Assembly (NCBI GenBank): GCA_026991575.1
Contig: JALXBF010000100.1
Location: 1-56,916 of the forward strand
Source of the DNA: Planctomycetota bacterium
Lineage (GTDB): Bacteria; Planctomycetota; Planctomycetia; JALXBF01
Reading direction: 5' to 3'
Length of the DNA stretch: 56,916 nucleotides
Shown one piece after another: positions 1 through 56,916 of the stretch. The notes below the pieces were generated by a model. It saw nothing but the letters and a program-made list of their open reading frames with translations, did no database searches and was not told the origin of the DNA. Within the stretch, counting starts at the first letter, position 1, and each line of letters begins with the position of its first letter. The position numbers were made by a program, and so were the translations under genes.

Positions 1-2
1 CC

Positions 3-719
3 CCGGGCGGTCCGGGTAACTGGCTGCTGGCCGCATATGATCGCTACAGCGGCGAGTTGCGGTGGCACAATGGCGATGACCAACCAGGGTATAGCTCCCC
101 GCTCGTGGCCACGCTGGCCGGCCAGCAGCAGATCGTGCTGTTCAGCGCAACGCGCGTGGGAGGCTACGCTCTGGAGGACGGACGACCGTTGTGGAGCTAC
201 CCGTGGCGTACGCAGCAAGGGATCAATGTGCACCAGCCGATCGTCTTCCCTGACGGCCGCGTCTTTGTGTCGTCGGACTACGGCGTCGGATGTGCGATGC
301 TGAAGGTGAGCCGGCAGGAAAACGGCACGTTCCAGGTGGAAGAGCTGTGGCGGAATCGCTGGCTGAAGGCGAAATTCTCCAGCTCCGTGGTCCACAACGG
401 CTATCTCTATGGCCTGGACGGTCCGATCATGGCCTGTCTAGAGCTGGCCACGGGTAAGCGTATGTGGAAGGGGGGGCGCTACGGATTCGGCCAACTGATT
501 CTGGTTGGTGACAGCGTGATCGTGCTGACGGAACGGGGCGAGCTAGTCCAGGTAGCAGCCAGCCCGGAACGGCATCACGAACTGGCTCGCTTCCAGGCCA
601 TCGAAGGCAAGACCTGGAATCATCCCGCCTATGCCAATGGCAGGCTCTACGTCAGGAACGACCGTGAGATGGCCTGCTATCTACTCACCGATTTGCCCGC
701 CCAACGTTCGGAGCCCTAG
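3..719 (+). CDS. PQQ-like beta-propeller protein, 3' part
   Basis: The reading frame is open from the first bases of the window, so the true start lies outside; about 238 residues are visible. The sequence consists of beta-propeller blades of the PQQ-dehydrogenase-like type: repeated patterns such as YDRYSGELRW, YALEDGRPLWSY and CLELATGKRMWKGG, each a strand ending in G-x-x-x-W, followed by strands that begin with a conserved hydrophobic run. Such propellers are common as exported proteins in planctomycetes and usually act as binding scaffolds; no enzymatic residue can be named here. The signal peptide, if any, would be in the missing part. It ends 66 bases before the molybdenum hydroxylase operon on the same strand, and may or may not be co-transcribed with it. 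Confidence 0.8.
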   Translation, partial: PGGPGNWLLAAYDRYSGELRWHNGDDQPGYSSPLVATLAGQQQIVLFSATRVGGYALEDGRPLWSYPWRTQQGINVHQPIVFPDGRVFVSSDYGVGCAMLKVSRQENGTFQVEELWRNRWLKAKFSSSVVHNGYLYGLDGPIMACLELATGKRMWKGGRYGFGQLILVGDSVIVLTERGELVQVAASPERHHELARFQAIEGKTWNHPAYANGRLYVRNDREMACYLLTDLPAQRSEP

Positions 720-785
720 TGTCGTACTGGGCCGTATAGAGGCCGTTGTGGCCCTCTGACGGCATGACCAGTTGGAGGATGATCC

Positions 786-1421
786 ATGGCAGAAAAGCAG
801 CGAGGTCGCGCCTCGGATCGGTTGCGGAGCGGGATCAGTCGCCGCGATTTCTTGCGTGGGTCCGGCGCGTTGGCCGCGGCCACGGCGCTCCGCACCGCCA
901 CGGAAGCCGCGGCCGCACCGGCCGGTGCCGCGTCTGTGGTTGGTCCCGGTCCCGTGCCCGTGACGCTGACGGTTAACGGCCAGACACATCGCCTGAAACT
1001 CGAGCCGCGCGTGACGCTGCTCGACGCGCTGCGCAACCATCTGGACCTGACCGGCGCCAAGAAGGTCTGTGACCGCGGCACCTGCGGCGCCTGCACGGTG
1101 TTGCTGGACGGGGCACCGGTTTATGCCTGTTCCGTGCTCGCCATTGACGCTCAGGGGCACAAAATCGAGACCGTCGAAGCGCTCAGCCCCGATCACCCGA
1201 TGATCCAGGCATTTGTCGACCACGACGGTCTGCAATGCGGTTTCTGCACCCCGGGGTTTGTGATGGCAGCCGTTGCGTTCGCGCGTCAGAACCCCGAGTG
1301 CAGCGAGGAGGACGTCTGTCGCGGCCTCAGCGGCAACATCTGCCGTTGCGGCACCTATGTGGGCATTCGAGAGGCGGTGGTCGAGGCAGCGCGCAAGATG
1401 AGAGGAGCGGCCAATGCTTAA
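786..1421 (+). CDS. Molybdenum hydroxylase small subunit, 2Fe-2S, Tat-exported
   Basis: This is the iron-sulfur subunit (211 aa) of a xanthine dehydrogenase/aldehyde oxidase family enzyme; it passes electrons from the Mo site to FAD. A Tat signal is visible at residues 18-45 (SRRDFLRG followed by an Ala-rich stretch). Residues 58-135 form the plant-ferredoxin-like 2Fe-2S domain (CDRGTCGACTVLLDG and a later Cys), and residues about 145-210 form the four-helix 2Fe-2S domain (CGFCTPG and GNICRCGTY). All cysteines expected for two clusters are present. The start has a good ribosome site (GGAGG about 7 bases before the ATG). The stop overlaps the Mo subunit start by 8 bases. By analogy with the PaoABC enzyme, where only the small subunit carries the Tat signal, the folded complex may be exported together. 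The substrate cannot be told from sequence. Confidence 0.95.
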   Translation: MAEKQRGRASDRLRSGISRRDFLRGSGALAAATALRTATEAAAAPAGAASVVGPGPVPVTLTVNGQTHRLKLEPRVTLLDALRNHLDLTGAKKVCDRGTCGACTVLLDGAPVYACSVLAIDAQGHKIETVEALSPDHPMIQAFVDHDGLQCGFCTPGFVMAAVAFARQNPECSEEDVCRGLSGNICRCGTYVGIREAVVEAARKMRGAANA

Positions 1422-3624
1422 GGCAGATTTCCTCAAGACCGCTTGGCCTGAACCTGGCAAACGGATCTGGATCGGCAAAGAAGTCAACCGCATCGACGGC
1501 GTCGCGAAGGCCTCCGGCCGGGCGAAATACACATACGACATCAATCGCCCAAACATGCTGTGGGGCAAGTTCTTGATCTGTCCCCACGCGCACGCGCGGA
1601 TTAAGCGGATCGACACCTCCCAAGCCGAAGCAATCCCCGGTGTGCGCAAGGTGGAGATCGTTCAGGGCGAGGGGTCAGAAATAGTCTTCCACGGCGATGA
1701 GATCGCCCTGGTGGTGGCCGACAGCGAAGAGCTTGCCGTCGACGGCGTGCGGGCGATCAAGGTCGAGTACGAGGTGCTTGACCATGTCGTGGACGAGACG
1801 AATCTGGACCAGATCCCGCGTGGCAACCGGCGCCCTGGCGGACGGCGCCGCACCGGTAACGTCGACGAAGCGTTCGCATCCCCCGAAGTCGTTACGATCG
1901 AGGGGCAGTATGGCATCCCGATGATCACTCACTGCTGCCTGGAATCGCACGGTGTCGTGGCCGAGTGGACCGGCGACGATGAGCTGACCGTGTGGATCTC
2001 GACCCAGAACGTCTCGGGCATCAGCGGACAGCTGGCCAACGCATTGAAAATCCCGGCCGGCAACATCCGCACGATCTGCCACTTTATCGGTGGCGGTTTC
2101 GGCTCGAAGTTCGGTCCGGACCGCTGGGGCATCTTGGCCGCCAAGATCGCTCGCGAGCTGAACCGGCCGGTCAAGATCATGCTTGACCGCGACCATGAGC
2201 TGCTCAGTGCAGGCACGCGCCCTTCGGGCTTCGCCCGGGTCAAGCTCGGCGTGGACCGCAAGACCAAGAAGGTGGTCGCTTGGGAGTCGACGCTATGGGG
2301 CACCGGTGGCCCTGGCGGCGGCGGCACCTCGATCTCGGTGACACCTTACATCTTCACGCGCATCCCGAACCAACGGCGTGAGGCGTACAACGTCCGAGCC
2401 AACGTCGGACCGCGGCGCGCGTGGCGGGCTCCGAACCATCCTCAGGGCGCTGCCCTGACCATGACAGCCCTGGCCGACGCGGCCGCCGCGCTAGGCGTGG
2501 ACGAGCTGCAGTTCTTCCTGAACAACGTGGACCTCACCGACCGACCGGACGTCTACACCCAGGAGCTGCTCATTGCCGCCGACCTCATCGAGTGGCGCAA
2601 GCACTGGCACCCGAGGGGTGAGTCGGGCTCCGGCCCGCTGGTAGAGGGGCTAGGCATTTCGATGCATACCTGGGGTGGCCGGCCGCACAACTCCCAGGCG
2701 CTTGTGCATATCTACCCGGATGGATCGGTCGACGTGCAGCTCGGTAGTCAGGATCTGGGTACCGGCACCCGTACTGTGATCGCTATCGTCGTCGCCGAGA
2801 CGCTTGGACTGAAGCCCGAACAGATCACCGTCCAGATCGGCGACAGCCGCTATCCGCCATCCGGCGCGTCGGGCGGATCGACGACCGTCGGCGGGGTGAG
2901 CAGTTCCACTCGACGCGCGGCCGTGGACGCGCTGGAGCAGCTGTTCGAAAAGGTTGCCCCGTCCCTGGGTGTGGAACCTACCGATCTGGTCGCGCGCAAC
3001 GGACGGATCCTGTCGAAATCCAAACCGGATCTGTCTGTTTCCTGGAAGCGCGCGTGCCGCACGATCGGCATGGAACCCATTACGGGCCAGGGGCGCCAGC
3101 CGGACCCGGAGGACCAGCCGCTAGCGTCCCAGGGAGTCGGCGGAGTGCAGATGGCCCATGTGGTCGTGGACAAGGACACGGGAGTGGTCCGGATCAAGCG
3201 GTTCGTGGCGGTCCAGGACTGCGGCCTGATCATCGATCTGAAGACCGCCAAGAGCCAAGTCTACGGTGGCGTCATCATGGGTATCGCGTACGCGCTCTAC
3301 GAAGAGTGCGTGCACGATCCGATCACGGGCCGGCGTTTGAACCCGAACATGGAGTTCTACAAGCTGCCCGGCATCGGTGATGTGGGCGAGATCATTGCAC
3401 ACATGATGGTTGGCAAAGTCACGGTCACGGCACCGGACGGCCGCAAGATCACGATCGATTACGATGAACCCGGAGTGATCGGTCTGGGCGAACCGCCGGT
3501 GATTTCGCCCGGCGCAGCGATTTCCAACGCGGTGGCTAACGCCATCGGTGTGCGTGTCCCACGACTGCCTCTGACCCCTGATCGTGTCCTCGCAGCCCTA
3601 GCAGGGAAAGGAGGGTTGGCCTGA
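1414..3624 (+). CDS. Molybdenum hydroxylase large subunit (Mo-cofactor binding)
   Basis: This is the catalytic subunit (736 aa) of the xanthine dehydrogenase family. It binds molybdopterin cytosine dinucleotide or a related cofactor and hydroxylates an aldehyde or N-heterocycle. The N-terminal aldehyde oxidase a/b hammerhead domain covers about residues 20-140; the Mo-binding domains follow, with HFIGGGFGSK, GGRPHNSQA, GSQDLGTGT and a Gly/Ser-rich GASGGSTTVGG loop. The base-catalyst glutamate of the family is seen in GLGE (Glu about 693). No signal peptide is present, so export, if it happens, would depend on the Tat signal of the small subunit. Start ATG overlaps the upstream gene, and the stop overlaps the FAD subunit start (ATGA), so the three are translationally coupled. 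Confidence 0.95.
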   Translation: MLKADFLKTAWPEPGKRIWIGKEVNRIDGVAKASGRAKYTYDINRPNMLWGKFLICPHAHARIKRIDTSQAEAIPGVRKVEIVQGEGSEIVFHGDEIALVVADSEELAVDGVRAIKVEYEVLDHVVDETNLDQIPRGNRRPGGRRRTGNVDEAFASPEVVTIEGQYGIPMITHCCLESHGVVAEWTGDDELTVWISTQNVSGISGQLANALKIPAGNIRTICHFIGGGFGSKFGPDRWGILAAKIARELNRPVKIMLDRDHELLSAGTRPSGFARVKLGVDRKTKKVVAWESTLWGTGGPGGGGTSISVTPYIFTRIPNQRREAYNVRANVGPRRAWRAPNHPQGAALTMTALADAAAALGVDELQFFLNNVDLTDRPDVYTQELLIAADLIEWRKHWHPRGESGSGPLVEGLGISMHTWGGRPHNSQALVHIYPDGSVDVQLGSQDLGTGTRTVIAIVVAETLGLKPEQITVQIGDSRYPPSGASGGSTTVGGVSSSTRRAAVDALEQLFEKVAPSLGVEPTDLVARNGRILSKSKPDLSVSWKRACRTIGMEPITGQGRQPDPEDQPLASQGVGGVQMAHVVVDKDTGVVRIKRFVAVQDCGLIIDLKTAKSQVYGGVIMGIAYALYEECVHDPITGRRLNPNMEFYKLPGIGDVGEIIAHMMVGKVTVTAPDGRKITIDYDEPGVIGLGEPPVISPGAAISNAVANAIGVRVPRLPLTPDRVLAALAGKGGLA

Positions 3625-4592
3625 TGAACGCATTCGAGTATGCCAGCCCACAGACGGTGCAAGAAGCCGTTGAGTTGCTCGGTCCTGGCTGGCAGGATTC
3701 CGCGGTGCTTGCCGGTGGCACGGACCTGCTCAGCCTGATGAAGGACGGCATCGTCAGCCCGAGGCGATTGGTCAACATCAAGCGGATCCGGGGGCTGGAC
3801 CGGATTGAGCTGATCGGCGACGTGGTGCGGATCGGCGCAACGGTAACTCTGGAACAGCTGCTGCGCGATGCTACGATCGCCGCGCGGTTCCCGTCGCTGA
3901 CGCAAGCGGCTGCCGGTGTCACCAGCCCGCAGATTCGCAACATGGGCACCGTCGCCGGCGACCTCTGTCAACGACCGCGTTGCTGGTATTTCCGTGCCGG
4001 TTTCGGCATCCTTGCCACCGGACCAGACGGGGAACCGCTCGTGCCGGCGGGCGACAACCGCTACCATGCGATCTTCCCGGAAGGCCAGGCATACTACGTA
4101 CACCCGTCCAGCCTGGCTCCGGCCTTGATCGCCCTCGAAGCAACCGTAGAGATCCACGGGCCGCAGGGCACGCGTGAGCTGCCGGTCGAGGAACTGTACC
4201 GGATTCCGGGCTCGAACAACGAGCGCGAACTGAACCTCGGCCCCCGTGAGATCATCACTGCGATTACCATCCCGGCCAACGGCGTCAAGAACGCCACTTA
4301 CGAGGTACGGCAGCGCCAGTTACTGGACTGGCCGTTGGCGACCGCGTCCGTGGCACTGCGTTTGTCCGGCCGCAAGGTGGTTTCGGCCCGCGTCGTGCTC
4401 GGGCATGTCGGCCCGCGACCACGCCGTGCGACGGGCGCCGAGGCGGTGCTGAACGGCGCGGAGTTGAACGAGCAGCGGATCGAAGCTGCCGCACGGGCAG
4501 CGGTCCAAGGTGCCCGGCCACTCAGCCGGAACGGTTACAAGGTGCAACTGGCCCAGGTTGCGGTAAAGCGTGCGCTGGCTTCCCTGGCGTAA
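3624..4592 (+). CDS. Molybdenum hydroxylase FAD-binding subunit
   Basis: This is the medium subunit (322 aa) of the xanthine dehydrogenase/CO dehydrogenase family. It carries FAD and passes electrons to the acceptor. The FAD_binding_5 domain covers about residues 1-215 with the flavin loops LAGGTDLL (28-35) and the region around NMGTVAGDLCQR; the CO dehydrogenase flavoprotein C-terminal domain follows from about 220. The segment LCQRPRCWYFR matches the place where PaoB and 4-hydroxybenzoyl-CoA reductase type subunits carry an extra 4Fe-4S cluster, but only two cysteines are found here, so a complete cluster is unlikely. It overlaps the Mo subunit by 1 base and is followed after 32 bases by a small gene on the same strand. 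Confidence 0.93.
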   Translation: MNAFEYASPQTVQEAVELLGPGWQDSAVLAGGTDLLSLMKDGIVSPRRLVNIKRIRGLDRIELIGDVVRIGATVTLEQLLRDATIAARFPSLTQAAAGVTSPQIRNMGTVAGDLCQRPRCWYFRAGFGILATGPDGEPLVPAGDNRYHAIFPEGQAYYVHPSSLAPALIALEATVEIHGPQGTRELPVEELYRIPGSNNERELNLGPREIITAITIPANGVKNATYEVRQRQLLDWPLATASVALRLSGRKVVSARVVLGHVGPRPRRATGAEAVLNGAELNEQRIEAAARAAVQGARPLSRNGYKVQLAQVAVKRALASLA

Positions 4593-4624
4593 CCCTGGCC
4601 GGTCGAAGGCAACGGAGAAGGCCA

Positions 4625-4873
4625 ATGAACCCGGAAGACCTGAGAGTCTTGAACCAAACGCTATGCAAGCACTTCCGGTCGAAAGGGATGTTCGTCTACG
4701 GCCGGATCGACCCCGAGCCAACGCTGGATGAGACAGGCAGTGATGACGAGTTTGCCGGTGACGGGTACTGCTGGTGCTTGAAGTCTGGCCAGGTTCTTGG
4801 GCCGGACAAGGACGAGGTGACGCGGCTGCGCTGCCAGCCTGGCAGACCGTGCTACGAGGCACCAGACGAGTGA
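4625..4873 (+). CDS. Small cysteine-containing protein of unknown function
   Basis: This 82-residue protein begins at an ATG with a fair ribosome site (GGAGAAGG). It is the last gene before a strong terminator and lies 32 bases after the FAD subunit gene, so it most likely belongs to the molybdenum hydroxylase operon. It contains five cysteines, four of them in the C-terminal half (CWC near residue 53 and CQPGRPC near residue 73), a spacing that could hold a metal or disulfides. No signal peptide or membrane segment is visible. I do not recognise the family. A role linked to the hydroxylase is inferred only from position. Confidence 0.75.
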   Translation: MNPEDLRVLNQTLCKHFRSKGMFVYGRIDPEPTLDETGSDDEFAGDGYCWCLKSGQVLGPDKDEVTRLRCQPGRPCYEAPDE

Positions 4874-4919
4874 GCCGCAACGAGCGGCAAACCACCACTA
4901 GGTTGGCCGATGATGCCAA

Positions 4920-4950
4920 GGGGGGCCGCCAGTGCCCCCCTCTACTCTTT
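4920..4950 (+). terminator. Rho-independent terminator of the hydroxylase operon
   Basis: The sequence forms a 7-bp perfect stem, GGGGGGC (4920-4926) with GCCCCCC (4934-4940), around a 7-base loop, followed by a T-rich stretch (4941-4950). It lies 46 bases after the last gene of the molybdenum hydroxylase operon and before the convergent gene that ends at 4977. Confidence 0.8.
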
Positions 4951-4976
4951 ACGGGCTTCCGGTGCAGGGGGTAGCG

Positions 4977-5351
4977 TTACTGCTCGTCTTCGTCGTCCTC
5001 GTCCTCGTCAGCGCAGCCCGAAGCGGCAAGCTCGTGTTGCTGGATTAAGGCTCGCACAGCCTGGATACGGTACCAGTCCAGCGGATGGATCCCGGCAACG
5101 CGCCGTTCATACTCGAGCCTGCGGAGCTCTTCGACCAGCTGCTCGTAGCTCCAGTCCTGCATCTGGTCGATCAACAGGGCAACCGGACGGGCACTGACAA
5201 GCACGCGGCGTTCTTCGGAACTCAGTTTCCGTTTGCGAACGCGCCGCTCCATGCGGCGCACCACCGCCGGGGTCACCTCCTGGCGGTAGCCGGGCCTGGC
5301 GTGGTTGCGGTCTCGACGGCGTCGCAGTCGGAACCTCTTGGCCTCGCTCAT
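4977..5351 (-). CDS. Hypothetical protein, basic N-terminus and acidic tail
   Basis: A 124-residue protein is obtained from the ATG at 5351; the frame stays open farther upstream, but that extension would run into the neighbouring gene and has no gene-like character. Residues 1-50 are very rich in Arg/Lys, the middle (about 55-105) looks alpha-helical (DWSYEQLVEELRRLEYERR), and the last 14 residues are almost all Asp/Glu. The charge pattern suggests a nucleic-acid or ribosome contact, but no family is recognised. It lies 110 bases downstream of the kinase-like fusion gene on the same strand and may share its transcript. Confidence 0.6.
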   Translation of the reverse strand: MSEAKRFRLRRRRDRNHARPGYRQEVTPAVVRRMERRVRKRKLSSEERRVLVSARPVALLIDQMQDWSYEQLVEELRRLEYERRVAGIHPLDWYRIQAVRALIQQHELAASGCADEDEDDEDEQ

Positions 5352-5461
5352 CTCTTGTTCCGGATTACCCAATTTGCCCAACCCCTCAACTCGACCCACA
5401 CCGTTACATAGACGGGTGTAGCAGTTGGCTGTGACAGCGGCCGACGCCAGGTGGCGCAGCT

Positions 5462-6769
5462 TCAGCGATCCTCTACTGCCTGTCGCTCCGGTGGCCGGGT
5501 CAGTGCCGGCAGCCAGCCCTCGAAGACCCGCTTGCAAATCTGCGGGATCTCGTCCTTGATCCGCGCATAGTGATCTTCGGAGAGGTGATAGCGGCACAGC
5601 TCGTCACACTCACGCAAGAACTCCTCGAACGTCCCAGCCTCGCCGAGCGTCTTGCTTCTCCGTACCCATTCCTGCATGTGCAGATCGATCCACTGGTAGG
5701 CATTCTGCAACTCCTCGCCCAGTTCGAGGAAGAAAAAGAAGTCCCGCTGCGAGAAGAACACCCTGCTCTTGTACATCGTAAACGGGCTCAGACTAGGCAG
5801 CCCTTCTTCAGGTGGGCAGTCCAGCACGATGAACGTCTCCTTGCCAACCTCGAACCCGTAACGCAGCTCGTCGTTCATGCCGCTGGAGAACACGATACGC
5901 GGCATGTACGCAATGACCCATTCACTGTTGATACCGATCAGCCAGTCCAGGTCGCGCACGATGGTGTGGTCGTTCAGTGCCTGGAGTTCAGCCCGGGTGT
6001 AGTGCGGTTTCAGGTTTCGACCACTCTCGACCGCCGCCGGGTCAAAGACCGTGAAGTACGCGCGCAGCTTACGGGCAAACTGCTCGATCTTCGGTCGATC
6101 CTCCGGCGGCAAATGGGTCATCGGGTAGCTCAGGTACACCGGACGCCGGTCCGTGAACAGCAGGCTCTCGAAAGTCTCCGTCTCACGCTGCGGCACCACG
6201 AAATGACGTACCGCCAAGAACTGAGCGAACAGGTCGGTGACATAGACTTCGAACTCCTGCCATTTCACGATCGATTCCAGATTCAGGTGCAGGTACTCGC
6301 CGGGGTGTTCGGTCAGACGCGTGTGGATGTCCTGTGGCGCGTCAATGACGGTGATTAGCATGCGCGGATTTAGCAGGCGAAGGTCGGCCAGTTTCAGGCC
6401 CTCGCGAAGGCCGGTGCGCAAGAGAAACGTGGCGTGGCAGAAGACGACATGCAGTAGCCGAGGCAGCTCTTCGCCGTTCTGCTCCAGCTTGTCCCGCCGT
6501 TGCTGCTGCCAGCGAGCCTCGTGCTCGGCCATCTCGCGCATGATCCGCTCCAGCGCCGCCATGCGCAGGGCGGTCAAGGCATCCCGGGGCGCATTCAGGA
6601 TGTTCGAATGGTCGTAATGCAGCTTTGCCTCGCGTGCCAGCCGGTCCATGACCGCGCCGACGTTGTAGACGCGCACCCGGTCCGGATGACGCTGCGCAAG
6701 CCGCCGCACAGCCTGTTGCGCCGCCGAGCCAGAAACGCCCGTTACCAGTACCACATGAGGTTCAGCCAT
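5462..6769 (-). CDS. Degenerate nucleotide-kinase-like / NDT-like fusion protein
   Basis: This protein has 435 residues. Residues 1-170 look like a P-loop nucleotide-kinase fold related to adenylate kinases: a first strand LVTGVSGSAAQQA, followed by helix-strand units. The lysine of Walker A (GxxxxGK[ST]) is absent. Residues about 205-330 resemble a nucleoside 2-deoxyribosyltransferase-like Rossmann domain: VYLSYPMTH, then FDPAAVESG, then IVRDLDWLIGIN, then a GMNDELRYGFEVGK segment, the order seen in NDT proteins (substrate loop, Asp, catalytic Glu in the ExxxG/A helix). The last 90 residues are helical. The combination suggests binding or processing of a nucleotide or nucleoside. A product cannot be named, and many databases may label it only as an AAA or ATP-binding protein. 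No SD motif is obvious at the ATG (6769). Confidence 0.6.
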   Translation of the reverse strand: MAEPHVVLVTGVSGSAAQQAVRRLAQRHPDRVRVYNVGAVMDRLAREAKLHYDHSNILNAPRDALTALRMAALERIMREMAEHEARWQQQRRDKLEQNGEELPRLLHVVFCHATFLLRTGLREGLKLADLRLLNPRMLITVIDAPQDIHTRLTEHPGEYLHLNLESIVKWQEFEVYVTDLFAQFLAVRHFVVPQRETETFESLLFTDRRPVYLSYPMTHLPPEDRPKIEQFARKLRAYFTVFDPAAVESGRNLKPHYTRAELQALNDHTIVRDLDWLIGINSEWVIAYMPRIVFSSGMNDELRYGFEVGKETFIVLDCPPEEGLPSLSPFTMYKSRVFFSQRDFFFFLELGEELQNAYQWIDLHMQEWVRRSKTLGEAGTFEEFLRECDELCRYHLSEDHYARIKDEIPQICKRVFEGWLPALTRPPERQAVEDR

Positions 6770-7050
6770 AGGACCGCTGCTCGTTGACGTCGCTTCCGGG
6801 CAACAGTTACGCGCATTCTACGTCGCAGGAGGGCAACGTCGCATCAACCCGGCTGGCAATCGTGGCCGTTGCCCAGCGTAGCCATCCCTCCGCCGGCGCA
6901 GGTCGCCCGAACCGTAGCCACGGCCCCCATGCTCGACAACCGTCGCCGCAGCGGAGCTCATCGCCAGCGCCGCCGGCCGACGTACCCGCTCGCTGGGACT
7001 GTCGACCGCACTGGCTACCGTCGCAGCAACCAATGCACGCTGCATGCCGC

Positions 7051-8634
7051 TCAGTGGCGGAAGTGACGCCGCCCGGTAAAGACCATCGCCATGCCATGTT
7101 CATTGCATGCGTCGATCGACTCCTGGTCACGGCGTGATCCGCCGGGCTGGATGATCGCTGTCACACCCGCAGCGGCTGCCCGGTCCGGACCATCACGGAA
7201 CGGGAAGAACGCATCGCTGGCCAACACCGCGCCCTCTGCGCGCTGAGCCGCCTTTCTCACCGCAATGTCCACTGCATCTGCCCGGTTCATCTGGCCGGCG
7301 CCGATGCCCACGGCCACTTTATCCTTGGCCAGCACGATCGCGTTCGACTTGACATGCTTGACCACCGTCCAGGCAAACACCAGATCCGTCCACTCCCTCT
7401 GGTCCGGCTCCCGCTCGGTAACGACCCGCCAGTTCTCCCGTAGCTCGGTCGCCACGTCCGGTGTCTGCACAAGCAGCCCCCCCAGCACGGAACGGAGCTC
7501 CCAGTAGATGGCCTGCTCCGGGTCGATCTCCTGAGCCAGTGGGCCAACCTCGATCAGCCGCACGTTCTTTCGCCAGCTCGGCCTGGTGGTCAGCAGATCC
7601 ACGGCCTCGTGTTCGAACATCGGGGCAACGATCGCTTCCACAAAGCGGCCCTCTGCGGCGATGGCTTCGGCCGTAGCCAGATCCACGCTGCGGTTCAAGG
7701 CAAGCACGCAGCCGTAAGCACTGACCGGATCGGCCTCATAAGCGCGCACAAAGGCGGTAGCCAGGTCGGCAGCACTGGCCACGCCGCACGGGTTCTGATG
7801 CTTGATGACCACGGCCGTCGGCTCGGCGAACTCGGCAACCAGTCTCAGGCCGGCGTCCAGGTCGAGCGCATTGTTGTAGGACAGGTGCTTGCCATGAACC
7901 TGACGTGCCGTGCAAATCGACGGCCCATCGTAGCCTTCAATGGCGTACATCGCGCCTTTCTGCTGCGGGTTTTCGCCGTAGCGCAGCACAGCGCGCAACT
8001 TGTACCGGGTGGTGAAGTTCTCGGGGCACCAGTTCTGCTCGGCACCGCGGGCCAGATAACCGGAGATCACCTGGTCGTACGCTGACGTGCGTGTGAACGC
8101 TTTCACGGCCAGCCTGCGTCTCAACGCTTCGGTCACACCACCGTACCGCTCAATCTCCCCGAGCACTTCCGCATAGTCGTCCGGGTCCGTCACAACCACC
8201 ACGAACGGAAAGTTCTTGGCCGCAGCACGCACCAGACTGGGCCCGCCAATGTCGATCTGCTCTAACGCCTGCTCCAGGGTCACGCCGCGTTGGGCAACGG
8301 TCCACTCGAACGGGTACAAGTTCACAGCCACCAGGTCGATTGGCGCTATGCCCAGCTTCTGAAGCGTGGCCATGTGCTCGGGGTTGTCTCGTCGAGCCAA
8401 GATGCCGGCGAACACGCGTGGATGGAGCGTCTTGACGCGGCCGTCCAGGATCTCCGGAAAACCGGTGTATTCTGCCACCTCGACGGCCCGAATGCCGGCG
8501 TCCACGAGCACCGCATGCGTGCGTCCGGTGGCAATCAACTCCACACCGGCCGCTTGAAGACCTTCGGCAAAACTGACCAGCCCCAGCTTGTTGCTGACGC
8601 TCAACAGGGCACGCTTCACCCGTACGAGGCTCAC
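7051..8634 (-). CDS. purH: Bifunctional AICAR formyltransferase / IMP cyclohydrolase
   Basis: PurH catalyses the last two steps of purine synthesis: formylation of AICAR and ring closure to IMP, in the cytoplasm. The protein has 527 residues from the GTG at 8634, the usual length for PurH. The N-terminal methylglyoxal-synthase-like cyclohydrolase domain covers 1-200 (ALLSVSNKLGL, IATGRTHAVL, GRVKTLHPRVFAG). The transformylase domain follows, with the KHQNPCG active-site motif near residue 272 and a terminal part with FFPFRDG and the PGGS motif. The frame is open to 8940, but the extra stretch is not PurH-like. GAGAGGAG lies 16 bases before the GTG, a little far, so the exact start is not certain. 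Confidence 0.97.
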   Translation of the reverse strand: MSLVRVKRALLSVSNKLGLVSFAEGLQAAGVELIATGRTHAVLVDAGIRAVEVAEYTGFPEILDGRVKTLHPRVFAGILARRDNPEHMATLQKLGIAPIDLVAVNLYPFEWTVAQRGVTLEQALEQIDIGGPSLVRAAAKNFPFVVVVTDPDDYAEVLGEIERYGGVTEALRRRLAVKAFTRTSAYDQVISGYLARGAEQNWCPENFTTRYKLRAVLRYGENPQQKGAMYAIEGYDGPSICTARQVHGKHLSYNNALDLDAGLRLVAEFAEPTAVVIKHQNPCGVASAADLATAFVRAYEADPVSAYGCVLALNRSVDLATAEAIAAEGRFVEAIVAPMFEHEAVDLLTTRPSWRKNVRLIEVGPLAQEIDPEQAIYWELRSVLGGLLVQTPDVATELRENWRVVTEREPDQREWTDLVFAWTVVKHVKSNAIVLAKDKVAVGIGAGQMNRADAVDIAVRKAAQRAEGAVLASDAFFPFRDGPDRAAAAGVTAIIQPGGSRRDQESIDACNEHGMAMVFTGRRHFRH

Positions 8635-8893
8635 GTGATCACCCCCATCGCTCCTCTCAGTGCCGGTGCAACAATCGTCGGCCGAACGCGACAACCGGAA
8701 GAAGAATTCTAGCGAAGGGGCCACCAAAGGCGACATGCTCCTTGACAAGACGCGTGGCGGGCATACCGATGCGGTACGAAATGCCCGGCCACGGCGGGCG
8801 CGACAGCTGAGTTGGAGAGTCGTCCCCGTTCCACCGGCGGCCGTGCAAGCCATGCGGTGGGCAGATGGTGTGCTCGGCCTGCGCAGGGCAGTC

Positions 8894-10120
8894 CTAACCT
8901 TGCGGCGACCCGGCCCCCTCGGCCTGCTCCCCTTGCTCACCCTCCTCCTCTTCAGCCTCCCGCATCGTACTGGGGAAGATGTGGTACACCGGCTCCTTAA
9001 GCGCTGCCTCGCGCAGACCGACGATCAAGCCGTTGGGACTGGCCAGCACAACGCGATCAGAGTAGCGGTTCCACACATGCACCGTGTAACCGGGTAAAGC
9101 AAGCGAAGCAACCGTCGCGCCGTCCTTGCGACTGAGCACCTTCAGTCGAGAGAACTCGTCCCACGCGTACACGCGCTGCGGACTCACCGCAGCCACATCC
9201 GCCACGCCGACCACGCGCCACTTCAGAGTCCCTTCGATTGCATCCATGGCCAGAAGCTCACCGCGATCGTTGAGCACGAACAGGTCTAGCTTCCCGTCTG
9301 CGTCCCGCGCCAACAGCAACGGCTTGCTCACCGGAGCGCCCGCCGTGTACCGCCACATCGTATCGCCATTGCGGATGTCAATGGCGTAGATGAAGCTACC
9401 CATCGAGGCCGCGTACAGCGTGAACTGGTCAGCGACCATATCCGAGCGGAACCGGTCATCCAACCGATACCGAAAGCGGAACCGTCCGCTGCCCGTCGGG
9501 AAGACGTGAATGATGCCGTCCAGCGCCCCCGCAACCACATACTCCCCATGGGCTAGCGGTGCAGCAGCCAGCGGTGTGTACAGCTGAACGAACCACTTAC
9601 GGATCCCAGGAACGTCCGGCATCGTGGGTATGGCGTAGAACCGGCCACGCAGCGTGCCGAAGTACACGAATTCCTCGTTAGCCGTCATCGGGGTATTCGG
9701 CAACTGATCGACGTGCTCTCGCCAGTCCACGATGCCCGTGGCACGGTTGAACCGGTACAGATGTGCCCCTTTGAACGTGAAGAACGCCTGCGAGTTCACC
9801 GCGAACGCCGGTCGGCCATGTACAGTAGCCTGGCCCGGAACGATGGCCCGCAGGCGCCCTGTCTCCACTTCGAGCACGAACGTGGTGGCACGATTACTCT
9901 GCAGCGCAACGAGGTCTTCGGCAACCGTGCCTGCAAGCACCCGTTCCTGCAACCCCCCAGCAGGAACCGTTGCGTACCAGGCTCGGGTCAGCCCAACGCG
10001 TGCCAGATCGGACTCCGACGGTAGGACCGGCGTCTGTGCGTAGGTGCTGAGGTGCGCGCCGAGAAACCAGACAAATCCCAAAGCGACGCACGGGGTTATG
10101 CGCATGGGTGCGAACCTCAC
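8894..10120 (-). CDS. Exported PQQ-like beta-propeller protein
   Basis: A 408-residue protein with an N-terminal signal peptide (residues 1-29, hydrophobic CVALGFVWFLGAHL, ending in TYAQ). The rest is a beta-propeller of the PQQ-like type: blades such as LYRFNRATGIVDW, YAIDIRNGDTMWRY, LLAMDAIEGTLKW and LKVLSRKDGATV show the D/A-x-x-x-G-x-x-x-W pattern. The C-terminus is a Glu/Gly-rich tail (EAEEEEGEQGEQ), probably disordered. It is likely periplasmic or envelope-bound and a binding scaffold; no catalytic residue is evident. An in-frame ATG at residue 6 could also be the start. purH lies downstream on the same strand, with about 260 bases between the two. Confidence 0.85.
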   Translation of the reverse strand: MRFAPMRITPCVALGFVWFLGAHLSTYAQTPVLPSESDLARVGLTRAWYATVPAGGLQERVLAGTVAEDLVALQSNRATTFVLEVETGRLRAIVPGQATVHGRPAFAVNSQAFFTFKGAHLYRFNRATGIVDWREHVDQLPNTPMTANEEFVYFGTLRGRFYAIPTMPDVPGIRKWFVQLYTPLAAAPLAHGEYVVAGALDGIIHVFPTGSGRFRFRYRLDDRFRSDMVADQFTLYAASMGSFIYAIDIRNGDTMWRYTAGAPVSKPLLLARDADGKLDLFVLNDRGELLAMDAIEGTLKWRVVGVADVAAVSPQRVYAWDEFSRLKVLSRKDGATVASLALPGYTVHVWNRYSDRVVLASPNGLIVGLREAALKEPVYHIFPSTMREAEEEEGEQGEQAEGAGSPQG

Positions 10121-10492
10121 AAGGCGCTCTATGCGTCTGGGCGACAGGGCACTTCCAGGCCCGACACGTAGATGGAGTCTCTCGTCGAATGGACGGCACC
10201 AACCCGTCGACTACAGACAGTTTAGCGTACGGTGCGCAGACTAGCAACGCAGCACAACCGATACAACGGCGCAGCGTCCGGATCACGCCCCCACACGAGC
10301 AGGCACCTGAACCCGATCCACTCGACCCACCGGTCGCCCGACCGCCGGCGATGAGGTGACGACGTGGTGGTCGCGGGGATCGCCCGGGCGGTGGCCGGTT
10401 AAGCGGTGTAGAATCGCTTCATCTGGGAATCCACCAACCCACCGGATAATGTCCGCGGTGATGGTTCCAGGCAGACGTCCCAGGGCAAAGCC
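10121..10492. other. Divergent intergenic region without a supported gene
   Basis: These 372 bases separate the minus-strand propeller gene from the plus-strand uracil-DNA glycosylase gene, so both promoters should be here. I saw no convincing -35/-10 pair; TAGAAT at 10409-10414 could be a -10 element but has no matching -35. A small GC palindrome (CGGTCG-CC-CGACCG, near 10333) is visible. Reading frames here are fragments of overlapping shadows. Confidence 0.5.
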
Positions 10493-11419
10493 GTGTCTGA
10501 TACCAGACGCCTCGTGATCCAACGGCTCCAGGCGTTGCGACGGGCAGGAGTGAGCTACCTGAGCGTCCCGAAGCGCGGGCTGGACGTTCAGGCGGCCGGT
10601 CACGGGCAGCAGCCCGGCCAGGCCCCCGAGCCGGTGCCTCAGGCTGCGTCAGCGCCCCGGCCGACCGATAGCGGAACGCGCAGCCGCCGTCGCGATGGTG
10701 GTCAACGACGCGCAGAGCGGGTTGCCCTGCTCTTGCCAGACGTCGACGTCAGCGCACAACCCAAGCAGACTCGTCCGAGGGTCAAGCCGGTGCTCGAAGC
10801 AGTCGAAGGCTGGAGTGGTGAGAAGCTGAGCACGGAGCAGAAGCTGGCACGGCTCCGTGAGCTCCAACAACGTGTCAGCACGTGTACCCGGTGCCCGGTA
10901 CTGGTCCAGTCCCGCACCCAGACCGTCTTTGGCGTCGGTAATCCAGACGCGCGACTTTGCTTCGTGGGCGAAGCGCCAGGGGCCGATGAGGACCGGCTTG
11001 GTGAACCGTTCGTGGGGCGGGCTGGCCAGCTGCTGAACAAGATGATCGAAGCAATGGGCCTCAGAAGATCGGATGTTTACATCTGCAACGTCATCAAGTG
11101 CCGGCCTCCTCAGAACCGCACGCCGGACCTGACCGAAGTACGCAACTGCGCGGACTTCCTGGACGAGCAGCTCAACATCATTCAGCCGGAGTTCATCTGC
11201 GCTCTCGGCTCGGTGGCCGCCAAGCGGCTCCTCGGCCCGGCCACGGCTCTCTCCAAGGCGCGCGGTCGACTGTTCCACTACCTCGGCGCCAAGGTCATCG
11301 TCACCTACCATCCGGCCTACCTGCTACGGAACCCGAATGCCAAGCGCGACGCCTGGGCTGATCTGCAAATGCTCATGCGGGAAATGGGGCTGCCTGTGCC
11401 CCGCGGTCGGCGATCGTGA
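10493..11419 (+). CDS. Family 4/5-type uracil-DNA glycosylase, 4Fe-4S
   Basis: This DNA-repair enzyme removes uracil (from cytosine deamination) from DNA. The 308 residues start with a helix (residues 1-25) and a disordered Pro/Arg-rich linker to about residue 105, longer than in compact archaeal and Thermus enzymes. The glycosylase domain contains GEAPGADED (159-167, catalytic motif 1), FVGRAGQLLNKM, NVIKCRPP, and the HPAYLLR motif near residue 281. The four cluster-binding cysteines are Cys131, Cys134, Cys203 and Cys219. The start is GTG with only a weak ribosome site; no better in-frame start precedes the conserved part. Confidence 0.92.
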   Translation: MSDTRRLVIQRLQALRRAGVSYLSVPKRGLDVQAAGHGQQPGQAPEPVPQAASAPRPTDSGTRSRRRDGGQRRAERVALLLPDVDVSAQPKQTRPRVKPVLEAVEGWSGEKLSTEQKLARLRELQQRVSTCTRCPVLVQSRTQTVFGVGNPDARLCFVGEAPGADEDRLGEPFVGRAGQLLNKMIEAMGLRRSDVYICNVIKCRPPQNRTPDLTEVRNCADFLDEQLNIIQPEFICALGSVAAKRLLGPATALSKARGRLFHYLGAKVIVTYHPAYLLRNPNAKRDAWADLQMLMREMGLPVPRGRRS

Positions 11420-11447
11420 GTAGGGCCGGGCACATGGAGGACAGCAC

Positions 11448-12266
11448 ATGAGCGCGAGTCTTGCGGAGAAGACGTTAGGCTTCATCGGCGCAGGCAAGAT
11501 GGCCACTGCCCTGGTTAAGGGCATTCTGAAGGCCGGCCTGGCCAGGCCCGAACAGATCATGGTCAGCGATGTGGTGCCAGAGGCCCTGCAGCGGCTTGTG
11601 ACCGAGACCGGGGTGCGTGCGGCGTCGAACAACGCCGAGCTGGTGCGACAGGCCGATGTGGTGATCTTTGCCGTCTACCCGCACATCGTACCCCGCGTTT
11701 GTGAAGAGATCCGAGAGCTGGTCACGGCCGGGCAGCTTTTCATCTCGATCGCGGCCGGACTTCGCACCGAGAAGATCCTCGCCGCCTTGGGCAAAGAGGT
11801 CCGGCTGGTGCGCGTGATGCCGAACACGCCGGCACTGGTCGGCGCCGGTGCCGCGGCGTACTGCACCGCTGGCGCTGCGACAGAGGAGGATGCGGAGCTT
11901 GCCGGCCAGCTCCTCGGCGCGGTTGGCCGCGCCGTGCGCGTCGAAGAGCACCTCATGGACGCCGTTACAGGCCTCTCCGGTAGCGGTCCTGCGTACGTGT
12001 TTCAGTTCATCGAGGCTCTGGCCGACGGCGGGGTTCGTATGGGGCTTCCCCGTGCCCTGGCTCTCGAGTTGGCCGCACAGACCGTGCTCGGCGCCGCCCG
12101 TATGGTGCTCGAAACAGCCCTGCATCCGGCTCAGCTCAAGGACCAGGTAGCCAGCCCTGGAGGCACGACGATCGCCGGGTTGCATGAGCTGGAGCGGGGC
12201 GCGCTGCGGGGTACGGTCATGAACGCGGTCGAAGCGGCCACGAAACGCGCCGCCGAACTGGCATGA
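11448..12266 (+). CDS. proC: Pyrroline-5-carboxylate reductase
   Basis: ProC reduces pyrroline-5-carboxylate to proline with NAD(P)H, the last step of proline synthesis in the cytoplasm. The 272-residue length is typical. The Rossmann motif GFIGAGKMATALVKG lies at residues 10-24; RVMPNTPALVGAG (about 123-135) and the C-terminal signature with LKDQVASPGGTTIAGL are seen. The start ATG has GGAGGACAGCAC just before it. It follows the uracil-DNA glycosylase gene by 28 bases and precedes the sugar isomerase-like gene by about 50 bases, all on the plus strand, so a common operon is likely. Confidence 0.97.
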   Translation: MSASLAEKTLGFIGAGKMATALVKGILKAGLARPEQIMVSDVVPEALQRLVTETGVRAASNNAELVRQADVVIFAVYPHIVPRVCEEIRELVTAGQLFISIAAGLRTEKILAALGKEVRLVRVMPNTPALVGAGAAAYCTAGAATEEDAELAGQLLGAVGRAVRVEEHLMDAVTGLSGSGPAYVFQFIEALADGGVRMGLPRALALELAAQTVLGAARMVLETALHPAQLKDQVASPGGTTIAGLHELERGALRGTVMNAVEAATKRAAELA

Positions 12267-12317
12267 ACGGTGGCCCACTCGAACCCAAAAAGGCTCAAAT
12301 CATCGGAGGCCAGACCC

Positions 12318-13265
12318 ATGGAGACGAAGCAGACCCGTCGAACCTTCTGTCGTCGCGCCTTCGCGGCCAGCGCCACCGTCGGCCTGCTAGCCGGTCGGCC
12401 GGCCCTCGCCAGCCCGGACGCCCACCAGCCTGACCAGCGCATCCCGCTGAAGATCGGCATCCGGCAAACGACACTTCGGCTGGTCGGCGACGTTCGCGCG
12501 ATCCAGGCAGCGGCAGCGGTACCCGGCATTGACGGAATCGAGCTCCAGGTAACGGCAGGGAAACGGAACCTGCGCGATCCAGATGTGGTTTTGGCCTACA
12601 AGCGGGAGGCGCATCGCTGGGCCATGCACATTCCCTCGCTCTCCGGGGTTTGGGACCCTGGCGTGAACGTCTACAGCGCACGGGCGTTTGACAGTTTGGT
12701 GAAGTCGCTCCGCGCCGCCGAGCTTCTAGGGGCCTCCGTCATCCTGGTGGCCTTCTTCCGCAAGAACGCGCCTGACATGACCCGCGAAAGCTCGTACGGA
12801 CCGGTCGTGGATCTGTTCCGCAAGGTGGCACCGATAGCAGCTGATGCAGGGATCACGCTCGGTTTGGAGAACTCGCTCAGCCCAGCAGACAACAAGAAGC
12901 TGGTCGACCTTGTGGATCACCCTGCGGTGAAGGTCTACTACGACGTGTACAACATGGCTTACTACGGCCATGCCGATCAGGCGGTTGATGGGATCCGGCT
13001 GCTTGGTAAGGAGCGAATCTGCATGGTGCACGTTAAGAACGGTCGCAAGCGGCTCGAGGAACCAGGGCCGGTGGACTGGGCTGCCGCGCTTGCGGCGCTG
13101 AGCGAAATCGGCTACGAGGGCTGGCTCGTGTACGAGACGCGCCATGACAGCTTCGCCGACTGCGTCCGGGATACTCAGCGGAACAACACCTTCATCCGCC
13201 GCCACCTGCGGATGCCTGTTGCACCCCCGCTCGTCACCCCCGGCAGCGTGCGACCGCGCCGCTGA
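12318..13265 (+). CDS. Tat-exported sugar phosphate isomerase/epimerase-like protein
   Basis: A 315-residue protein with a Tat-type signal (RRTFCRRAF, then AASATVGLLAGRPALA, cleavage near residue 32) followed by a xylose-isomerase-like TIM barrel. Barrel features are KIGIRQTTL (strand 1), a helix with GIDGIELQV, MHIPSLSG, LGASVILVAF, ITLGLENSLSP (metal-binding Glu) and VKVYYDVYNMAYYGH, then MVHVKNGRK and EIGYEGWLVYETRH with a late Glu. It belongs to the AP_endonuc_2 family and may isomerise or epimerise a sugar outside the cytoplasm; the substrate is unknown. The frame is open 48 bases farther upstream, but GGAGG at 12305-12309 supports the ATG at 12318. Confidence 0.88.
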   Translation: METKQTRRTFCRRAFAASATVGLLAGRPALASPDAHQPDQRIPLKIGIRQTTLRLVGDVRAIQAAAAVPGIDGIELQVTAGKRNLRDPDVVLAYKREAHRWAMHIPSLSGVWDPGVNVYSARAFDSLVKSLRAAELLGASVILVAFFRKNAPDMTRESSYGPVVDLFRKVAPIAADAGITLGLENSLSPADNKKLVDLVDHPAVKVYYDVYNMAYYGHADQAVDGIRLLGKERICMVHVKNGRKRLEEPGPVDWAAALAALSEIGYEGWLVYETRHDSFADCVRDTQRNNTFIRRHLRMPVAPPLVTPGSVRPRR

Positions 13266-13398
13266 CCGATCGCACGAACACCGAACCGTAGGCTTCGGGC
13301 TGTGGCCCGGCGTTCCGCCAGGCCGTGTCTTCACGCAAGCGGATGCGATCGCCGGTACCGTGCGAGCATCGAACCGCGCCACACGGGGGCCAAAGCCG

Positions 13399-14175
13399 AT
13401 GCGGAAGCGAGTTCTCGTGTCATGGAGTTCTGGTAAGGACAGTGCGTGGGCGTTGCACGTGCTGCGTGCTGAGCGGTCCGTGGAGCTAGTAGGCCTGCTG
13501 ACAACGGTCAATGAGGTCGCGGACCGCGTAGCCATGCACGCCGTTCGCCGCGAACTGCTCCAGGCACAGGCTCGTGCCATCGGCCTGCCACTTTGGATCG
13601 TCCCGCTTCCCTGGCCGTGCTCGAACCGAGAGTATGAGACGCGCATGCAACGGGCGATCGCTCGGGCCCGCCGCGCCGGGGTGACGCACATTGCATTCGG
13701 CGACCTGTTCCTGGAGGACGTCCGCCACTATCGGGAAACCCAGCTGAACGGCACGGGAATCGATCCGCTCTTTCCGATCTGGGGGTTGGATACGGAACGG
13801 CTTGCCCGAGAGATGCTCGCTTCCGGTCTGCGGGCCATTGTCAGCTGCGTCGATCCTGCGCAGTTGTCGGGGGAATTGGTCGGCCGAACGTATGACGAGC
13901 GGCTTCTGGCGGAACTGCCCGCCGGCGTGGACCCGTGCGGGGAGCGTGGCGAGTTCCATACGTTTTGCTACGCCGGGCCGATGTTCCGCCGACCGCTGAC
14001 GGTGCGGGTCGGCCAGAGGGTGCTGCGGGATGGCTTCTGGTTCGCGGACATCCTGCCGTGCGAGGATGTACCTGACTTCCCCGGGCGCGCCAGGAACGAG
14101 TCGTCGCAGGCCGCTAGCGGAAGAAGCCAAAGAAGAAGCTCACCACCTGCGTGTCGTCCCCGTCAGCCTTGTTGA
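13399..14175 (+). CDS. Dph6-like PP-loop ATP pyrophosphatase (DUF71)
   Basis: This 258-residue protein belongs to the diphthine-ammonia ligase/DUF71 group of adenine nucleotide alpha hydrolases. The PP-loop SSGKDS is at residues 10-15, and the DUF71 features FGDLFLEDVR and GERGEFHTFCYAGP are conserved. Bacterial members do not make diphthamide; they probably ligate an amide to an unknown acid using ATP. No clear ribosome site is seen at the ATG chosen, but upstream sequence in the frame is not family-like. The last 20-25 residues (Ser/Arg/Pro-rich) run antisense through the end of bamA, an overlap of 62 bases. Confidence 0.88.
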   Translation: MRKRVLVSWSSGKDSAWALHVLRAERSVELVGLLTTVNEVADRVAMHAVRRELLQAQARAIGLPLWIVPLPWPCSNREYETRMQRAIARARRAGVTHIAFGDLFLEDVRHYRETQLNGTGIDPLFPIWGLDTERLAREMLASGLRAIVSCVDPAQLSGELVGRTYDERLLAELPAGVDPCGERGEFHTFCYAGPMFRRPLTVRVGQRVLRDGFWFADILPCEDVPDFPGRARNESSQAASGRSQRRSSPPACRPRQPC

Positions 14176-16495
14176 TTGGGAACGCAAAGTCGATCGCGAT
14201 TGGCATCGGGCCAAAGAATGGCAAAGCAACCCGTACGCCCGCCCCGGCGGTGACCCGGAACTCTGTGATTTCCACGTCGCTTTCCAGAGTGCCGAAGTCG
14301 GTGAAGATGACGCCGCGGAGCGTCTCGTCCGCTGTGATGGGAAACAGGTACTCGAGGCTGCCGACCATCAGGAACTCGCCACCAACATGGACGTCGAAAA
14401 CTTTGGGGCCCACTCCGCGGAAATCGAACCCACGGAAGTTTCGGTAGCCACCCGCGAAGAACCGCTCGTAGATCGGGGTCTCATCGCCGGCAATGCCCAG
14501 GATGCCTCGCGCCGACAGAACCTGCTTCCCTGTGCCGTCGGGCCGTTCCCACAGCGTCCAGTAGTGTCGTCCCTCCAATGTGACTTTCGGGAATGTGTAA
14601 TCACCGAGCCCCTGTTCGAAGATGAGCCGGTAGAGGTGGCCGCCGCTGGGCAGAAACACATTGTCTCGAGTGTCATGCTGGATCTGGGCGCTGATGATTG
14701 TCTGAAAGTTATCGCCGAGCACGGCGAGTAGATCCGGGGGAGTTGGGACATCGGGATCGCTGATGTTGACGTTTTCGATCCTCAGTCCCAGGCTACCGCG
14801 GACCGTGTCGCTGAACTCATGACCGAGCGTCAACGTACCCCCTTCACGCTGCTCGTCCCATTCCCGGTAGTTCCGCTGGTAGTAGTAGCCGGTGATCCCA
14901 AAGCTGTACGGGAGGTCGAAGATCATCGGCTCGCGCCAGCTGAACAGGTAACGGCTGAGTTCAGTACCGGGGGCCAACTCCAGCCGGAACTCTTGTCCGC
15001 CTCCTCGGAATGCCCGTCCGCTCCAGATATCCTCCCAGCTCGTCGGCCATCGTGTGATGTCAAAGTTTCGCTCGCTGATGAGGATATTGCCGATCAGGCC
15101 GGCATCAGTGTTGTAGCCAAGCCCGAAGACGATTCGGCCCGTCTGGCCCTCTTGCACGCGCACCACCAGGTCACGCAGGTTCGGGCCTTCGCCCGCCGCT
15201 CCCTTGTCGTCACCGAGCACGTCAATCGTGGGGCCCTGGCCTGTGGCCGGGTTGATCTGGAACAGTTGCGTGTTGCGCAAGCGGCGCTCACTCTCTTCCA
15301 GCAATTCGGCGTTAAGCACTTCGCCCGGGTAGACGCGGAGCTGGCGCCGGATCACCCGATCGCGTGTCACCGTGTTTCCTTCGATTTCGATGCGGCCCAC
15401 GCGATATGCCTGGCCCTCATGCACGCGGAACACAACGTCCACGGTGCCCGGGGTGGCGGAGAATCGTAGATCGGGTCGGACCTGCGCATCGACGAATCCC
15501 CGCTCGCCAAGGGCACGCCGGATCTGGCGTGCATCCCGGCGCGCAGCCCGCTCGGTGTAGAAATCTCCGGCCTTCAAGGCCGGCTCGGGCAACAACTCCT
15601 CAGCACTCACCTGCCGGTTGCCCTCGATCCTGACCGACCGCACCACGTAGCGTGGTCCCTCAGTGATGTAGAAGGTAACGTACGCTCGCGTCCGGTCCGG
15701 GCTGTAGCGCACCTCGCGGCTGACCTGCACGTCGAAGTAGCCAAGCGACCGGTAGTAGGTTGCGATGCGATGGACGTCGTTGTCGATCATCTCCAGGTTC
15801 AGTTTGCCGCGGACCAGTCCAAGCATCGACCGGGAACTGTCGATCTTGGTGCGCAGCAGCGCGCCGGAGACGGACTCGTTACCGACAAAATCGATGCTAC
15901 GGACACGCGTCAGCGGGCCCTCCACCACCCGGATCACCGCCTTCTGCTCACCGGGCCGCACCCCCTGGACGACGCGGGCTTCGGCGAACGGGAAACCGTT
16001 ACGGTGATAGAACTCTTCGATCCGACGGGCCGCTTCGTGCAGAAACGCGCCGTCGATTGGGCCGGCCAGTTCCAGGCCGGCTTCCTTCTGAAGACGCTCG
16101 TCATCGAAGACCACGTTGCCCACGATCTCGACCCGCGACAACTTGTTGCCCTCCAGGACGCGGAAGATCACGACGAGCCCGTGTGGTTCTCGTTTCAGCT
16201 CGACCCCGACGTCCTCGAACCACTTCGTGCGGACCAAGGTCCGTTGGTCCTCGCGGAGTTGCGCTAGATCGAGCGGGGCACCGGCGCGCGTGCGAATCTT
16301 GGCCAGCACTTTGGCCGTGGGGACGTTGCGGTTGCCCACTACCCGAACCTCAGCAATGACCGAGCCGGCCTCGTCTTCGGGTCGAGCAACCTGGGCCAGG
16401 GTGGGGGCGGCGCAGCAGAGCGTCGCTAGCACGACCACCAGCGCGGTTACGCCCCGCCAGAGCCATCGCGTCTGTCGACTGTTCGATCGGTTCAC
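14114..16495 (-). CDS. bamA: Outer membrane protein assembly factor BamA
   Basis: BamA inserts beta-barrel proteins into the outer membrane, so a diderm envelope is expected. From the GTG at 16495 the protein has 793 residues. It starts with a signal peptide (WLWRGVTALVVVLATLCCAAPTLAQ, residues 11-35), then POTRA-type domains (about 43-410; repeats such as VIAEVRVVGNRNVP, LSRVEIVGNVVF, RVRSIDFVGNESV, YVVRSVRIEGNRQV and YRVGRIEIEGNTV), and a C-terminal Omp85 barrel with the FFAGGYRNFRGFDFRGVGP loop. It ends in an aromatic strand (VSFFFGFFR). GAGG about 7 bases before this GTG favours it over a GTG at 16507; the frame is open farther, to 16657. No other Bam components are nearby. Confidence 0.95.
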   Translation of the reverse strand: MNRSNSRQTRWLWRGVTALVVVLATLCCAAPTLAQVARPEDEAGSVIAEVRVVGNRNVPTAKVLAKIRTRAGAPLDLAQLREDQRTLVRTKWFEDVGVELKREPHGLVVIFRVLEGNKLSRVEIVGNVVFDDERLQKEAGLELAGPIDGAFLHEAARRIEEFYHRNGFPFAEARVVQGVRPGEQKAVIRVVEGPLTRVRSIDFVGNESVSGALLRTKIDSSRSMLGLVRGKLNLEMIDNDVHRIATYYRSLGYFDVQVSREVRYSPDRTRAYVTFYITEGPRYVVRSVRIEGNRQVSAEELLPEPALKAGDFYTERAARRDARQIRRALGERGFVDAQVRPDLRFSATPGTVDVVFRVHEGQAYRVGRIEIEGNTVTRDRVIRRQLRVYPGEVLNAELLEESERRLRNTQLFQINPATGQGPTIDVLGDDKGAAGEGPNLRDLVVRVQEGQTGRIVFGLGYNTDAGLIGNILISERNFDITRWPTSWEDIWSGRAFRGGGQEFRLELAPGTELSRYLFSWREPMIFDLPYSFGITGYYYQRNYREWDEQREGGTLTLGHEFSDTVRGSLGLRIENVNISDPDVPTPPDLLAVLGDNFQTIISAQIQHDTRDNVFLPSGGHLYRLIFEQGLGDYTFPKVTLEGRHYWTLWERPDGTGKQVLSARGILGIAGDETPIYERFFAGGYRNFRGFDFRGVGPKVFDVHVGGEFLMVGSLEYLFPITADETLRGVIFTDFGTLESDVEITEFRVTAGAGVRVALPFFGPMPIAIDFAFPINKADGDDTQVVSFFFGFFR

Positions 16496-16728
16496 GTCGA
16501 TCCTCACCCGTTGCCCGGCGCCCTTGGCCTTGAGGTGCAGTGCCGAACAGCACAAGAGGCATACCGGATCGAACGGGGCCGGGCAAGATGAGTTGGCGCC
16601 ACCGCGGCGCAAGCTGCAGAGGCCGCGCCAGGGGGGACTCCTCAGTCCGAATCGCAACCGTCCGGACCTTCCCTACGTAGCAACCGACAACCAACAGAGC
16701 CGACTACGCCAGGCAGAGTTCCGGCCCG

Positions 16729-17631
16729 CTAGTGATCGACACCGATCACGGCACGAGCCGTCGTTCCGATCAGAAAGGAAATGCCGGCAACGCCCAGGGT
16801 CAGCCCGGCCATCTCCAGGAACGTCCGGCCGAACGGACGGTCCTGCACGATGGCCAAGAAGGCCGTGAAGCAGCAGACGATAGCCACGCTGAACGACAGG
16901 CTCATGGCGAGCGCCCCGTACGCGTTGCCAAGCAGGAAGTACGGGGCAACCAGCACCAGGACGGTCACCACGTAGGCGGCGCCCGTGTACGCCGCAGCCT
17001 TGACCGGATGCTGGCCAGCGGCATCGGCGGTAGCGGCCCCTTCGGGCCGTTCCGACTTCTTCGACAGGTACTCTGAGGCTGCCATCGAGAGCGACGCGGC
17101 CAGACCGGTGACCAGGGCTGCCAGTGCTACCAGGCGTGTGTTCTGCAGGGCGAACGTCAGACCGGCCAGCGCCCCTGCCAACTCGACCAGCGCATCGCTC
17201 AGCCCCAGCACCATCGACCCGACGTACCGCAGCCGCTCTTCGTCGAGCATCGCCAGCAGCATTCGCTCGTGTCGGTTCTCGTCCTCGATAATCGCAGCGG
17301 TCTCAGGCAGCGCCTCGAGGATCTGCTCGTAGCCCTGCTGCGCACGCTCCTCCCCTTTCTCCATCAGTTTCACGGCAAACGTGAAGCCGAACAGACGTGC
17401 CGTCAACAGATAGAGCCACACCCGCCAGCGCACGGGTCGGGGTCGCCGGCCTGTGTAGCGCGCCCACTGCTCGTAGTGGCTCAACTCATCCTGGGCAATC
17501 CTGTCGAGCACCTCCCCGTTCGGCCCGCCGACACGCTGCGCCAACCGGCGATACACCTCATGTTCGGTGATCTCGTTCTGTTGCAATCGCTCGATCTGCT
17601 CAACCAGCTCCGGTGCCAGCTCAGTCGCCAC
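16729..17631 (-). CDS. Ferritin-like/VIT1 fusion, putative iron or manganese transporter
   Basis: The 300-residue protein has an N-terminal ferritin-like helical domain (residues 1-135) with iron-ligand-type motifs (EITEHEVYRRL, DELSHYEQW, EDENRHERML), and a C-terminal CCC1/VIT1 domain with five predicted membrane segments (from about residue 140: SMVLGLSDALVELAGALAGL, then four more). Such erythrin-VIT1 proteins (for example MbfA of alpha-proteobacteria) are thought to export iron or manganese from the cytoplasm, sensing it with the ferritin-like part. The start GTG at 17631 has GGAGG 9 bases upstream; the frame is open farther, but that part is antisense to the neighbour. The start overlaps the DTW-like gene by 11 bases, so the two are coupled. 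Confidence 0.87.
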   Translation of the reverse strand: MATELAPELVEQIERLQQNEITEHEVYRRLAQRVGGPNGEVLDRIAQDELSHYEQWARYTGRRPRPVRWRVWLYLLTARLFGFTFAVKLMEKGEERAQQGYEQILEALPETAAIIEDENRHERMLLAMLDEERLRYVGSMVLGLSDALVELAGALAGLTFALQNTRLVALAALVTGLAASLSMAASEYLSKKSERPEGAATADAAGQHPVKAAAYTGAAYVVTVLVLVAPYFLLGNAYGALAMSLSFSVAIVCCFTAFLAIVQDRPFGRTFLEMAGLTLGVAGISFLIGTTARAVIGVDH

Positions 17632-18094
17632 GGCGTGCGTCCTCCAGCCAGCCATTGGCCCGAAGAAACTCCTCGGCCCAGCGATAGTGGTCCAGCAGGC
17701 CATCGGTGGGCCGTCCCAGTAGCCGATACGCGGCATAGAGCGCCTCAACGGAGGCGAGACCGCCAGCGGGTTCCTCGAACAGCTTAGATCGGCGCGGGTA
17801 TGCGGTGCGCAGCCCGGGAAGAGATCGGGGCGGCACCGAGGCAAAGTGCTTTTCCATCTGCTCGGCGTACCGCCACGTACCGTCCAGCAGCAAGAGTCCG
17901 CATTGAGCATCTCGCTCGGTCAGCGGCGGACCGTGCACGCTGAGGCGCACGTAGCCGGGCAGCTCCAGCGATAGATCAGGCCGGAAACGCACGAAGACCA
18001 GATCTGGTCGACCACGCAGAGGCCAAAGGCTGCACTTGCGCCGGTTTTCCTTCGGATGCACCACAATGTAGGTTGGCGGGTAGGATGTGCTCAT
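17621..18094 (-). CDS. DTW/Tsr3-like (TDD superfamily) protein
   Basis: A 157-residue protein resembling the TDD superfamily (Tsr3, DTWD1/2), which transfer an aminocarboxypropyl group from S-adenosylmethionine to uridine in RNA. Visible are an early H-P-x-E (residues 13-16), LLLDGTW (68-74) in place of DTW, PRSLPGLR, a PRRS segment (100-103) and LASVEALYAAYRLLG (113-127). The N-terminal zinc ribbon of DTW proteins is absent; the C-terminal WAEEFLRANGWL is Tsr3-like. The RNA target is not known, and the bacterial role (tRNA acp3U or 16S rRNA) can only be guessed. It precedes the ferritin-like/VIT1 gene with an 11-base overlap. Confidence 0.65.
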   Translation of the reverse strand: MSTSYPPTYIVVHPKENRRKCSLWPLRGRPDLVFVRFRPDLSLELPGYVRLSVHGPPLTERDAQCGLLLLDGTWRYAEQMEKHFASVPPRSLPGLRTAYPRRSKLFEEPAGGLASVEALYAAYRLLGRPTDGLLDHYRWAEEFLRANGWLEDARRGD

Positions 18095-18178
18095 CGCCGT
18101 CGAGCCTGTTGCTTCCCGGCCTGGCCAGCCGCGTGTTTGTTAACTTTATGAGGACTCACCCAGCTGGAGGAGGCAACG

Positions 18179-19057
18179 ATGGCATTTGCGGAGGTCCGAT
18201 GGGGCGACCTCGTGGCAATCGTCGGTGATAACGCCGCCAGCGGCGAGCACCGGGCAGGCTACAACGGCCTCTGGCGCCTGCAACACCGGGGCATGTCCCG
18301 ATCGCTGTTCGTGCCGACATACGCCGGACTGAATCACGAACACATCTTCGACGGCGTGCAGAACCATCGCCACGAGGTATTCTTCGAACCGCGGGTGGCC
18401 CCTATGGAACTGCGCCGACTCGCGGAAAACACCTGGCAACTGCACCAGCCGCCCACCCCGACCTTTCATCTGGAAAGCTGGACGGTGTTCCGGTTCACGC
18501 CCCCGTATTACGTCGACATGAGTTACCGCTGCAGCCCCAGGCAGCACGTGTTCCGTAACGGTTACATCGGGCTGTTCTGGGCCAGCTACATCAATGCTCC
18601 GGAAGACAAGAGCATGTACTTCCTGGGCACGTATGGCACCGGGGGGCCAGTCCAATGGGTGCAACTCTGCACGCAGGCCCACAACGACGAAAGCACCGTG
18701 CTCCACCACTCGGACCGACTGCAGCTGACGTTCGCGCCGGATTATCGTGACGCCCTGTTCCGGTACTACTCGCGGCTGCGGTATCAGGAGCCGTTCTTCT
18801 ACGGCCGCTTTGAGGAGTTCACGGTGATCTACATGTTCGACCGGACCGCAGGCATCCGCTTCACCCACTCGCCCACCGGCGGCGGCTATAACCGCAGCCA
18901 TCGCACCAGCAATCCGGCCTGGGACTTCCAGTTCATCGTGCCGTCGTATGACGTGAACCGGACTTACGGCTTCCGCATGCGGCTGGCCGTACTCCCCCGT
19001 TGTGACCGAAGCCGTGTGCTGGAAGAATACACGCGTTGGCGCGCCCAGCTTCGCTAG
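18179..19057 (+). CDS. Conserved-looking hypothetical protein (292 aa)
   Basis: The protein begins with a strong ribosome site (GGAGGAGG, 6 bases before the ATG). No signal peptide or membrane segment is visible. It is rich in aromatic residues, with stretches such as HHEVFFEPR-like and WTVFRFTPPYYVDMSYR that look like beta-strands of a jelly-roll or sugar-binding fold; this is an impression only. I do not recognise the family. It heads a compact operon with a DUF997-like membrane protein and a sodium:solute symporter, so it might act on the compound the symporter imports. Confidence 0.75.
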   Translation: MAFAEVRWGDLVAIVGDNAASGEHRAGYNGLWRLQHRGMSRSLFVPTYAGLNHEHIFDGVQNHRHEVFFEPRVAPMELRRLAENTWQLHQPPTPTFHLESWTVFRFTPPYYVDMSYRCSPRQHVFRNGYIGLFWASYINAPEDKSMYFLGTYGTGGPVQWVQLCTQAHNDESTVLHHSDRLQLTFAPDYRDALFRYYSRLRYQEPFFYGRFEEFTVIYMFDRTAGIRFTHSPTGGGYNRSHRTSNPAWDFQFIVPSYDVNRTYGFRMRLAVLPRCDRSRVLEEYTRWRAQLR

Positions 19058-19083
19058 CCGTAGGCGCCGTCGAGGAGGCAGCG

Positions 19084-19425
19084 ATGTCGCAGCGCGATTC
19101 ATACCGCGAGCGGTGGCGTCGGTATCGCCGATCGCTGGTGGAAATGTGGCTTGTGCTGGGCCTTTGGGCCGCGGCCGGTCTGTACGCCGTGCCCGTGTCG
19201 TTCTGGCTCGGCCACGGCAAGCGGCCCGAGGAGATCACGTACCCGTTCGGTCTGGGCATCCCGGACTGGGCCTTCTGGGGTGTCTTTGTTCCCTGGGCCG
19301 TCTGCAACGTGATCACCCTCGTGCTTTGCTTCGGTGTTATTGAGGACGTGCCGCTGTCGGAGGTCCGCCCGGTTCGGCCGCCCAAGCAGGGTGATTCCCA
19401 CCGGGATCAGCACTCGGCCAGCTAG
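19084..19425 (+). CDS. DUF997-like small membrane protein
   Basis: The 113-residue protein has two predicted membrane helices (about residues 19-41 and 61-87, LVLGLWAAAGLYAVPVSFWL and AFWGVFVPWAVCNVITLVL), with a basic N-terminus and a polar C-terminal tail. This is the arrangement of DUF997/YhdT proteins, which are encoded next to PanF-type sodium:solute symporters (as yhdT-panF in Escherichia coli) and may be an accessory subunit. The ATG at 19084 has GGAGG a few bases before it; the frame is open 48 bases upstream. The symporter gene follows after 15 bases. Confidence 0.8.
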   Translation: MSQRDSYRERWRRYRRSLVEMWLVLGLWAAAGLYAVPVSFWLGHGKRPEEITYPFGLGIPDWAFWGVFVPWAVCNVITLVLCFGVIEDVPLSEVRPVRPPKQGDSHRDQHSAS

Positions 19426-19440
19426 GAGGACAAGCTACTC

Positions 19441-21084
19441 ATGCCCCTCGACGACGTGGCACTGCTTGTGTCGTTCGCCTTCTACCTGGCACTGGTGTTT
19501 CTGCTGGCCATCGCCTCACACCGGCTGCTGCAGCGGAAGGAGTTCCTGGGGGAGTACTTTTTGGGCAGTCGCGGTCTGGGCGTGTGGGCGTTTGCGTTCA
19601 CGTTTGCGGCAACCAGTGCTTCGGGCGGCAGCTTCATGGGATTCCCCTCGTTGATCTACCGCAATGGCTGGGTGCTGGCACTGTGGATCGGCAGCTACAT
19701 GGTTGTACCGGTGTGCACGATCGGGTTGTTAGCGAAACGGATCAACGAACTGGGCCGGCGTCTGGAGGCCATCACGATTCCGGACCTGCTTCGTGAGCGG
19801 TTTCAGAGCCCGGCTCTCGGCGTAGCCGGCGGACTGATCACCTTGCTGTTCGTCGCCTTCAACCTTGTGGCGCAGTTCAAGGCGGGGGGGCTGGTGCTGA
19901 AGACGTTGCTCGAAACGGTGCCCGGCTACGGCCAGCTCGTCAACGCGTCGCTGGGCTGGCTCGGCGAGCTGTTCCCGCGGCACGCGCCGGAGCTGGGTCC
20001 CGCTTACTGGGGCGGGCTGCTGGTCTTTTCGCTCATGGTCATCGGCTACACGACCTATGGCGGCTTCCGCGCCGTGGTCTGGACGGACGTCCTGCAAGGG
20101 GTCGCCATGGGTGCCGGCGTGCTGATCCTGTTGCCGTTGGCATTGATCAAGGCCGGGGGCTTGACGGCGGCTACCGCCCAGGTGGCGGCACAGGATCCGA
20201 GCCTGGTGAGCCTGCCCGGCCCCGGTGAGTTCCTGGCGTTTCCGGTGGCGGTTTCTTTCTGGGTGATGTGGGCCATCAGCGGCACGGGTCAGCCGGGCAC
20301 GATGGTCCGACTGATGGCATTCCGAGACAGCAGGACGATGCGCTACGGCATCTTCACGGTCATGGTCTACTACTCCTGCATCTACCTACCCCTGGTCGTG
20401 ATCTTCGTATGTGCTCGTGCCATCGTACCGCTCGGCACCGTCCCAGAGGACCAGATCATGCCGTACATGGCGCGCACGGTTGCACCTGGCTGGCTTGCGG
20501 GCATCTTAATCGCGGCCCCGTTCGCTGCCGTCATGAGCACAGTCGACAGCTTCCTGCTGCTGACCAGCTCTGCCATCGTCCGCGATCTTGTGCAAAAGGT
20601 GCTCAAACCGGACGTGTCCCCGCGCACGGTCAAGGCACTCAGCTACGGCGCGACCGGCCTGATCGGCCTGGCCGCAATGCTGGTGGCCATCGATCCGCCG
20701 CAATTCTTGCAGGACATCATCGTCTTTACCGGATCCGGTCTGGCCTCCTGCTTCCTGATGCCGGTTCTGCTGGGCCTGTACTGGCGCCGTGCCACGGCCA
20801 TCGGTGCATTGGCCGCCATGCTCGGTGGCACGGCCACTCACCTGGCCATGTACCTGCCGGCGTGGATCGACCGTTACCTGGGCGAGGGTCGGGGGGGCAA
20901 CATCGTGCCGCTGCGGCCACTGGGACTGGACGCCGTCGTGTGGGGGCTGCTGGCATCGCTGCTGCTGGGTGTCATCGTCAGCCTCCTGACGCACCCGCCG
21001 CAGCGGTGGCTGATCCGGGAACTGTTCGGTGACCCTCACGAAGCGGAACCCCCGACCGGTGCCGAAGCTCCGCCGAAGAGGTGA
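19441..21084 (+). CDS. Sodium:solute symporter family protein (PanF-like)
   Basis: A 547-residue inner-membrane transporter of the SSS family, with about 13 helices. The family patterns include FAFTFAATSASGGSFMGFP in helix 2, GGFRAVVWTDVLQGVAMG, GQPGTMVRLMAFRD and APFAAVMSTVDSFLLLTSSAI. The Ser/Thr pair and AVMSTVDS region form the Na+ binding site in known members. The closest named type is pantothenate permease (PanF), supported by the adjacent DUF997-like gene, but substrate assignment from sequence is not certain. GGAGG lies about 12 bases before the ATG. The gene ends 27 bases from the convergent secretin gene with no visible terminator. Confidence 0.9.
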   Translation: MPLDDVALLVSFAFYLALVFLLAIASHRLLQRKEFLGEYFLGSRGLGVWAFAFTFAATSASGGSFMGFPSLIYRNGWVLALWIGSYMVVPVCTIGLLAKRINELGRRLEAITIPDLLRERFQSPALGVAGGLITLLFVAFNLVAQFKAGGLVLKTLLETVPGYGQLVNASLGWLGELFPRHAPELGPAYWGGLLVFSLMVIGYTTYGGFRAVVWTDVLQGVAMGAGVLILLPLALIKAGGLTAATAQVAAQDPSLVSLPGPGEFLAFPVAVSFWVMWAISGTGQPGTMVRLMAFRDSRTMRYGIFTVMVYYSCIYLPLVVIFVCARAIVPLGTVPEDQIMPYMARTVAPGWLAGILIAAPFAAVMSTVDSFLLLTSSAIVRDLVQKVLKPDVSPRTVKALSYGATGLIGLAAMLVAIDPPQFLQDIIVFTGSGLASCFLMPVLLGLYWRRATAIGALAAMLGGTATHLAMYLPAWIDRYLGEGRGGNIVPLRPLGLDAVVWGLLASLLLGVIVSLLTHPPQRWLIRELFGDPHEAEPPTGAEAPPKR

Positions 21085-21111
21085 TGTGACCGCCGCTGTG
21101 GGGAGTGTGGC

Positions 21112-23889
21112 TCATGGCTGCGGTTGCGGTGCGGGCGGCTGCGTCTGGGGCAGCTCTGGCATGGGGTCGGGCTGCTCGGGGGCTCCAATCGAGACCGGTC
21201 CTTCAGCTGGCTCCTCCATCGGCAACGGAACCACACCCGTCTCCTGAAGTTCACTGATGTGTTCCAGCACCCACTGGGTACGCTGCGCTTCGATCATCTT
21301 CAGCTGCTCGGCCTCCTCAACACCACGGACGATATGCGGGGTGAGAATGATCAGCAGCTCGCGCTTACGCTGCTGATGCTGCGTGAAGCGGAACAGCTTG
21401 CCCAGGTAGGGCAGGTCGCCCAGCCAGGGAATCTTGCGCACCGTCTCCTGGTCGCGCTTCTGGATTAACCCACCGATGACGATCGTCTGGCCGTCCATGA
21501 CGCTGACGACCGATTCGGCCGTCGTCGTATCGATCCGCGGCGCCTGCTGCGGGATCGTGCCGGTGGGCGTTACGACGGTCTGAACGGTAACCAGCTCCCG
21601 CAACTCGGACACCGTCGGCACCACCCGCATGACGATACGGCCGTCGGGATTGATGATCGGTGTGACCTCAAGGAAGACGCCGATGTCCTGGAACTGAACG
21701 CTGGCGGTGGTCGTCGTCTGCGTCCCAGTTACCTCCGAGACAAACGGAAACTGTTCGCCGACCAGGATACGTGCGCCGGTGCCGTCGAGCGTCATGATCT
21801 GGGGCCGGCTGATTACCTCCAGGCGGCCCTGGCCTTCCAGAGCGCGTAACAGGGCAGCTACCGAGCGTGAGCTGGCGGTTAGCAGCAGGCCCGAGGCGCC
21901 GCCGAGCTCGCTCAGCGAACTGACGCGACCGACGACAAAGTTAGCGAGGGCCTGGCCAGCAACATCCGCGCTGTTGGCCACAGCAGACGCGGAGGCCGAG
22001 TTGCCCAGCGAACCGACCTGCCCGCCCGGCCCGCTGTTGAACAGGAATCCCTGGCCGTCGACGAACACCCCGTTCTCGATCTCACTGCGCTGGAACAACC
22101 GGGTGTCCTGCAGTCCCCACTCGATGCCAAACTCAAACGCGTCCGTGACGTCGAGCTGGGCAATCATGACCTGGATCATCACCTGCGGCTGCAGCGCGTC
22201 CATCTTCTGGATCATCTCCATCACCTCGTCGATGTAACGAGGCGATGCGCTGATGAGCAACATGTTGTTGACCGGCAGCCCCGTGGTAGCGTCCTGAAGT
22301 GGCACCGCCACGACCTCTTGTTCGAGTCGCTGGTACGGGCCGATGAGCTGCTGCTGGCCCACAAGCTGCGCCTGCTGGAATTCGATCTGCCGCTTCAGGT
22401 TGTAGAAGTTGTTCAGAGCGGTGGCCACGTCGGTGGCCCGTACGTTCTTGAGCCGCACGACTCGATTGATCCGCGCCCGCATGTCCACGGTATCCAGCCG
22501 GCGGATGACCGCCTCGATGACATCGACCGCACTCTGTGGCCCCGAGACAAGGAGCGCATTGGTGCGGGCGTCGACCGCGACGCGGACCGCCACCGGGGGG
22601 TTCTCACCCGGAGCCACCGCAATTGGCCGTTGCAGTTGGCCCGCCTGAGCCTGCAAGGCGGCAGCACCACCAAGTGCACCGGCCGAGGCGGCCACCTCGA
22701 TGTCGAACAGCTCTGCCAGCGTCTGCCGCAGATTGGTCGCGTCCGAGTTTTGCAAGAAGAACACCTTGGTGACCGCCTCGATCGTGGGGGGTCGGTCGAG
22801 CTCACGGATGATCGCCGCCAGAAGTTCCATGCTGCTGGACGGGGCAGACACCAGAACACTATTGGTTCGCACTTGCGGCGTGATCCGAATCTCGTCCAGA
22901 ATGCCGGAGTCGATGACCTGCTCCTTGCCGTCCGTTTGGACGAAACGGAGCACCGCGAACCGGCGGGCAATCTGCACCTCGCCGCCCGCGGTCGTCACCG
23001 GCTGGGCTCCGGGCACGGCTGGTGCCGCCGGAGCCGCTGGCGCGGCGGCTGCCTGCAGGGCGCTGTTGAGAATGTCGGCCACTTCCTGGGCCGATGCGTT
23101 CCGCAGCTGGAACACCCGCACCTCGTTGACAACCGGCGCGCGATCCACGTCAAGTCGCTTGATCAGGTCGGCGATCTCCTCCATCAGGTACGGGCTTGCC
23201 TGGACGATCAGCTTATTGGAACGCTCGTCAGCGGTGACCGTTAACCGCTGCGGTCCGGCACCGGCTTGCCCGGTCTGTCCCGGGGCAGCCTGAGCTTGCT
23301 GGCCGTAGAGCTGCTGGATGATGTCTCGGACCTGAGTCGCCGAAGCACGATGTAGCTGGAAGACGCGCACGAACGGTTCGACCGTAGCAGTAACCTCCTC
23401 GATTCGCTGGATCAGCTCAACCAGGTTCTCGATCTCCTCGGGCGACCCGCGCAGGATGATGACACCCGCCTCGTCAATCGCTTCAACTTCGACTCCGGAA
23501 CCGAACGAGGGGGCTTCGGCCTGCGTCCTGCCTTGCAGCGTCGCGCCGGGCCGAGGTCCCGGCGCAGGCTGCTGAGTCTGCTGACCGGCGCCGCCGGCTT
23601 GGCCTGCAGGCTGCTGGGGACCAAGCAGCCCGACACGCGCCACGGCCTTGCGCTCGGGTGCCTGGGCACCGGAGCGAGGCGCGGGGCGGGCGGCCGCGGC
23701 ACGTTGGCTTTGTTGAATCAGGCGGGCAGCACGTTGCGACGGCGCCAGCAGGACCGCGGCTCGCCGCGCAGAACCCGCCCCAGACTGCTCCGCACGCTGC
23801 ATCTGAGCAGCTGCGTCCGTCCATAGACCGGCCAGGAGCGTGAGTCCGACTACGAACTGAGAGCGCCAGCTATACACCATCTGCTCCAC
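21112..23889 (-). CDS. gspD: Type II secretion secretin (outer-membrane pore)
   Basis: A 925-residue secretin that would form the outer-membrane channel of the type II secretion system. The N-terminal signal (residues 1-28) is followed by a Gln/Ala-rich linker to about residue 135, then four or five N1-type modules (VEPFVRVFQLHRASATQVRDI, NEVRVFQLRNASAQEVADIL, VTKVFFLQNSDATNLRQTL, INRVVRLKNVRATDVATAL). Residues about 570-855 form the secretin pore domain, with ARILVGEQFPFVSEV and VMDGQTIVIGGLIQK, ending LIILTPHIVRG. No N0 (STN) domain is seen, and there is no lipobox. It is not in the T2SS operon, which lies 15 kb away. The start is GTG at 23889; an ATG at 23880 is also possible. Confidence 0.93.
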   Translation of the reverse strand: MEQMVYSWRSQFVVGLTLLAGLWTDAAAQMQRAEQSGAGSARRAAVLLAPSQRAARLIQQSQRAAAARPAPRSGAQAPERKAVARVGLLGPQQPAGQAGGAGQQTQQPAPGPRPGATLQGRTQAEAPSFGSGVEVEAIDEAGVIILRGSPEEIENLVELIQRIEEVTATVEPFVRVFQLHRASATQVRDIIQQLYGQQAQAAPGQTGQAGAGPQRLTVTADERSNKLIVQASPYLMEEIADLIKRLDVDRAPVVNEVRVFQLRNASAQEVADILNSALQAAAAPAAPAAPAVPGAQPVTTAGGEVQIARRFAVLRFVQTDGKEQVIDSGILDEIRITPQVRTNSVLVSAPSSSMELLAAIIRELDRPPTIEAVTKVFFLQNSDATNLRQTLAELFDIEVAASAGALGGAAALQAQAGQLQRPIAVAPGENPPVAVRVAVDARTNALLVSGPQSAVDVIEAVIRRLDTVDMRARINRVVRLKNVRATDVATALNNFYNLKRQIEFQQAQLVGQQQLIGPYQRLEQEVVAVPLQDATTGLPVNNMLLISASPRYIDEVMEMIQKMDALQPQVMIQVMIAQLDVTDAFEFGIEWGLQDTRLFQRSEIENGVFVDGQGFLFNSGPGGQVGSLGNSASASAVANSADVAGQALANFVVGRVSSLSELGGASGLLLTASSRSVAALLRALEGQGRLEVISRPQIMTLDGTGARILVGEQFPFVSEVTGTQTTTTASVQFQDIGVFLEVTPIINPDGRIVMRVVPTVSELRELVTVQTVVTPTGTIPQQAPRIDTTTAESVVSVMDGQTIVIGGLIQKRDQETVRKIPWLGDLPYLGKLFRFTQHQQRKRELLIILTPHIVRGVEEAEQLKMIEAQRTQWVLEHISELQETGVVPLPMEEPAEGPVSIGAPEQPDPMPELPQTQPPAPQPQP

Positions 23890-24083
23890 CCGACTGAGCG
23901 CTTAACCTCCACGCACGCCGACAGCTTGCAGTACCCCCGACGCACCGGACCGTTGAGGACGGACGTGACAGCAGGAGGATAAGACCGCGCACTAGCGACA
24001 CGTTCCGACTCTACCGGTTGTATCGACCGTAACGGGAGCGGAGTACACCGTTTCTTGAAGAGCGTGTCAGTCCGCGCGCTGGC

Positions 24084-26678
24084 TCACGAGTGACGGGCCG
24101 CCTGGAGGCCGCGCAAGGTCGCAAGCAACTCATGACGGATACGTTGTAACCGGGCGGCGTCTCGCGGTGGTTCGCCGGACGGCTCGACCACGTAGAAGAC
24201 GTCTACGACTCGCTCACCGTAGGCCGCGATCTTGGCATAGATGATCTCCAGACCTAGAGCGTAGATCGTCCTGGAAAGCCGATACAGCACGCCCGGTGCG
24301 TCCTGAAAGAAGACATCGATCACTGTGTGCTCGGGCGACACGGTCGTGTCGATGCGGACCTCTGGGTCGAAGACGGCCGCGGCGCTCCGGCGGCGCATCA
24401 CAAGCGGGGCGTTCTTCAGGAGTCGCTCCGGGTCGGACGCCTCATGGATTGCCGCCAACACGGCACCGCGAACCCGACGTTGACGCACCGGCGTAACGTC
24501 CTCCACAAGGTCATAGACCGTGAACCGATCCACGACGCTACCATCTGGAAGCGTGGTAATGCGTGCGTCGATCACCGACGTGCCCGCCACGTACAGACCG
24601 GTGACGATGTCGGCAAAGAGGCGTGGTCGGTTGTACGCGTAGACGGTGACCCGATGCAACCGAGGCCGCACCGCTTCAACCAACACCTCGACCGACCGCC
24701 GTGACAACTGGCCGAGCCGCACGTAATCCTCCAGCACGTTCTCGGGCGTGGTCCCCAGTAGGTATGACGGCGGCAAGCTGGCCACCCACTGCACGAACTT
24801 CTCACCACGATCGCGGCCGAGGGCCAGGAGCTCCTGACGCCGCCGCTGCACCAGCCCGGACATGGTCAGCTCGTCGGCAAGCAGGGCACGTAGCCGCCGG
24901 TAGGTCTGCTCCAGCAGGGCCATCTTCCACTCGGTCATCCGACCCGGGCCGGCGGCGCGAATGTCACAGACGGTCAGCACGTAGAGCAGGTCCAGCCGCT
25001 CGGCCGTTCCAACCTTTCGCGCGACATCGGCCAACGTCGCCGGATGCTCAATGTCCCGGCGAAAGGCCGTCTGGGACAGCAGCAAGTGATGTGTGACCAG
25101 GAACACCAGGAGCTCGGTCTCATGGGGACCCAACTGGAAACGGTGTGCGATGCCCCGGGCAATGTCGCCTCCAACGACGCAGTGCTCATCACGATAGCCT
25201 TTGCCCAGGTCATGGATGAGCAGCGCCAGGTGTAAGAGCTGCTTGTGTGGCAGTGCCCGGTAGACGTCGGCCACTGTAGACTGCTCGTTGGCCAGAGCCG
25301 CTGCCTGCTCCACTGCCACGATGCTGTGCTCGTCGACTGTGTACTCGTGGTACTCGGTAAAGTGCACAAGCCCACGGACGTGCTCCCACTCGGGCATCAG
25401 CCGCGACAGAACCCCGGTCGCGTTGGCCAGGCGGAGCAGCGTCCCCAACGCGCGGTTACCGCGTAACAGGGCCCAGAACGCGCGCCGGCCAGGCAGTCGG
25501 TCGGTGTCAGGCAATGTCGGTGCGCGGAGCAGTTCGCGCAGCAGCTCAGCCCCGAGCTCCAGCCGCTGCTCGGCGGCCAGCCTCAGCAGCTCCACCTGCG
25601 CGGTCAGGTCGGCCCGAGCCTGGCGGAGCGCGGCAGGGTGCGTGGGGACCAGCAGGTTGCGGTACACGCCGAGCGGTAGCTCGACAGCCGGCAGCGGCCG
25701 CACGGCCGACTGGGTTGGGGCTGCCAGGAACGCTGCCACCCGACGCACAACGTTTGCAACCTGATGCATCGACCGGTATACGGCGCGCATCAGCTTCTCA
25801 ACCCCCCGGCTCTGGGCGCTGTCGCGGTAGCCGAGCCGTTCGGCAATGGCCACCTGGACATCGCGGTCGAGTCGGTTGGTCGCCGATCCCCGCAGCAGAT
25901 GCAGCCACCAGCGCAGCGACCACAGGAGGCGTTCGGCTTCGCCGAGTGCCAGCGCATCCTCTTGCACGAACACCTGTTCGTCCAGTGCCTGGGCCAACGG
26001 CGTACCGTGCACGAGGGTGCGGAACCAGCCAATGCGGTGAACGTCGCGTAGGCCGCCGGCCCCTTCCTTCAAGTCGGGCACCAGGATGTGCACCGGGGGA
26101 TAGCTCGGTCGGTTGAGGACCTCTTGTGCAAGCCGGTACAGCTGCTGCCGGATCCACCGCTTGCCCGGCCAACGGCCGATGCGGCCACGGAGGCGCGCGA
26201 ACAGCGAGCGGTCGCCGTGGAGATACCTGGCCGACAGCACGTTTGTCAGGCAGGACAGATCGGCGCGGGCCATACGCTCGCAGTCGCGCACCGTCCTTGT
26301 CGCCACGCCGACGCTGAGCCCATTGTCCCAGAGCGTCGGCACCAGGGCCCGCGCAAGCTGCTCGGCCCGCCGCCTGCCGGCGTAGCCGTGGAGCAAGAGG
26401 AGATCAACGTCAGAGCCGGGCGCAAGCTGGCACCGTCCAAAGCCGCCCACGGCCACCAGAGCAACCCCCCGCCAGTCCTCCAACAGCCTGCGTGCCTCGG
26501 CCACAATGTGTTCGTCGGCACGCTGTGCCAGTGCCCGGGCCAGCTCCAGGCCGCACTGCCCGTCGGCCAAACGCGGCGCTAGCGATATGCAGAACCTCTC
26601 CCATGGCCGGCCCGCTTTCGCATGCAAGCCGATCGGTGTGAGGGGGCCCGTTGCGTTTCGGTGCGCGCTACAGCTCAT
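24084..26678 (-). CDS. glnD: Bifunctional uridylyltransferase/uridylyl-removing enzyme
   Basis: GlnD senses glutamine and adds or removes UMP on the PII protein, controlling nitrogen assimilation in the cytoplasm. The 864 residues show a nucleotidyltransferase motif GGFGRCQLAPGSDVDLL (about 78-93), a central helical region, an HD domain for UMP removal (LLIHDLGKGYRDEH, near residue 487), and two ACT domains at the C-terminus (about 676-760 and 780-860, VTVYAYNRPRLFADIVTG and VIDVFFQDAPGVLYRLSR) that bind glutamine. It lies after glnB on the same strand and is separated from it by a 161-base stretch with a perfect hairpin; PII Tyr51 (glnB entry) is its likely target. Confidence 0.96.
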   Translation of the reverse strand: MSCSAHRNATGPLTPIGLHAKAGRPWERFCISLAPRLADGQCGLELARALAQRADEHIVAEARRLLEDWRGVALVAVGGFGRCQLAPGSDVDLLLLHGYAGRRRAEQLARALVPTLWDNGLSVGVATRTVRDCERMARADLSCLTNVLSARYLHGDRSLFARLRGRIGRWPGKRWIRQQLYRLAQEVLNRPSYPPVHILVPDLKEGAGGLRDVHRIGWFRTLVHGTPLAQALDEQVFVQEDALALGEAERLLWSLRWWLHLLRGSATNRLDRDVQVAIAERLGYRDSAQSRGVEKLMRAVYRSMHQVANVVRRVAAFLAAPTQSAVRPLPAVELPLGVYRNLLVPTHPAALRQARADLTAQVELLRLAAEQRLELGAELLRELLRAPTLPDTDRLPGRRAFWALLRGNRALGTLLRLANATGVLSRLMPEWEHVRGLVHFTEYHEYTVDEHSIVAVEQAAALANEQSTVADVYRALPHKQLLHLALLIHDLGKGYRDEHCVVGGDIARGIAHRFQLGPHETELLVFLVTHHLLLSQTAFRRDIEHPATLADVARKVGTAERLDLLYVLTVCDIRAAGPGRMTEWKMALLEQTYRRLRALLADELTMSGLVQRRRQELLALGRDRGEKFVQWVASLPPSYLLGTTPENVLEDYVRLGQLSRRSVEVLVEAVRPRLHRVTVYAYNRPRLFADIVTGLYVAGTSVIDARITTLPDGSVVDRFTVYDLVEDVTPVRQRRVRGAVLAAIHEASDPERLLKNAPLVMRRRSAAAVFDPEVRIDTTVSPEHTVIDVFFQDAPGVLYRLSRTIYALGLEIIYAKIAAYGERVVDVFYVVEPSGEPPRDAARLQRIRHELLATLRGLQAARHS

Positions 26679-26776
26679 GTGGGTCGGTTACCGGTGGCGC
26701 GGCGACCACACGGTGGTGGCTCGAGCGGCCATCGGGCTCTCCGTCTGTACAGCGGCCGTTGGCTATGCAGGCGCAA

Positions 26777-26812
26777 CGGGACACGAATGACGCAACGGCC
26801 ATTCGTGTCCCG
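26777..26812 (-). repeat. Perfect 13-bp hairpin between glnB and glnD
   Basis: CGGGACACGAATG (26777-26789) pairs perfectly with CATTCGTGTCCCG (26800-26812) around a 10-base loop. On the coding (minus) strand it starts 28 bases after the glnB stop and ends 98 bases before glnD. There is no T-run after it, so it is more likely a processing or stabilising stem, or a partial terminator, than a full terminator. Confidence 0.8.
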
Positions 26813-26839
26813 AGCAAGCACGGGAAGGATCTGGTGGGC

Positions 26840-27178
26840 CTAGAGGGCGGTCGGGCCACGCTCCCCGGTCCGGATCCGCACGGCCTCGTCCAGCGTGGTC
26901 ACGAAGATCTTGCCATCGCCGATCTGGCCGGTCCGCGCCGCGCTCAGGAGCGTCTCAATCACATCGTCCAGCAGTTCGTCCGGGATAGCCACCTCGATCT
27001 TGAGCTTCGGCACGAAGTCCACAATGTACTCCGCGCCCCGGTACTGCTCCTTGTGCCCTTTCTGGCGGCCAAACCCCTTGACCTCAGTGACCGTCATCCC
27101 CTGGACACCGACCCGCTGCAACGCCTCTTTGACATCGTCGAGTTTGTAGTGCCGGATGATCGCTTCCACTTTCTTCAT
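26840..27178 (-). CDS. glnB: Nitrogen regulatory protein PII
   Basis: PII binds ATP, ADP and 2-oxoglutarate and regulates glutamine synthetase, transcription and ammonium uptake. From the ATG at 27178 it has exactly 112 residues, the standard PII length; a GTG at 27187 is also in frame, but GGAG lies at a good distance for the ATG. The T-loop carries Tyr51 ([10 protein letters not shown]), the uridylylation site used by GlnD, and the C-terminal signature [18 protein letters not shown] is intact. A short stem (CGTGG-AGTGA-CCACG, 27179-27193) covers its ribosome site. The gene lies between amtB and glnD in one operon. Confidence 0.97.
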
Positions 27179-27223
27179 CGTGGTCACTCCACGTGTCGTG
27201 CCACTGCCTGAACCTACGCTCGA

Positions 27224-28885
27224 TCACTTGCCCGCCCCGGCAGGTTCCGGAGCCGCTGCTGTAGTGCCTGCACCGCCGCCGACCGGGGGAGCATGCAGTG
27301 CGTGTGCCGGCTCGGCCGGATAGGCTTCCATGCCCATCTCGCTGATGTCCAGCCCGACGCGCTCCACTTCGGGCTCGACCCGCAGGCCGATCGTCGCCTT
27401 GATCACGGCCCAGGCAGCGAACGAAACCACGAGGGTGAACGCACCGACGGCAACCACGCCCAGCAGCTGCGTGCCCAGTAGCGCCAACCCCCCGCCGTAG
27501 AACAGCCCATCAGCCCCGCCACCGGGCGACGCACTCGTGGCAAATAGACCAACAGCCAACGTACCCCAGATCCCGTTGACCAGGTGCACCGACAGCGCAC
27601 CGACGGGGTCATCTATCCGGAGTCGATCAAAACCGATCACACCGAACACGACCAGTACCCCGGCAATCAGTCCGATGAACACCGATGCCAACGGCGTCAC
27701 GAATGCGCACGGCGCGGTAATCGCCACCAGCCCGGCCAGAGCCCCGTTGACCGTCATGCTGAAGTCCGGCTTGCCAAGCAGCAGCCACGCGGTCACGGTG
27801 GCCGAAACCAGCCCGGCGGCACATGCCAAGTTCGTCGTCACCACGACATGGCTGATGCCGCCAACGTCCGCCGCCATGAAACTGCCCGGGTTGAACCCGA
27901 ACCAGCCAAGCCACAGGATCATGCCGCCCAGAAAAGCCAGCGCCATGCTGTGACCGGGTATCGGCTGCACTTTTCCGTCGCGAGCGTACTTGCCCATGCG
28001 AGGCCCGAGCAACAGAATGCCGGCCAGGCCTGCCCAGCCGCCGACCGAGTGCACGACGGTGCTGCCGGCAAAGTCCTGAAACGGCACGCTCAGACTACCC
28101 AGCCAACCGCCCCCCCAGATCCAGTGGCCCGTGATCGGGTACGACAGCGCAACGAGGAAGACGGTGAAGACCATGTAGGAGTGGTAGTGGATTCGCTCGG
28201 CCACACAGCCAGAGACGATCGTGGCAGCCGTCGCGGCAAAGACCAGCTGGAAGAAGAACTTCGCCAGCAGTGGCAGGCGGGCCCACGCCAGCGAAGCAAA
28301 CGGCCCCCAGTAGTAGCTACCTGCGGCGTAGTGCTTCTCAAAGACCTTGCCGTCCGGAAGATCGAGCCGCACGGTCGCATCGCCGCCCGATTGCTCATAC
28401 TGGGCCGCCACCTCCGCCACACGCTCAGCCAGTGCTGCGTACCTGGCGTCCGACAGATCGATGCCGTATTCGGCCTTCAGGTCCTCAGCGATTCGTTCGG
28501 CCAGCGTCTGTGTGGCCGGACTGCCATCGGCCGGCACGAACCAACCGCTCAGTCCCATGAACGCGTTGCCGTTACCGAACATGAGTGCAAAACCGACGGC
28601 CCAGAATACGAGGCTGGAGATGCCGAAGACGACGAAGTTCTTGCCCAGGATGTTGACAGCGTTTTTCGCCCGGCAGAATCCGGCCTCCACGCAGCCGAAG
28701 CCGGCATTCATCCAGAAAACCAGGAACGCGGCAACCAGCACCCAGACTGTGTCGACCATGAGCTGAACGTCTGGTGCCGAACCGCTTTGCTCTTGGGCCC
28801 AACCAGCGTTACCAAGGCCTGCCAGAGTCGCTGCGGTCAGCAAGGACAGGAAGGCAAACTTGAGCAAGACTCGTTGACGCCCCAT
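27224..28885 (-). CDS. amtB: Ammonium transporter, Amt family, with periplasmic insertion
   Basis: A 553-residue inner-membrane ammonium channel with a signal peptide (1-30) and 11 predicted helices. The conserved elements are AATAATIVSGCVAERI, the pore histidine in TVVHSVGGWAGLAG, GHSMALAFLGGMILWLGWFGFNPGS, and the second pore histidine in VHLVNGIWG. Between the second and third helices an inserted segment of about 75 residues (about 120-195) is predicted to be helical (AERIAEDLKAEYGIDLSDARYAALAERV) and on the periplasmic side. The C-terminal tail is long and Ala/Pro-rich. The gene opens the amtB-glnB-glnD operon, downstream of a sigma-54-like promoter. Confidence 0.95.
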   Translation of the reverse strand: MGRQRVLLKFAFLSLLTAATLAGLGNAGWAQEQSGSAPDVQLMVDTVWVLVAAFLVFWMNAGFGCVEAGFCRAKNAVNILGKNFVVFGISSLVFWAVGFALMFGNGNAFMGLSGWFVPADGSPATQTLAERIAEDLKAEYGIDLSDARYAALAERVAEVAAQYEQSGGDATVRLDLPDGKVFEKHYAAGSYYWGPFASLAWARLPLLAKFFFQLVFAATAATIVSGCVAERIHYHSYMVFTVFLVALSYPITGHWIWGGGWLGSLSVPFQDFAGSTVVHSVGGWAGLAGILLLGPRMGKYARDGKVQPIPGHSMALAFLGGMILWLGWFGFNPGSFMAADVGGISHVVVTTNLACAAGLVSATVTAWLLLGKPDFSMTVNGALAGLVAITAPCAFVTPLASVFIGLIAGVLVVFGVIGFDRLRIDDPVGALSVHLVNGIWGTLAVGLFATSASPGGGADGLFYGGGLALLGTQLLGVVAVGAFTLVVSFAAWAVIKATIGLRVEPEVERVGLDISEMGMEAYPAEPAHALHAPPVGGGAGTTAAAPEPAGAGK

Positions 28886-29508
28886 GGACTAGAACTCCTC
28901 GGTTCGTACCCGACTGCCCAACATTAGCGCAGCATCTGAACACATCGCCCCTTTAGCAAGCTGCGCGCCACAGCGGCGGACGCAGCAAGCGGCGAGCGCT
29001 ATACCGACGTAACAACCTTTCAATAAACCAGATAGGTGATGCCTAGCAAATTCCCGGTCTCGCCTGCCATAAGCACGGCGTCCCTTCCGGTGGTCCTGAT
29101 GCCAAGATGCCGCGCTTGCGTGCACAAGATTTAGGCATATGGAGCACTGGTCCCTGTACCGCTAGTCGTGGTGCATGCCAGAACTGCTGCGCGGACCCCG
29201 CGACGCCGAACGGCAGCCTCGTGCCAACGGGTAACGGCCCTGCCGTGGTCCCACCAGCTTTGCCCCAGGGGCCGACAGAAGGTGTACGGTCGCTAGTCCC
29301 GAATCGGCCATTCGGCCCGCCTGAGAACGGTCACGGGCAGCGAGGCATTGCGCAATCGAGACGATCGCTCGCTCGGACTTGGGCAAGATGGGGGCAGAGC
29401 GGGCCGCGGAGAATGAAACAGCCCGGCTCGACCACCCGGGGGCCTCCTAGCGGTTCGCGGCAAGCCTGTGCCCGCGGCCGCGACGCCGCAAGCCGCGGCA
29501 GCCAATAC
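28886..29508. other. Divergent intergenic region amtB / comF
   Basis: This stretch of 623 bases between the amtB and comF-like genes contains the sigma-54-like site described separately. The plus-strand frame that later encodes the ComF-like protein stays open from 29107, but the upstream part looks non-coding (low-complexity Pro/Arg/Ser). I see no other supported gene or RNA here. Confidence 0.5.
28953..28970 (-). promoter_or_regulatory. Sigma-54-like promoter of amtB-glnB-glnD
   Basis: On the minus strand, 28970 down to 28956 read TGGCGCGCAGCTTGC, a GG-N10-GC arrangement that fits the -24/-12 consensus TGGCACG-N4-TTGCW except for one A to G change. Transcription would start about 12 bases after the GC, roughly 28945, leaving a leader of about 60 bases to the amtB start. 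Sigma-54 control fits a nitrogen-responsive operon. Single-copy matching is only suggestive. Confidence 0.5.
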
Positions 29509-30369
29509 ATGATGCCGCCATACGACCCGTGCGACACTCAAGCCGAGCTACCGGAGCTGCCCGACCGATGGGCTACCCCCTGGTGGCAGCACCTCGCTGC
29601 TGTGGCACGCTCGCTGCTATACCCGAACCGCTGTACCGTCTGCAGCGCATGGCTTGCCGAGGAGCCGGCTCCGATGTGTTGGCGCTGCCTTCAGAGCATC
29701 AGCGCCCGAGACCGGGGCTGTTGCCTGCGCTGTGGCATGCCTGCGGGTTCCGTGGGTAGCGTAGCAGGACACGGCTGCAGCTGGTGCCGTTCGGCAACCT
29801 ACCCGTTTGACGCGTGCGTTGCCGCCGTACGGTACGAGGAACCGGTGCGTGGTTTGATCCTTCGGTTCAAACGCGCCGAGGCTGCCTATCTGGCACGGCC
29901 CCTTGCATGGTTGCTGTGCTACCAGCGGGGTGCCCTGTTGGAACGCTGGTCAATCGACGTGGCCGTTCCGGTGCCGCGTCACTGGAGGCGTCGCCTGTGG
30001 ATGGGCCACAACCACGTGGCGGTGCTCGCCGACGAGCTGAACCGGCTGCTCGGGTACCCGTTTCAGGTCGCAGCGCGTGCCGTGTACCGTCGACGGAGCA
30101 CCCGGACCCATCGGGGCATGGGACCGAAGCAGCGCCGGGCGAACGTCGCGGGCGCGTTCGCCATCGCTGACTGCTCAGTGCTGTGCGGTCGTCGCGTGCT
30201 GCTGATTGACGATGTCATGACGACCGGTGCGACGCTCAGCGAGATGGCACGGGTGATACGGCGAGCAAAGCCGGCAGGGCTGTATGCCGCGGTCCTTGCG
30301 CGTGCTCGTGCCGTTGCTGACCAGGATCGGCCGAGCACCCCGCGGCGTGCGGGCAACATCGGGCGGTGA
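29509..30369 (+). CDS. comF: ComF-like phosphoribosyltransferase
   Basis: A 286-residue protein with an N-terminal double zinc finger (residues about 37-90: CTVCSAWL, CWRC, CLRCGMP, CSWC) and a C-terminal phosphoribosyltransferase domain. The PRPP-binding loop VLLIDDVMTTGATLSEM is near residue 230, with the RRRSTRTHRGMGPKQRRANV segment characteristic of ComF. ComF proteins support natural transformation (DNA uptake) or nucleobase salvage. Two ATG codons (29509, 29512) are possible starts, and no clear ribosome site is seen; the frame is open to 29107. Confidence 0.85.
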   Translation: MMPPYDPCDTQAELPELPDRWATPWWQHLAAVARSLLYPNRCTVCSAWLAEEPAPMCWRCLQSISARDRGCCLRCGMPAGSVGSVAGHGCSWCRSATYPFDACVAAVRYEEPVRGLILRFKRAEAAYLARPLAWLLCYQRGALLERWSIDVAVPVPRHWRRRLWMGHNHVAVLADELNRLLGYPFQVAARAVYRRRSTRTHRGMGPKQRRANVAGAFAIADCSVLCGRRVLLIDDVMTTGATLSEMARVIRRAKPAGLYAAVLARARAVADQDRPSTPRRAGNIGR

Positions 30370-30411
30370 GGCCCCCCAACCCGTGTACACGGCACCGCCT
30401 CCGCCGGCATG

Positions 30412-31041
30412 CTAGCCCTTTAGCAGTACTGGCTCGTCGAAACAACTCAGGCCCACGACATCCGCTGGCGTTAGCTCTGAGGCGTTGACCGACTCGGGGA
30501 TGACGCCCGCGATCTGCAGCGCGCGGGCGACCAGCTCAGAACAGAACAGCGCGGAGAAGTCCGGCTCGTTTTCCAGGCCCAGGGCGTCGAGCAGGTCGAA
30601 CCCGGCGCCAATGGCCTGGACCAGATCGTAAGGCACGCGCTGACAGTGAGTCTGGCGAAGCCAGGCTTCCATCTTGCGCTGAGCGGCAGGCTTAAGCGGC
30701 TCGCGTAGCGGCACCCACCAGACCTTGCCCTCGTAAGCCGACACGCGCTGTGACGCGAAATGCAACTGCACGCCCTTGTGAACCGACCGCGTCACGGCAT
30801 CGGGCAGGTCAACCAGGGTGGTGCTTTCGATCAGCAGAACGCTCGGGCCGAACCCGCCCGGGAGCCGGGCGCGCCAGAGCAACGCGACGTGAGAGTACGG
30901 TGAGCGGGTTGCCCAGCGAACGATCCGTGACGTCCTGCTCTTGCCGGAAAAGGCCAACACGTCGCCCGTCTTCATCCGTGGTCGATGCAGTTCGTACTGT
31001 CGGCACCCCCCCGGGCGGCGGTAACTCCGCAGGCGCACCAT
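30412..31041 (-). CDS. YiiX/permuted NlpC-P60-like cysteine hydrolase
   Basis: A 209-residue protein of the YiiX/YaeF (permuted papain-like) family. These are Cys-His hydrolases: GDVLAFSG precedes SHVALLW, where His is a candidate catalytic residue, and FCSELVARAL carries the candidate catalytic Cys near residue 165. Family members often act as amidases or lipases at the cell envelope, but the substrate here is unknown. No signal peptide is visible. The ATG at 31041 has GGGGGA about 7 bases upstream. It is downstream of a GT4 glycosyltransferase on the same strand, 43 bases apart, so it is probably part of the polysaccharide operon. Confidence 0.75.
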   Translation of the reverse strand: MVRLRSYRRPGGCRQYELHRPRMKTGDVLAFSGKSRTSRIVRWATRSPYSHVALLWRARLPGGFGPSVLLIESTTLVDLPDAVTRSVHKGVQLHFASQRVSAYEGKVWWVPLREPLKPAAQRKMEAWLRQTHCQRVPYDLVQAIGAGFDLLDALGLENEPDFSALFCSELVARALQIAGVIPESVNASELTPADVVGLSCFDEPVLLKG

Positions 31042-31084
31042 GATGCTTCCCCCGTCGTTGCCGTCGCACTCTGGCCTCGGAACG

Positions 31085-32233
31085 CTACGGAACGTGCAAC
31101 GCAACCGCCGCCCGTTCCCGGTTCCGCGCGGCCTCAGCGACTACCGCCCGGTATAGCTCTGCCATCGCTTCTGTCACGGCCGTCCAGCTGTACCGCGCCG
31201 CCTGTCGGCGAGCGTATTCAGCCAGCCGGCGACGCATCGACTCGTCTCTGAGAAGCTCCGCCAGTCGGCTGCGCAGGTGAGCAACGTCACCGCACCGGAA
31301 CTGTCCGGCCTTATCTGCGATCACCGCGGCATTCTCCGGAATGTCGCTCACCAGGCAGGGCAGTCCGTGGTGCAGCGCTTCCAGTAACGCCAGCGACATC
31401 CCCTCAATCAAGCTCGGCAGGACGAACAGGCCGGCATGGTGGTAGAGTTCGGCCAGTAACTTCTTGTCCGCCGGGCCCACGAACAGAACCCGCTCGTCCG
31501 CCAGCGCTCGCAGCGACCGTTCGTACCCGTCCTCATACATGCTGCCGCCGGCTATGACCAGCCGCCAATCGGTCGGCACTCCTCGGAAGGCTTCCAACAG
31601 CAGATGGATCCCCTTTTCGGGCACGAGCCGTGTCACAACCAAGATGAACCGGCCCGGCACCAGCCGCCAACGCGCTATTTGTTCCGGTGGTCGGTACGGG
31701 AACGCGGAAGCGGCGTTTGGGACGAAGGTCGGTGTAATCCCGTAAGTGTGCTCGAAATACTCTACCAGCGCCGGTGACGCGACCACAATGCGATGTGCAA
31801 ACCGACATGCCGTCCACTCCCCCGCGCGCAGCGCCCGCCTGGCGAGTGCCCCCCACTTGGCCCGCCGCCAGTCCAGCCCCTGGACGCTGACCACCACGGG
31901 CAGGCGGAGCAGCCGCAGAAGCGGGGTAACCAGGGCAGGTCCAAGGCAATGCACATGCACGATGTCAACGGGCTGCCTCGTGGCAAGATCGGCCACAGAG
32001 GCAAGCACATGACTGATCGTATCCAGATGCTTAGTCGGCACGGATGGCAGCACCACCCGGTGCACACCGGCCGGTGGACGATAGCCGCGGGCCCCCCTGA
32101 TGTACCAGGGCCGGCTGTAAACCACGGTCTCGATGCCATGGTTGGGGAGCCGCGCCGCCAGCTCCTCCACGTACCGTTCCACACCGCCCAGCGATGCGGG
32201 AATCCCTTTCTGGCCAACCATTGCAACGAGCAT
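31085..32233 (-). CDS. Glycosyltransferase family 4 (GT-B)
   Basis: A 382-residue GT-B glycosyltransferase probably building a surface polysaccharide. The N-terminal half has GGVERYVEELAARL (acceptor side, residues 16-29), and the C-terminal half has the donor-binding segments FILVVTRLVPEKGIHLLLEAF, LVIAGG and PSLIEGMSLALLEALHHGLPCL with the E-x7-E motif (EGMSLALLE). The sugar donor is unknown. It lies 21 bases downstream of the sugar-phosphate transferase on the same strand. Confidence 0.92.
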   Translation of the reverse strand: MLVAMVGQKGIPASLGGVERYVEELAARLPNHGIETVVYSRPWYIRGARGYRPPAGVHRVVLPSVPTKHLDTISHVLASVADLATRQPVDIVHVHCLGPALVTPLLRLLRLPVVVSVQGLDWRRAKWGALARRALRAGEWTACRFAHRIVVASPALVEYFEHTYGITPTFVPNAASAFPYRPPEQIARWRLVPGRFILVVTRLVPEKGIHLLLEAFRGVPTDWRLVIAGGSMYEDGYERSLRALADERVLFVGPADKKLLAELYHHAGLFVLPSLIEGMSLALLEALHHGLPCLVSDIPENAAVIADKAGQFRCGDVAHLRSRLAELLRDESMRRRLAEYARRQAARYSWTAVTEAMAELYRAVVAEAARNRERAAVALHVP

Positions 32234-32254
32234 GCCGTTATCCCGCCAAATTCG

Positions 32255-33013
32255 TCAGTATGCTCCTTTGCCGGACAGCACTGCCCAGGGCGTCTTCAGC
32301 AGGATCTTCACATCGAGCCAAAGACTCTGGCGCGCGACGTACTCCAGATCCAGCTCCACCCAGCGTTCGAACGGCAAATCCGCGCGACCACTCACCTGCC
32401 ACAACCCTGTCAGGCCGGGCTTCACCGAGAGCCGCTCCAGCTGCCATGGCTCGTACTGCAGCACCTCCTTCGGTACCGGTGGCCGAGGCCCCACGAGGCT
32501 CATATCGCCCTTGAGCACGTTGAATAGCTGGGGCAGTTCATCCAGCGAGAATTTCCGCAAGAAGCGGCCAAAACGCGTCACCCGCGGATCACGCCGGTTC
32601 TTGAATACCGGTCCGTCGAGCTCGTTCTTCACCCGGTCCTGGAGGGCCTCGGCATTGGGCACCATAGTCCGGAACTTGTAGAGCGTGAACAGCCGCCCCC
32701 CTTCGCCGACCCGGATCTGCCGGAAAATCGGTCTGCCACGTGTCGTCACCATCAGAATCAGCCAGATGACCACTAGAAGCGGTGAGAACAAAACGAGCAG
32801 AACGAACGCCCCGATCACGTCCAACAGCCGCTTGGCCCGCTGGTAAAACCGCGTGCGGTTGCCGCGAAGCCGAACCGATACAAGCGGCGCTGTAGCGGTG
32901 CCAGCCCCGATATGTTCAAGTGCCTCGATGACCTCGTCGACTGCGCGAGTCGCCAGCGGCAGTTCTTCGGCACGGATCCGGCGCCGTTCCAGAACCGACG
33001 TGCTCTGACTCAT
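32255..33013 (-). CDS. Undecaprenyl-phosphate sugar-phosphate transferase, short form
   Basis: A 252-residue monotopic phosphoglycosyl transferase (bacterial sugar transferase family) that attaches the first sugar phosphate to the lipid carrier at the inner membrane. One reentrant membrane segment is predicted at about residues 65-88 (LLDVIGAFVLLVLFSPLLVVIWLI split by a Pro). Conserved blocks are LYKFRTM, FLRKFSLDELPQLFNVLKG (catalytic Asp-Glu of the family), SLVGPRPPV, and KPGLTGLWQVSGR. The N-terminal 55 residues are extra relative to the minimal catalytic core. It starts with GGGAGAGGG before the ATG and opens the minus-strand half of the cluster. Confidence 0.93.
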   Translation of the reverse strand: MSQSTSVLERRRIRAEELPLATRAVDEVIEALEHIGAGTATAPLVSVRLRGNRTRFYQRAKRLLDVIGAFVLLVLFSPLLVVIWLILMVTTRGRPIFRQIRVGEGGRLFTLYKFRTMVPNAEALQDRVKNELDGPVFKNRRDPRVTRFGRFLRKFSLDELPQLFNVLKGDMSLVGPRPPVPKEVLQYEPWQLERLSVKPGLTGLWQVSGRADLPFERWVELDLEYVARQSLWLDVKILLKTPWAVLSGKGAY

Positions 33014-33290
33014 CCCTCTCCCCGCTTACGAGTACCTGAACCGCGTCTGGAATTGCAAGTCCGGTTCGATGAACTGGTTTGTCAAACATAGCTTGCCATC
33101 GGCAGGGCGGCGTGCCGAGCGACCAGGCGTAGCCACATCGGTAGCCTGCGACCGCCCAGCTCCCACCAATCGGTCCCTCCAGAACCAGCACCGGTAGCCG
33201 ATCACCAGAGAACCCGGCAACGGCGGAGGCAGGTCACCGCGAGCGCTGGCATAGTTGGATAAGGGCAACTCTGGTTTCGAGGGTTTTTTC

Positions 33291-34823
33291 TTGCCGCGTC
33301 GATCCAAGACGAGCCGCCGGTTTCTAGCGTCCGTTGCCATAGCGACTGCCGGCCTGATCGCCGGCCGCGCCGTCGGTCTGGTGAGGTCGTTCCTATTCGT
33401 GCTCCTGCTGCCACCGGAGGAGTTGGGCCGGTGGGGCATCGCGTACGGCACCCTTCCGCTGATCGCGTGGGTCCTGGGGCTGGGTCTGCCGGCAGCTCTG
33501 GCCCGTTATGGTCCGGCACTGGACGGCGACAGCATGCGTCATCTCCTTCGCCGCGTGTCGCTGTGCACTCTGGCGTGTGGCGTAGTGGCGCTGGCCGTGG
33601 CGATCCCGGCGCGAAGCTTGCTGGCAGCAGGCTGCTTTGGAAGTCCTCGCTACGCTGCAGACGCGCTGCTGCTGGTCTGCAGTGCCGTGCTGGCAAGCTG
33701 GCTCAATCTGGCACACGGACTGTTTCAGGGGCGCAGACGCTTCGGTACCGATACGGCTCTGCAGCTCCTGTACACGTGCCTCTTTGCTGCCGGTTCGCTC
33801 ATAGCGCTGACAGTTGTGCGGGCAACGGCGACCGTCGCTCTGGCAGTGCACGTGCTAGCGACGGCCGCGGTGCTGACCGGAGCGGTGTTGATCGTGCTAA
33901 GGCTGCCAGCGGAGGCGGAGCTACAAGCAGCAGGCAGAACGCTGCCTTCGTTTCGCCGTTTGTTGTGGTTTTCCCTCGGTCTTTGTGTGGGGGGGCTGGT
34001 CGAGGACGTCTGGCCGCTGGTCGATCGCTACGTGGCGTTGCACATGATGCCGGGCTCCCTGGCGGCGCGGCAAAGTGCTCTGGGCCATTACCAGATTGCC
34101 CTGACAATCGCCTCGCCGTTGGTTCTTATGCTCGGCGCGCTCGGTATCGTGCTCGTTCCCTACGCTGCGCAAGCGTTCGACCGAGATGGCTCTCCTGCGG
34201 CGGACCGCAAGGTCGGTGTCGTGCTGCGGTTCTCGGCCGTAGCCTTCTTCGTTAGCGGTGCACTTCTGCTGCAGCTTGCCCCTCTGCTACTGACCTCAGT
34301 CCTGCACGACAAGGGGGAATTGTGGCAGGCGATTCTGCCGTTCTGCCTAGCCGCCGGCGGCCTGGTTGGTCTCCAGCACGTGTACAAGACAGCCTATGTG
34401 TGTCGGGAGCAGGCATGGCGGCTGGTGGCCATCTGGCTCGTAATGGCCATGGTCAACACGCTGTTGAGTGCTTACCTCGTGCGGTATGCGTTGTTGCCCG
34501 GCGCGGCGGCAGCGAGCGTGCTGACCGGTGTCCTCGGCTCGCTGCTCATGGCCTCCGTGTTGCACGGCAGCGTCCACGTCGCCTGGCGCCGTGACCTACT
34601 GGCCCTTGTACTGCCCGCCTTCCTGGCCCTACCGGACGAGGTGCTCATGTGGCTTCTGGTCGGGCTGGTGGCCATTCTAGTTGCCACCGATTGGCTGTTC
34701 GACGACCAGGACCGGCAGCTCTTGCGTGCGTTGCTGTGTAAGCTACGCTTCAGTGGACAACAGCTGGCCGCCGAGAAGTCCCGGAGCAGCAGCGGCCCGG
34801 TGCCAATTACGGAGCATCTCTGA
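33291..34823 (+). CDS. Polysaccharide flippase, Wzx/MATE-like
   Basis: A 510-residue membrane protein with about 12-14 predicted helices; N-terminal pattern ATAGLIAGRAVGLVRSFLFVLLLPPEELGRWGIAYG resembles the polysaccharide biosynthesis (Wzx) transporters that flip lipid-linked repeat units to the outer face of the inner membrane. The start is a TTG at 33291, chosen because GAGGG lies 7 bases before it; an upstream TTG at 33255 is also open. The gene is divergent from the sugar-phosphate transferase and starts the plus-strand half of the polysaccharide cluster. Confidence 0.8.
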   Translation: MPRRSKTSRRFLASVAIATAGLIAGRAVGLVRSFLFVLLLPPEELGRWGIAYGTLPLIAWVLGLGLPAALARYGPALDGDSMRHLLRRVSLCTLACGVVALAVAIPARSLLAAGCFGSPRYAADALLLVCSAVLASWLNLAHGLFQGRRRFGTDTALQLLYTCLFAAGSLIALTVVRATATVALAVHVLATAAVLTGAVLIVLRLPAEAELQAAGRTLPSFRRLLWFSLGLCVGGLVEDVWPLVDRYVALHMMPGSLAARQSALGHYQIALTIASPLVLMLGALGIVLVPYAAQAFDRDGSPAADRKVGVVLRFSAVAFFVSGALLLQLAPLLLTSVLHDKGELWQAILPFCLAAGGLVGLQHVYKTAYVCREQAWRLVAIWLVMAMVNTLLSAYLVRYALLPGAAAASVLTGVLGSLLMASVLHGSVHVAWRRDLLALVLPAFLALPDEVLMWLLVGLVAILVATDWLFDDQDRQLLRALLCKLRFSGQQLAAEKSRSSSGPVPITEHL

Positions 34824-34923
34824 AGGAATTCGGGTCGCGTGTGCCGGCCGGCGTGTCCGTAGATTCACGTTCCCAGGCACTGACCGTGTTCAGACCGTTG
34901 CACTTTCTGCAAAGGGCAGCGTC

Positions 34924-36093
34924 GTGAGGCTAGTGGCAGATCAGAGGCGTGGCGGCAGTCATTTCGACGCCGGTTCCGTCGGCCAGATTCGCGTGACGTT
35001 TCTGTTCACGAGTCTGGTCGTTGGGGGCGCAGAGAGGATCGGCTCTCAGGTAGTGGGCCGGCTGGACCGCCGCAGGTTCCAGCCCTCCGTGGTTTGCCTG
35101 AAGCAGCTCGGCATCCTAGGCGAGGAGCTGGTGGCGGCAACTGCGGTCCCGGTCCGGTTCGGGCTAAAGCGGCACCGGTTCGATGCCACGGTTACGTGGC
35201 GACTGAACCAGACATTGCGCGCGCTACGGCCCCATGTGCTGTGCATGTTCGGTTCGGGGGGGGACCGCTCCTTCTGGGGGCGGCTTGCTGCTTGTTGGGC
35301 CAATGTCCCGGTTCGTATCTGCTGCCCACACGCCATGGGCAGCTACGAACCCTGGGAACCGTACAACCGCTTGCTTAACGCCGTCACGGACGCGTTCGTT
35401 GCGATCAGCCCCCGGCACCGGCAGTACCTGATTGAGGAAGCTCATCTGCCGGCAGCCAAGGTCACCGTGATCGAAAACGGAGTTGATCTGGCCACGTACC
35501 GGCCGGGGCCACGAAGCGGCCTGCTGGGCCCGGACACCGGCCGACCACGCGTCGGACTGGTCGCCGTGCTACGCCCCGAGAAGGACGTGGCCACCTGGCT
35601 GCACACCGTGAAGCTGCTCACGGAGCGGGGCGTGGCGGCCGAGTACTTCGTCGTGGGCGACGGTCCACAACGGCAACAACTGCAACAGCTCGCAGCCCGA
35701 CTGGGCATTGCCGACCGGGTGCGGTTCGTAGGGCTGCAGCAGGACATGCCTGCGGTTTACCGCGATCTGGACATCTGTGTGCTGACGTCACGGTTCGAGG
35801 TGTTGCCGTGCACGCTAATGGAAGCAATGGCCTGTGGCAAGCCAGTGGTGGCCACCCGGGTGGGTGCCGTCGAGGATCTGGTCTGCGATGGCAGGACGGG
35901 CCTGCTCGCCGAAGCGGGCGACGCGGGCGGGCTGGCAGCCGCGGTTGAGCGGTTGGCGGTGAACGCGGAGCTGAGGCAGATCATGGGCCGGACAGCCCGA
36001 GAGCACGTCGAAAAACACTTTGACTTAGATCGAATGGTTCGTCGGTTCGAAGCATTGTTCGCGTCGCTGCTGGAACGAAAGGCGCTTCGGTAG
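34924..36093 (+). CDS. Glycosyltransferase family 4 (GT-B)
   Basis: A 389-residue GT-B glycosyltransferase. N-terminal FTSLVVGGAERIGSQVVGRL, later a VGLVAVLRPEKDVATWL donor-domain strand, then EYFVVGDGPQRQQL and SRFEVLPCTLMEAMACGKPVVAT with the E-x7-E motif (EVLPCTLME) are characteristic of family 4. It probably adds a sugar to the exopolysaccharide repeat. The start is a GTG at 34924 with AAGGG 7 bases before; the open frame extends back through the preceding flippase gene as a shadow. Confidence 0.9.
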   Translation: MRLVADQRRGGSHFDAGSVGQIRVTFLFTSLVVGGAERIGSQVVGRLDRRRFQPSVVCLKQLGILGEELVAATAVPVRFGLKRHRFDATVTWRLNQTLRALRPHVLCMFGSGGDRSFWGRLAACWANVPVRICCPHAMGSYEPWEPYNRLLNAVTDAFVAISPRHRQYLIEEAHLPAAKVTVIENGVDLATYRPGPRSGLLGPDTGRPRVGLVAVLRPEKDVATWLHTVKLLTERGVAAEYFVVGDGPQRQQLQQLAARLGIADRVRFVGLQQDMPAVYRDLDICVLTSRFEVLPCTLMEAMACGKPVVATRVGAVEDLVCDGRTGLLAEAGDAGGLAAAVERLAVNAELRQIMGRTAREHVEKHFDLDRMVRRFEALFASLLERKALR

Positions 36094-36219
36094 CGGCAGG
36101 AGCAGACCGACGCTGGAAGTCTAAAGGGGGGGAGGTATGTGGCGGATTGCAACGGTTCGGAGTGGTTGACGACCGTATGGTCCGAGGGGGAATGATCGAC
36201 TGCACCGGACGTATCTTGC

Positions 36220-36252
36220 GGGCGGACGGTGCGCGGGGGACACCGTCCGCCC
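36220..36252 (+). repeat. Perfect 12-bp hairpin between GT4 and deacetylase genes
   Basis: GGGCGGACGGTG (36220-36231) pairs perfectly with CACCGTCCGCCC (36241-36252) around a 9-base loop. A second copy of CACCGTCCG follows at 36256-36264, so the left arm could also pair with that. No T-run follows. It sits in the 205-base gap between the glycosyltransferase and the polysaccharide deacetylase on the same strand. Confidence 0.8.
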
Positions 36253-36298
36253 TGCCACCGTCCGGGATCCAGTTTCTGACGGGGGGACCACGCGGATC

Positions 36299-37414
36299 AT
36301 GTCGCGTTGTTGGTTGGCAGGCTATACAAACTGGACGCGTGCGCTGCTGCGCCGAGCCGCGGCCCTGTTCTGGTACTACAGCGGCGCGTTCGCCCTCTGG
36401 GCCCGTTGGCGTGCGAAGCACGGTCCTGCAGCGCTGCTGGTTCCGATGTATCACCGGATCCGCACCGGTTGCGACCGCACGAAACCGCCGATCCTGGCCA
36501 TCGAACGCGGCACTCGGTGGTCTTATTTCGTGCAACACGTCGGCGTATACCGTCGCTATGGCACGTTGACCACCGCCGGAGCCGGTGCGGCGTGGCTGGC
36601 ATCGCCGCGGGCGCAGGGCGTACGCGTGGCCGTTACGTTCGACGATGCCTACCGGGATATCTTGCCTGCGGTTCGGTGGCTGCTAGCGCAAGGTGCCCAC
36701 TGCACGGTGTACCCGGTGGTGGAAGCGGCAGGTGGCCGGTTGGTACTGTGGTGGGACCAGTTGGCAGCGCTTGCGCGCGACCACTGGCCGAGCTGCGAGG
36801 CTGCCCGGCGCCTTCCCCCGGTCGTCGACGCACTGATCCGCTGTAACGCAGCTCAACGGCAGCGGGCCCTCCATGCCCTGTTCGGCAGGCAGACCGATCG
36901 CCACATTGACCACCCGGAGCAGCTCTACCTGACGGTCCACGAACTCCGGGACCTTAGCAAAGCGGGCATTGAGGTTGGCGGCCATACGGCAACCCACGTC
37001 AGCTTGCCGTTCGAGCACCAGGCAGTGGTGCGTCGCGAACTGGCTCGTTCGCTCCGGTTCGCAAGACAGCTTTCGGAACGGACGCTCGTGAGCCTGGCGT
37101 ATCCGAACGGGCTTCACAGTCCGACCACGCGTGCCTGTGCCCGATCGCTCGGTTTCTGCGCTGCGGTCACAACGGATCCCGGAGCGAACGCGGCGGGAGC
37201 CGACCCGTTTCGGCTTCGTCGGATCCCCGTCGGTGACGAACCGGGTTACGTGGTGGCACTGCAGGTAACGTTCTACGACCTGCGCGACGTCGTACTACCG
37301 TGGCTGCTTCACCAAGTTCGCAGTCTGCTGGTGGGACGTCCGGCCGCAACGGTGGAACGGGCGTCGCAGCCGTCGTCAGCGGCAGCCAGGAGACAGCCAA
37401 GCTATGCAAGCTGA
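36299..37414 (+). CDS. Polysaccharide deacetylase family protein (NodB-like)
   Basis: A 371-residue carbohydrate esterase 4 type protein. The NodB metal-binding motif is TFDDAYRD (about residues 113-120) and the second His pair lies in GGHTATHVSLPF (about 227-238). The family removes N-acetyl groups from polysaccharides such as chitin-like or exopolysaccharide chains. No signal peptide is obvious; the N-terminus contains a short hydrophobic segment, so membrane association is possible. The start ATG is 205 bases after the GT4 gene; the stop overlaps the acyltransferase gene by 11 bases. Confidence 0.87.
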   Translation: MSRCWLAGYTNWTRALLRRAAALFWYYSGAFALWARWRAKHGPAALLVPMYHRIRTGCDRTKPPILAIERGTRWSYFVQHVGVYRRYGTLTTAGAGAAWLASPRAQGVRVAVTFDDAYRDILPAVRWLLAQGAHCTVYPVVEAAGGRLVLWWDQLAALARDHWPSCEAARRLPPVVDALIRCNAAQRQRALHALFGRQTDRHIDHPEQLYLTVHELRDLSKAGIEVGGHTATHVSLPFEHQAVVRRELARSLRFARQLSERTLVSLAYPNGLHSPTTRACARSLGFCAAVTTDPGANAAGADPFRLRRIPVGDEPGYVVALQVTFYDLRDVVLPWLLHQVRSLLVGRPAATVERASQPSSAAARRQPSYAS

Positions 37415-38504
37415 GCTTCATCTGAATCGAACAAGCCTTCGAGCACTAAAGGCCGACTGGGACCGCCTCTGGCAGCTGACCGAGAATGCCGGCCCCTTCA
37501 CCAGCTGGGACTGGGCCTGGCACTGGTACAGCGCCTACGCTGCCGTGGCCACACCGGTGGTGGTTACCGTGAAGGAAGCGGATCGGATTGTTGGCATCGC
37601 GCCGCTGGCCCGCACACGACCGGGCAAGCTGCTCTTCGTGGGGGGGATTGAAACGTGGCCCGAGTATGCCACCTTTCTGGCCCATCCGGCCGACATCCCT
37701 GCGGTGACCGCAGCCGTTCTGGCAAAGCTCTGGCAAGCACCCGGCATACGATGGTGGCTGCTGGAACTACCCCACGTGGTTGCGCTCGGTGGTTTTGCGA
37801 GGACGGTAGGGAGCCTAGCAGGCACCAACGGCGTTTCCTGGCCTGCGGGTCACACGTGGCAGATCGCATTGCCCGATACCTGGGATGAGTACCTGCGGTC
37901 GATCACCAAGAACCGCCGGAGCTCGATCCGGCGGCTGCTGAAGCGGAACCGCAGCATTTCCATCCGGTCCGTTAGCGATGGCGTACCTTTCGACCGAGCG
38001 TGGCACGAGTTGGTAAGCTTGCATCAGAGGCGATGGCAGTCGGAAGGGAAGCCGGGCTGCTTCTCCTCGGAGCGGTTCCACGCCTTCCATCGCGCGCTGG
38101 CCGAGAAGTGGGTAGGCCAGGGGCGGGCCGACATCACGCTGGCGTACGACGGCGACAGGGCAGTTGCTGCCGACTATCTGTTCGTCTTCGGCGACCGCTG
38201 GTACGGCTACCAGGCCGGTTTCGACCCGGCATATCGTCGGCAGGGCACGGGTATGTTCCTCTTTGTGGAGCTGCTGCGTCGGGCGTGCGCGGCTGGTGTG
38301 ACGGCAGTGGACATGCTCAGCGGCGATCAGGAGTACAAGGTGCGATTCGCGACCCACCGCTGCGCAATCGTGGACTACTGGCTGTCCGGCCCGGGCTGGG
38401 TGAGCGAAGTCGCATACCTGACGCGCAAGAGTTGGCGTGCCGCGTGCCGCGCGGTGCGGCGCGGGCTGGAAGCGGTGCGACAGTCCGCCGGAAGCAGGTG
38501 CTAG
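37404..38504 (+). CDS. GNAT-family acyltransferase, CelD/BcsL type
   Basis: A 366-residue protein of the Acetyltransf_6 (CelD-like) group in the GNAT superfamily. Features include PFTSWDWAWHWYSAYA (a stretch typical of this group), a central KNRRSSIRRLLKRN basic segment, and GDRWYGYQAGFDPAYRRQGTGMFLFVELL, the acyl-CoA-binding helix and loop. It probably acylates a sugar of the polysaccharide. AGGAGA precedes the start, which overlaps the deacetylase gene by 11 bases, so the two are translated together. Confidence 0.85.
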   Translation: MQAELHLNRTSLRALKADWDRLWQLTENAGPFTSWDWAWHWYSAYAAVATPVVVTVKEADRIVGIAPLARTRPGKLLFVGGIETWPEYATFLAHPADIPAVTAAVLAKLWQAPGIRWWLLELPHVVALGGFARTVGSLAGTNGVSWPAGHTWQIALPDTWDEYLRSITKNRRSSIRRLLKRNRSISIRSVSDGVPFDRAWHELVSLHQRRWQSEGKPGCFSSERFHAFHRALAEKWVGQGRADITLAYDGDRAVAADYLFVFGDRWYGYQAGFDPAYRRQGTGMFLFVELLRRACAAGVTAVDMLSGDQEYKVRFATHRCAIVDYWLSGPGWVSEVAYLTRKSWRAACRAVRRGLEAVRQSAGSRC

Positions 38505-38561
38505 CGGGGGCGGGCAATGGCTGGATCGGCCGGGTCAGCACTCGAGGAGTCACCTGCACGT

Positions 38562-41489
38562 TCAGCGGCGGAAGAAACCGCGGCGGCTGCGCGTGAACGG
38601 GGGTCGATCCCGATCGCCTTCACCACGCTCCCGCTCTTCCCGCTCACGCCGCTCGCGCTCCTCGCGCGACCGCTGGCGACGCTCTTCGCTCAGCCCCTGC
38701 AGCCCGAGAAGCGCCTCCTTGATCTGGCTCGGCGTCGCGTTCCGCACGGCAATCACGCGCACGACCTCCTGCTGCTGGGAGGCAAGCGCCGCCTGGTCCA
38801 GCGTGCGCACCAGTTGTTCGATCTCCTCGAACAGCGGTTCCGGACAGGAGACGATGATCGAATTCGACGTCGGATCGACTCCTATAGCCAGTTGCTGGCG
38901 TGGCGTGCCGCCTCGCGACGAACGCGATGAGCGGCTGCCGAAGAAGCCAAAGAAACCGAACCGCGGCCCGGAAGGTTGCGGTGACGTACGTCCGGCGGCC
39001 ATGTACTGGCCATAGACGTCGCGGATCACCTGAGCGATCTCTTCCGCGTCGCCATAGCTAACCGGGATGATCCGCGGCCGGGCGGTCGCCGAATCAAGTG
39101 GCAGATCGGGCCGGTCCAGCACCTGCTCGATGAGCTGCCGCGCCCGTTCAACCTCGGTCATGCTGCCGGTCAGAATGATCGAGTTGGTCCGCGTCTCTGC
39201 CACGATCCGCAGCCTTGGTTCCTCCTCTTCCCGGAAGCCGAAGAAAAAGAACGGGAACACGGGGCGTTGCTCGGTATCGGTCAGCAACTCACGCAGCGTC
39301 TCGGCCACTTGCGTGGCATCGGCGTAGCGCAGCGGAACAACAACGAACTGTGGTCCGGCAGCCTGTTGCGTCAGCGCTTGCAGCACCTGGTACGCCTCCT
39401 CTAGTGCGGCCGGATCATCCGAGGCGATCACGATACCGTTGGGGCCGGGGTAGATGACCACGCTGGGGGCCTGCGTCTGTGGCTGCTGTGTACTGCCCTG
39501 GGAGTCCGCAGATTGCTGTTCCGGAGCCGATTTTGGTACAGGCGGTGTCTTCGTGCGATTGTCTTGCTGCGTGGCGGTCGCTGCGTCCCGGCCGCTGGGC
39601 TGTCGCTGTGACCGTTCGCCCTGGTAGGCGGCGAAGTGGAACCGTGGTGCGGTCTGATGGCGGGCGGCATCGGGAAGCTGCCTGTCGGAGCCTTCCCCGT
39701 TCGGTTGCGTTGTCGGGGGCCGTCGCTCCTCGTCGGGCGGAACGGCCTGTGGGGCACCGAGTCGCGGTCGCCGTCGCTCCGCTGGCATGATCACCTTGAT
39801 CGGGTTGGGGCGACGCCAGACGCGACGGAGTTGTTCGGCAAGCTCGCGCACATCAAGCCCCGGCGTCGGAAGCACCCGAATTCTTTGATCACTGCCGGAC
39901 GTGGCCAGCGCGTGGTATTCGCCTAGGGAGGCGAGCACGCGGCGAATGTCCTCGATCTGAGCCTTCGACGCGCGGACCACGAGCCGGTTGCGTGCCGTGT
40001 CAGCCTGGATGCGCGGCTGACCGGGCCGAATGATGGGACGGCCGCGGAAATCGCGCTGTCCGGAGCTGTACAGTTCATCGAGCAACTCGGCGACGGCGGA
40101 CGCATCCAGCTGCGTAAGCTGAATGACGGCCACCTCTCGCTCGCCCCGCTCGAACTCCTCCACAAGCTGCCGGATCCGGGCCTGCTCGGCCGGCGGGGCA
40201 ATGGCAACGACGGCGTTGTTGGTTTCATCCGCCGAGAAGCGGACGGACGGGTTATTCTCGTAGATCACGCGGAGTGCCTCGACAAGGCTACTGGCATCAC
40301 CGTCGGCCAGTCGGTAGACCCTCATCTGCGGCGTCTGGACCTCCTCGGACAACTGTTCGCGCGGCACGTCCACCATCTCGACAACCTGCGCCACCTGTGC
40401 CAGCTTCTCCGGCGGGGCGGCCACGAAGAGCGTGTTCGTATACTCGTCCACGCTGGTTGCTACCCCCTGAGGCTGCTGGGGGGCGGCCTGCGGCTGTGGT
40501 GGCTGCTGCGGTCCTGGCGGCATCGGCGGACCACCGTCACCGCGGCCGAAGCGTGACGCGAAGAACCGGCGCATCCGCTCACGGAACTCCTCGCGCGGAT
40601 CGCGTCGCCGCTGCGACGCAGTCGCCGTGCTACTGGCCTGGCGCGGCGGTAGGCCGAGCAGATCACGCACGATCGCCTCGACCGTACGAGCGGAAGCGTA
40701 CTTGAGCTGGAAGGCGCGGAACTTCACCTGCACGGAATGCTCGCCAGTAGCCAGCTCCTTCAAGAAGTCGCGGATCGCGCGGGCATGCTGTGCCTGGTCC
40801 GTCACCAACAGCGCGTTGATGCTTTTTAGCGCGGTCACGCGCCCGTATTCGCTCTTCAGGTACTCGATCTCCTTGGCCGCTTCCTCGGCGTCCACCCCCT
40901 CAACCGGCAGGATCACGCTGATAAACTCAGCAGCCCCCCTCTTGTCGAGCTCTTCCACACTAACTCGCGGGATAAGGTCCGCGGGGATACCTTCTTCGGT
41001 GGAGATGACCTTCAGGAAGTTGCCCTTACGCACCAGGTAATAGCCCTGGGGGATGAGAGCCTCGTTGAGGATATCCATTGCTTCGGCCAGAGTGTACTTG
41101 TTCGGGTCACGGATGTAGCTAAACGTGCCTGTCGGCTTGCTCTCCATCTGGAGCGCGAGCCCCGAAACCTCCGCGAACCACCGGAGCACTTGGTCCCAGG
41201 GGGCGGCTACAAACTGGAACTGAATGACCCGCTCGTCCGGCCCAATCGGCCTGGTCCGCCGGGGTGCCGGCGGGATGACGCTCTGCGCCGGCACCTGGCC
41301 GTGCGAAGCGTCCGAGGACGAGGGCCGCTGTTGCCTGGCCTGGTCGTCCGGCTGAGCCGGCTTGGGCTGCGCTGCGCCGGAGACCGCTTCCTTCTGGGGC
41401 GTTTCAGCAGGTGTCTGCCGAAGTGGCGCTTGCGCCCAGAGTCCCGAGCAGAGAAAGGCAACGATGGCACCTAGTGTCACGGCGTTCAT
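38562..41489 (-). CDS. Secretin N-domain repeat protein without pore domain
   Basis: A 975-residue protein ending the T2SS operon. A signal peptide (1-20) is followed by an N0/STN-like domain (VIQFQFVAAPWDQVLRWFAE), then six or seven N1-type secretin modules, for example FRAFQLKYASARTVEAIV, MRVYRLADGDASSLVEALR, VAVIQLTQLDASAVAELL, FVVVPLRYADATQVAETL, RIIPVSYGDAEEIAQVI and VRVIAVRNATPSQIKEALL. Gln/Pro- and Arg-rich linkers separate some. The C-terminal secretin pore domain is absent; the protein ends in an Arg/Glu-rich charged tail. It might form a periplasmic ring or extend the secretin vestibule. The start ATG at 41489 has GGAG 8 bases upstream. Confidence 0.8.
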   Translation of the reverse strand: MNAVTLGAIVAFLCSGLWAQAPLRQTPAETPQKEAVSGAAQPKPAQPDDQARQQRPSSSDASHGQVPAQSVIPPAPRRTRPIGPDERVIQFQFVAAPWDQVLRWFAEVSGLALQMESKPTGTFSYIRDPNKYTLAEAMDILNEALIPQGYYLVRKGNFLKVISTEEGIPADLIPRVSVEELDKRGAAEFISVILPVEGVDAEEAAKEIEYLKSEYGRVTALKSINALLVTDQAQHARAIRDFLKELATGEHSVQVKFRAFQLKYASARTVEAIVRDLLGLPPRQASSTATASQRRRDPREEFRERMRRFFASRFGRGDGGPPMPPGPQQPPQPQAAPQQPQGVATSVDEYTNTLFVAAPPEKLAQVAQVVEMVDVPREQLSEEVQTPQMRVYRLADGDASSLVEALRVIYENNPSVRFSADETNNAVVAIAPPAEQARIRQLVEEFERGEREVAVIQLTQLDASAVAELLDELYSSGQRDFRGRPIIRPGQPRIQADTARNRLVVRASKAQIEDIRRVLASLGEYHALATSGSDQRIRVLPTPGLDVRELAEQLRRVWRRPNPIKVIMPAERRRPRLGAPQAVPPDEERRPPTTQPNGEGSDRQLPDAARHQTAPRFHFAAYQGERSQRQPSGRDAATATQQDNRTKTPPVPKSAPEQQSADSQGSTQQPQTQAPSVVIYPGPNGIVIASDDPAALEEAYQVLQALTQQAAGPQFVVVPLRYADATQVAETLRELLTDTEQRPVFPFFFFGFREEEEPRLRIVAETRTNSIILTGSMTEVERARQLIEQVLDRPDLPLDSATARPRIIPVSYGDAEEIAQVIRDVYGQYMAAGRTSPQPSGPRFGFFGFFGSRSSRSSRGGTPRQQLAIGVDPTSNSIIVSCPEPLFEEIEQLVRTLDQAALASQQQEVVRVIAVRNATPSQIKEALLGLQGLSEERRQRSREERERREREERERGEGDRDRPPFTRSRRGFFRR

Positions 41490-41535
41490 GGTTTGCTCTC
41501 CGGGTGCCGGGGCACCGGACGGGCTGGCCAGCTGT

Positions 41536-42546
41536 TTAATTGTCGTCACTTGCTGCTACCGGTAGCAACCGGGCAGACTCGGCACCTGCCCTATTCTGAC
41601 CAGCCTGCGCGTCCTCTACAGGTCGCATATTCGCCAGGTTCTCTCCGAGCAGGATGCGATAGCGCCGACCGCCACTCTCAAAGGTAACCCCTTCCTCAGC
41701 CACCATGATCACCCGTCCCTGCACGCCGGCCACGTCCAGTGTGTCGCCGGCACGAAGTCGGTACGTTTGATTAGCCAACCGGTCGTACAGCCACGCCTCG
41801 CACTCAGGTCCGATCGCCACGCAGCCAACCAGGTAGACGAATTGACGAGGATCCACCGCTGGCTCTTCCGGTTCGGTCGGCTGCTCAGGCTCGGTTCTCG
41901 GGGGCCGATACGGGGCGAAGATGTTGCGGGAAACAATTCCGGTAAGCAACTCCTCAGGCAGTGGGTTACCTATTGAACCTTCTCCCCCCTCGCGGGGCTC
42001 AATCTCGGCCACCCCCCCTTCTGAACCATCGTTCAGCGATATCGCTTCCACGCGCAGTTCCACATCGAGCAGCTCGCCATCGTCCCGTCTGCGCAGCGAT
42101 AGTTGCCGGATCTGGTGCAGAACGTCCACGCTGTAGAAGTACCTCAGCAGGCGAACCACCGTCTCCAACGACCCGCGTCCCCGTACGGTAAACGGGTAGC
42201 GCACAAGCGTGCTTCCTTGTGGCGCCGGCGGCATCGTGTTCACGGCCGGGTCTTCCAACCCGACTTCGTTAACGAGGCGGAGCAGGAATTCGTGATAGAT
42301 GCTTTGCGCCTTGCGTGGGTCGGACGGCAGGCTGAGTTGCTGCCATTGCTGGAGCTGTTCCTGCTGCTGCAGCACCTGGCGTCGCTGGAGCTTCTTGCGC
42401 CGGATGGTGTTCTGCAGGGCAGCCAGCTGCTCGTTGCGCTCGCGCAGCGGTTGCAGGGCCAACCACTGGACGGCCGCATACAGCAGATAGCCGCCCAGGA
42501 TCAGCAACACAATCGTCAGCAACCGCTGTTCACGGGGGTTCAGCAT
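41536..42546 (-). CDS. PilO/GspM-like protein with GspC/PilP-like C-terminus
   Basis: A 336-residue bitopic membrane protein. Residues 9-28 form one membrane helix (LLTIVLLILGGYLLYAAVQW), followed by a Gln-rich coiled coil (about 30-70) and a PilO/GspM-like ferredoxin fold (about 75-170). From about residue 205 a second domain follows, beginning SRNIFAPYRPP and with strands FVYLVGCVAIG, EAWLYDRL and RLRAGDTLDVAGVQGRV; this resembles the PilP/GspC homology region. A single protein could thus replace GspM and GspC of the classic system. The gene starts 2 bases after the upstream GspL-like gene. Confidence 0.75.
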   Translation of the reverse strand: MLNPREQRLLTIVLLILGGYLLYAAVQWLALQPLRERNEQLAALQNTIRRKKLQRRQVLQQQEQLQQWQQLSLPSDPRKAQSIYHEFLLRLVNEVGLEDPAVNTMPPAPQGSTLVRYPFTVRGRGSLETVVRLLRYFYSVDVLHQIRQLSLRRRDDGELLDVELRVEAISLNDGSEGGVAEIEPREGGEGSIGNPLPEELLTGIVSRNIFAPYRPPRTEPEQPTEPEEPAVDPRQFVYLVGCVAIGPECEAWLYDRLANQTYRLRAGDTLDVAGVQGRVIMVAEEGVTFESGGRRYRILLGENLANMRPVEDAQAGQNRAGAESARLLPVAASDDN

Positions 42547-42548
42547 CG

Positions 42549-44051
42549 TCAGGACTCACGTTGCCGCCGGAACCGGGTTCGCACCGCGTCACGGGGCTGC
42601 GTACCCGGTTGGTCACGAAGCAGGGTCAGCTCACTTTCAAAGTGCCACGGGTAGTCCGTTCGGCGCGGAACACGCTGCACACCTCCCCGAGGTCTTGCCC
42701 GGAACACGTTCCCTTGATTCAGACGGGCATGAAACGCCGCCACTGCCCGCGGCGACTTGGCGTACCCCTCGACCACCATTGTAATCTCGCCTTTCTCCGT
42801 ACGGCGCAGACTAAGCGACTGGAGATACAGCTCGCTGGTGTCGGGGAACTCGGCCGTCAGTTTGGCCAAGATCTCCAGCACGGTTGCCTCGCGCAGCGGC
42901 GCGTTACCGACCCAAGCGGCAACCGCATGGTACTTCTTCGTGAACGGTGCCGCCGACTGTAGAAAGCGATCGAGCTGCCGCTCCTGCGCCCGGTACAGCT
43001 CAAGCTGTGCCTCCAGGCCTCGCAGATTCCACTGGGACCACGCGCCAAGAAGCACCAGCCCCGCCGCCAGCACGGCACCGCCAACCAGCACCGGACGCGG
43101 CACCGGCGTCCGCCGCTTTAGGGGCAGTTTCGGACGGGCCAGGTCGACCGTTTCGGTCGCCTGCCCCCGAAGCAGAGCCGCCAAGGCGGCCCACTCGCCG
43201 GGCGCCTTCGAGACCGTCGCTTCAGCTTCGCTGGCAAGGCGGATGCCGGCAAATGGGTCATAGGAGAACGCCTGCATGGCCAACCGCTGGGCGACCGCCG
43301 CCAGCTCGTCGGCCAGCGCAGCGGGTCCCGGATAGACCAGCGCGAAGCTCACACCGCCGAGCCGCTGTTCTGCAGCGAGCCTCGTGCGCCGCAGCTCGCG
43401 GTGAAGCAACTCCGAGTGGGCTGCTGCACCGGTGAGCCGAACGCCCCGAACCAGAACCGGCTTCCCTTCGTGGAGCACAGCACATTCGCACGCGTCCGGC
43501 AAGGGATGCACGCACAGGATGGTCTTCTCTGGCACGAGTCCGCGGCTGGCCAGCTCGCCAAGTCGCGCCGATAGCAACGGCCGGAAGAAGACATGCGCCA
43601 GTTCCGCTCCGACTCCCTCGGCTATCTCCGTCAACTGGCGCCAGAGCTCATCGTCCGTGTAGACGACCAGTGCCGTGAGCGCCTGGTCCCGAGTGGGTGG
43701 CGTGATGCAGTAGTCCAGGTGGGCCTTTTCAGGAGCGAGACCTAACTCGCGGATTGCCTGAAAGCGCACCAGCCCCGGCAGCTCCTCCTCGGGGGCCGCC
43801 GGCACCGTCAGTTCATGCACGCCAACGGCCGCTCGACCGAGCGTCACAACCAGGCGGGCCAACGGGCGCTCGCCGGCCAGGAGCCGCACGATCCTGGTGG
43901 CTTCCGCTGCCCATCGTTCGGCGTCGGCCGTCACCTCGCCTGCCACAAGCAGTTCCGGCGAGCGGCGTCCGCGCAGCAGCGCGACCCGGAGCCGCTGGCC
44001 GTCCCACTCGATGTAGGCATCCAGCTTCTGAGTCGTCTTGGGCCAGTTCAC
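42549..44051 (-). CDS. gspL: GspL-like assembly protein (PilM + PilN)
   Basis: A 500-residue protein. The N-terminal part (1-290) has an actin-like PilM fold (AYIEWDGQRLRVALLRG and ARLVVTLGRAAVGVHELT). A membrane helix (about 318-337, PVLVGGAVLAAGLVLLGAW) leads to a PilN-like coiled coil and a ferredoxin-like periplasmic domain. This is the layout of GspL, which connects the ATPase GspE to the pseudopilus in the inner membrane. The start ATG has GGGGG within the preceding bases; it lies 18 bases after gspK. Confidence 0.8.
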   Translation of the reverse strand: MNWPKTTQKLDAYIEWDGQRLRVALLRGRRSPELLVAGEVTADAERWAAEATRIVRLLAGERPLARLVVTLGRAAVGVHELTVPAAPEEELPGLVRFQAIRELGLAPEKAHLDYCITPPTRDQALTALVVYTDDELWRQLTEIAEGVGAELAHVFFRPLLSARLGELASRGLVPEKTILCVHPLPDACECAVLHEGKPVLVRGVRLTGAAAHSELLHRELRRTRLAAEQRLGGVSFALVYPGPAALADELAAVAQRLAMQAFSYDPFAGIRLASEAEATVSKAPGEWAALAALLRGQATETVDLARPKLPLKRRTPVPRPVLVGGAVLAAGLVLLGAWSQWNLRGLEAQLELYRAQERQLDRFLQSAAPFTKKYHAVAAWVGNAPLREATVLEILAKLTAEFPDTSELYLQSLSLRRTEKGEITMVVEGYAKSPRAVAAFHARLNQGNVFRARPRGGVQRVPRRTDYPWHFESELTLLRDQPGTQPRDAVRTRFRRQRES

Positions 44052-44069
44052 GTTACCCCCTGTTTGGTA

Positions 44070-45875
44070 TCACCGCGCTGCAATCGCCCCCGTCTCAACA
44101 AGGCTCCGCGCATCGATTCCGCGGCCGGCCCTCGTCAGGTCCAGCCACCACAGCACGCGCGGCACCGCGCCAGTAACGTCAACGACGGCTTCCACCCTGG
44201 CCTGAGTCGGTTCGCCGGCAAAGAAGCCGATCGCCTGCACGCGATACACGAAGCTCCGCCCGGTCAGGTACCGCTCGTAGCGACGAAACTCTTCGGGAGT
44301 CAGCACACCGGAACTCAGCAGCCACGCCAGCCCATCTTCAGCGGCCGAGCCGCCTAGTTCGGCCCCAGCCGGCCGGCCGGTCAAGATCAGGTCCGCAATC
44401 GATTCGGTCATTCCGGGAACCATCAGGAGGCTAATCCGGCTGGCGGTGTTGACGTTGATCAGACCTTCAAACCGCTTCTGGTCAGCGCGCGTGGTCGTGC
44501 GGTCCAGCAGCACGGGTAACAGTTCCTCGAGTGTCTCGCTGGTCAGCGGGCTTTCCAGACGTTCGGTGCGCGGTTGTCCATCGGGGCCGCGCTCCGCCAG
44601 GCGTGCCTCCACTTCCGCGTCGATCAAGTCCGCAATCGATTCGATCCGGACCTGCGGACCGCCCGAAGCATCCAACCCAGCCAGTTCCTGTACTTCCTCC
44701 TCTGCCTCTTGCTCACCGGTTGCCTCCGCTTCGTTCGTGCCCGGCGCAGCGCGCACACCGCCGCCTGTCGGCCCAGCCTCCCCGCTCGGCTCGCCGGCGT
44801 CACCGGTCGCCGGCGGCTGTTGCTGTTGTCCTGAACCGGCCGGTCCGAACAGCCGATAGGCCACCACAAAGCGTGCAAGCTCTTCGTCGAACTCGGCAAC
44901 AACCAGATCGTACAGGGCCTCCAGATCGTCCTGGTTCAGATCGATCCGTGGCTCGCCGTACGCATCTACATTCGGCTCAGTGGTATACAGCGTTACGAAA
45001 CCGTACAGACCGCGGTCCAGGTAGCCGTCGCCGTCGTCGAACGGGTAACTGGTAGTACCGTCGTTTTCATTCCAATCGAGCACACGGTCAAAGTCGGCAT
45101 CTTCGCCGAACAGTACTCTGGGCGTCACGCCGCGTACCAGCAACAGTTCGCCAATGGACGCGACTGGCCCGTTGCGCGGACTGTATGGCGGGTTGAGGCC
45201 CTCGTAGTAGTCGGCTTCGGCCCCGTCGGGTCGCGGTTCGTCGTCGGGGTCAAGCCAGTCGAAGATGGCATCCGCCACGTCCGGATCGATCTGCTCCAGG
45301 TACAGCAGTGGGTTGTCCGGCCGCTGCTGGTCACCTTCACCCGCACCACTGGTGTTCTCTCCCTCCGGCTCGTCCCCGCCCTGCTGCTGGGATGTGTCCG
45401 CACCGTCCGAGCTGGCGTACCACTGGGTGGCAAGCACGTTAAGGTTCGGTCGAGCGGCTTCGTCCGTGATGCCGTAACGCAACTGGGCAAGACTGGTGCC
45501 ACTTTCGTCGGGAGCCACGCACACGAAGTAGGGTGTGTCTGGCTCGACCACGCTGGTAAACGACAGCGGCATCGGCTCAAACGTGGCCGGGTCGTCCAGG
45601 GAGGCAGTGCCAAGCAGCCCCTGTAGCTTCAGATCAAGCAAGTATGCCTTGACGTACTCGATCGCGGACTCGGCTGCCATGCGGGCCTGCAGTTGCCGAC
45701 CGCGATTCTGGACCGCCCGTGCCTCAGTGCTCATCAGGTAGGACAGCGAGTAGGCGCCGAGCGCGAGCATGGCGATCAGAATCAGGACCGCCATGAGGAT
45801 CAAGCCGCTCCGGGTGCGCTGTCGGGCGCGGCCGTTGGACGGTCGAGTTGTGTTCGCAGTGCCTCTCGAGCTCAC
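44070..45875 (-). CDS. gspK: Minor pseudopilin GspK, long form
   Basis: A 601-residue protein of the GspK family, whose usual length is about 300-350. An N-terminal membrane helix (LILMAVLILIAMLALGAYSLSYLM, about residues 25-48) lacks the classic Glu at +5, as in GspK. Conserved features are GLINVNTASRISLLMVPGMTESIADLIL, a helix-hairpin-helix-like segment in the C-terminal third, and PRIDLNQDDLEALYDL. Acidic and Gly/Gln-rich low-complexity stretches (about residues 170-200 and 345-400) account for the extra length. GspK forms the tip of the pseudopilus with GspI and GspJ. The start is GTG, 5 bases after gspJ. Confidence 0.85.
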   Translation of the reverse strand: MSSRGTANTTRPSNGRARQRTRSGLILMAVLILIAMLALGAYSLSYLMSTEARAVQNRGRQLQARMAAESAIEYVKAYLLDLKLQGLLGTASLDDPATFEPMPLSFTSVVEPDTPYFVCVAPDESGTSLAQLRYGITDEAARPNLNVLATQWYASSDGADTSQQQGGDEPEGENTSGAGEGDQQRPDNPLLYLEQIDPDVADAIFDWLDPDDEPRPDGAEADYYEGLNPPYSPRNGPVASIGELLLVRGVTPRVLFGEDADFDRVLDWNENDGTTSYPFDDGDGYLDRGLYGFVTLYTTEPNVDAYGEPRIDLNQDDLEALYDLVVAEFDEELARFVVAYRLFGPAGSGQQQQPPATGDAGEPSGEAGPTGGGVRAAPGTNEAEATGEQEAEEEVQELAGLDASGGPQVRIESIADLIDAEVEARLAERGPDGQPRTERLESPLTSETLEELLPVLLDRTTTRADQKRFEGLINVNTASRISLLMVPGMTESIADLILTGRPAGAELGGSAAEDGLAWLLSSGVLTPEEFRRYERYLTGRSFVYRVQAIGFFAGEPTQARVEAVVDVTGAVPRVLWWLDLTRAGRGIDARSLVETGAIAAR

Positions 45876-45880
45876 AGTGT

Positions 45881-46813
45881 TCAGAAACCCGCACCGGCGG
45901 TGCTGAGTGCGTCGAGCAGTTCGGCGTCTGCTACCGGCACGGTAATCACCTTGCGAAACACGTCACTGCCGGCCGGGATGCCGTATCGCTGGGCAAGCGG
46001 GCTGAGCTGATCGTCGACCCGCCCGATCTCCGCAGGCGGCTGAACCCCGAGCACCACCTCAACGGCCAGCGGCGGCGGGCCAGGCTCCGTGTCACCGCCC
46101 CACTCCGTCAGCCACTCGTAGCCGTCCGTGTAGCTGAACTGCACGAAGGTGACGTGGTCCAGCAGCCGGCGGTAATGCGGGTAAGCAGCCGGGTCTAGGG
46201 GCAGTTCGTCCGCCAGCGTCTCGAAGCCGGCCGGTACAACGCCACGCCACAGCGCGTAGCCCGTGGCCCCGTCCTGGTAGGTCACCGGCTCGATAAAGTA
46301 CGTGACGCGGTACACCGCAGGCCGCGGCAGAAGCATGCCCTGACTGGCCAAGGCATCGGCCAGATCGAGATCGGAGGGTAGAAGGGTACGGTACAGGACG
46401 AGCGTGTCCTCGGCCCCCCAGAGACCGTACGGCACGCCAGCGCTCGTGGTGCTATCGTCCGACCCGCTCGCCCCTTCCCCACCGGAGTCAAGCTGATCGC
46501 CATTTGCTCCCCCTTGGAAGCTGTCTGACAGCACTGCCCCAATCTGCTCCTCAAGTCCAGGCGGTGGGGCGATGATGTGCTTGACGTCGTCTTCGATGAG
46601 CTGCAGAACGGCCGCGACGCGTTGGCTGTAGCCTGTTTCCACTGGGCCGCGATCCGCCATGCGCAGGTGGATTCGGGCTGCGACGTAGACGGTCATGATG
46701 AGGGCGCTGCCAATGGCCAGCGCCAGGATCAGTTCCAACAACGTGAACCCCGCGTGCCGCGACCAGCCACGGTCGAGCAGCTTGCGTGATCGGAGTCCGT
46801 ACCGCCCTCTCAT
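45881..46813 (-). CDS. gspJ: Minor pseudopilin GspJ
   Basis: A 310-residue pilin-like protein with a basic leader and prepilin peptidase site followed by the hydrophobic helix GFTLLELILALAIGSALIM, with the conserved Glu at position 5 of the mature part. The C-terminal part is rich in beta-strands and includes the YFIEP and VTFVQFSYTDGYEW segments seen in GspJ-like proteins. It would be part of the tip complex with GspI and GspK. It overlaps gspI by 4 bases (ATGA). Confidence 0.85.
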   Translation of the reverse strand: MRGRYGLRSRKLLDRGWSRHAGFTLLELILALAIGSALIMTVYVAARIHLRMADRGPVETGYSQRVAAVLQLIEDDVKHIIAPPPGLEEQIGAVLSDSFQGGANGDQLDSGGEGASGSDDSTTSAGVPYGLWGAEDTLVLYRTLLPSDLDLADALASQGMLLPRPAVYRVTYFIEPVTYQDGATGYALWRGVVPAGFETLADELPLDPAAYPHYRRLLDHVTFVQFSYTDGYEWLTEWGGDTEPGPPPLAVEVVLGVQPPAEIGRVDDQLSPLAQRYGIPAGSDVFRKVITVPVADAELLDALSTAGAGF

Positions 46814-47268
46814 CGCCCCTCCCCCTCTGTAAACCCATTGGACTCGTCAGCCGTGGTCGACTCGGTGACAGAGGCCAGGTAGTCGGGGTCCAACACGTAG
46901 CGGACCAGCTCAAAGGCGACCGGCTCGCGCAGCTGAGCCAGTCGGCCGGTAGCCGACGGAGTGACGCGGACGCGTACCAGCTTCAAGCCGCTGATCGGTC
47001 CGTCGGCTACATCGAGTTCCCACTGGAAATCCGGGTCCTGCTCGAATGGCTGCGCCCCGACCACATCCAGCGGCACGGCGCCGGCAACTACCTCGGCCAT
47101 CTTGCTGCCTGCCAGCTCGATGGCACGGGCGTGATAGCGGGCGTACAGCGCACTGCGGGCCGACAGCTCGACCAGCTTGCTGACCACGGCTAGGGCACCG
47201 ACCAGGATGGCCAGTGCCAGGATCACCTCCAGCAGTGTGAATGCCCGCCGCGTCAGCTGCCGCCTCAT
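46810..47268 (-). CDS. gspI: Minor pseudopilin GspI
   Basis: A 152-residue pseudopilin. The leader MRRQLTRRAFTLLEVILAL contains the prepilin cleavage region with Phe at the start of the mature helix and Glu at position 5; the helix is followed by a ARAIELAGSKMAEVV segment typical of GspI. The ATG at 47268 is chosen because GGAGGG lies 5 bases upstream and the start overlaps the end of gspH by 4 bases (ATGA); an in-frame GTG at 47286 is an alternative. Confidence 0.88.
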   Translation of the reverse strand: MRRQLTRRAFTLLEVILALAILVGALAVVSKLVELSARSALYARYHARAIELAGSKMAEVVAGAVPLDVVGAQPFEQDPDFQWELDVADGPISGLKLVRVRVTPSATGRLAQLREPVAFELVRYVLDPDYLASVTESTTADESNGFTEGEGR

Positions 47269-47999
47269 TGCACCCTCCGGTCCCACCGCGGTAGCCTGCG
47301 TTGCACGGACGGTCCGGTGCCCTGCGCAGGTGCCACGGTCATGGCGTCAGAGAGAACCACCTCGCCGGTCAGTTCGTCGATCGTCACCACCACTGCCAGG
47401 TTATTCGGTCCAACCACGGTGATCACATCCCCGGTGGTCGTGCCATCGGGAAAGAGGAGCACGGCCGCGGTGCCGGAGGTTGGCAAGCCGCTCTGGCGGA
47501 GCGCTTCGGCTACGAGCGGCGAACCGCTCTGGGCGATCAGGTCCTCTTCGGGAGTCAGCAGCTGCAGCAACGGATCGCTGCTTGTCGGGGTGGAACCGGT
47601 GCCGGCAGCCTGCTGTGCCAGGCCGTTCCCGGAGGGCGTTCCGTGCACGAGTCGAAAGCCATCTTCGAACTGGAACATGTGGATGTCATACGGGTTGGCC
47701 CGGTACAGCTCGCTCAGTGTCGATTGGCCCACGGTGGCACTCAGCGCATCGAGCAGCGACTTACAGGCGGCGAACCCGTGCTGCGGACTGCCCGGCACGT
47801 ACAGGAACGCATAGGGCACGCCGTGCTCGACCGCGCGGCTGCGTGCTTCGCGAATGCGTGCCCTCAATCGGTTGGCGGCCTGCTTCACCTCGTACGTGGC
47901 AAACGCCGCGTTCATCGCGGGCACGGCTAGAGCGGCCAGGATGCCCACGAGCACCAGCACGAGAATGATGTCCAGTAAGGTGAACGCTCGCCGGCTCAT
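47265..47999 (-). CDS. gspH: Pseudopilin, GspH-like
   Basis: A 244-residue protein beginning MSRRAFTLLDIILVLVLVG, a pilin-like prepilin site with Asp in place of the usual Glu at position 5, followed by a helix rich in Arg (VKQAANRLRARIREARSRAV) typical of GspH/FimT. The C-terminal domain is a beta-rich part with LLFPDGTTTGDVITV. It would be a minor pseudopilin. Asp instead of Glu5 is uncommon but conservative. The open frame extends to 48038, but that part is not pilin-like. Confidence 0.8.
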   Translation of the reverse strand: MSRRAFTLLDIILVLVLVGILAALAVPAMNAAFATYEVKQAANRLRARIREARSRAVEHGVPYAFLYVPGSPQHGFAACKSLLDALSATVGQSTLSELYRANPYDIHMFQFEDGFRLVHGTPSGNGLAQQAAGTGSTPTSSDPLLQLLTPEEDLIAQSGSPLVAEALRQSGLPTSGTAAVLLFPDGTTTGDVITVVGPNNLAVVVTIDELTGEVVLSDAMTVAPAQGTGPSVQRRLPRWDRRVQ

Positions 48000-48039
48000 C
48001 GGCTCACGTCCCACTACGCACGGCCGCTTGGCATACAAG

Positions 48040-48088
48040 AAGGCTATCCGTTGCGGGCCCGCTCATCGCAGCCCGCTCGGATAGCCTT
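48040..48088 (-). repeat. Long hairpin between gspG and gspH
   Basis: AAGGCTATCCG (48040-48050) pairs perfectly with CGGATAGCCTT (48078-48088); inside, GCGGGC (48053-48058) pairs with GCCCGC (48071-48076). On the coding (minus) strand it lies 29 bases after the gspG stop and ends 40 bases before gspH. Only a weak T-rich stretch follows, so it probably stabilises or attenuates rather than ends transcription. Confidence 0.8.
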
Positions 48089-48117
48089 CCGGTTGGCCGT
48101 CACGGTCAAGGGGAACG

Positions 48118-48549
48118 TTACTCGCTCTGCCAGTTGGTAATGTCGTCCTCGGTACCCGACTGCCGATCGGGGCCTGCCGACCAGATATCGGGCTTGTCCT
48201 GGTTGTGCTGGCCGGGGTACTGGTAGAAGTAAGGCGTGCCCCAGGGGTCGACCAGGGCTTTGTTGGTCTCCAGGTAGGGGCCAGCCCAGTTCTTCGGGAT
48301 CGGCTCTGTGGTTGGCTGCGTGATCAGCGCCTGCAGGCCCTGTTCGGTAGTGGGATACGTTCCGGCGTTTAGACGGTAGTAGTCCAGTGCACTTTCGAGC
48401 AGTTCGATCTGTGCCTTTGCCGTGTTGACCTCCTGGTGCCGCTGGATGCCGAAGAACTGAGGCGCGACGATCCCGGCCAGCAGGCCGATGATCACCAGCA
48501 CCAGCAGCACTTCCAGCAGCGTGAACGCTCGACGATCGCGCCGCGCCAT
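48118..48549 (-). CDS. gspG: Major pseudopilin GspG
   Basis: The 143-residue main pseudopilin. The leader MARRDRRAFTLLEVLLVLV and Glu5 are intact, and the C-terminal GspG region (GLQALITQP, DPWGTPYFYQYPG and IWSAGPDRQSGTEDDITNW) that binds calcium is well conserved. The ATG at 48549 has GGAGG 9 bases upstream. The gene starts 164 bases after gspF, leaving room for its own promoter (a TAATAC sequence lies near 48608 on the minus strand, without a clear -35). Confidence 0.95.
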   Translation of the reverse strand: MARRDRRAFTLLEVLLVLVIIGLLAGIVAPQFFGIQRHQEVNTAKAQIELLESALDYYRLNAGTYPTTEQGLQALITQPTTEPIPKNWAGPYLETNKALVDPWGTPYFYQYPGQHNQDKPDIWSAGPDRQSGTEDDITNWQSE

Positions 48550-48713
48550 GGTGCTTTTCCTCCGAAACGCGTCACCACGCCCATCTAGCCCAGACCGCTC
48601 TAGAGTATTAGAGACCGCATCGCCGTTGGCCGTTCCACGCACGGCGGCGGGGCGCCGTCGGTGGCAGTTCGGTCCTGTTAGTAGACAGCGCCGTTGACCG
48701 CTGCGGCGTCTGG

Positions 48714-49913
48714 CTACAGCGCCGTGCCCATCTTCATCACCGGCAATAGCAGGGCGGCGACCACTAGCAGCGTCACGCCGGCCATAACCAGCAGCAGGAC
48801 CGGCTCCAGCATGCGCACCAGCAGCTCGACCTGGCGCGTCAGCCTGCGTTCGGTGGTATCGGCCACGCGGATGAGAACATTCTCCAGGTTGTTGGACTCT
48901 TCACCAACGGCGATCATCTCGACGACATCGGCCGGGAACACGCCGGCGGCTTTCAAGGGGGCAGAGAGCGTAGCGCCCGCAGAGACGCTGTCGGCAGCCC
49001 GGTCGATGGCCGTCGCCAGGAGGCGATTGCCGACCGAGTCGCGTGCGATGCGCAGGGCGGTCAGGATCGGCACGCCGTTGGCCAGCATCGTGCCCAGGAT
49101 GCGACTGAAACGGGCCACGGCCCAGCCGGTCCAGATCGGCCCAAGAACGGGCAGGCGGAGCTTGACGCGATCCCACCAGGCCCGCCCCTCGTCACTGCGC
49201 ACGACCACGTACCCGGCCACAACCACGACGGCGAACGCCGCGACTAACCAGAGCCAGTGCTCTTTGATACCGTTGCTGACCGCTAGCAGGGTCTCGGTCA
49301 GCACGGGCAACTGGCCTCGTTCGCGCATGCGCGCGAAGATCAGCTCAAAACGAGGCACGAAGAAGGTCATCATCACGGTGAGCACGACGCTAGTGACGGC
49401 CAGCAGGAAGGCGGGGTAAGTGAGGGCTCCGAGGATTCTGGCCTTAATCTCTTCCTGGTGCTCGGTGAAGTCCGCGATCCTGCGGAGCACATCCTCCAGG
49501 AAGCCGCCCTCCTGACCGGCTCGCACCATGCTCACCGCCAGCTCCGAAAACACGCGCGGATGGCGGGCCATGGCCTCGGCCAACGACATCCCTTCGGCAA
49601 CATCGGCCCGCAATTGTTCGATGACGCTCGCCAGGGCGGCGTGCGATGTCTGACCTTCCAGCACTTCCAGGGCACGCAGCAGCGGCACGCCGGCCTGGAG
49701 CAGATCTGCCAACGCGCCGTAGAACCAGGCGACGTGGCGCGCCCGGACACGACCGCCCGAAACCGGACGGGCTGTTCGCGTTTCGCGCACCGAGACGACG
49801 AACAATCCTTGCTCCGCCAGTCTGTGCAGCAGCTCCCTCTGGCTGGCCGCCTCGAGCACGCCGCGCACCAGCACGCCATTTCGGTTTCGGGCGGTGTATT
49901 CGAAGGATCCCAT
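48714..49913 (-). CDS. gspF: Type II secretion inner-membrane protein GspF
   Basis: A 399-residue polytopic protein of the GspF/PilC family, with the two repeated T2SSF domains (about 60-190 and 265-390). Conserved segments are FYGALADLLQAGVPLLRALEVL and AVARFSRILGTMLANGVPIL, and three predicted membrane helices. It anchors the GspE ATPase in the inner membrane. It lies between the LTxxQ protein and gspG. Confidence 0.94.
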   Translation of the reverse strand: MGSFEYTARNRNGVLVRGVLEAASQRELLHRLAEQGLFVVSVRETRTARPVSGGRVRARHVAWFYGALADLLQAGVPLLRALEVLEGQTSHAALASVIEQLRADVAEGMSLAEAMARHPRVFSELAVSMVRAGQEGGFLEDVLRRIADFTEHQEEIKARILGALTYPAFLLAVTSVVLTVMMTFFVPRFELIFARMRERGQLPVLTETLLAVSNGIKEHWLWLVAAFAVVVVAGYVVVRSDEGRAWWDRVKLRLPVLGPIWTGWAVARFSRILGTMLANGVPILTALRIARDSVGNRLLATAIDRAADSVSAGATLSAPLKAAGVFPADVVEMIAVGEESNNLENVLIRVADTTERRLTRQVELLVRMLEPVLLLVMAGVTLLVVAALLLPVMKMGTAL

Positions 49914-49932
49914 GGCCGGTCAGATTCGTTGC

Positions 49933-50730
49933 CTAGACCTGTGCGAACAGCCGAAGCGCTCCGACAGCGGCCGCGTCACGTTCCGGACGGCGCTGCTGCC
50001 GAGGGGGTCGCGCGCCGGGTCCGCGGAACCGGCGGCCTCCGGGAAAGCCGAACGGCCGCATTAGTTCTTCGACGTTAAACGGCGCGCCGAGCATCTTCTT
50101 CCACGTTTCCTTTTGCTCGTCAGTTAGGATCGCCATGACCTTCGAGATCGCCTCCTCACGCGCCTTGCGCATGCGCTCACGCAGACCGCGGAAGAACTCG
50201 CGTCGCTGCTCGGGGCTCATCTCGCGCATCCGCCGGAAGTCGATCCTTGTCTCCTGGACGATCTGCTCGATCTTTTCCTTCTGCTCATCGGTTAGCCCGA
50301 GCTTCTTGGCAACGTCCGGTCGCAGGAACACTCCTGCGCCGGCGAAGCGGAGTGTCGCCTGGAGTTGGATCTGGTTGAGCCGCTCGGCCTGCTCAGGCTC
50401 AAGGATCGCGTCGACCATCTCCTCGGCCGTGCGGAAAATCTTCTGCATTTCGGCGGCCCGCTGTTCACGGTCCACGTCCCGCAGCGATCGCATCTTCTCG
50501 CGTAGCTCTTCGCCCACGTCGCGGAGCAGTTCCTTCTGCTCGTCGGTCAGCTTCAACTCCTTCTGCACCGCTTCGGCCCGCAGCAGCATCAGCTTGCCAC
50601 CGCGGAAGAACATGCCGCCGCCGAATCGGCCGGGGAATCCACCGGGGCGGCCCCGCTGAGCCCAGGCTGGCAGTGCCAGCACTACGGCCAGGAGACCCGC
50701 CAAGCAAGCCGTTCTGTGTAAAGCACGCAT
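49933..50730 (-). CDS. Exported Spy/CpxP-like LTxxQ-motif protein
   Basis: A 265-residue exported protein: signal peptide (1-25, AGLLAVVLALPAWAQ), then a helical, highly charged region with three LTDEQKE motifs (about residues 60, 147 and 203), the signature of the LTxxQ family (Spy, CpxP), and an Arg/Gly/Pro-rich tail. The helical part may bind unfolded proteins or metal. The start has GGAGG 6 bases upstream. It is placed between gspE and gspF, which suggests a role for a periplasmic chaperone-like protein in the same secretion pathway. Confidence 0.8.
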   Translation of the reverse strand: MRALHRTACLAGLLAVVLALPAWAQRGRPGGFPGRFGGGMFFRGGKLMLLRAEAVQKELKLTDEQKELLRDVGEELREKMRSLRDVDREQRAAEMQKIFRTAEEMVDAILEPEQAERLNQIQLQATLRFAGAGVFLRPDVAKKLGLTDEQKEKIEQIVQETRIDFRRMREMSPEQRREFFRGLRERMRKAREEAISKVMAILTDEQKETWKKMLGAPFNVEELMRPFGFPGGRRFRGPGARPPRQQRRPERDAAAVGALRLFAQV

Positions 50731-50764
50731 CGCAGCTCCTCCACCTGAGGTTTGGACCCGCCGA

Positions 50765-50779
50765 CGGCTCGGTGAGCCG
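50765..50779 (-). repeat. Short hairpin between gspE and the LTxxQ gene
   Basis: CGGCTC (50765-50770) pairs with GAGCCG (50774-50779) around a 3-base loop. It lies in the 62-base gap. It is small and may be chance. Confidence 0.4.
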
Positions 50780-50792
50780 AACCGCCCTGCCG

Positions 50793-52469
50793 CTACACCA
50801 CGGCAACACGCAGAACTTCTTCGACCGTCGTGATACCGTTGCGCACCTTGATCCAGCCGTCTTCACGCAGGGTGCGCATACCATGGGACCGCGCCGTCTT
50901 GAAGATCACAGCAGCGCTGGCCCGTTCCACCGTCAATTCGCGGATCTCGTCATCCGTCACCAACAGCTCGAAGATGCCAACTCGGCCGCGATAGCCCGTG
51001 TTCCGGCACTCCCGGCATCCCACGGGACGATACAACTGCAACCCTGGCTCGTACGGGAAATCCTCGGGCAGGTCTTTTGGATCCGGTTCGTACGGTTCCT
51101 TGCAGGCAGCACACAGCACGCGGACCAGCCGCTGGGCCATCACCGCCTCGACCGTGCTGGACACCAGGTACGGCTCGACCCCCATGTCCACGAGCCGCAC
51201 GAACGCGCTTGCCGCATCGTTGGTGTGCAACGTGCTGAAGACAAGGTGTCCAGTTAACGATGCCTGGATCGCGATCTCGGCGGTTTCCAGATCCCGGATC
51301 TCGCCGACAAGGATCACGTCCGGGTCGTGCCGGAGAATGCTGCGCAGGCCGGCGGCGAAGGTAAGCCCGATCTTGGCATGAACCTGAATCTGGTTCAGCC
51401 CTTCCAGGTGGTACTCGACCGGGTCCTCAATCGTGATGATCTTGATCGCTTCGCTCCGGATGTCGCGCAGCGCGCTGTAGAGGGTAGTCGTCTTACCGCT
51501 ACCCGTCGGGCCGGTGACCAGCAGAATGCCATGCGGCCGCTGGATCAACTTGCGAAAAGCCTCGTAGGTGTCCGGCTCCATACCCAACCGCTGCAGGTCG
51601 AACTCCATGCCGCCCTTATCCAGGATCCGCAGCACTAAGCCTTCGCCGTGGATCATCGGGATGACGGAGACGCGCACGTCGATGTCGCGGCCCTTGACCC
51701 GCAGCTTGATCCGGCCGTCCTGCGGGAGCCGTTTTTCGGCAATATTCAGGCGAGCCATGATCTTCAAACGGCTGATGATCGCGCTGCGAAACCGGTCGAT
51801 CTCCGGCGGCACGGGCTGCCTGTGCAGCACGCCGTCGATGCGGTAGCGGAGCTTCAGCCCGCTTTCCTGCGACTCGATGTGCACGTCGCTCGCCCGCTGC
51901 TCGATCGCCTCCAGCAAGAACTCATTGACCAACCGCACCACAGACGGCTGCTTCGCTTCTTCGTCCAGCTCCGCCTCGAGCTCTTCGGGCTCTTCCAGGA
52001 ACTCCAACTCGTGACGATCGGCCACCAGTTCACTGACCGTGCCGCCGCCCACCCCGAAGTGCTGCTTGATGAGCTGCTCGATCTCTGCCCTGCGTGCCAC
52101 GACCGGCTCGACATGCAAGCCGGTCTTCGCCTCGACCTCGTCCAGGGCGTACAGGTCGAGCGGGTTGCTGGTCGCCACGATGAGCGTACCGTCGCGACGT
52201 TCGATCGGCATGATCGTGTGTTTAAAGACAAGCCGGGCCGGCACCAGGGTGGCGACCTCCCTGGGCACGGCGTAATCATGCAGGTCCCGGATCGGACAGC
52301 CGGTCTGTTCGGCCAACAGCTCCAGAACCTCACGCTCTTCGAGCAGCCCCTCTTCGATGCCGATTTCCAGCAGGCCTCGGTCCGGGTCCGCAGCGGCCTT
52401 GCGTCTCAGTTCGGCCAGCTGGGCTTCGCTCAGCAGACCATGGCGTAGCAGAAGTGCACCAAGTTCCAT
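50793..52469 (-). CDS. gspE: Type II secretion ATPase GspE
   Basis: A 558-residue hexameric ATPase that powers pseudopilus assembly at the inner membrane. The N-terminal domain (about 1-150) precedes the C-terminal ATPase domain with GPTGSGKTT (Walker A, about 319-327), an LRHDPDVILVGEIRD Asp/Walker B box (about 380-395), and the zinc tetracysteine (CAAC near 450 and CREC near 484). The ATG at 52469 is the likely start; GGAGG lies about 12 bases upstream. It opens the T2SS operon. Confidence 0.95.
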   Translation of the reverse strand: MELGALLLRHGLLSEAQLAELRRKAAADPDRGLLEIGIEEGLLEEREVLELLAEQTGCPIRDLHDYAVPREVATLVPARLVFKHTIMPIERRDGTLIVATSNPLDLYALDEVEAKTGLHVEPVVARRAEIEQLIKQHFGVGGGTVSELVADRHELEFLEEPEELEAELDEEAKQPSVVRLVNEFLLEAIEQRASDVHIESQESGLKLRYRIDGVLHRQPVPPEIDRFRSAIISRLKIMARLNIAEKRLPQDGRIKLRVKGRDIDVRVSVIPMIHGEGLVLRILDKGGMEFDLQRLGMEPDTYEAFRKLIQRPHGILLVTGPTGSGKTTTLYSALRDIRSEAIKIITIEDPVEYHLEGLNQIQVHAKIGLTFAAGLRSILRHDPDVILVGEIRDLETAEIAIQASLTGHLVFSTLHTNDAASAFVRLVDMGVEPYLVSSTVEAVMAQRLVRVLCAACKEPYEPDPKDLPEDFPYEPGLQLYRPVGCRECRNTGYRGRVGIFELLVTDDEIRELTVERASAAVIFKTARSHGMRTLREDGWIKVRNGITTVEEVLRVAVV

Positions 52470-52642
52470 ACGTGCCCAAGACCTCCGCCGATGTTGCGCG
52501 AGAGCCAAATTCGCAGAGGTGGCCTCCGCCGGTCCAGAACCACTCTAGTAGTCTAAAGCGTCACGCCTGCGGTGGTTGGGCTCCGGAAAAATCCGCGTGC
52601 AATCTCCCCGCCTTTGGCGCTGTCCACTACTGAGGGCGGGCA

Positions 52643-52703
52643 CCCCTCACGCATCAGCGAGAGCCACAGCGTGCGGTTCTCGCCAAGCGTGAGGGGCTTT
52701 TTT
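52643..52703 (+). terminator. Long terminator-like hairpin, no upstream plus-strand gene
   Basis: CCCCTCACGC (52643-52652) pairs perfectly with GCGTGAGGGG (52687-52696), and inside GCGAGAGCC (52657-52665) pairs with GGTTCTCGC (52675-52683, one G-U). A T6 run (52698-52703) follows. It is oriented to stop plus-strand transcription, but the only upstream gene is on the minus strand. Confidence 0.75.
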
Positions 52704-52786
52704 GGACGAAACAGAGTCAGAGGCGTCTCTTGCGGGACGACACCGGATACCGCCCAAACGCCCCCTCAAACCTCCCAGACCCCAGG

Positions 52787-52820
52787 CGCAGGGGCTTGAC
52801 CCAGGCCCCTGCGTCTTTTT
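52787..52820 (+). terminator. Second terminator-like hairpin
   Basis: CGCAGGGGC (52787-52795) pairs perfectly with GCCCCTGCG (52805-52813), followed by T-rich TCTTTTT (52814-52820). It lies about 100 bases after the first and 100 bases before the EF-hand gene start, on the same strand. Confidence 0.8.
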
Positions 52821-52920
52821 GCGCAACAACCGGGCAGCCGTCCCGGCAAGACCATGCTACCATGAAATGGGACCGGCGCACCGCCGGTGCCAGCCACATT
52901 CCGAACGGGAGGGTGCGCCC

Positions 52921-53760
52921 GTGACCGAGCCGACGTTCCGCAGCATATTGCGCCTTCTCGCCCTGGCAACCCTGCCGACCCTGGTGCTTCTATTGCCAGA
53001 GCGCAGCTTTGGACAAACGCGCCTTCTGAAACGGTTCGACAAGAACGGCGACGGCGTCGTGCATCCGTCGGAAGTACCCGAGTCGATGAAAGGCATTTAC
53101 CGGCGGCTCGCCGAGCGAGCGGGGCTGGATCCGGACAAGCCGATTCGCATCGAAGAGGCAAGCGAGCGGATCGAGCAAAAAGTAGTCAAACAGCTTGCCG
53201 AAGAAGGCGTCCAGGTTTCGGTCACGGTGACCGGAGCCAGGCCGAAACTCTATATCCGATGGCCTGGCCAGCAAGGCCCGCCTTCGAAGGTGGTTGGCCG
53301 CGGTCTGCCGCCGATCAAGCCACGGGTCAAGAAAGACGCGGGTGGCGCGCCGCTGCGGCTGCCAAGCGAGTACGCGCAGTACGACCGCGACCGCGACGGA
53401 CAAATCGGCCTCTATGAGTGGCCTCGTCGCAGGATTGCCGAATTCCTGAAACTGGACAAGAACCAGGACGGATTCCTGACGCCCCGTGAGCTGGGGGCAA
53501 AGCCGACCAATACCCGCACCGCCTCGGCCGGCGGTCCCGGCGATTCCAGGGAGCAGCGGCAAGGTTCAGGGGCCGCCGGCCCAATCGTCTCGTCCCAACC
53601 GTCGTCGGCACCGCAGCCACCGGTGGCAGCACCCGCCGCCGCGCCGCTGGCAGCAGTTCCAGCCGGCCCGGTGGAAGCGAGCTCCGCGTCGCCGAAGCGG
53701 GCCGCACAGCAGGCGGAATCACGTCCTGGCGAGCGTCCCAAGAACCGGTCCGATCAATAG
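52921..53760 (+). CDS. Exported EF-hand protein
   Basis: A 279-residue protein with a signal peptide (residues 1-32, SILRLLALATLPTLVLLLPERSFGQ). Three EF-hand calcium loops are visible: DKNGDGVVHPSE (40-51), DRDRDGQIGLYE (155-166) and DKNQDGFLTPRE (179-190). The C-terminal 80 residues are Ala/Pro/Ser-rich and disordered. The GTG start has GGGAGG at a good distance; the frame is open upstream through the terminator region. The stop overlaps the convergent PHP-protein gene by 7 bases. EF-hand proteins of this kind are frequent in planctomycetes. Confidence 0.88.
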   Translation: MTEPTFRSILRLLALATLPTLVLLLPERSFGQTRLLKRFDKNGDGVVHPSEVPESMKGIYRRLAERAGLDPDKPIRIEEASERIEQKVVKQLAEEGVQVSVTVTGARPKLYIRWPGQQGPPSKVVGRGLPPIKPRVKKDAGGAPLRLPSEYAQYDRDRDGQIGLYEWPRRRIAEFLKLDKNQDGFLTPRELGAKPTNTRTASAGGPGDSREQRQGSGAAGPIVSSQPSSAPQPPVAAPAAAPLAAVPAGPVEASSASPKRAAQQAESRPGERPKNRSDQ

Positions 53761-56699
53761 TGCACCCAGATCGGACTGCTCCAGGCAAGCTGCCCGTCGC
53801 TCTGCAACACGCGCACGTAGTACCAGACCACCTGGTTCTTCAACCGCTCACGTTCAGTCCAACGGAACTCGACCTCCGTCTCGCCGGGCTGAATCGCGTA
53901 GACGTACTTGCCACTGCGGATGATGTCCACCTGGGCAACCGGCGCCGTACCGATCACCCGGACGTCCAGCCGGATCGGCTCGCTCGCCTTGAACTCATCG
54001 CCCATCAGGTGTTCGCCGCTAGTGACGACCAGCAGGATGTTGTCCGTCGCGCCGTAGCAGTGCCGCCTGCGAAAGCCTTCGACCACCTGCTGCCGAGTCG
54101 GCTCGGTGACAAAGACCATGCCGTAGCTGATGTGCGTGCTGCCGTGGTCTGAAGAAGACTGGAAGCCAAGGCGATAGCCGCGCAGCAGGGCCCGCCACAC
54201 GAAGCCCAGCGGCCGCCAGCCGCCGATGGCATCGTCGGGCCCGGTGGCCGAGCGTGGCGCACCCCGATGTTCGTAGTTCTGACGCGCCCCCTGGTAGATC
54301 TCCACCACCGGTTCAGCCACGGGATCATTGTCGCGCCAGTCGGTGCCCATGTCCGTAGCCGAGGTGTGCGACGCACAGATGCCCCCAAAGGTGCGAAGGT
54401 ATTCGTAGAGCATCGAGGTGTCCTGGACGCTGACGTTGTTGCCCTTACGCGGCTCGCCCGGTTGCGGCCGTAGCCGTGGCAGGGTCCGGATGCCGCGCTG
54501 TGCAAACATCACGTTGCGGTGACCATCTGGATAGCGCACGCTCCGCTCATAGCTGAAGACCGGCACAAAATGGGGTGGGTGGTGGAAGATGTCCGTCGTC
54601 TTCTGGGTCAGCCACCAGGTGTACTCGGCGCCGGCACCGTTATCGTGATCGCCACAGCCCAGCCAGTCCATGCGTGCTGCGTCGATAGCGTACCGCCACA
54701 TGTCTTCCAGTGAACCGTCGCCGCCACCGTCCGGGGAAATCTCCGTGTGACGGTGGAATTCGCCGCGCATGATTCGATAGGTCTTGCCTCCCAAAGTAAG
54801 CCGGAAAGCTCGTAGCCGTGCCACGTCGTCCGGCTCATTCGGATGGGCCGGCAGTGGCGAGGCGCCCGGTTGCAGATCCGGGAGGCTGTCGGTGCCGGCC
54901 GGCTGCCCCGGCGGCCCCAACGGTGGGATGTAGCTAACCTCCAAGTCGTTTCCAATCTGCACTGGCCGGTCCGCGCGAAACCGATTGTCGGTCGAATAAC
55001 AGACCAGTAACCCGCCTTTAGGAAGCCCAACCAGCGCTGGGCGATTGTCCAGCAAGTTGTCCGAATGCACCAGAAGCATCGGACCACGCCAGCCGCCGCT
55101 GTCGTAGCTCAGCACGTAGCTCTGCCAGTAGGTCCCGGCCGGACCCACCCACCGCTCGCGCTTGCGGAACGCCAGCCACACCCGGCCCTGGCCGTCACAT
55201 GCTAGTCGCGGATAGCTGTACAACCGGCCGGTTCCCGGCAGGGCCACCCGGCTCATGACATCCCGTACCGATTCCTTCGGATAGCGCCATCGGCCGTTTT
55301 CTAGCCAGGCTAGCTGAACCGTGGCTGTCTGATAGAGCCGCGTGCCGGGCTGCCGCACACCGGCCAGCCGATAATGAGCCCCCTGATCCTTGCCCCAGTT
55401 GACGCCGCGCTGTTCCCATGCCACCCAGATCCGGCCAGTCGGGTCGCATGTTACGGCCGCGTTTGCTTCGAACGCGGGCGAATCGGCAACCGGACTCAGC
55501 CGCTCACTGGTCTGATCCACCGCGTTGATCGTCCACAGCCGCACGTCATAGTTGCCCTTGGCATACGTGTCGAAGGCAACATAGAGCCGCCCGTTGCGGT
55601 CCGCCGCCACGGCGGGATTCCATTCGTTCGCGCCACGCACACCGGCCTCCAACACTTTGCTCTGCCGCCCGAGCCGTCTGGCAAAGATCTGAAAGTCGCC
55701 GTCGCGCCACCCCTGCCAGACGACCCAGACTGAACCGTCCGACGCAGCGATCGCCTGAGCATTGATGTCGGCACCGGGATCTTCGGTCAGCCGCTCGATC
55801 GGGCCGAGCTTCCAGTCCTTGCCGATGGCTATCGTTCGATGGTAAAGGTCCCAGTTCCCGTCCTTGTTCTGGCTCCAGACAATGTGCAACACACCGCTGT
55901 CATCCATGGCCAGCGTCGGACGCCACAGGTCCAGCCCCCGTTCCGTGAGCACGAACGGCGAGGACCAGCCGCGCCAGTTCACCAACAACAGGAGCTGATC
56001 CCCGCCCCCCTTTGGACGAAACGCGCTGAAATCACTGGGCCGCTCTGCCAATGCGGTCATCCGTTTGGGCCCCACGTGTTCGTGGCCCACGTAGGCCACG
56101 AACGCCATACCCGCGGCCGCGATCATCGCGGGGAAATCCTCCTCAATCACCGTTGCCGCGATCGGCTCATGAACCGGCACCCGCTCGACCCGTACCTTGC
56201 CACGAAAACGCTTTAGCGGCTCACCCCACGACAGCTCGGCCAATCGAACGGTAAACGAACCGAACGTGGTGTCGAACTCAATCCGACCGTCGGCCGCGAC
56301 GTCTTTCAGGAAAAGCACCAGGCCGTTTGGCACCAGAACGCGGCGTCCGCGCACCCCGCCCCTGGCCCGACGAAGCCGAAACCGGAAGCGGTTGCCCTCG
56401 ATCCGATCGGGTCGAATCCCACGCCACAGTTGCGCGTTGACAAGCGTGGCACCGGTGAGCTTGAAGCTCCCCTCAACCAGCTGCGGCCTGTCGATCCCGA
56501 GGCCAAAGAGCACGCGTACGCTGAAATCCGCTTCGGGCAGTCGGACGTTCGCCGCCGCATCCGGCGCCGGGGCCAGCGCCGCGGGCATAGCCTCCAACAA
56601 CTGCATCGTCGATCCGGTTGGCCAGACCAGCCACCAGGCTGTCGCGACAGCCGAGAGCACAAGCGCCATAGTCGCTGCGCTCAGGTGACCTCGTTTCAT
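53754..56699 (-). CDS. Exported beta-propeller / PHP (DUF3604-like) protein
   Basis: A 981-residue protein with a signal peptide or anchor (1-30). The N-terminal part (about 60-190) is beta-rich; residues about 190-580 have repeated blades such as PTLAMDDSGVLHIVWSQN, WNPAVAADRNGRLYVAFDT and PRLACDGQGRVWLAFR, as in BNR/sialidase-type propellers. The C-terminal part has PHP-type metal-binding motifs: RGEFHRHTEISPDG (near 645), GCGDHDN, SHTSATDMG and SSDHGSTHIS. This DUF3604-like domain is a putative metal-dependent phosphoesterase of unknown substrate. The start ATG has GGAGGAG 9 bases upstream. Confidence 0.82.
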   Translation of the reverse strand: MKRGHLSAATMALVLSAVATAWWLVWPTGSTMQLLEAMPAALAPAPDAAANVRLPEADFSVRVLFGLGIDRPQLVEGSFKLTGATLVNAQLWRGIRPDRIEGNRFRFRLRRARGGVRGRRVLVPNGLVLFLKDVAADGRIEFDTTFGSFTVRLAELSWGEPLKRFRGKVRVERVPVHEPIAATVIEEDFPAMIAAAGMAFVAYVGHEHVGPKRMTALAERPSDFSAFRPKGGGDQLLLLVNWRGWSSPFVLTERGLDLWRPTLAMDDSGVLHIVWSQNKDGNWDLYHRTIAIGKDWKLGPIERLTEDPGADINAQAIAASDGSVWVVWQGWRDGDFQIFARRLGRQSKVLEAGVRGANEWNPAVAADRNGRLYVAFDTYAKGNYDVRLWTINAVDQTSERLSPVADSPAFEANAAVTCDPTGRIWVAWEQRGVNWGKDQGAHYRLAGVRQPGTRLYQTATVQLAWLENGRWRYPKESVRDVMSRVALPGTGRLYSYPRLACDGQGRVWLAFRKRERWVGPAGTYWQSYVLSYDSGGWRGPMLLVHSDNLLDNRPALVGLPKGGLLVCYSTDNRFRADRPVQIGNDLEVSYIPPLGPPGQPAGTDSLPDLQPGASPLPAHPNEPDDVARLRAFRLTLGGKTYRIMRGEFHRHTEISPDGGGDGSLEDMWRYAIDAARMDWLGCGDHDNGAGAEYTWWLTQKTTDIFHHPPHFVPVFSYERSVRYPDGHRNVMFAQRGIRTLPRLRPQPGEPRKGNNVSVQDTSMLYEYLRTFGGICASHTSATDMGTDWRDNDPVAEPVVEIYQGARQNYEHRGAPRSATGPDDAIGGWRPLGFVWRALLRGYRLGFQSSSDHGSTHISYGMVFVTEPTRQQVVEGFRRRHCYGATDNILLVVTSGEHLMGDEFKASEPIRLDVRVIGTAPVAQVDIIRSGKYVYAIQPGETEVEFRWTERERLKNQVVWYYVRVLQSDGQLAWSSPIWVHY

Positions 56700-56916
56700 C
56701 GTTGCTCTCCTCCTAGCGTGGGCCTTCACCCCTCTTGCCATTGCCAGCGGAAGCTCGCTCCCCTCATCCTGTAGCCCCCCCCGACTACCACCCCCCTAAC
56801 ACAGCCCTACCCCTTTGAGCAATCAGCATCAGCAACACGGCAGTCGCAGGAGCCGGGATGACCGGTTATCTCGGGCGTCCCTTGTTGCTGCGGCGATCGA
56901 ATGGCAGGGTCTGAAG

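Follow-up and report, generated by a model that had tools for sequence, protein, structure and literature searches.

Two minus-strand genes in the window, by which we mean the whole stretch of 56,916 nucleotides of a planctomycete contig that was analyzed, probably encode the two chains of a single GspD, whose periplasmic stack would be very long and whose chains are predicted to join at module 8. We refer to the N-domain protein (975/995 aa) as DN and to the pore protein (925 aa) as DC. The initial annotation, made from the sequence alone, had proposed that every part of a GspD is present once the two proteins are combined, the periplasmic portion being unusually long, and this proposal was supported by fusions of the same order in related genomes, by co-occurrence with the type II secretion system (T2SS), and by conserved gene pairs that flank the T2SS operon. 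Both open reading frames (ORFs) are intact (Table 1), and the DN frame stays open from a GTG at 41549 (38562-41549 minus, 995 aa). Each protein has an apparent signal peptide, as judged by eye. DN is the last gene of an operon with the order E-LTXXQ-F-G-H-I-J-K-L-M, at the end of which it had already been placed, and several intact genes lie between DN and DC. The intergenic distance, which had been given as about 15 kb, was measured as 14.7 kb. DC adjoins unrelated genes away from the operon, so that co-transcription of DN and DC is unlikely.

Table 1. Features of the window and the other secretin genes of the same genome
Feature	Position	Strand	Basis or remark
GspE ATPase (MshEN + T2SSE)	50793..52508	minus	profile match
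LTXXQ/Spy-like protein	49933..50730	minus	profile match; between gspE and gspF
GspF	48714..49913	minus	profile match
GspG	48118..48642	minus	profile match
GspH	47265..48038	minus	profile match
GspI	46810..47286	minus	profile match
GspJ	45881..46813	minus	profile match
GspK	44070..45875	minus	profile match
GspL-like (PilN/GspL_C, weak)	42549..44051	minus	profile match
GspM with C-terminal extension	41536..42546	minus	profile match; extension GspC HR-like by eye only
DN gene, proposed N-domain half of composite GspD	38562..41489	minus	975 aa from ATG at 41489
N0 domain of DN (aa ~105-184 of 995-aa ORF)	40998..41237	minus	lineage N0 HMM, 5e-37 (not independent, the window sequence being among the seeds of the HMM)
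N1-type modules 1-7 of DN	38787..40925	minus	Pfam, N1-module HMM and AlphaFold model
Half-module 8a of DN (beta-alpha, aa 927-954)	38688..38771	minus	N1 HMM positions 2-26 of 75
DC gene, proposed pore half of composite GspD	21112..23889	minus	925 aa
Half-module 8b of DC (beta-beta-alpha, aa 128-164)	23398..23508	minus	N1 HMM positions 36-74; Pfam Secretin_N positions 26-64
Four complete N1-type modules of DC	22195..23370	minus	profile matches
Secretin pore domain (PF00263) of DC	21325..21843	minus	2.7e-50 in the second search
Tad-type secretin			620 aa; beside RcpC/CpaB
PilQ-like secretin			538 aa; after PilB/PilC-like pair (type IV pilus locus)
Stand-alone ORF with divergent C-terminal secretin domain	L151:7878-13196	plus	1,773 aa; contig C43 of this genome

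Domain content of the two proteins

Pfam searches revealed six Secretin_N stretches in DN (1.8e-70) and no match to the Secretin pore, even at E-values as high as 1, in agreement with the earlier view of DN as a protein without a pore, while DC contains five Secretin_N stretches and a Secretin domain (2.9e-49). In an AlphaFold (AF2) model of DN built with 15 relatives, the N0 domain is among the best-predicted parts (pLDDT about 90). Residues 84-164 of the model (104-184 of the 995-aa form) superimposed on the isolated N0 domain of ETEC GspD (4jtm) with Z 11.1 and 2.1 Å, covering 80/81 residues, which confirmed the N0-like domain noticed initially; the fit to GspD in the GspC-GspD complex (3oss) gave Z 10.0 and 1.8 Å over 77 residues. 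DC did not match the lineage N0 HMM, and the TIGR02517 GspD profile was covered in its early part by DN and from position 161 to the end by DC, consistent with the annotation of DC as lacking N0. Against the NCBIfam GspD equivalog cut-off of 351 bits, DC scored 338 and DN 208, each matching part of the model, so that in annotation such T2SS loci could be miscalled, that is, scored without a complete gspD.

We counted the N1-type modules with an HMM of 75 positions, built from modules of the DN/DC family. DN contains seven complete modules, of which two match weakly or are broken by an insert; module 5 carries a disordered insert of ~110 aa between alpha-1 and beta-2. The six or seven modules annotated in DN therefore became seven complete modules and one half. 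Taken together, DN and DC comprise about 12 modules, seven in DN, four in DC, and one divided between both, and the composite contains a pore (from DC), a GspD-type N0 (from DN), and N1-type domains between them. These parts are distributed over two genes in the window and lie on a single chain in Gemmataceae-type relatives.

The genome, a draft of 191 contigs (4.96 Mb, 97.8% complete), contains four secretin domains, that of DC and three others, none of which is a GspD equivalog. The initial statement that DC is the only protein with a pore thus holds within the window and not for the genome. DC is the best GspD match of the genome, with 338 bits vs 148 for the PilQ-like secretin, 124 for the Tad-type secretin, and 64 for the 1,773-aa ORF. 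These three were considered as alternative GspD proteins and rejected on gene context and profile scores, and no complete GspD was found elsewhere in the draft genome. We also rejected DC as the PilQ of a type IV pilus, because its best profile is GspD and a separate PilQ-like secretin of 538 aa exists. Thus, none of the three findings named at the outset as speaking against a divided GspD (a pore in DN, an N0 in DC, or a complete gspD elsewhere) was obtained. The surroundings of the 1,773-aa ORF show no obvious genes of a T2SS or a pilus. A further ORF of the same genome, of 528 aa (L018, C133:2857-3021), matches Secretin_N once, weakly, and lacks a pore.

Complementary halves of module 8

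As read from profile matches, the cut between DN and DC lies within module 8, of which the two proteins carry complementary halves, a point that the initial annotation had missed. The last N1 HMM match of DN, near its C-terminus, is EVVRVIAVRNATPSQIKEALLGLQG, corresponding to one strand and one helix (E 0.11, weak alone), and is followed by a charged disordered tail. The first N1 HMM match of DC is VEVEAIDEAGVIILRGSPEEIENLVELIQRIE, corresponding to two strands and a helix (E 4e-4, weak alone), and is followed by four complete modules and then the pore. An HMM of the first half gave 35.4 bits for half-module 8a of DN, the window sequence being one of the model's own rows. Among DN homologues whose C-terminus was seen and intact, 24/25 end in the first half of module 8, with E-values down to 6e-8. 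The same HMM did not detect a hidden first half in the N-terminal 128 residues of DC (-4.6 bits), nor a first half in the DC of genome G009. The window and G009 are the only places where a DC without any first half was found, and a hybrid module formed in trans, as predicted here, is therefore best argued for these two. Several Pirellulales-type loci (L090, L116) have a DC with its own first half of module 8.

We then modeled the junction in a fused protein (locus L132, 455 residues) with AlphaFold, using 26 rows. When DN, DC, and the fused junctions were aligned jointly with MAFFT, the DC rows fell on module 7; hence DC rows were excluded, and the rows used were fused and DN only. The second half of the junction model was informed by five fused rows only. 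In the model, the first half forms a strand (104-109) and a helix (115-126), a disordered stretch spans 129-301, and the second half forms strands 306-311 and 316-321 and a helix 324-340. Residues 99-343 aligned as a unit to individual domains of the KH-like type (7a67, 71 residues at 2.3 Å; 8tuk, 67 residues at 2.3 Å), and residues 1-338 aligned to two successive GspD N-domains (3ezj, N1-N2) over 121 residues at 5.1 Å, the aligner reporting end points only. The confidence of the model is middling (pLDDT about 66-80 at the halves, pTM 0.32). The model supports the view that the halves may pack into one KH-like hybrid module within the fused chain. In the DN-only AlphaFold model, half 8a has the helix without the strand, and its confidence is below that of the full modules. 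Within the fold, the disordered insert of module 5 occupies the position that the linker has between the two halves, suggesting that a long loop is tolerated at this site in the family.

Association with the T2SS operon and fused forms in relatives

We surveyed 59 genomes of the class. DN was found in 42/59 genomes, and strong GspK (gspK) matches were found in exactly the same 42. Among 80 T2SS loci that were located by GspK, independently of DN, both genes were seen in the order DN before gspE and DC after gspM in 12. The same arrangement was evident from coordinates in G007, G012, G032, G044, G046, G048, G050, and G056. Thus the search for such gene pairs in other planctomycete T2SS loci, a check suggested at the outset, revealed conserved pairs that flank the same operon. 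DN ends the operon in the window, and DC ends it in most relatives. In G009, the operon ends with DN and DC side by side; the place of DN in the window resembles that in G009, with DC having moved 14.7 kb away.

No gspC was recognised. The resemblance of the GspM-like extension to a GspC HR domain was noticed by eye and was not confirmed by a profile search of the protein against the PDB, which gave cadherin-like and designed propeller matches only and no GspC HR match. The extension has a conserved FxP motif and may replace GspC. In Planctomycetaceae, the GspM-like protein seemingly has extra cadherin/Ig-like repeats. Several relatives have a DN in which a counterpart of the LTXXQ/Spy-like protein is fused ahead of N0 (L051 15625-19392, phmmer 1e-15), which links the Spy-like domain to the DN-type secretin.

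In 11/59 genomes, all of one family (G003, G008, G013, G021, G025, G029, G033, G037, G041, G049, and G053), a DN match and a secretin domain occur in one frame of 2,135-2,442 aa. Further fused loci have the same order (L061-L063, L081, L132), and the named records of the fused kind are mostly from Gemmataceae. In the Gemmataceae-type fused protein, of about 2,000-2,400 aa, the halves flank a disordered Gly/Pro-rich linker of ~200 aa, and in split genomes the gene ends are positioned in the region of this linker. In a tree of N0 domains (100/99, from only 91 columns), the N0 of the fused proteins groups with that of DN and apart from that of the Planctomycetaceae DC, which has its own N0 in a separately rooted clade. 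Much longer forms also exist. A second T2SS in G009 (L152:4748-14554 +) has a fused single-chain GspD of 3,269 aa with N0, 31 N1-type matches, and a pore, and G028 has a DN of 2,701 aa (L154:1774-9876 -) with 31 N1-type matches, no pore, and a first-half module at its C-terminus. A third protein of ~500 aa, with N0 and N1 modules and without a pore, adjoins gspF in G009 and G014 (L049:17263-18780 (-) and L050:12759-14249 (-)).

From these observations we infer the physical assembly of the two chains, as well as its stoichiometry and length, along the following lines. DN would be exported to the periplasm, where its N0 would face the inner-membrane platform and its seven modules would build the lower, membrane-proximal rings. 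DC would provide the outer-membrane pore and four upper rings. Beta-1/alpha-1 of 8a (DN) and beta-2/beta-3/alpha-2 of 8b (DC) would assemble as a hybrid module that couples the chains. The resulting channel of about 12 modules, vs the usual three N1-type domains, would be a tube several times the normal N-module length, and may suit a wide planctomycete periplasm. Where DC keeps its own N0 or first half, it could work without DN, which in such cases may be an accessory ring of the stack; a duplication with complementary losses afterwards would account for both forms.

The main alternative, which we consider unlikely, is close to the separate ring or gating subunit mentioned in the initial annotation: DN would form a ring of its own in the periplasm, or a docking subunit, beneath a self-sufficient DC, having arisen by duplication of a full-length GspD and loss of the pore, with 8a as a cut relic that has no function as a half. 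It would fit the Planctomycetaceae DC with an N0 of a different clade, the Pirellulales-type DC proteins with their own first half, and the encoding of DN far from DC; moreover, DN alone has N0 and rings, like the isolated N-modules reported to self-assemble (PMC10550240). However, a half module retained in all but one of the 25 DN C-termini would be odd for a relic, Gemmataceae-type genomes make a single chain, and the DC proteins of the window and G009 have neither N0 nor a first half. The possibility that DN and DC are unrelated, DC being the secretin of another system (e.g. a pilus) and DN an orphan N-domain protein, is strongly disfavoured and very improbable, given the fusions and the co-occurrence. 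The distance between the genes, the use of secretin domains by several machines, and the score of DC below the equivalog cut-off would agree with it, but DC is by far the best GspD match in the genome, fusions and operon positions in relatives link both proteins to GspE-M, and the other secretins are in T4P or Tad loci or alone. An artefact, in which misassembly or a frameshift broke one fused gene of this draft genome of many contigs, is refuted by the conserved split in many other genomes (adjacent genes in G009), and intact genes between the two and an apparent signal peptide on each also speak against it.

Comparison with known secretins

A secretin is usually portrayed as one polypeptide that starts with N0 and ends with the pore, and a 15:12 mismatch is known between the secretin pore and the inner-membrane platform. 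If the composite GspD is real, a natural two-chain GspD would be a ready-made tool that separates the ring stack from the pore, the 15:12 mismatch would be testable with chains whose copy numbers can be determined separately, and the family would show how a trans-periplasmic channel is lengthened module by module. An N0 at the N-terminus is stated to be present in every secretin studied to date (PMC10550240). In the open-licence literature searched, we found no description of a split bacterial GspD or of a planctomycete GspD.

Planctomycetes have a large, variable periplasm, and crateriform complexes or pits are reported to hold the cell membrane near the wall (PMC5394234). It is conceivable, although we would stop short of calling it probable, that a two-chain secretin with a hybrid domain, its stack evolving in length (about 12 modules here, about 31 in relatives), serves as a ruler for this variable periplasm, and it could be the membrane-spanning complex beneath the crateriform pits. 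The literature searched gave no molecular identity for the crateriform structures, for which the DN/DC complex would be a concrete, testable candidate.

Like the canonical GspD/XcpD/PulD, the DN/DC pair has N0, N1-type modules, and a secretin domain, all homologous and encoded with GspE-M, but the canonical GspD is one chain with three N1-type domains, whereas DN/DC has two chains and about 12 modules and is cut in module 8. The PilQ of Thermus thermophilus has six stacked rings (N0-N5), the extra rings being said to span a wide periplasm (PMC5745081); it is likewise a secretin lengthened by extra N-rings, but as a single chain with six rings that serves a type IV pilus. The Gemmataceae-type fused GspD and the 3,269-aa GspD of G009 are clear relatives with the same modules in the same order, unsplit and with up to 31 N1-type matches. 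The closest precedent for the split is found in mitochondria. In the mitochondrial T2SS of jakobids, heteroloboseans, and others, GspD is split into a pore protein and the Secretin_N proteins GspDN1-GspDN3, two of the GspDN proteins represent the two halves, N- and C-terminal, of a single N-domain, and contact between GspD and GspDN1 by yeast two-hybrid has been reported (PMC8134430). In both cases, N-domain pieces, half domains included, are apart from the pore. We found no evidence for common descent of the two splits, and the likeness lies in how each works: the mitochondrial pieces are small, single-domain proteins of a eukaryotic organelle and include no N0, whereas DN and DC are large, multi-module bacterial proteins with a single-chain form in their relatives.
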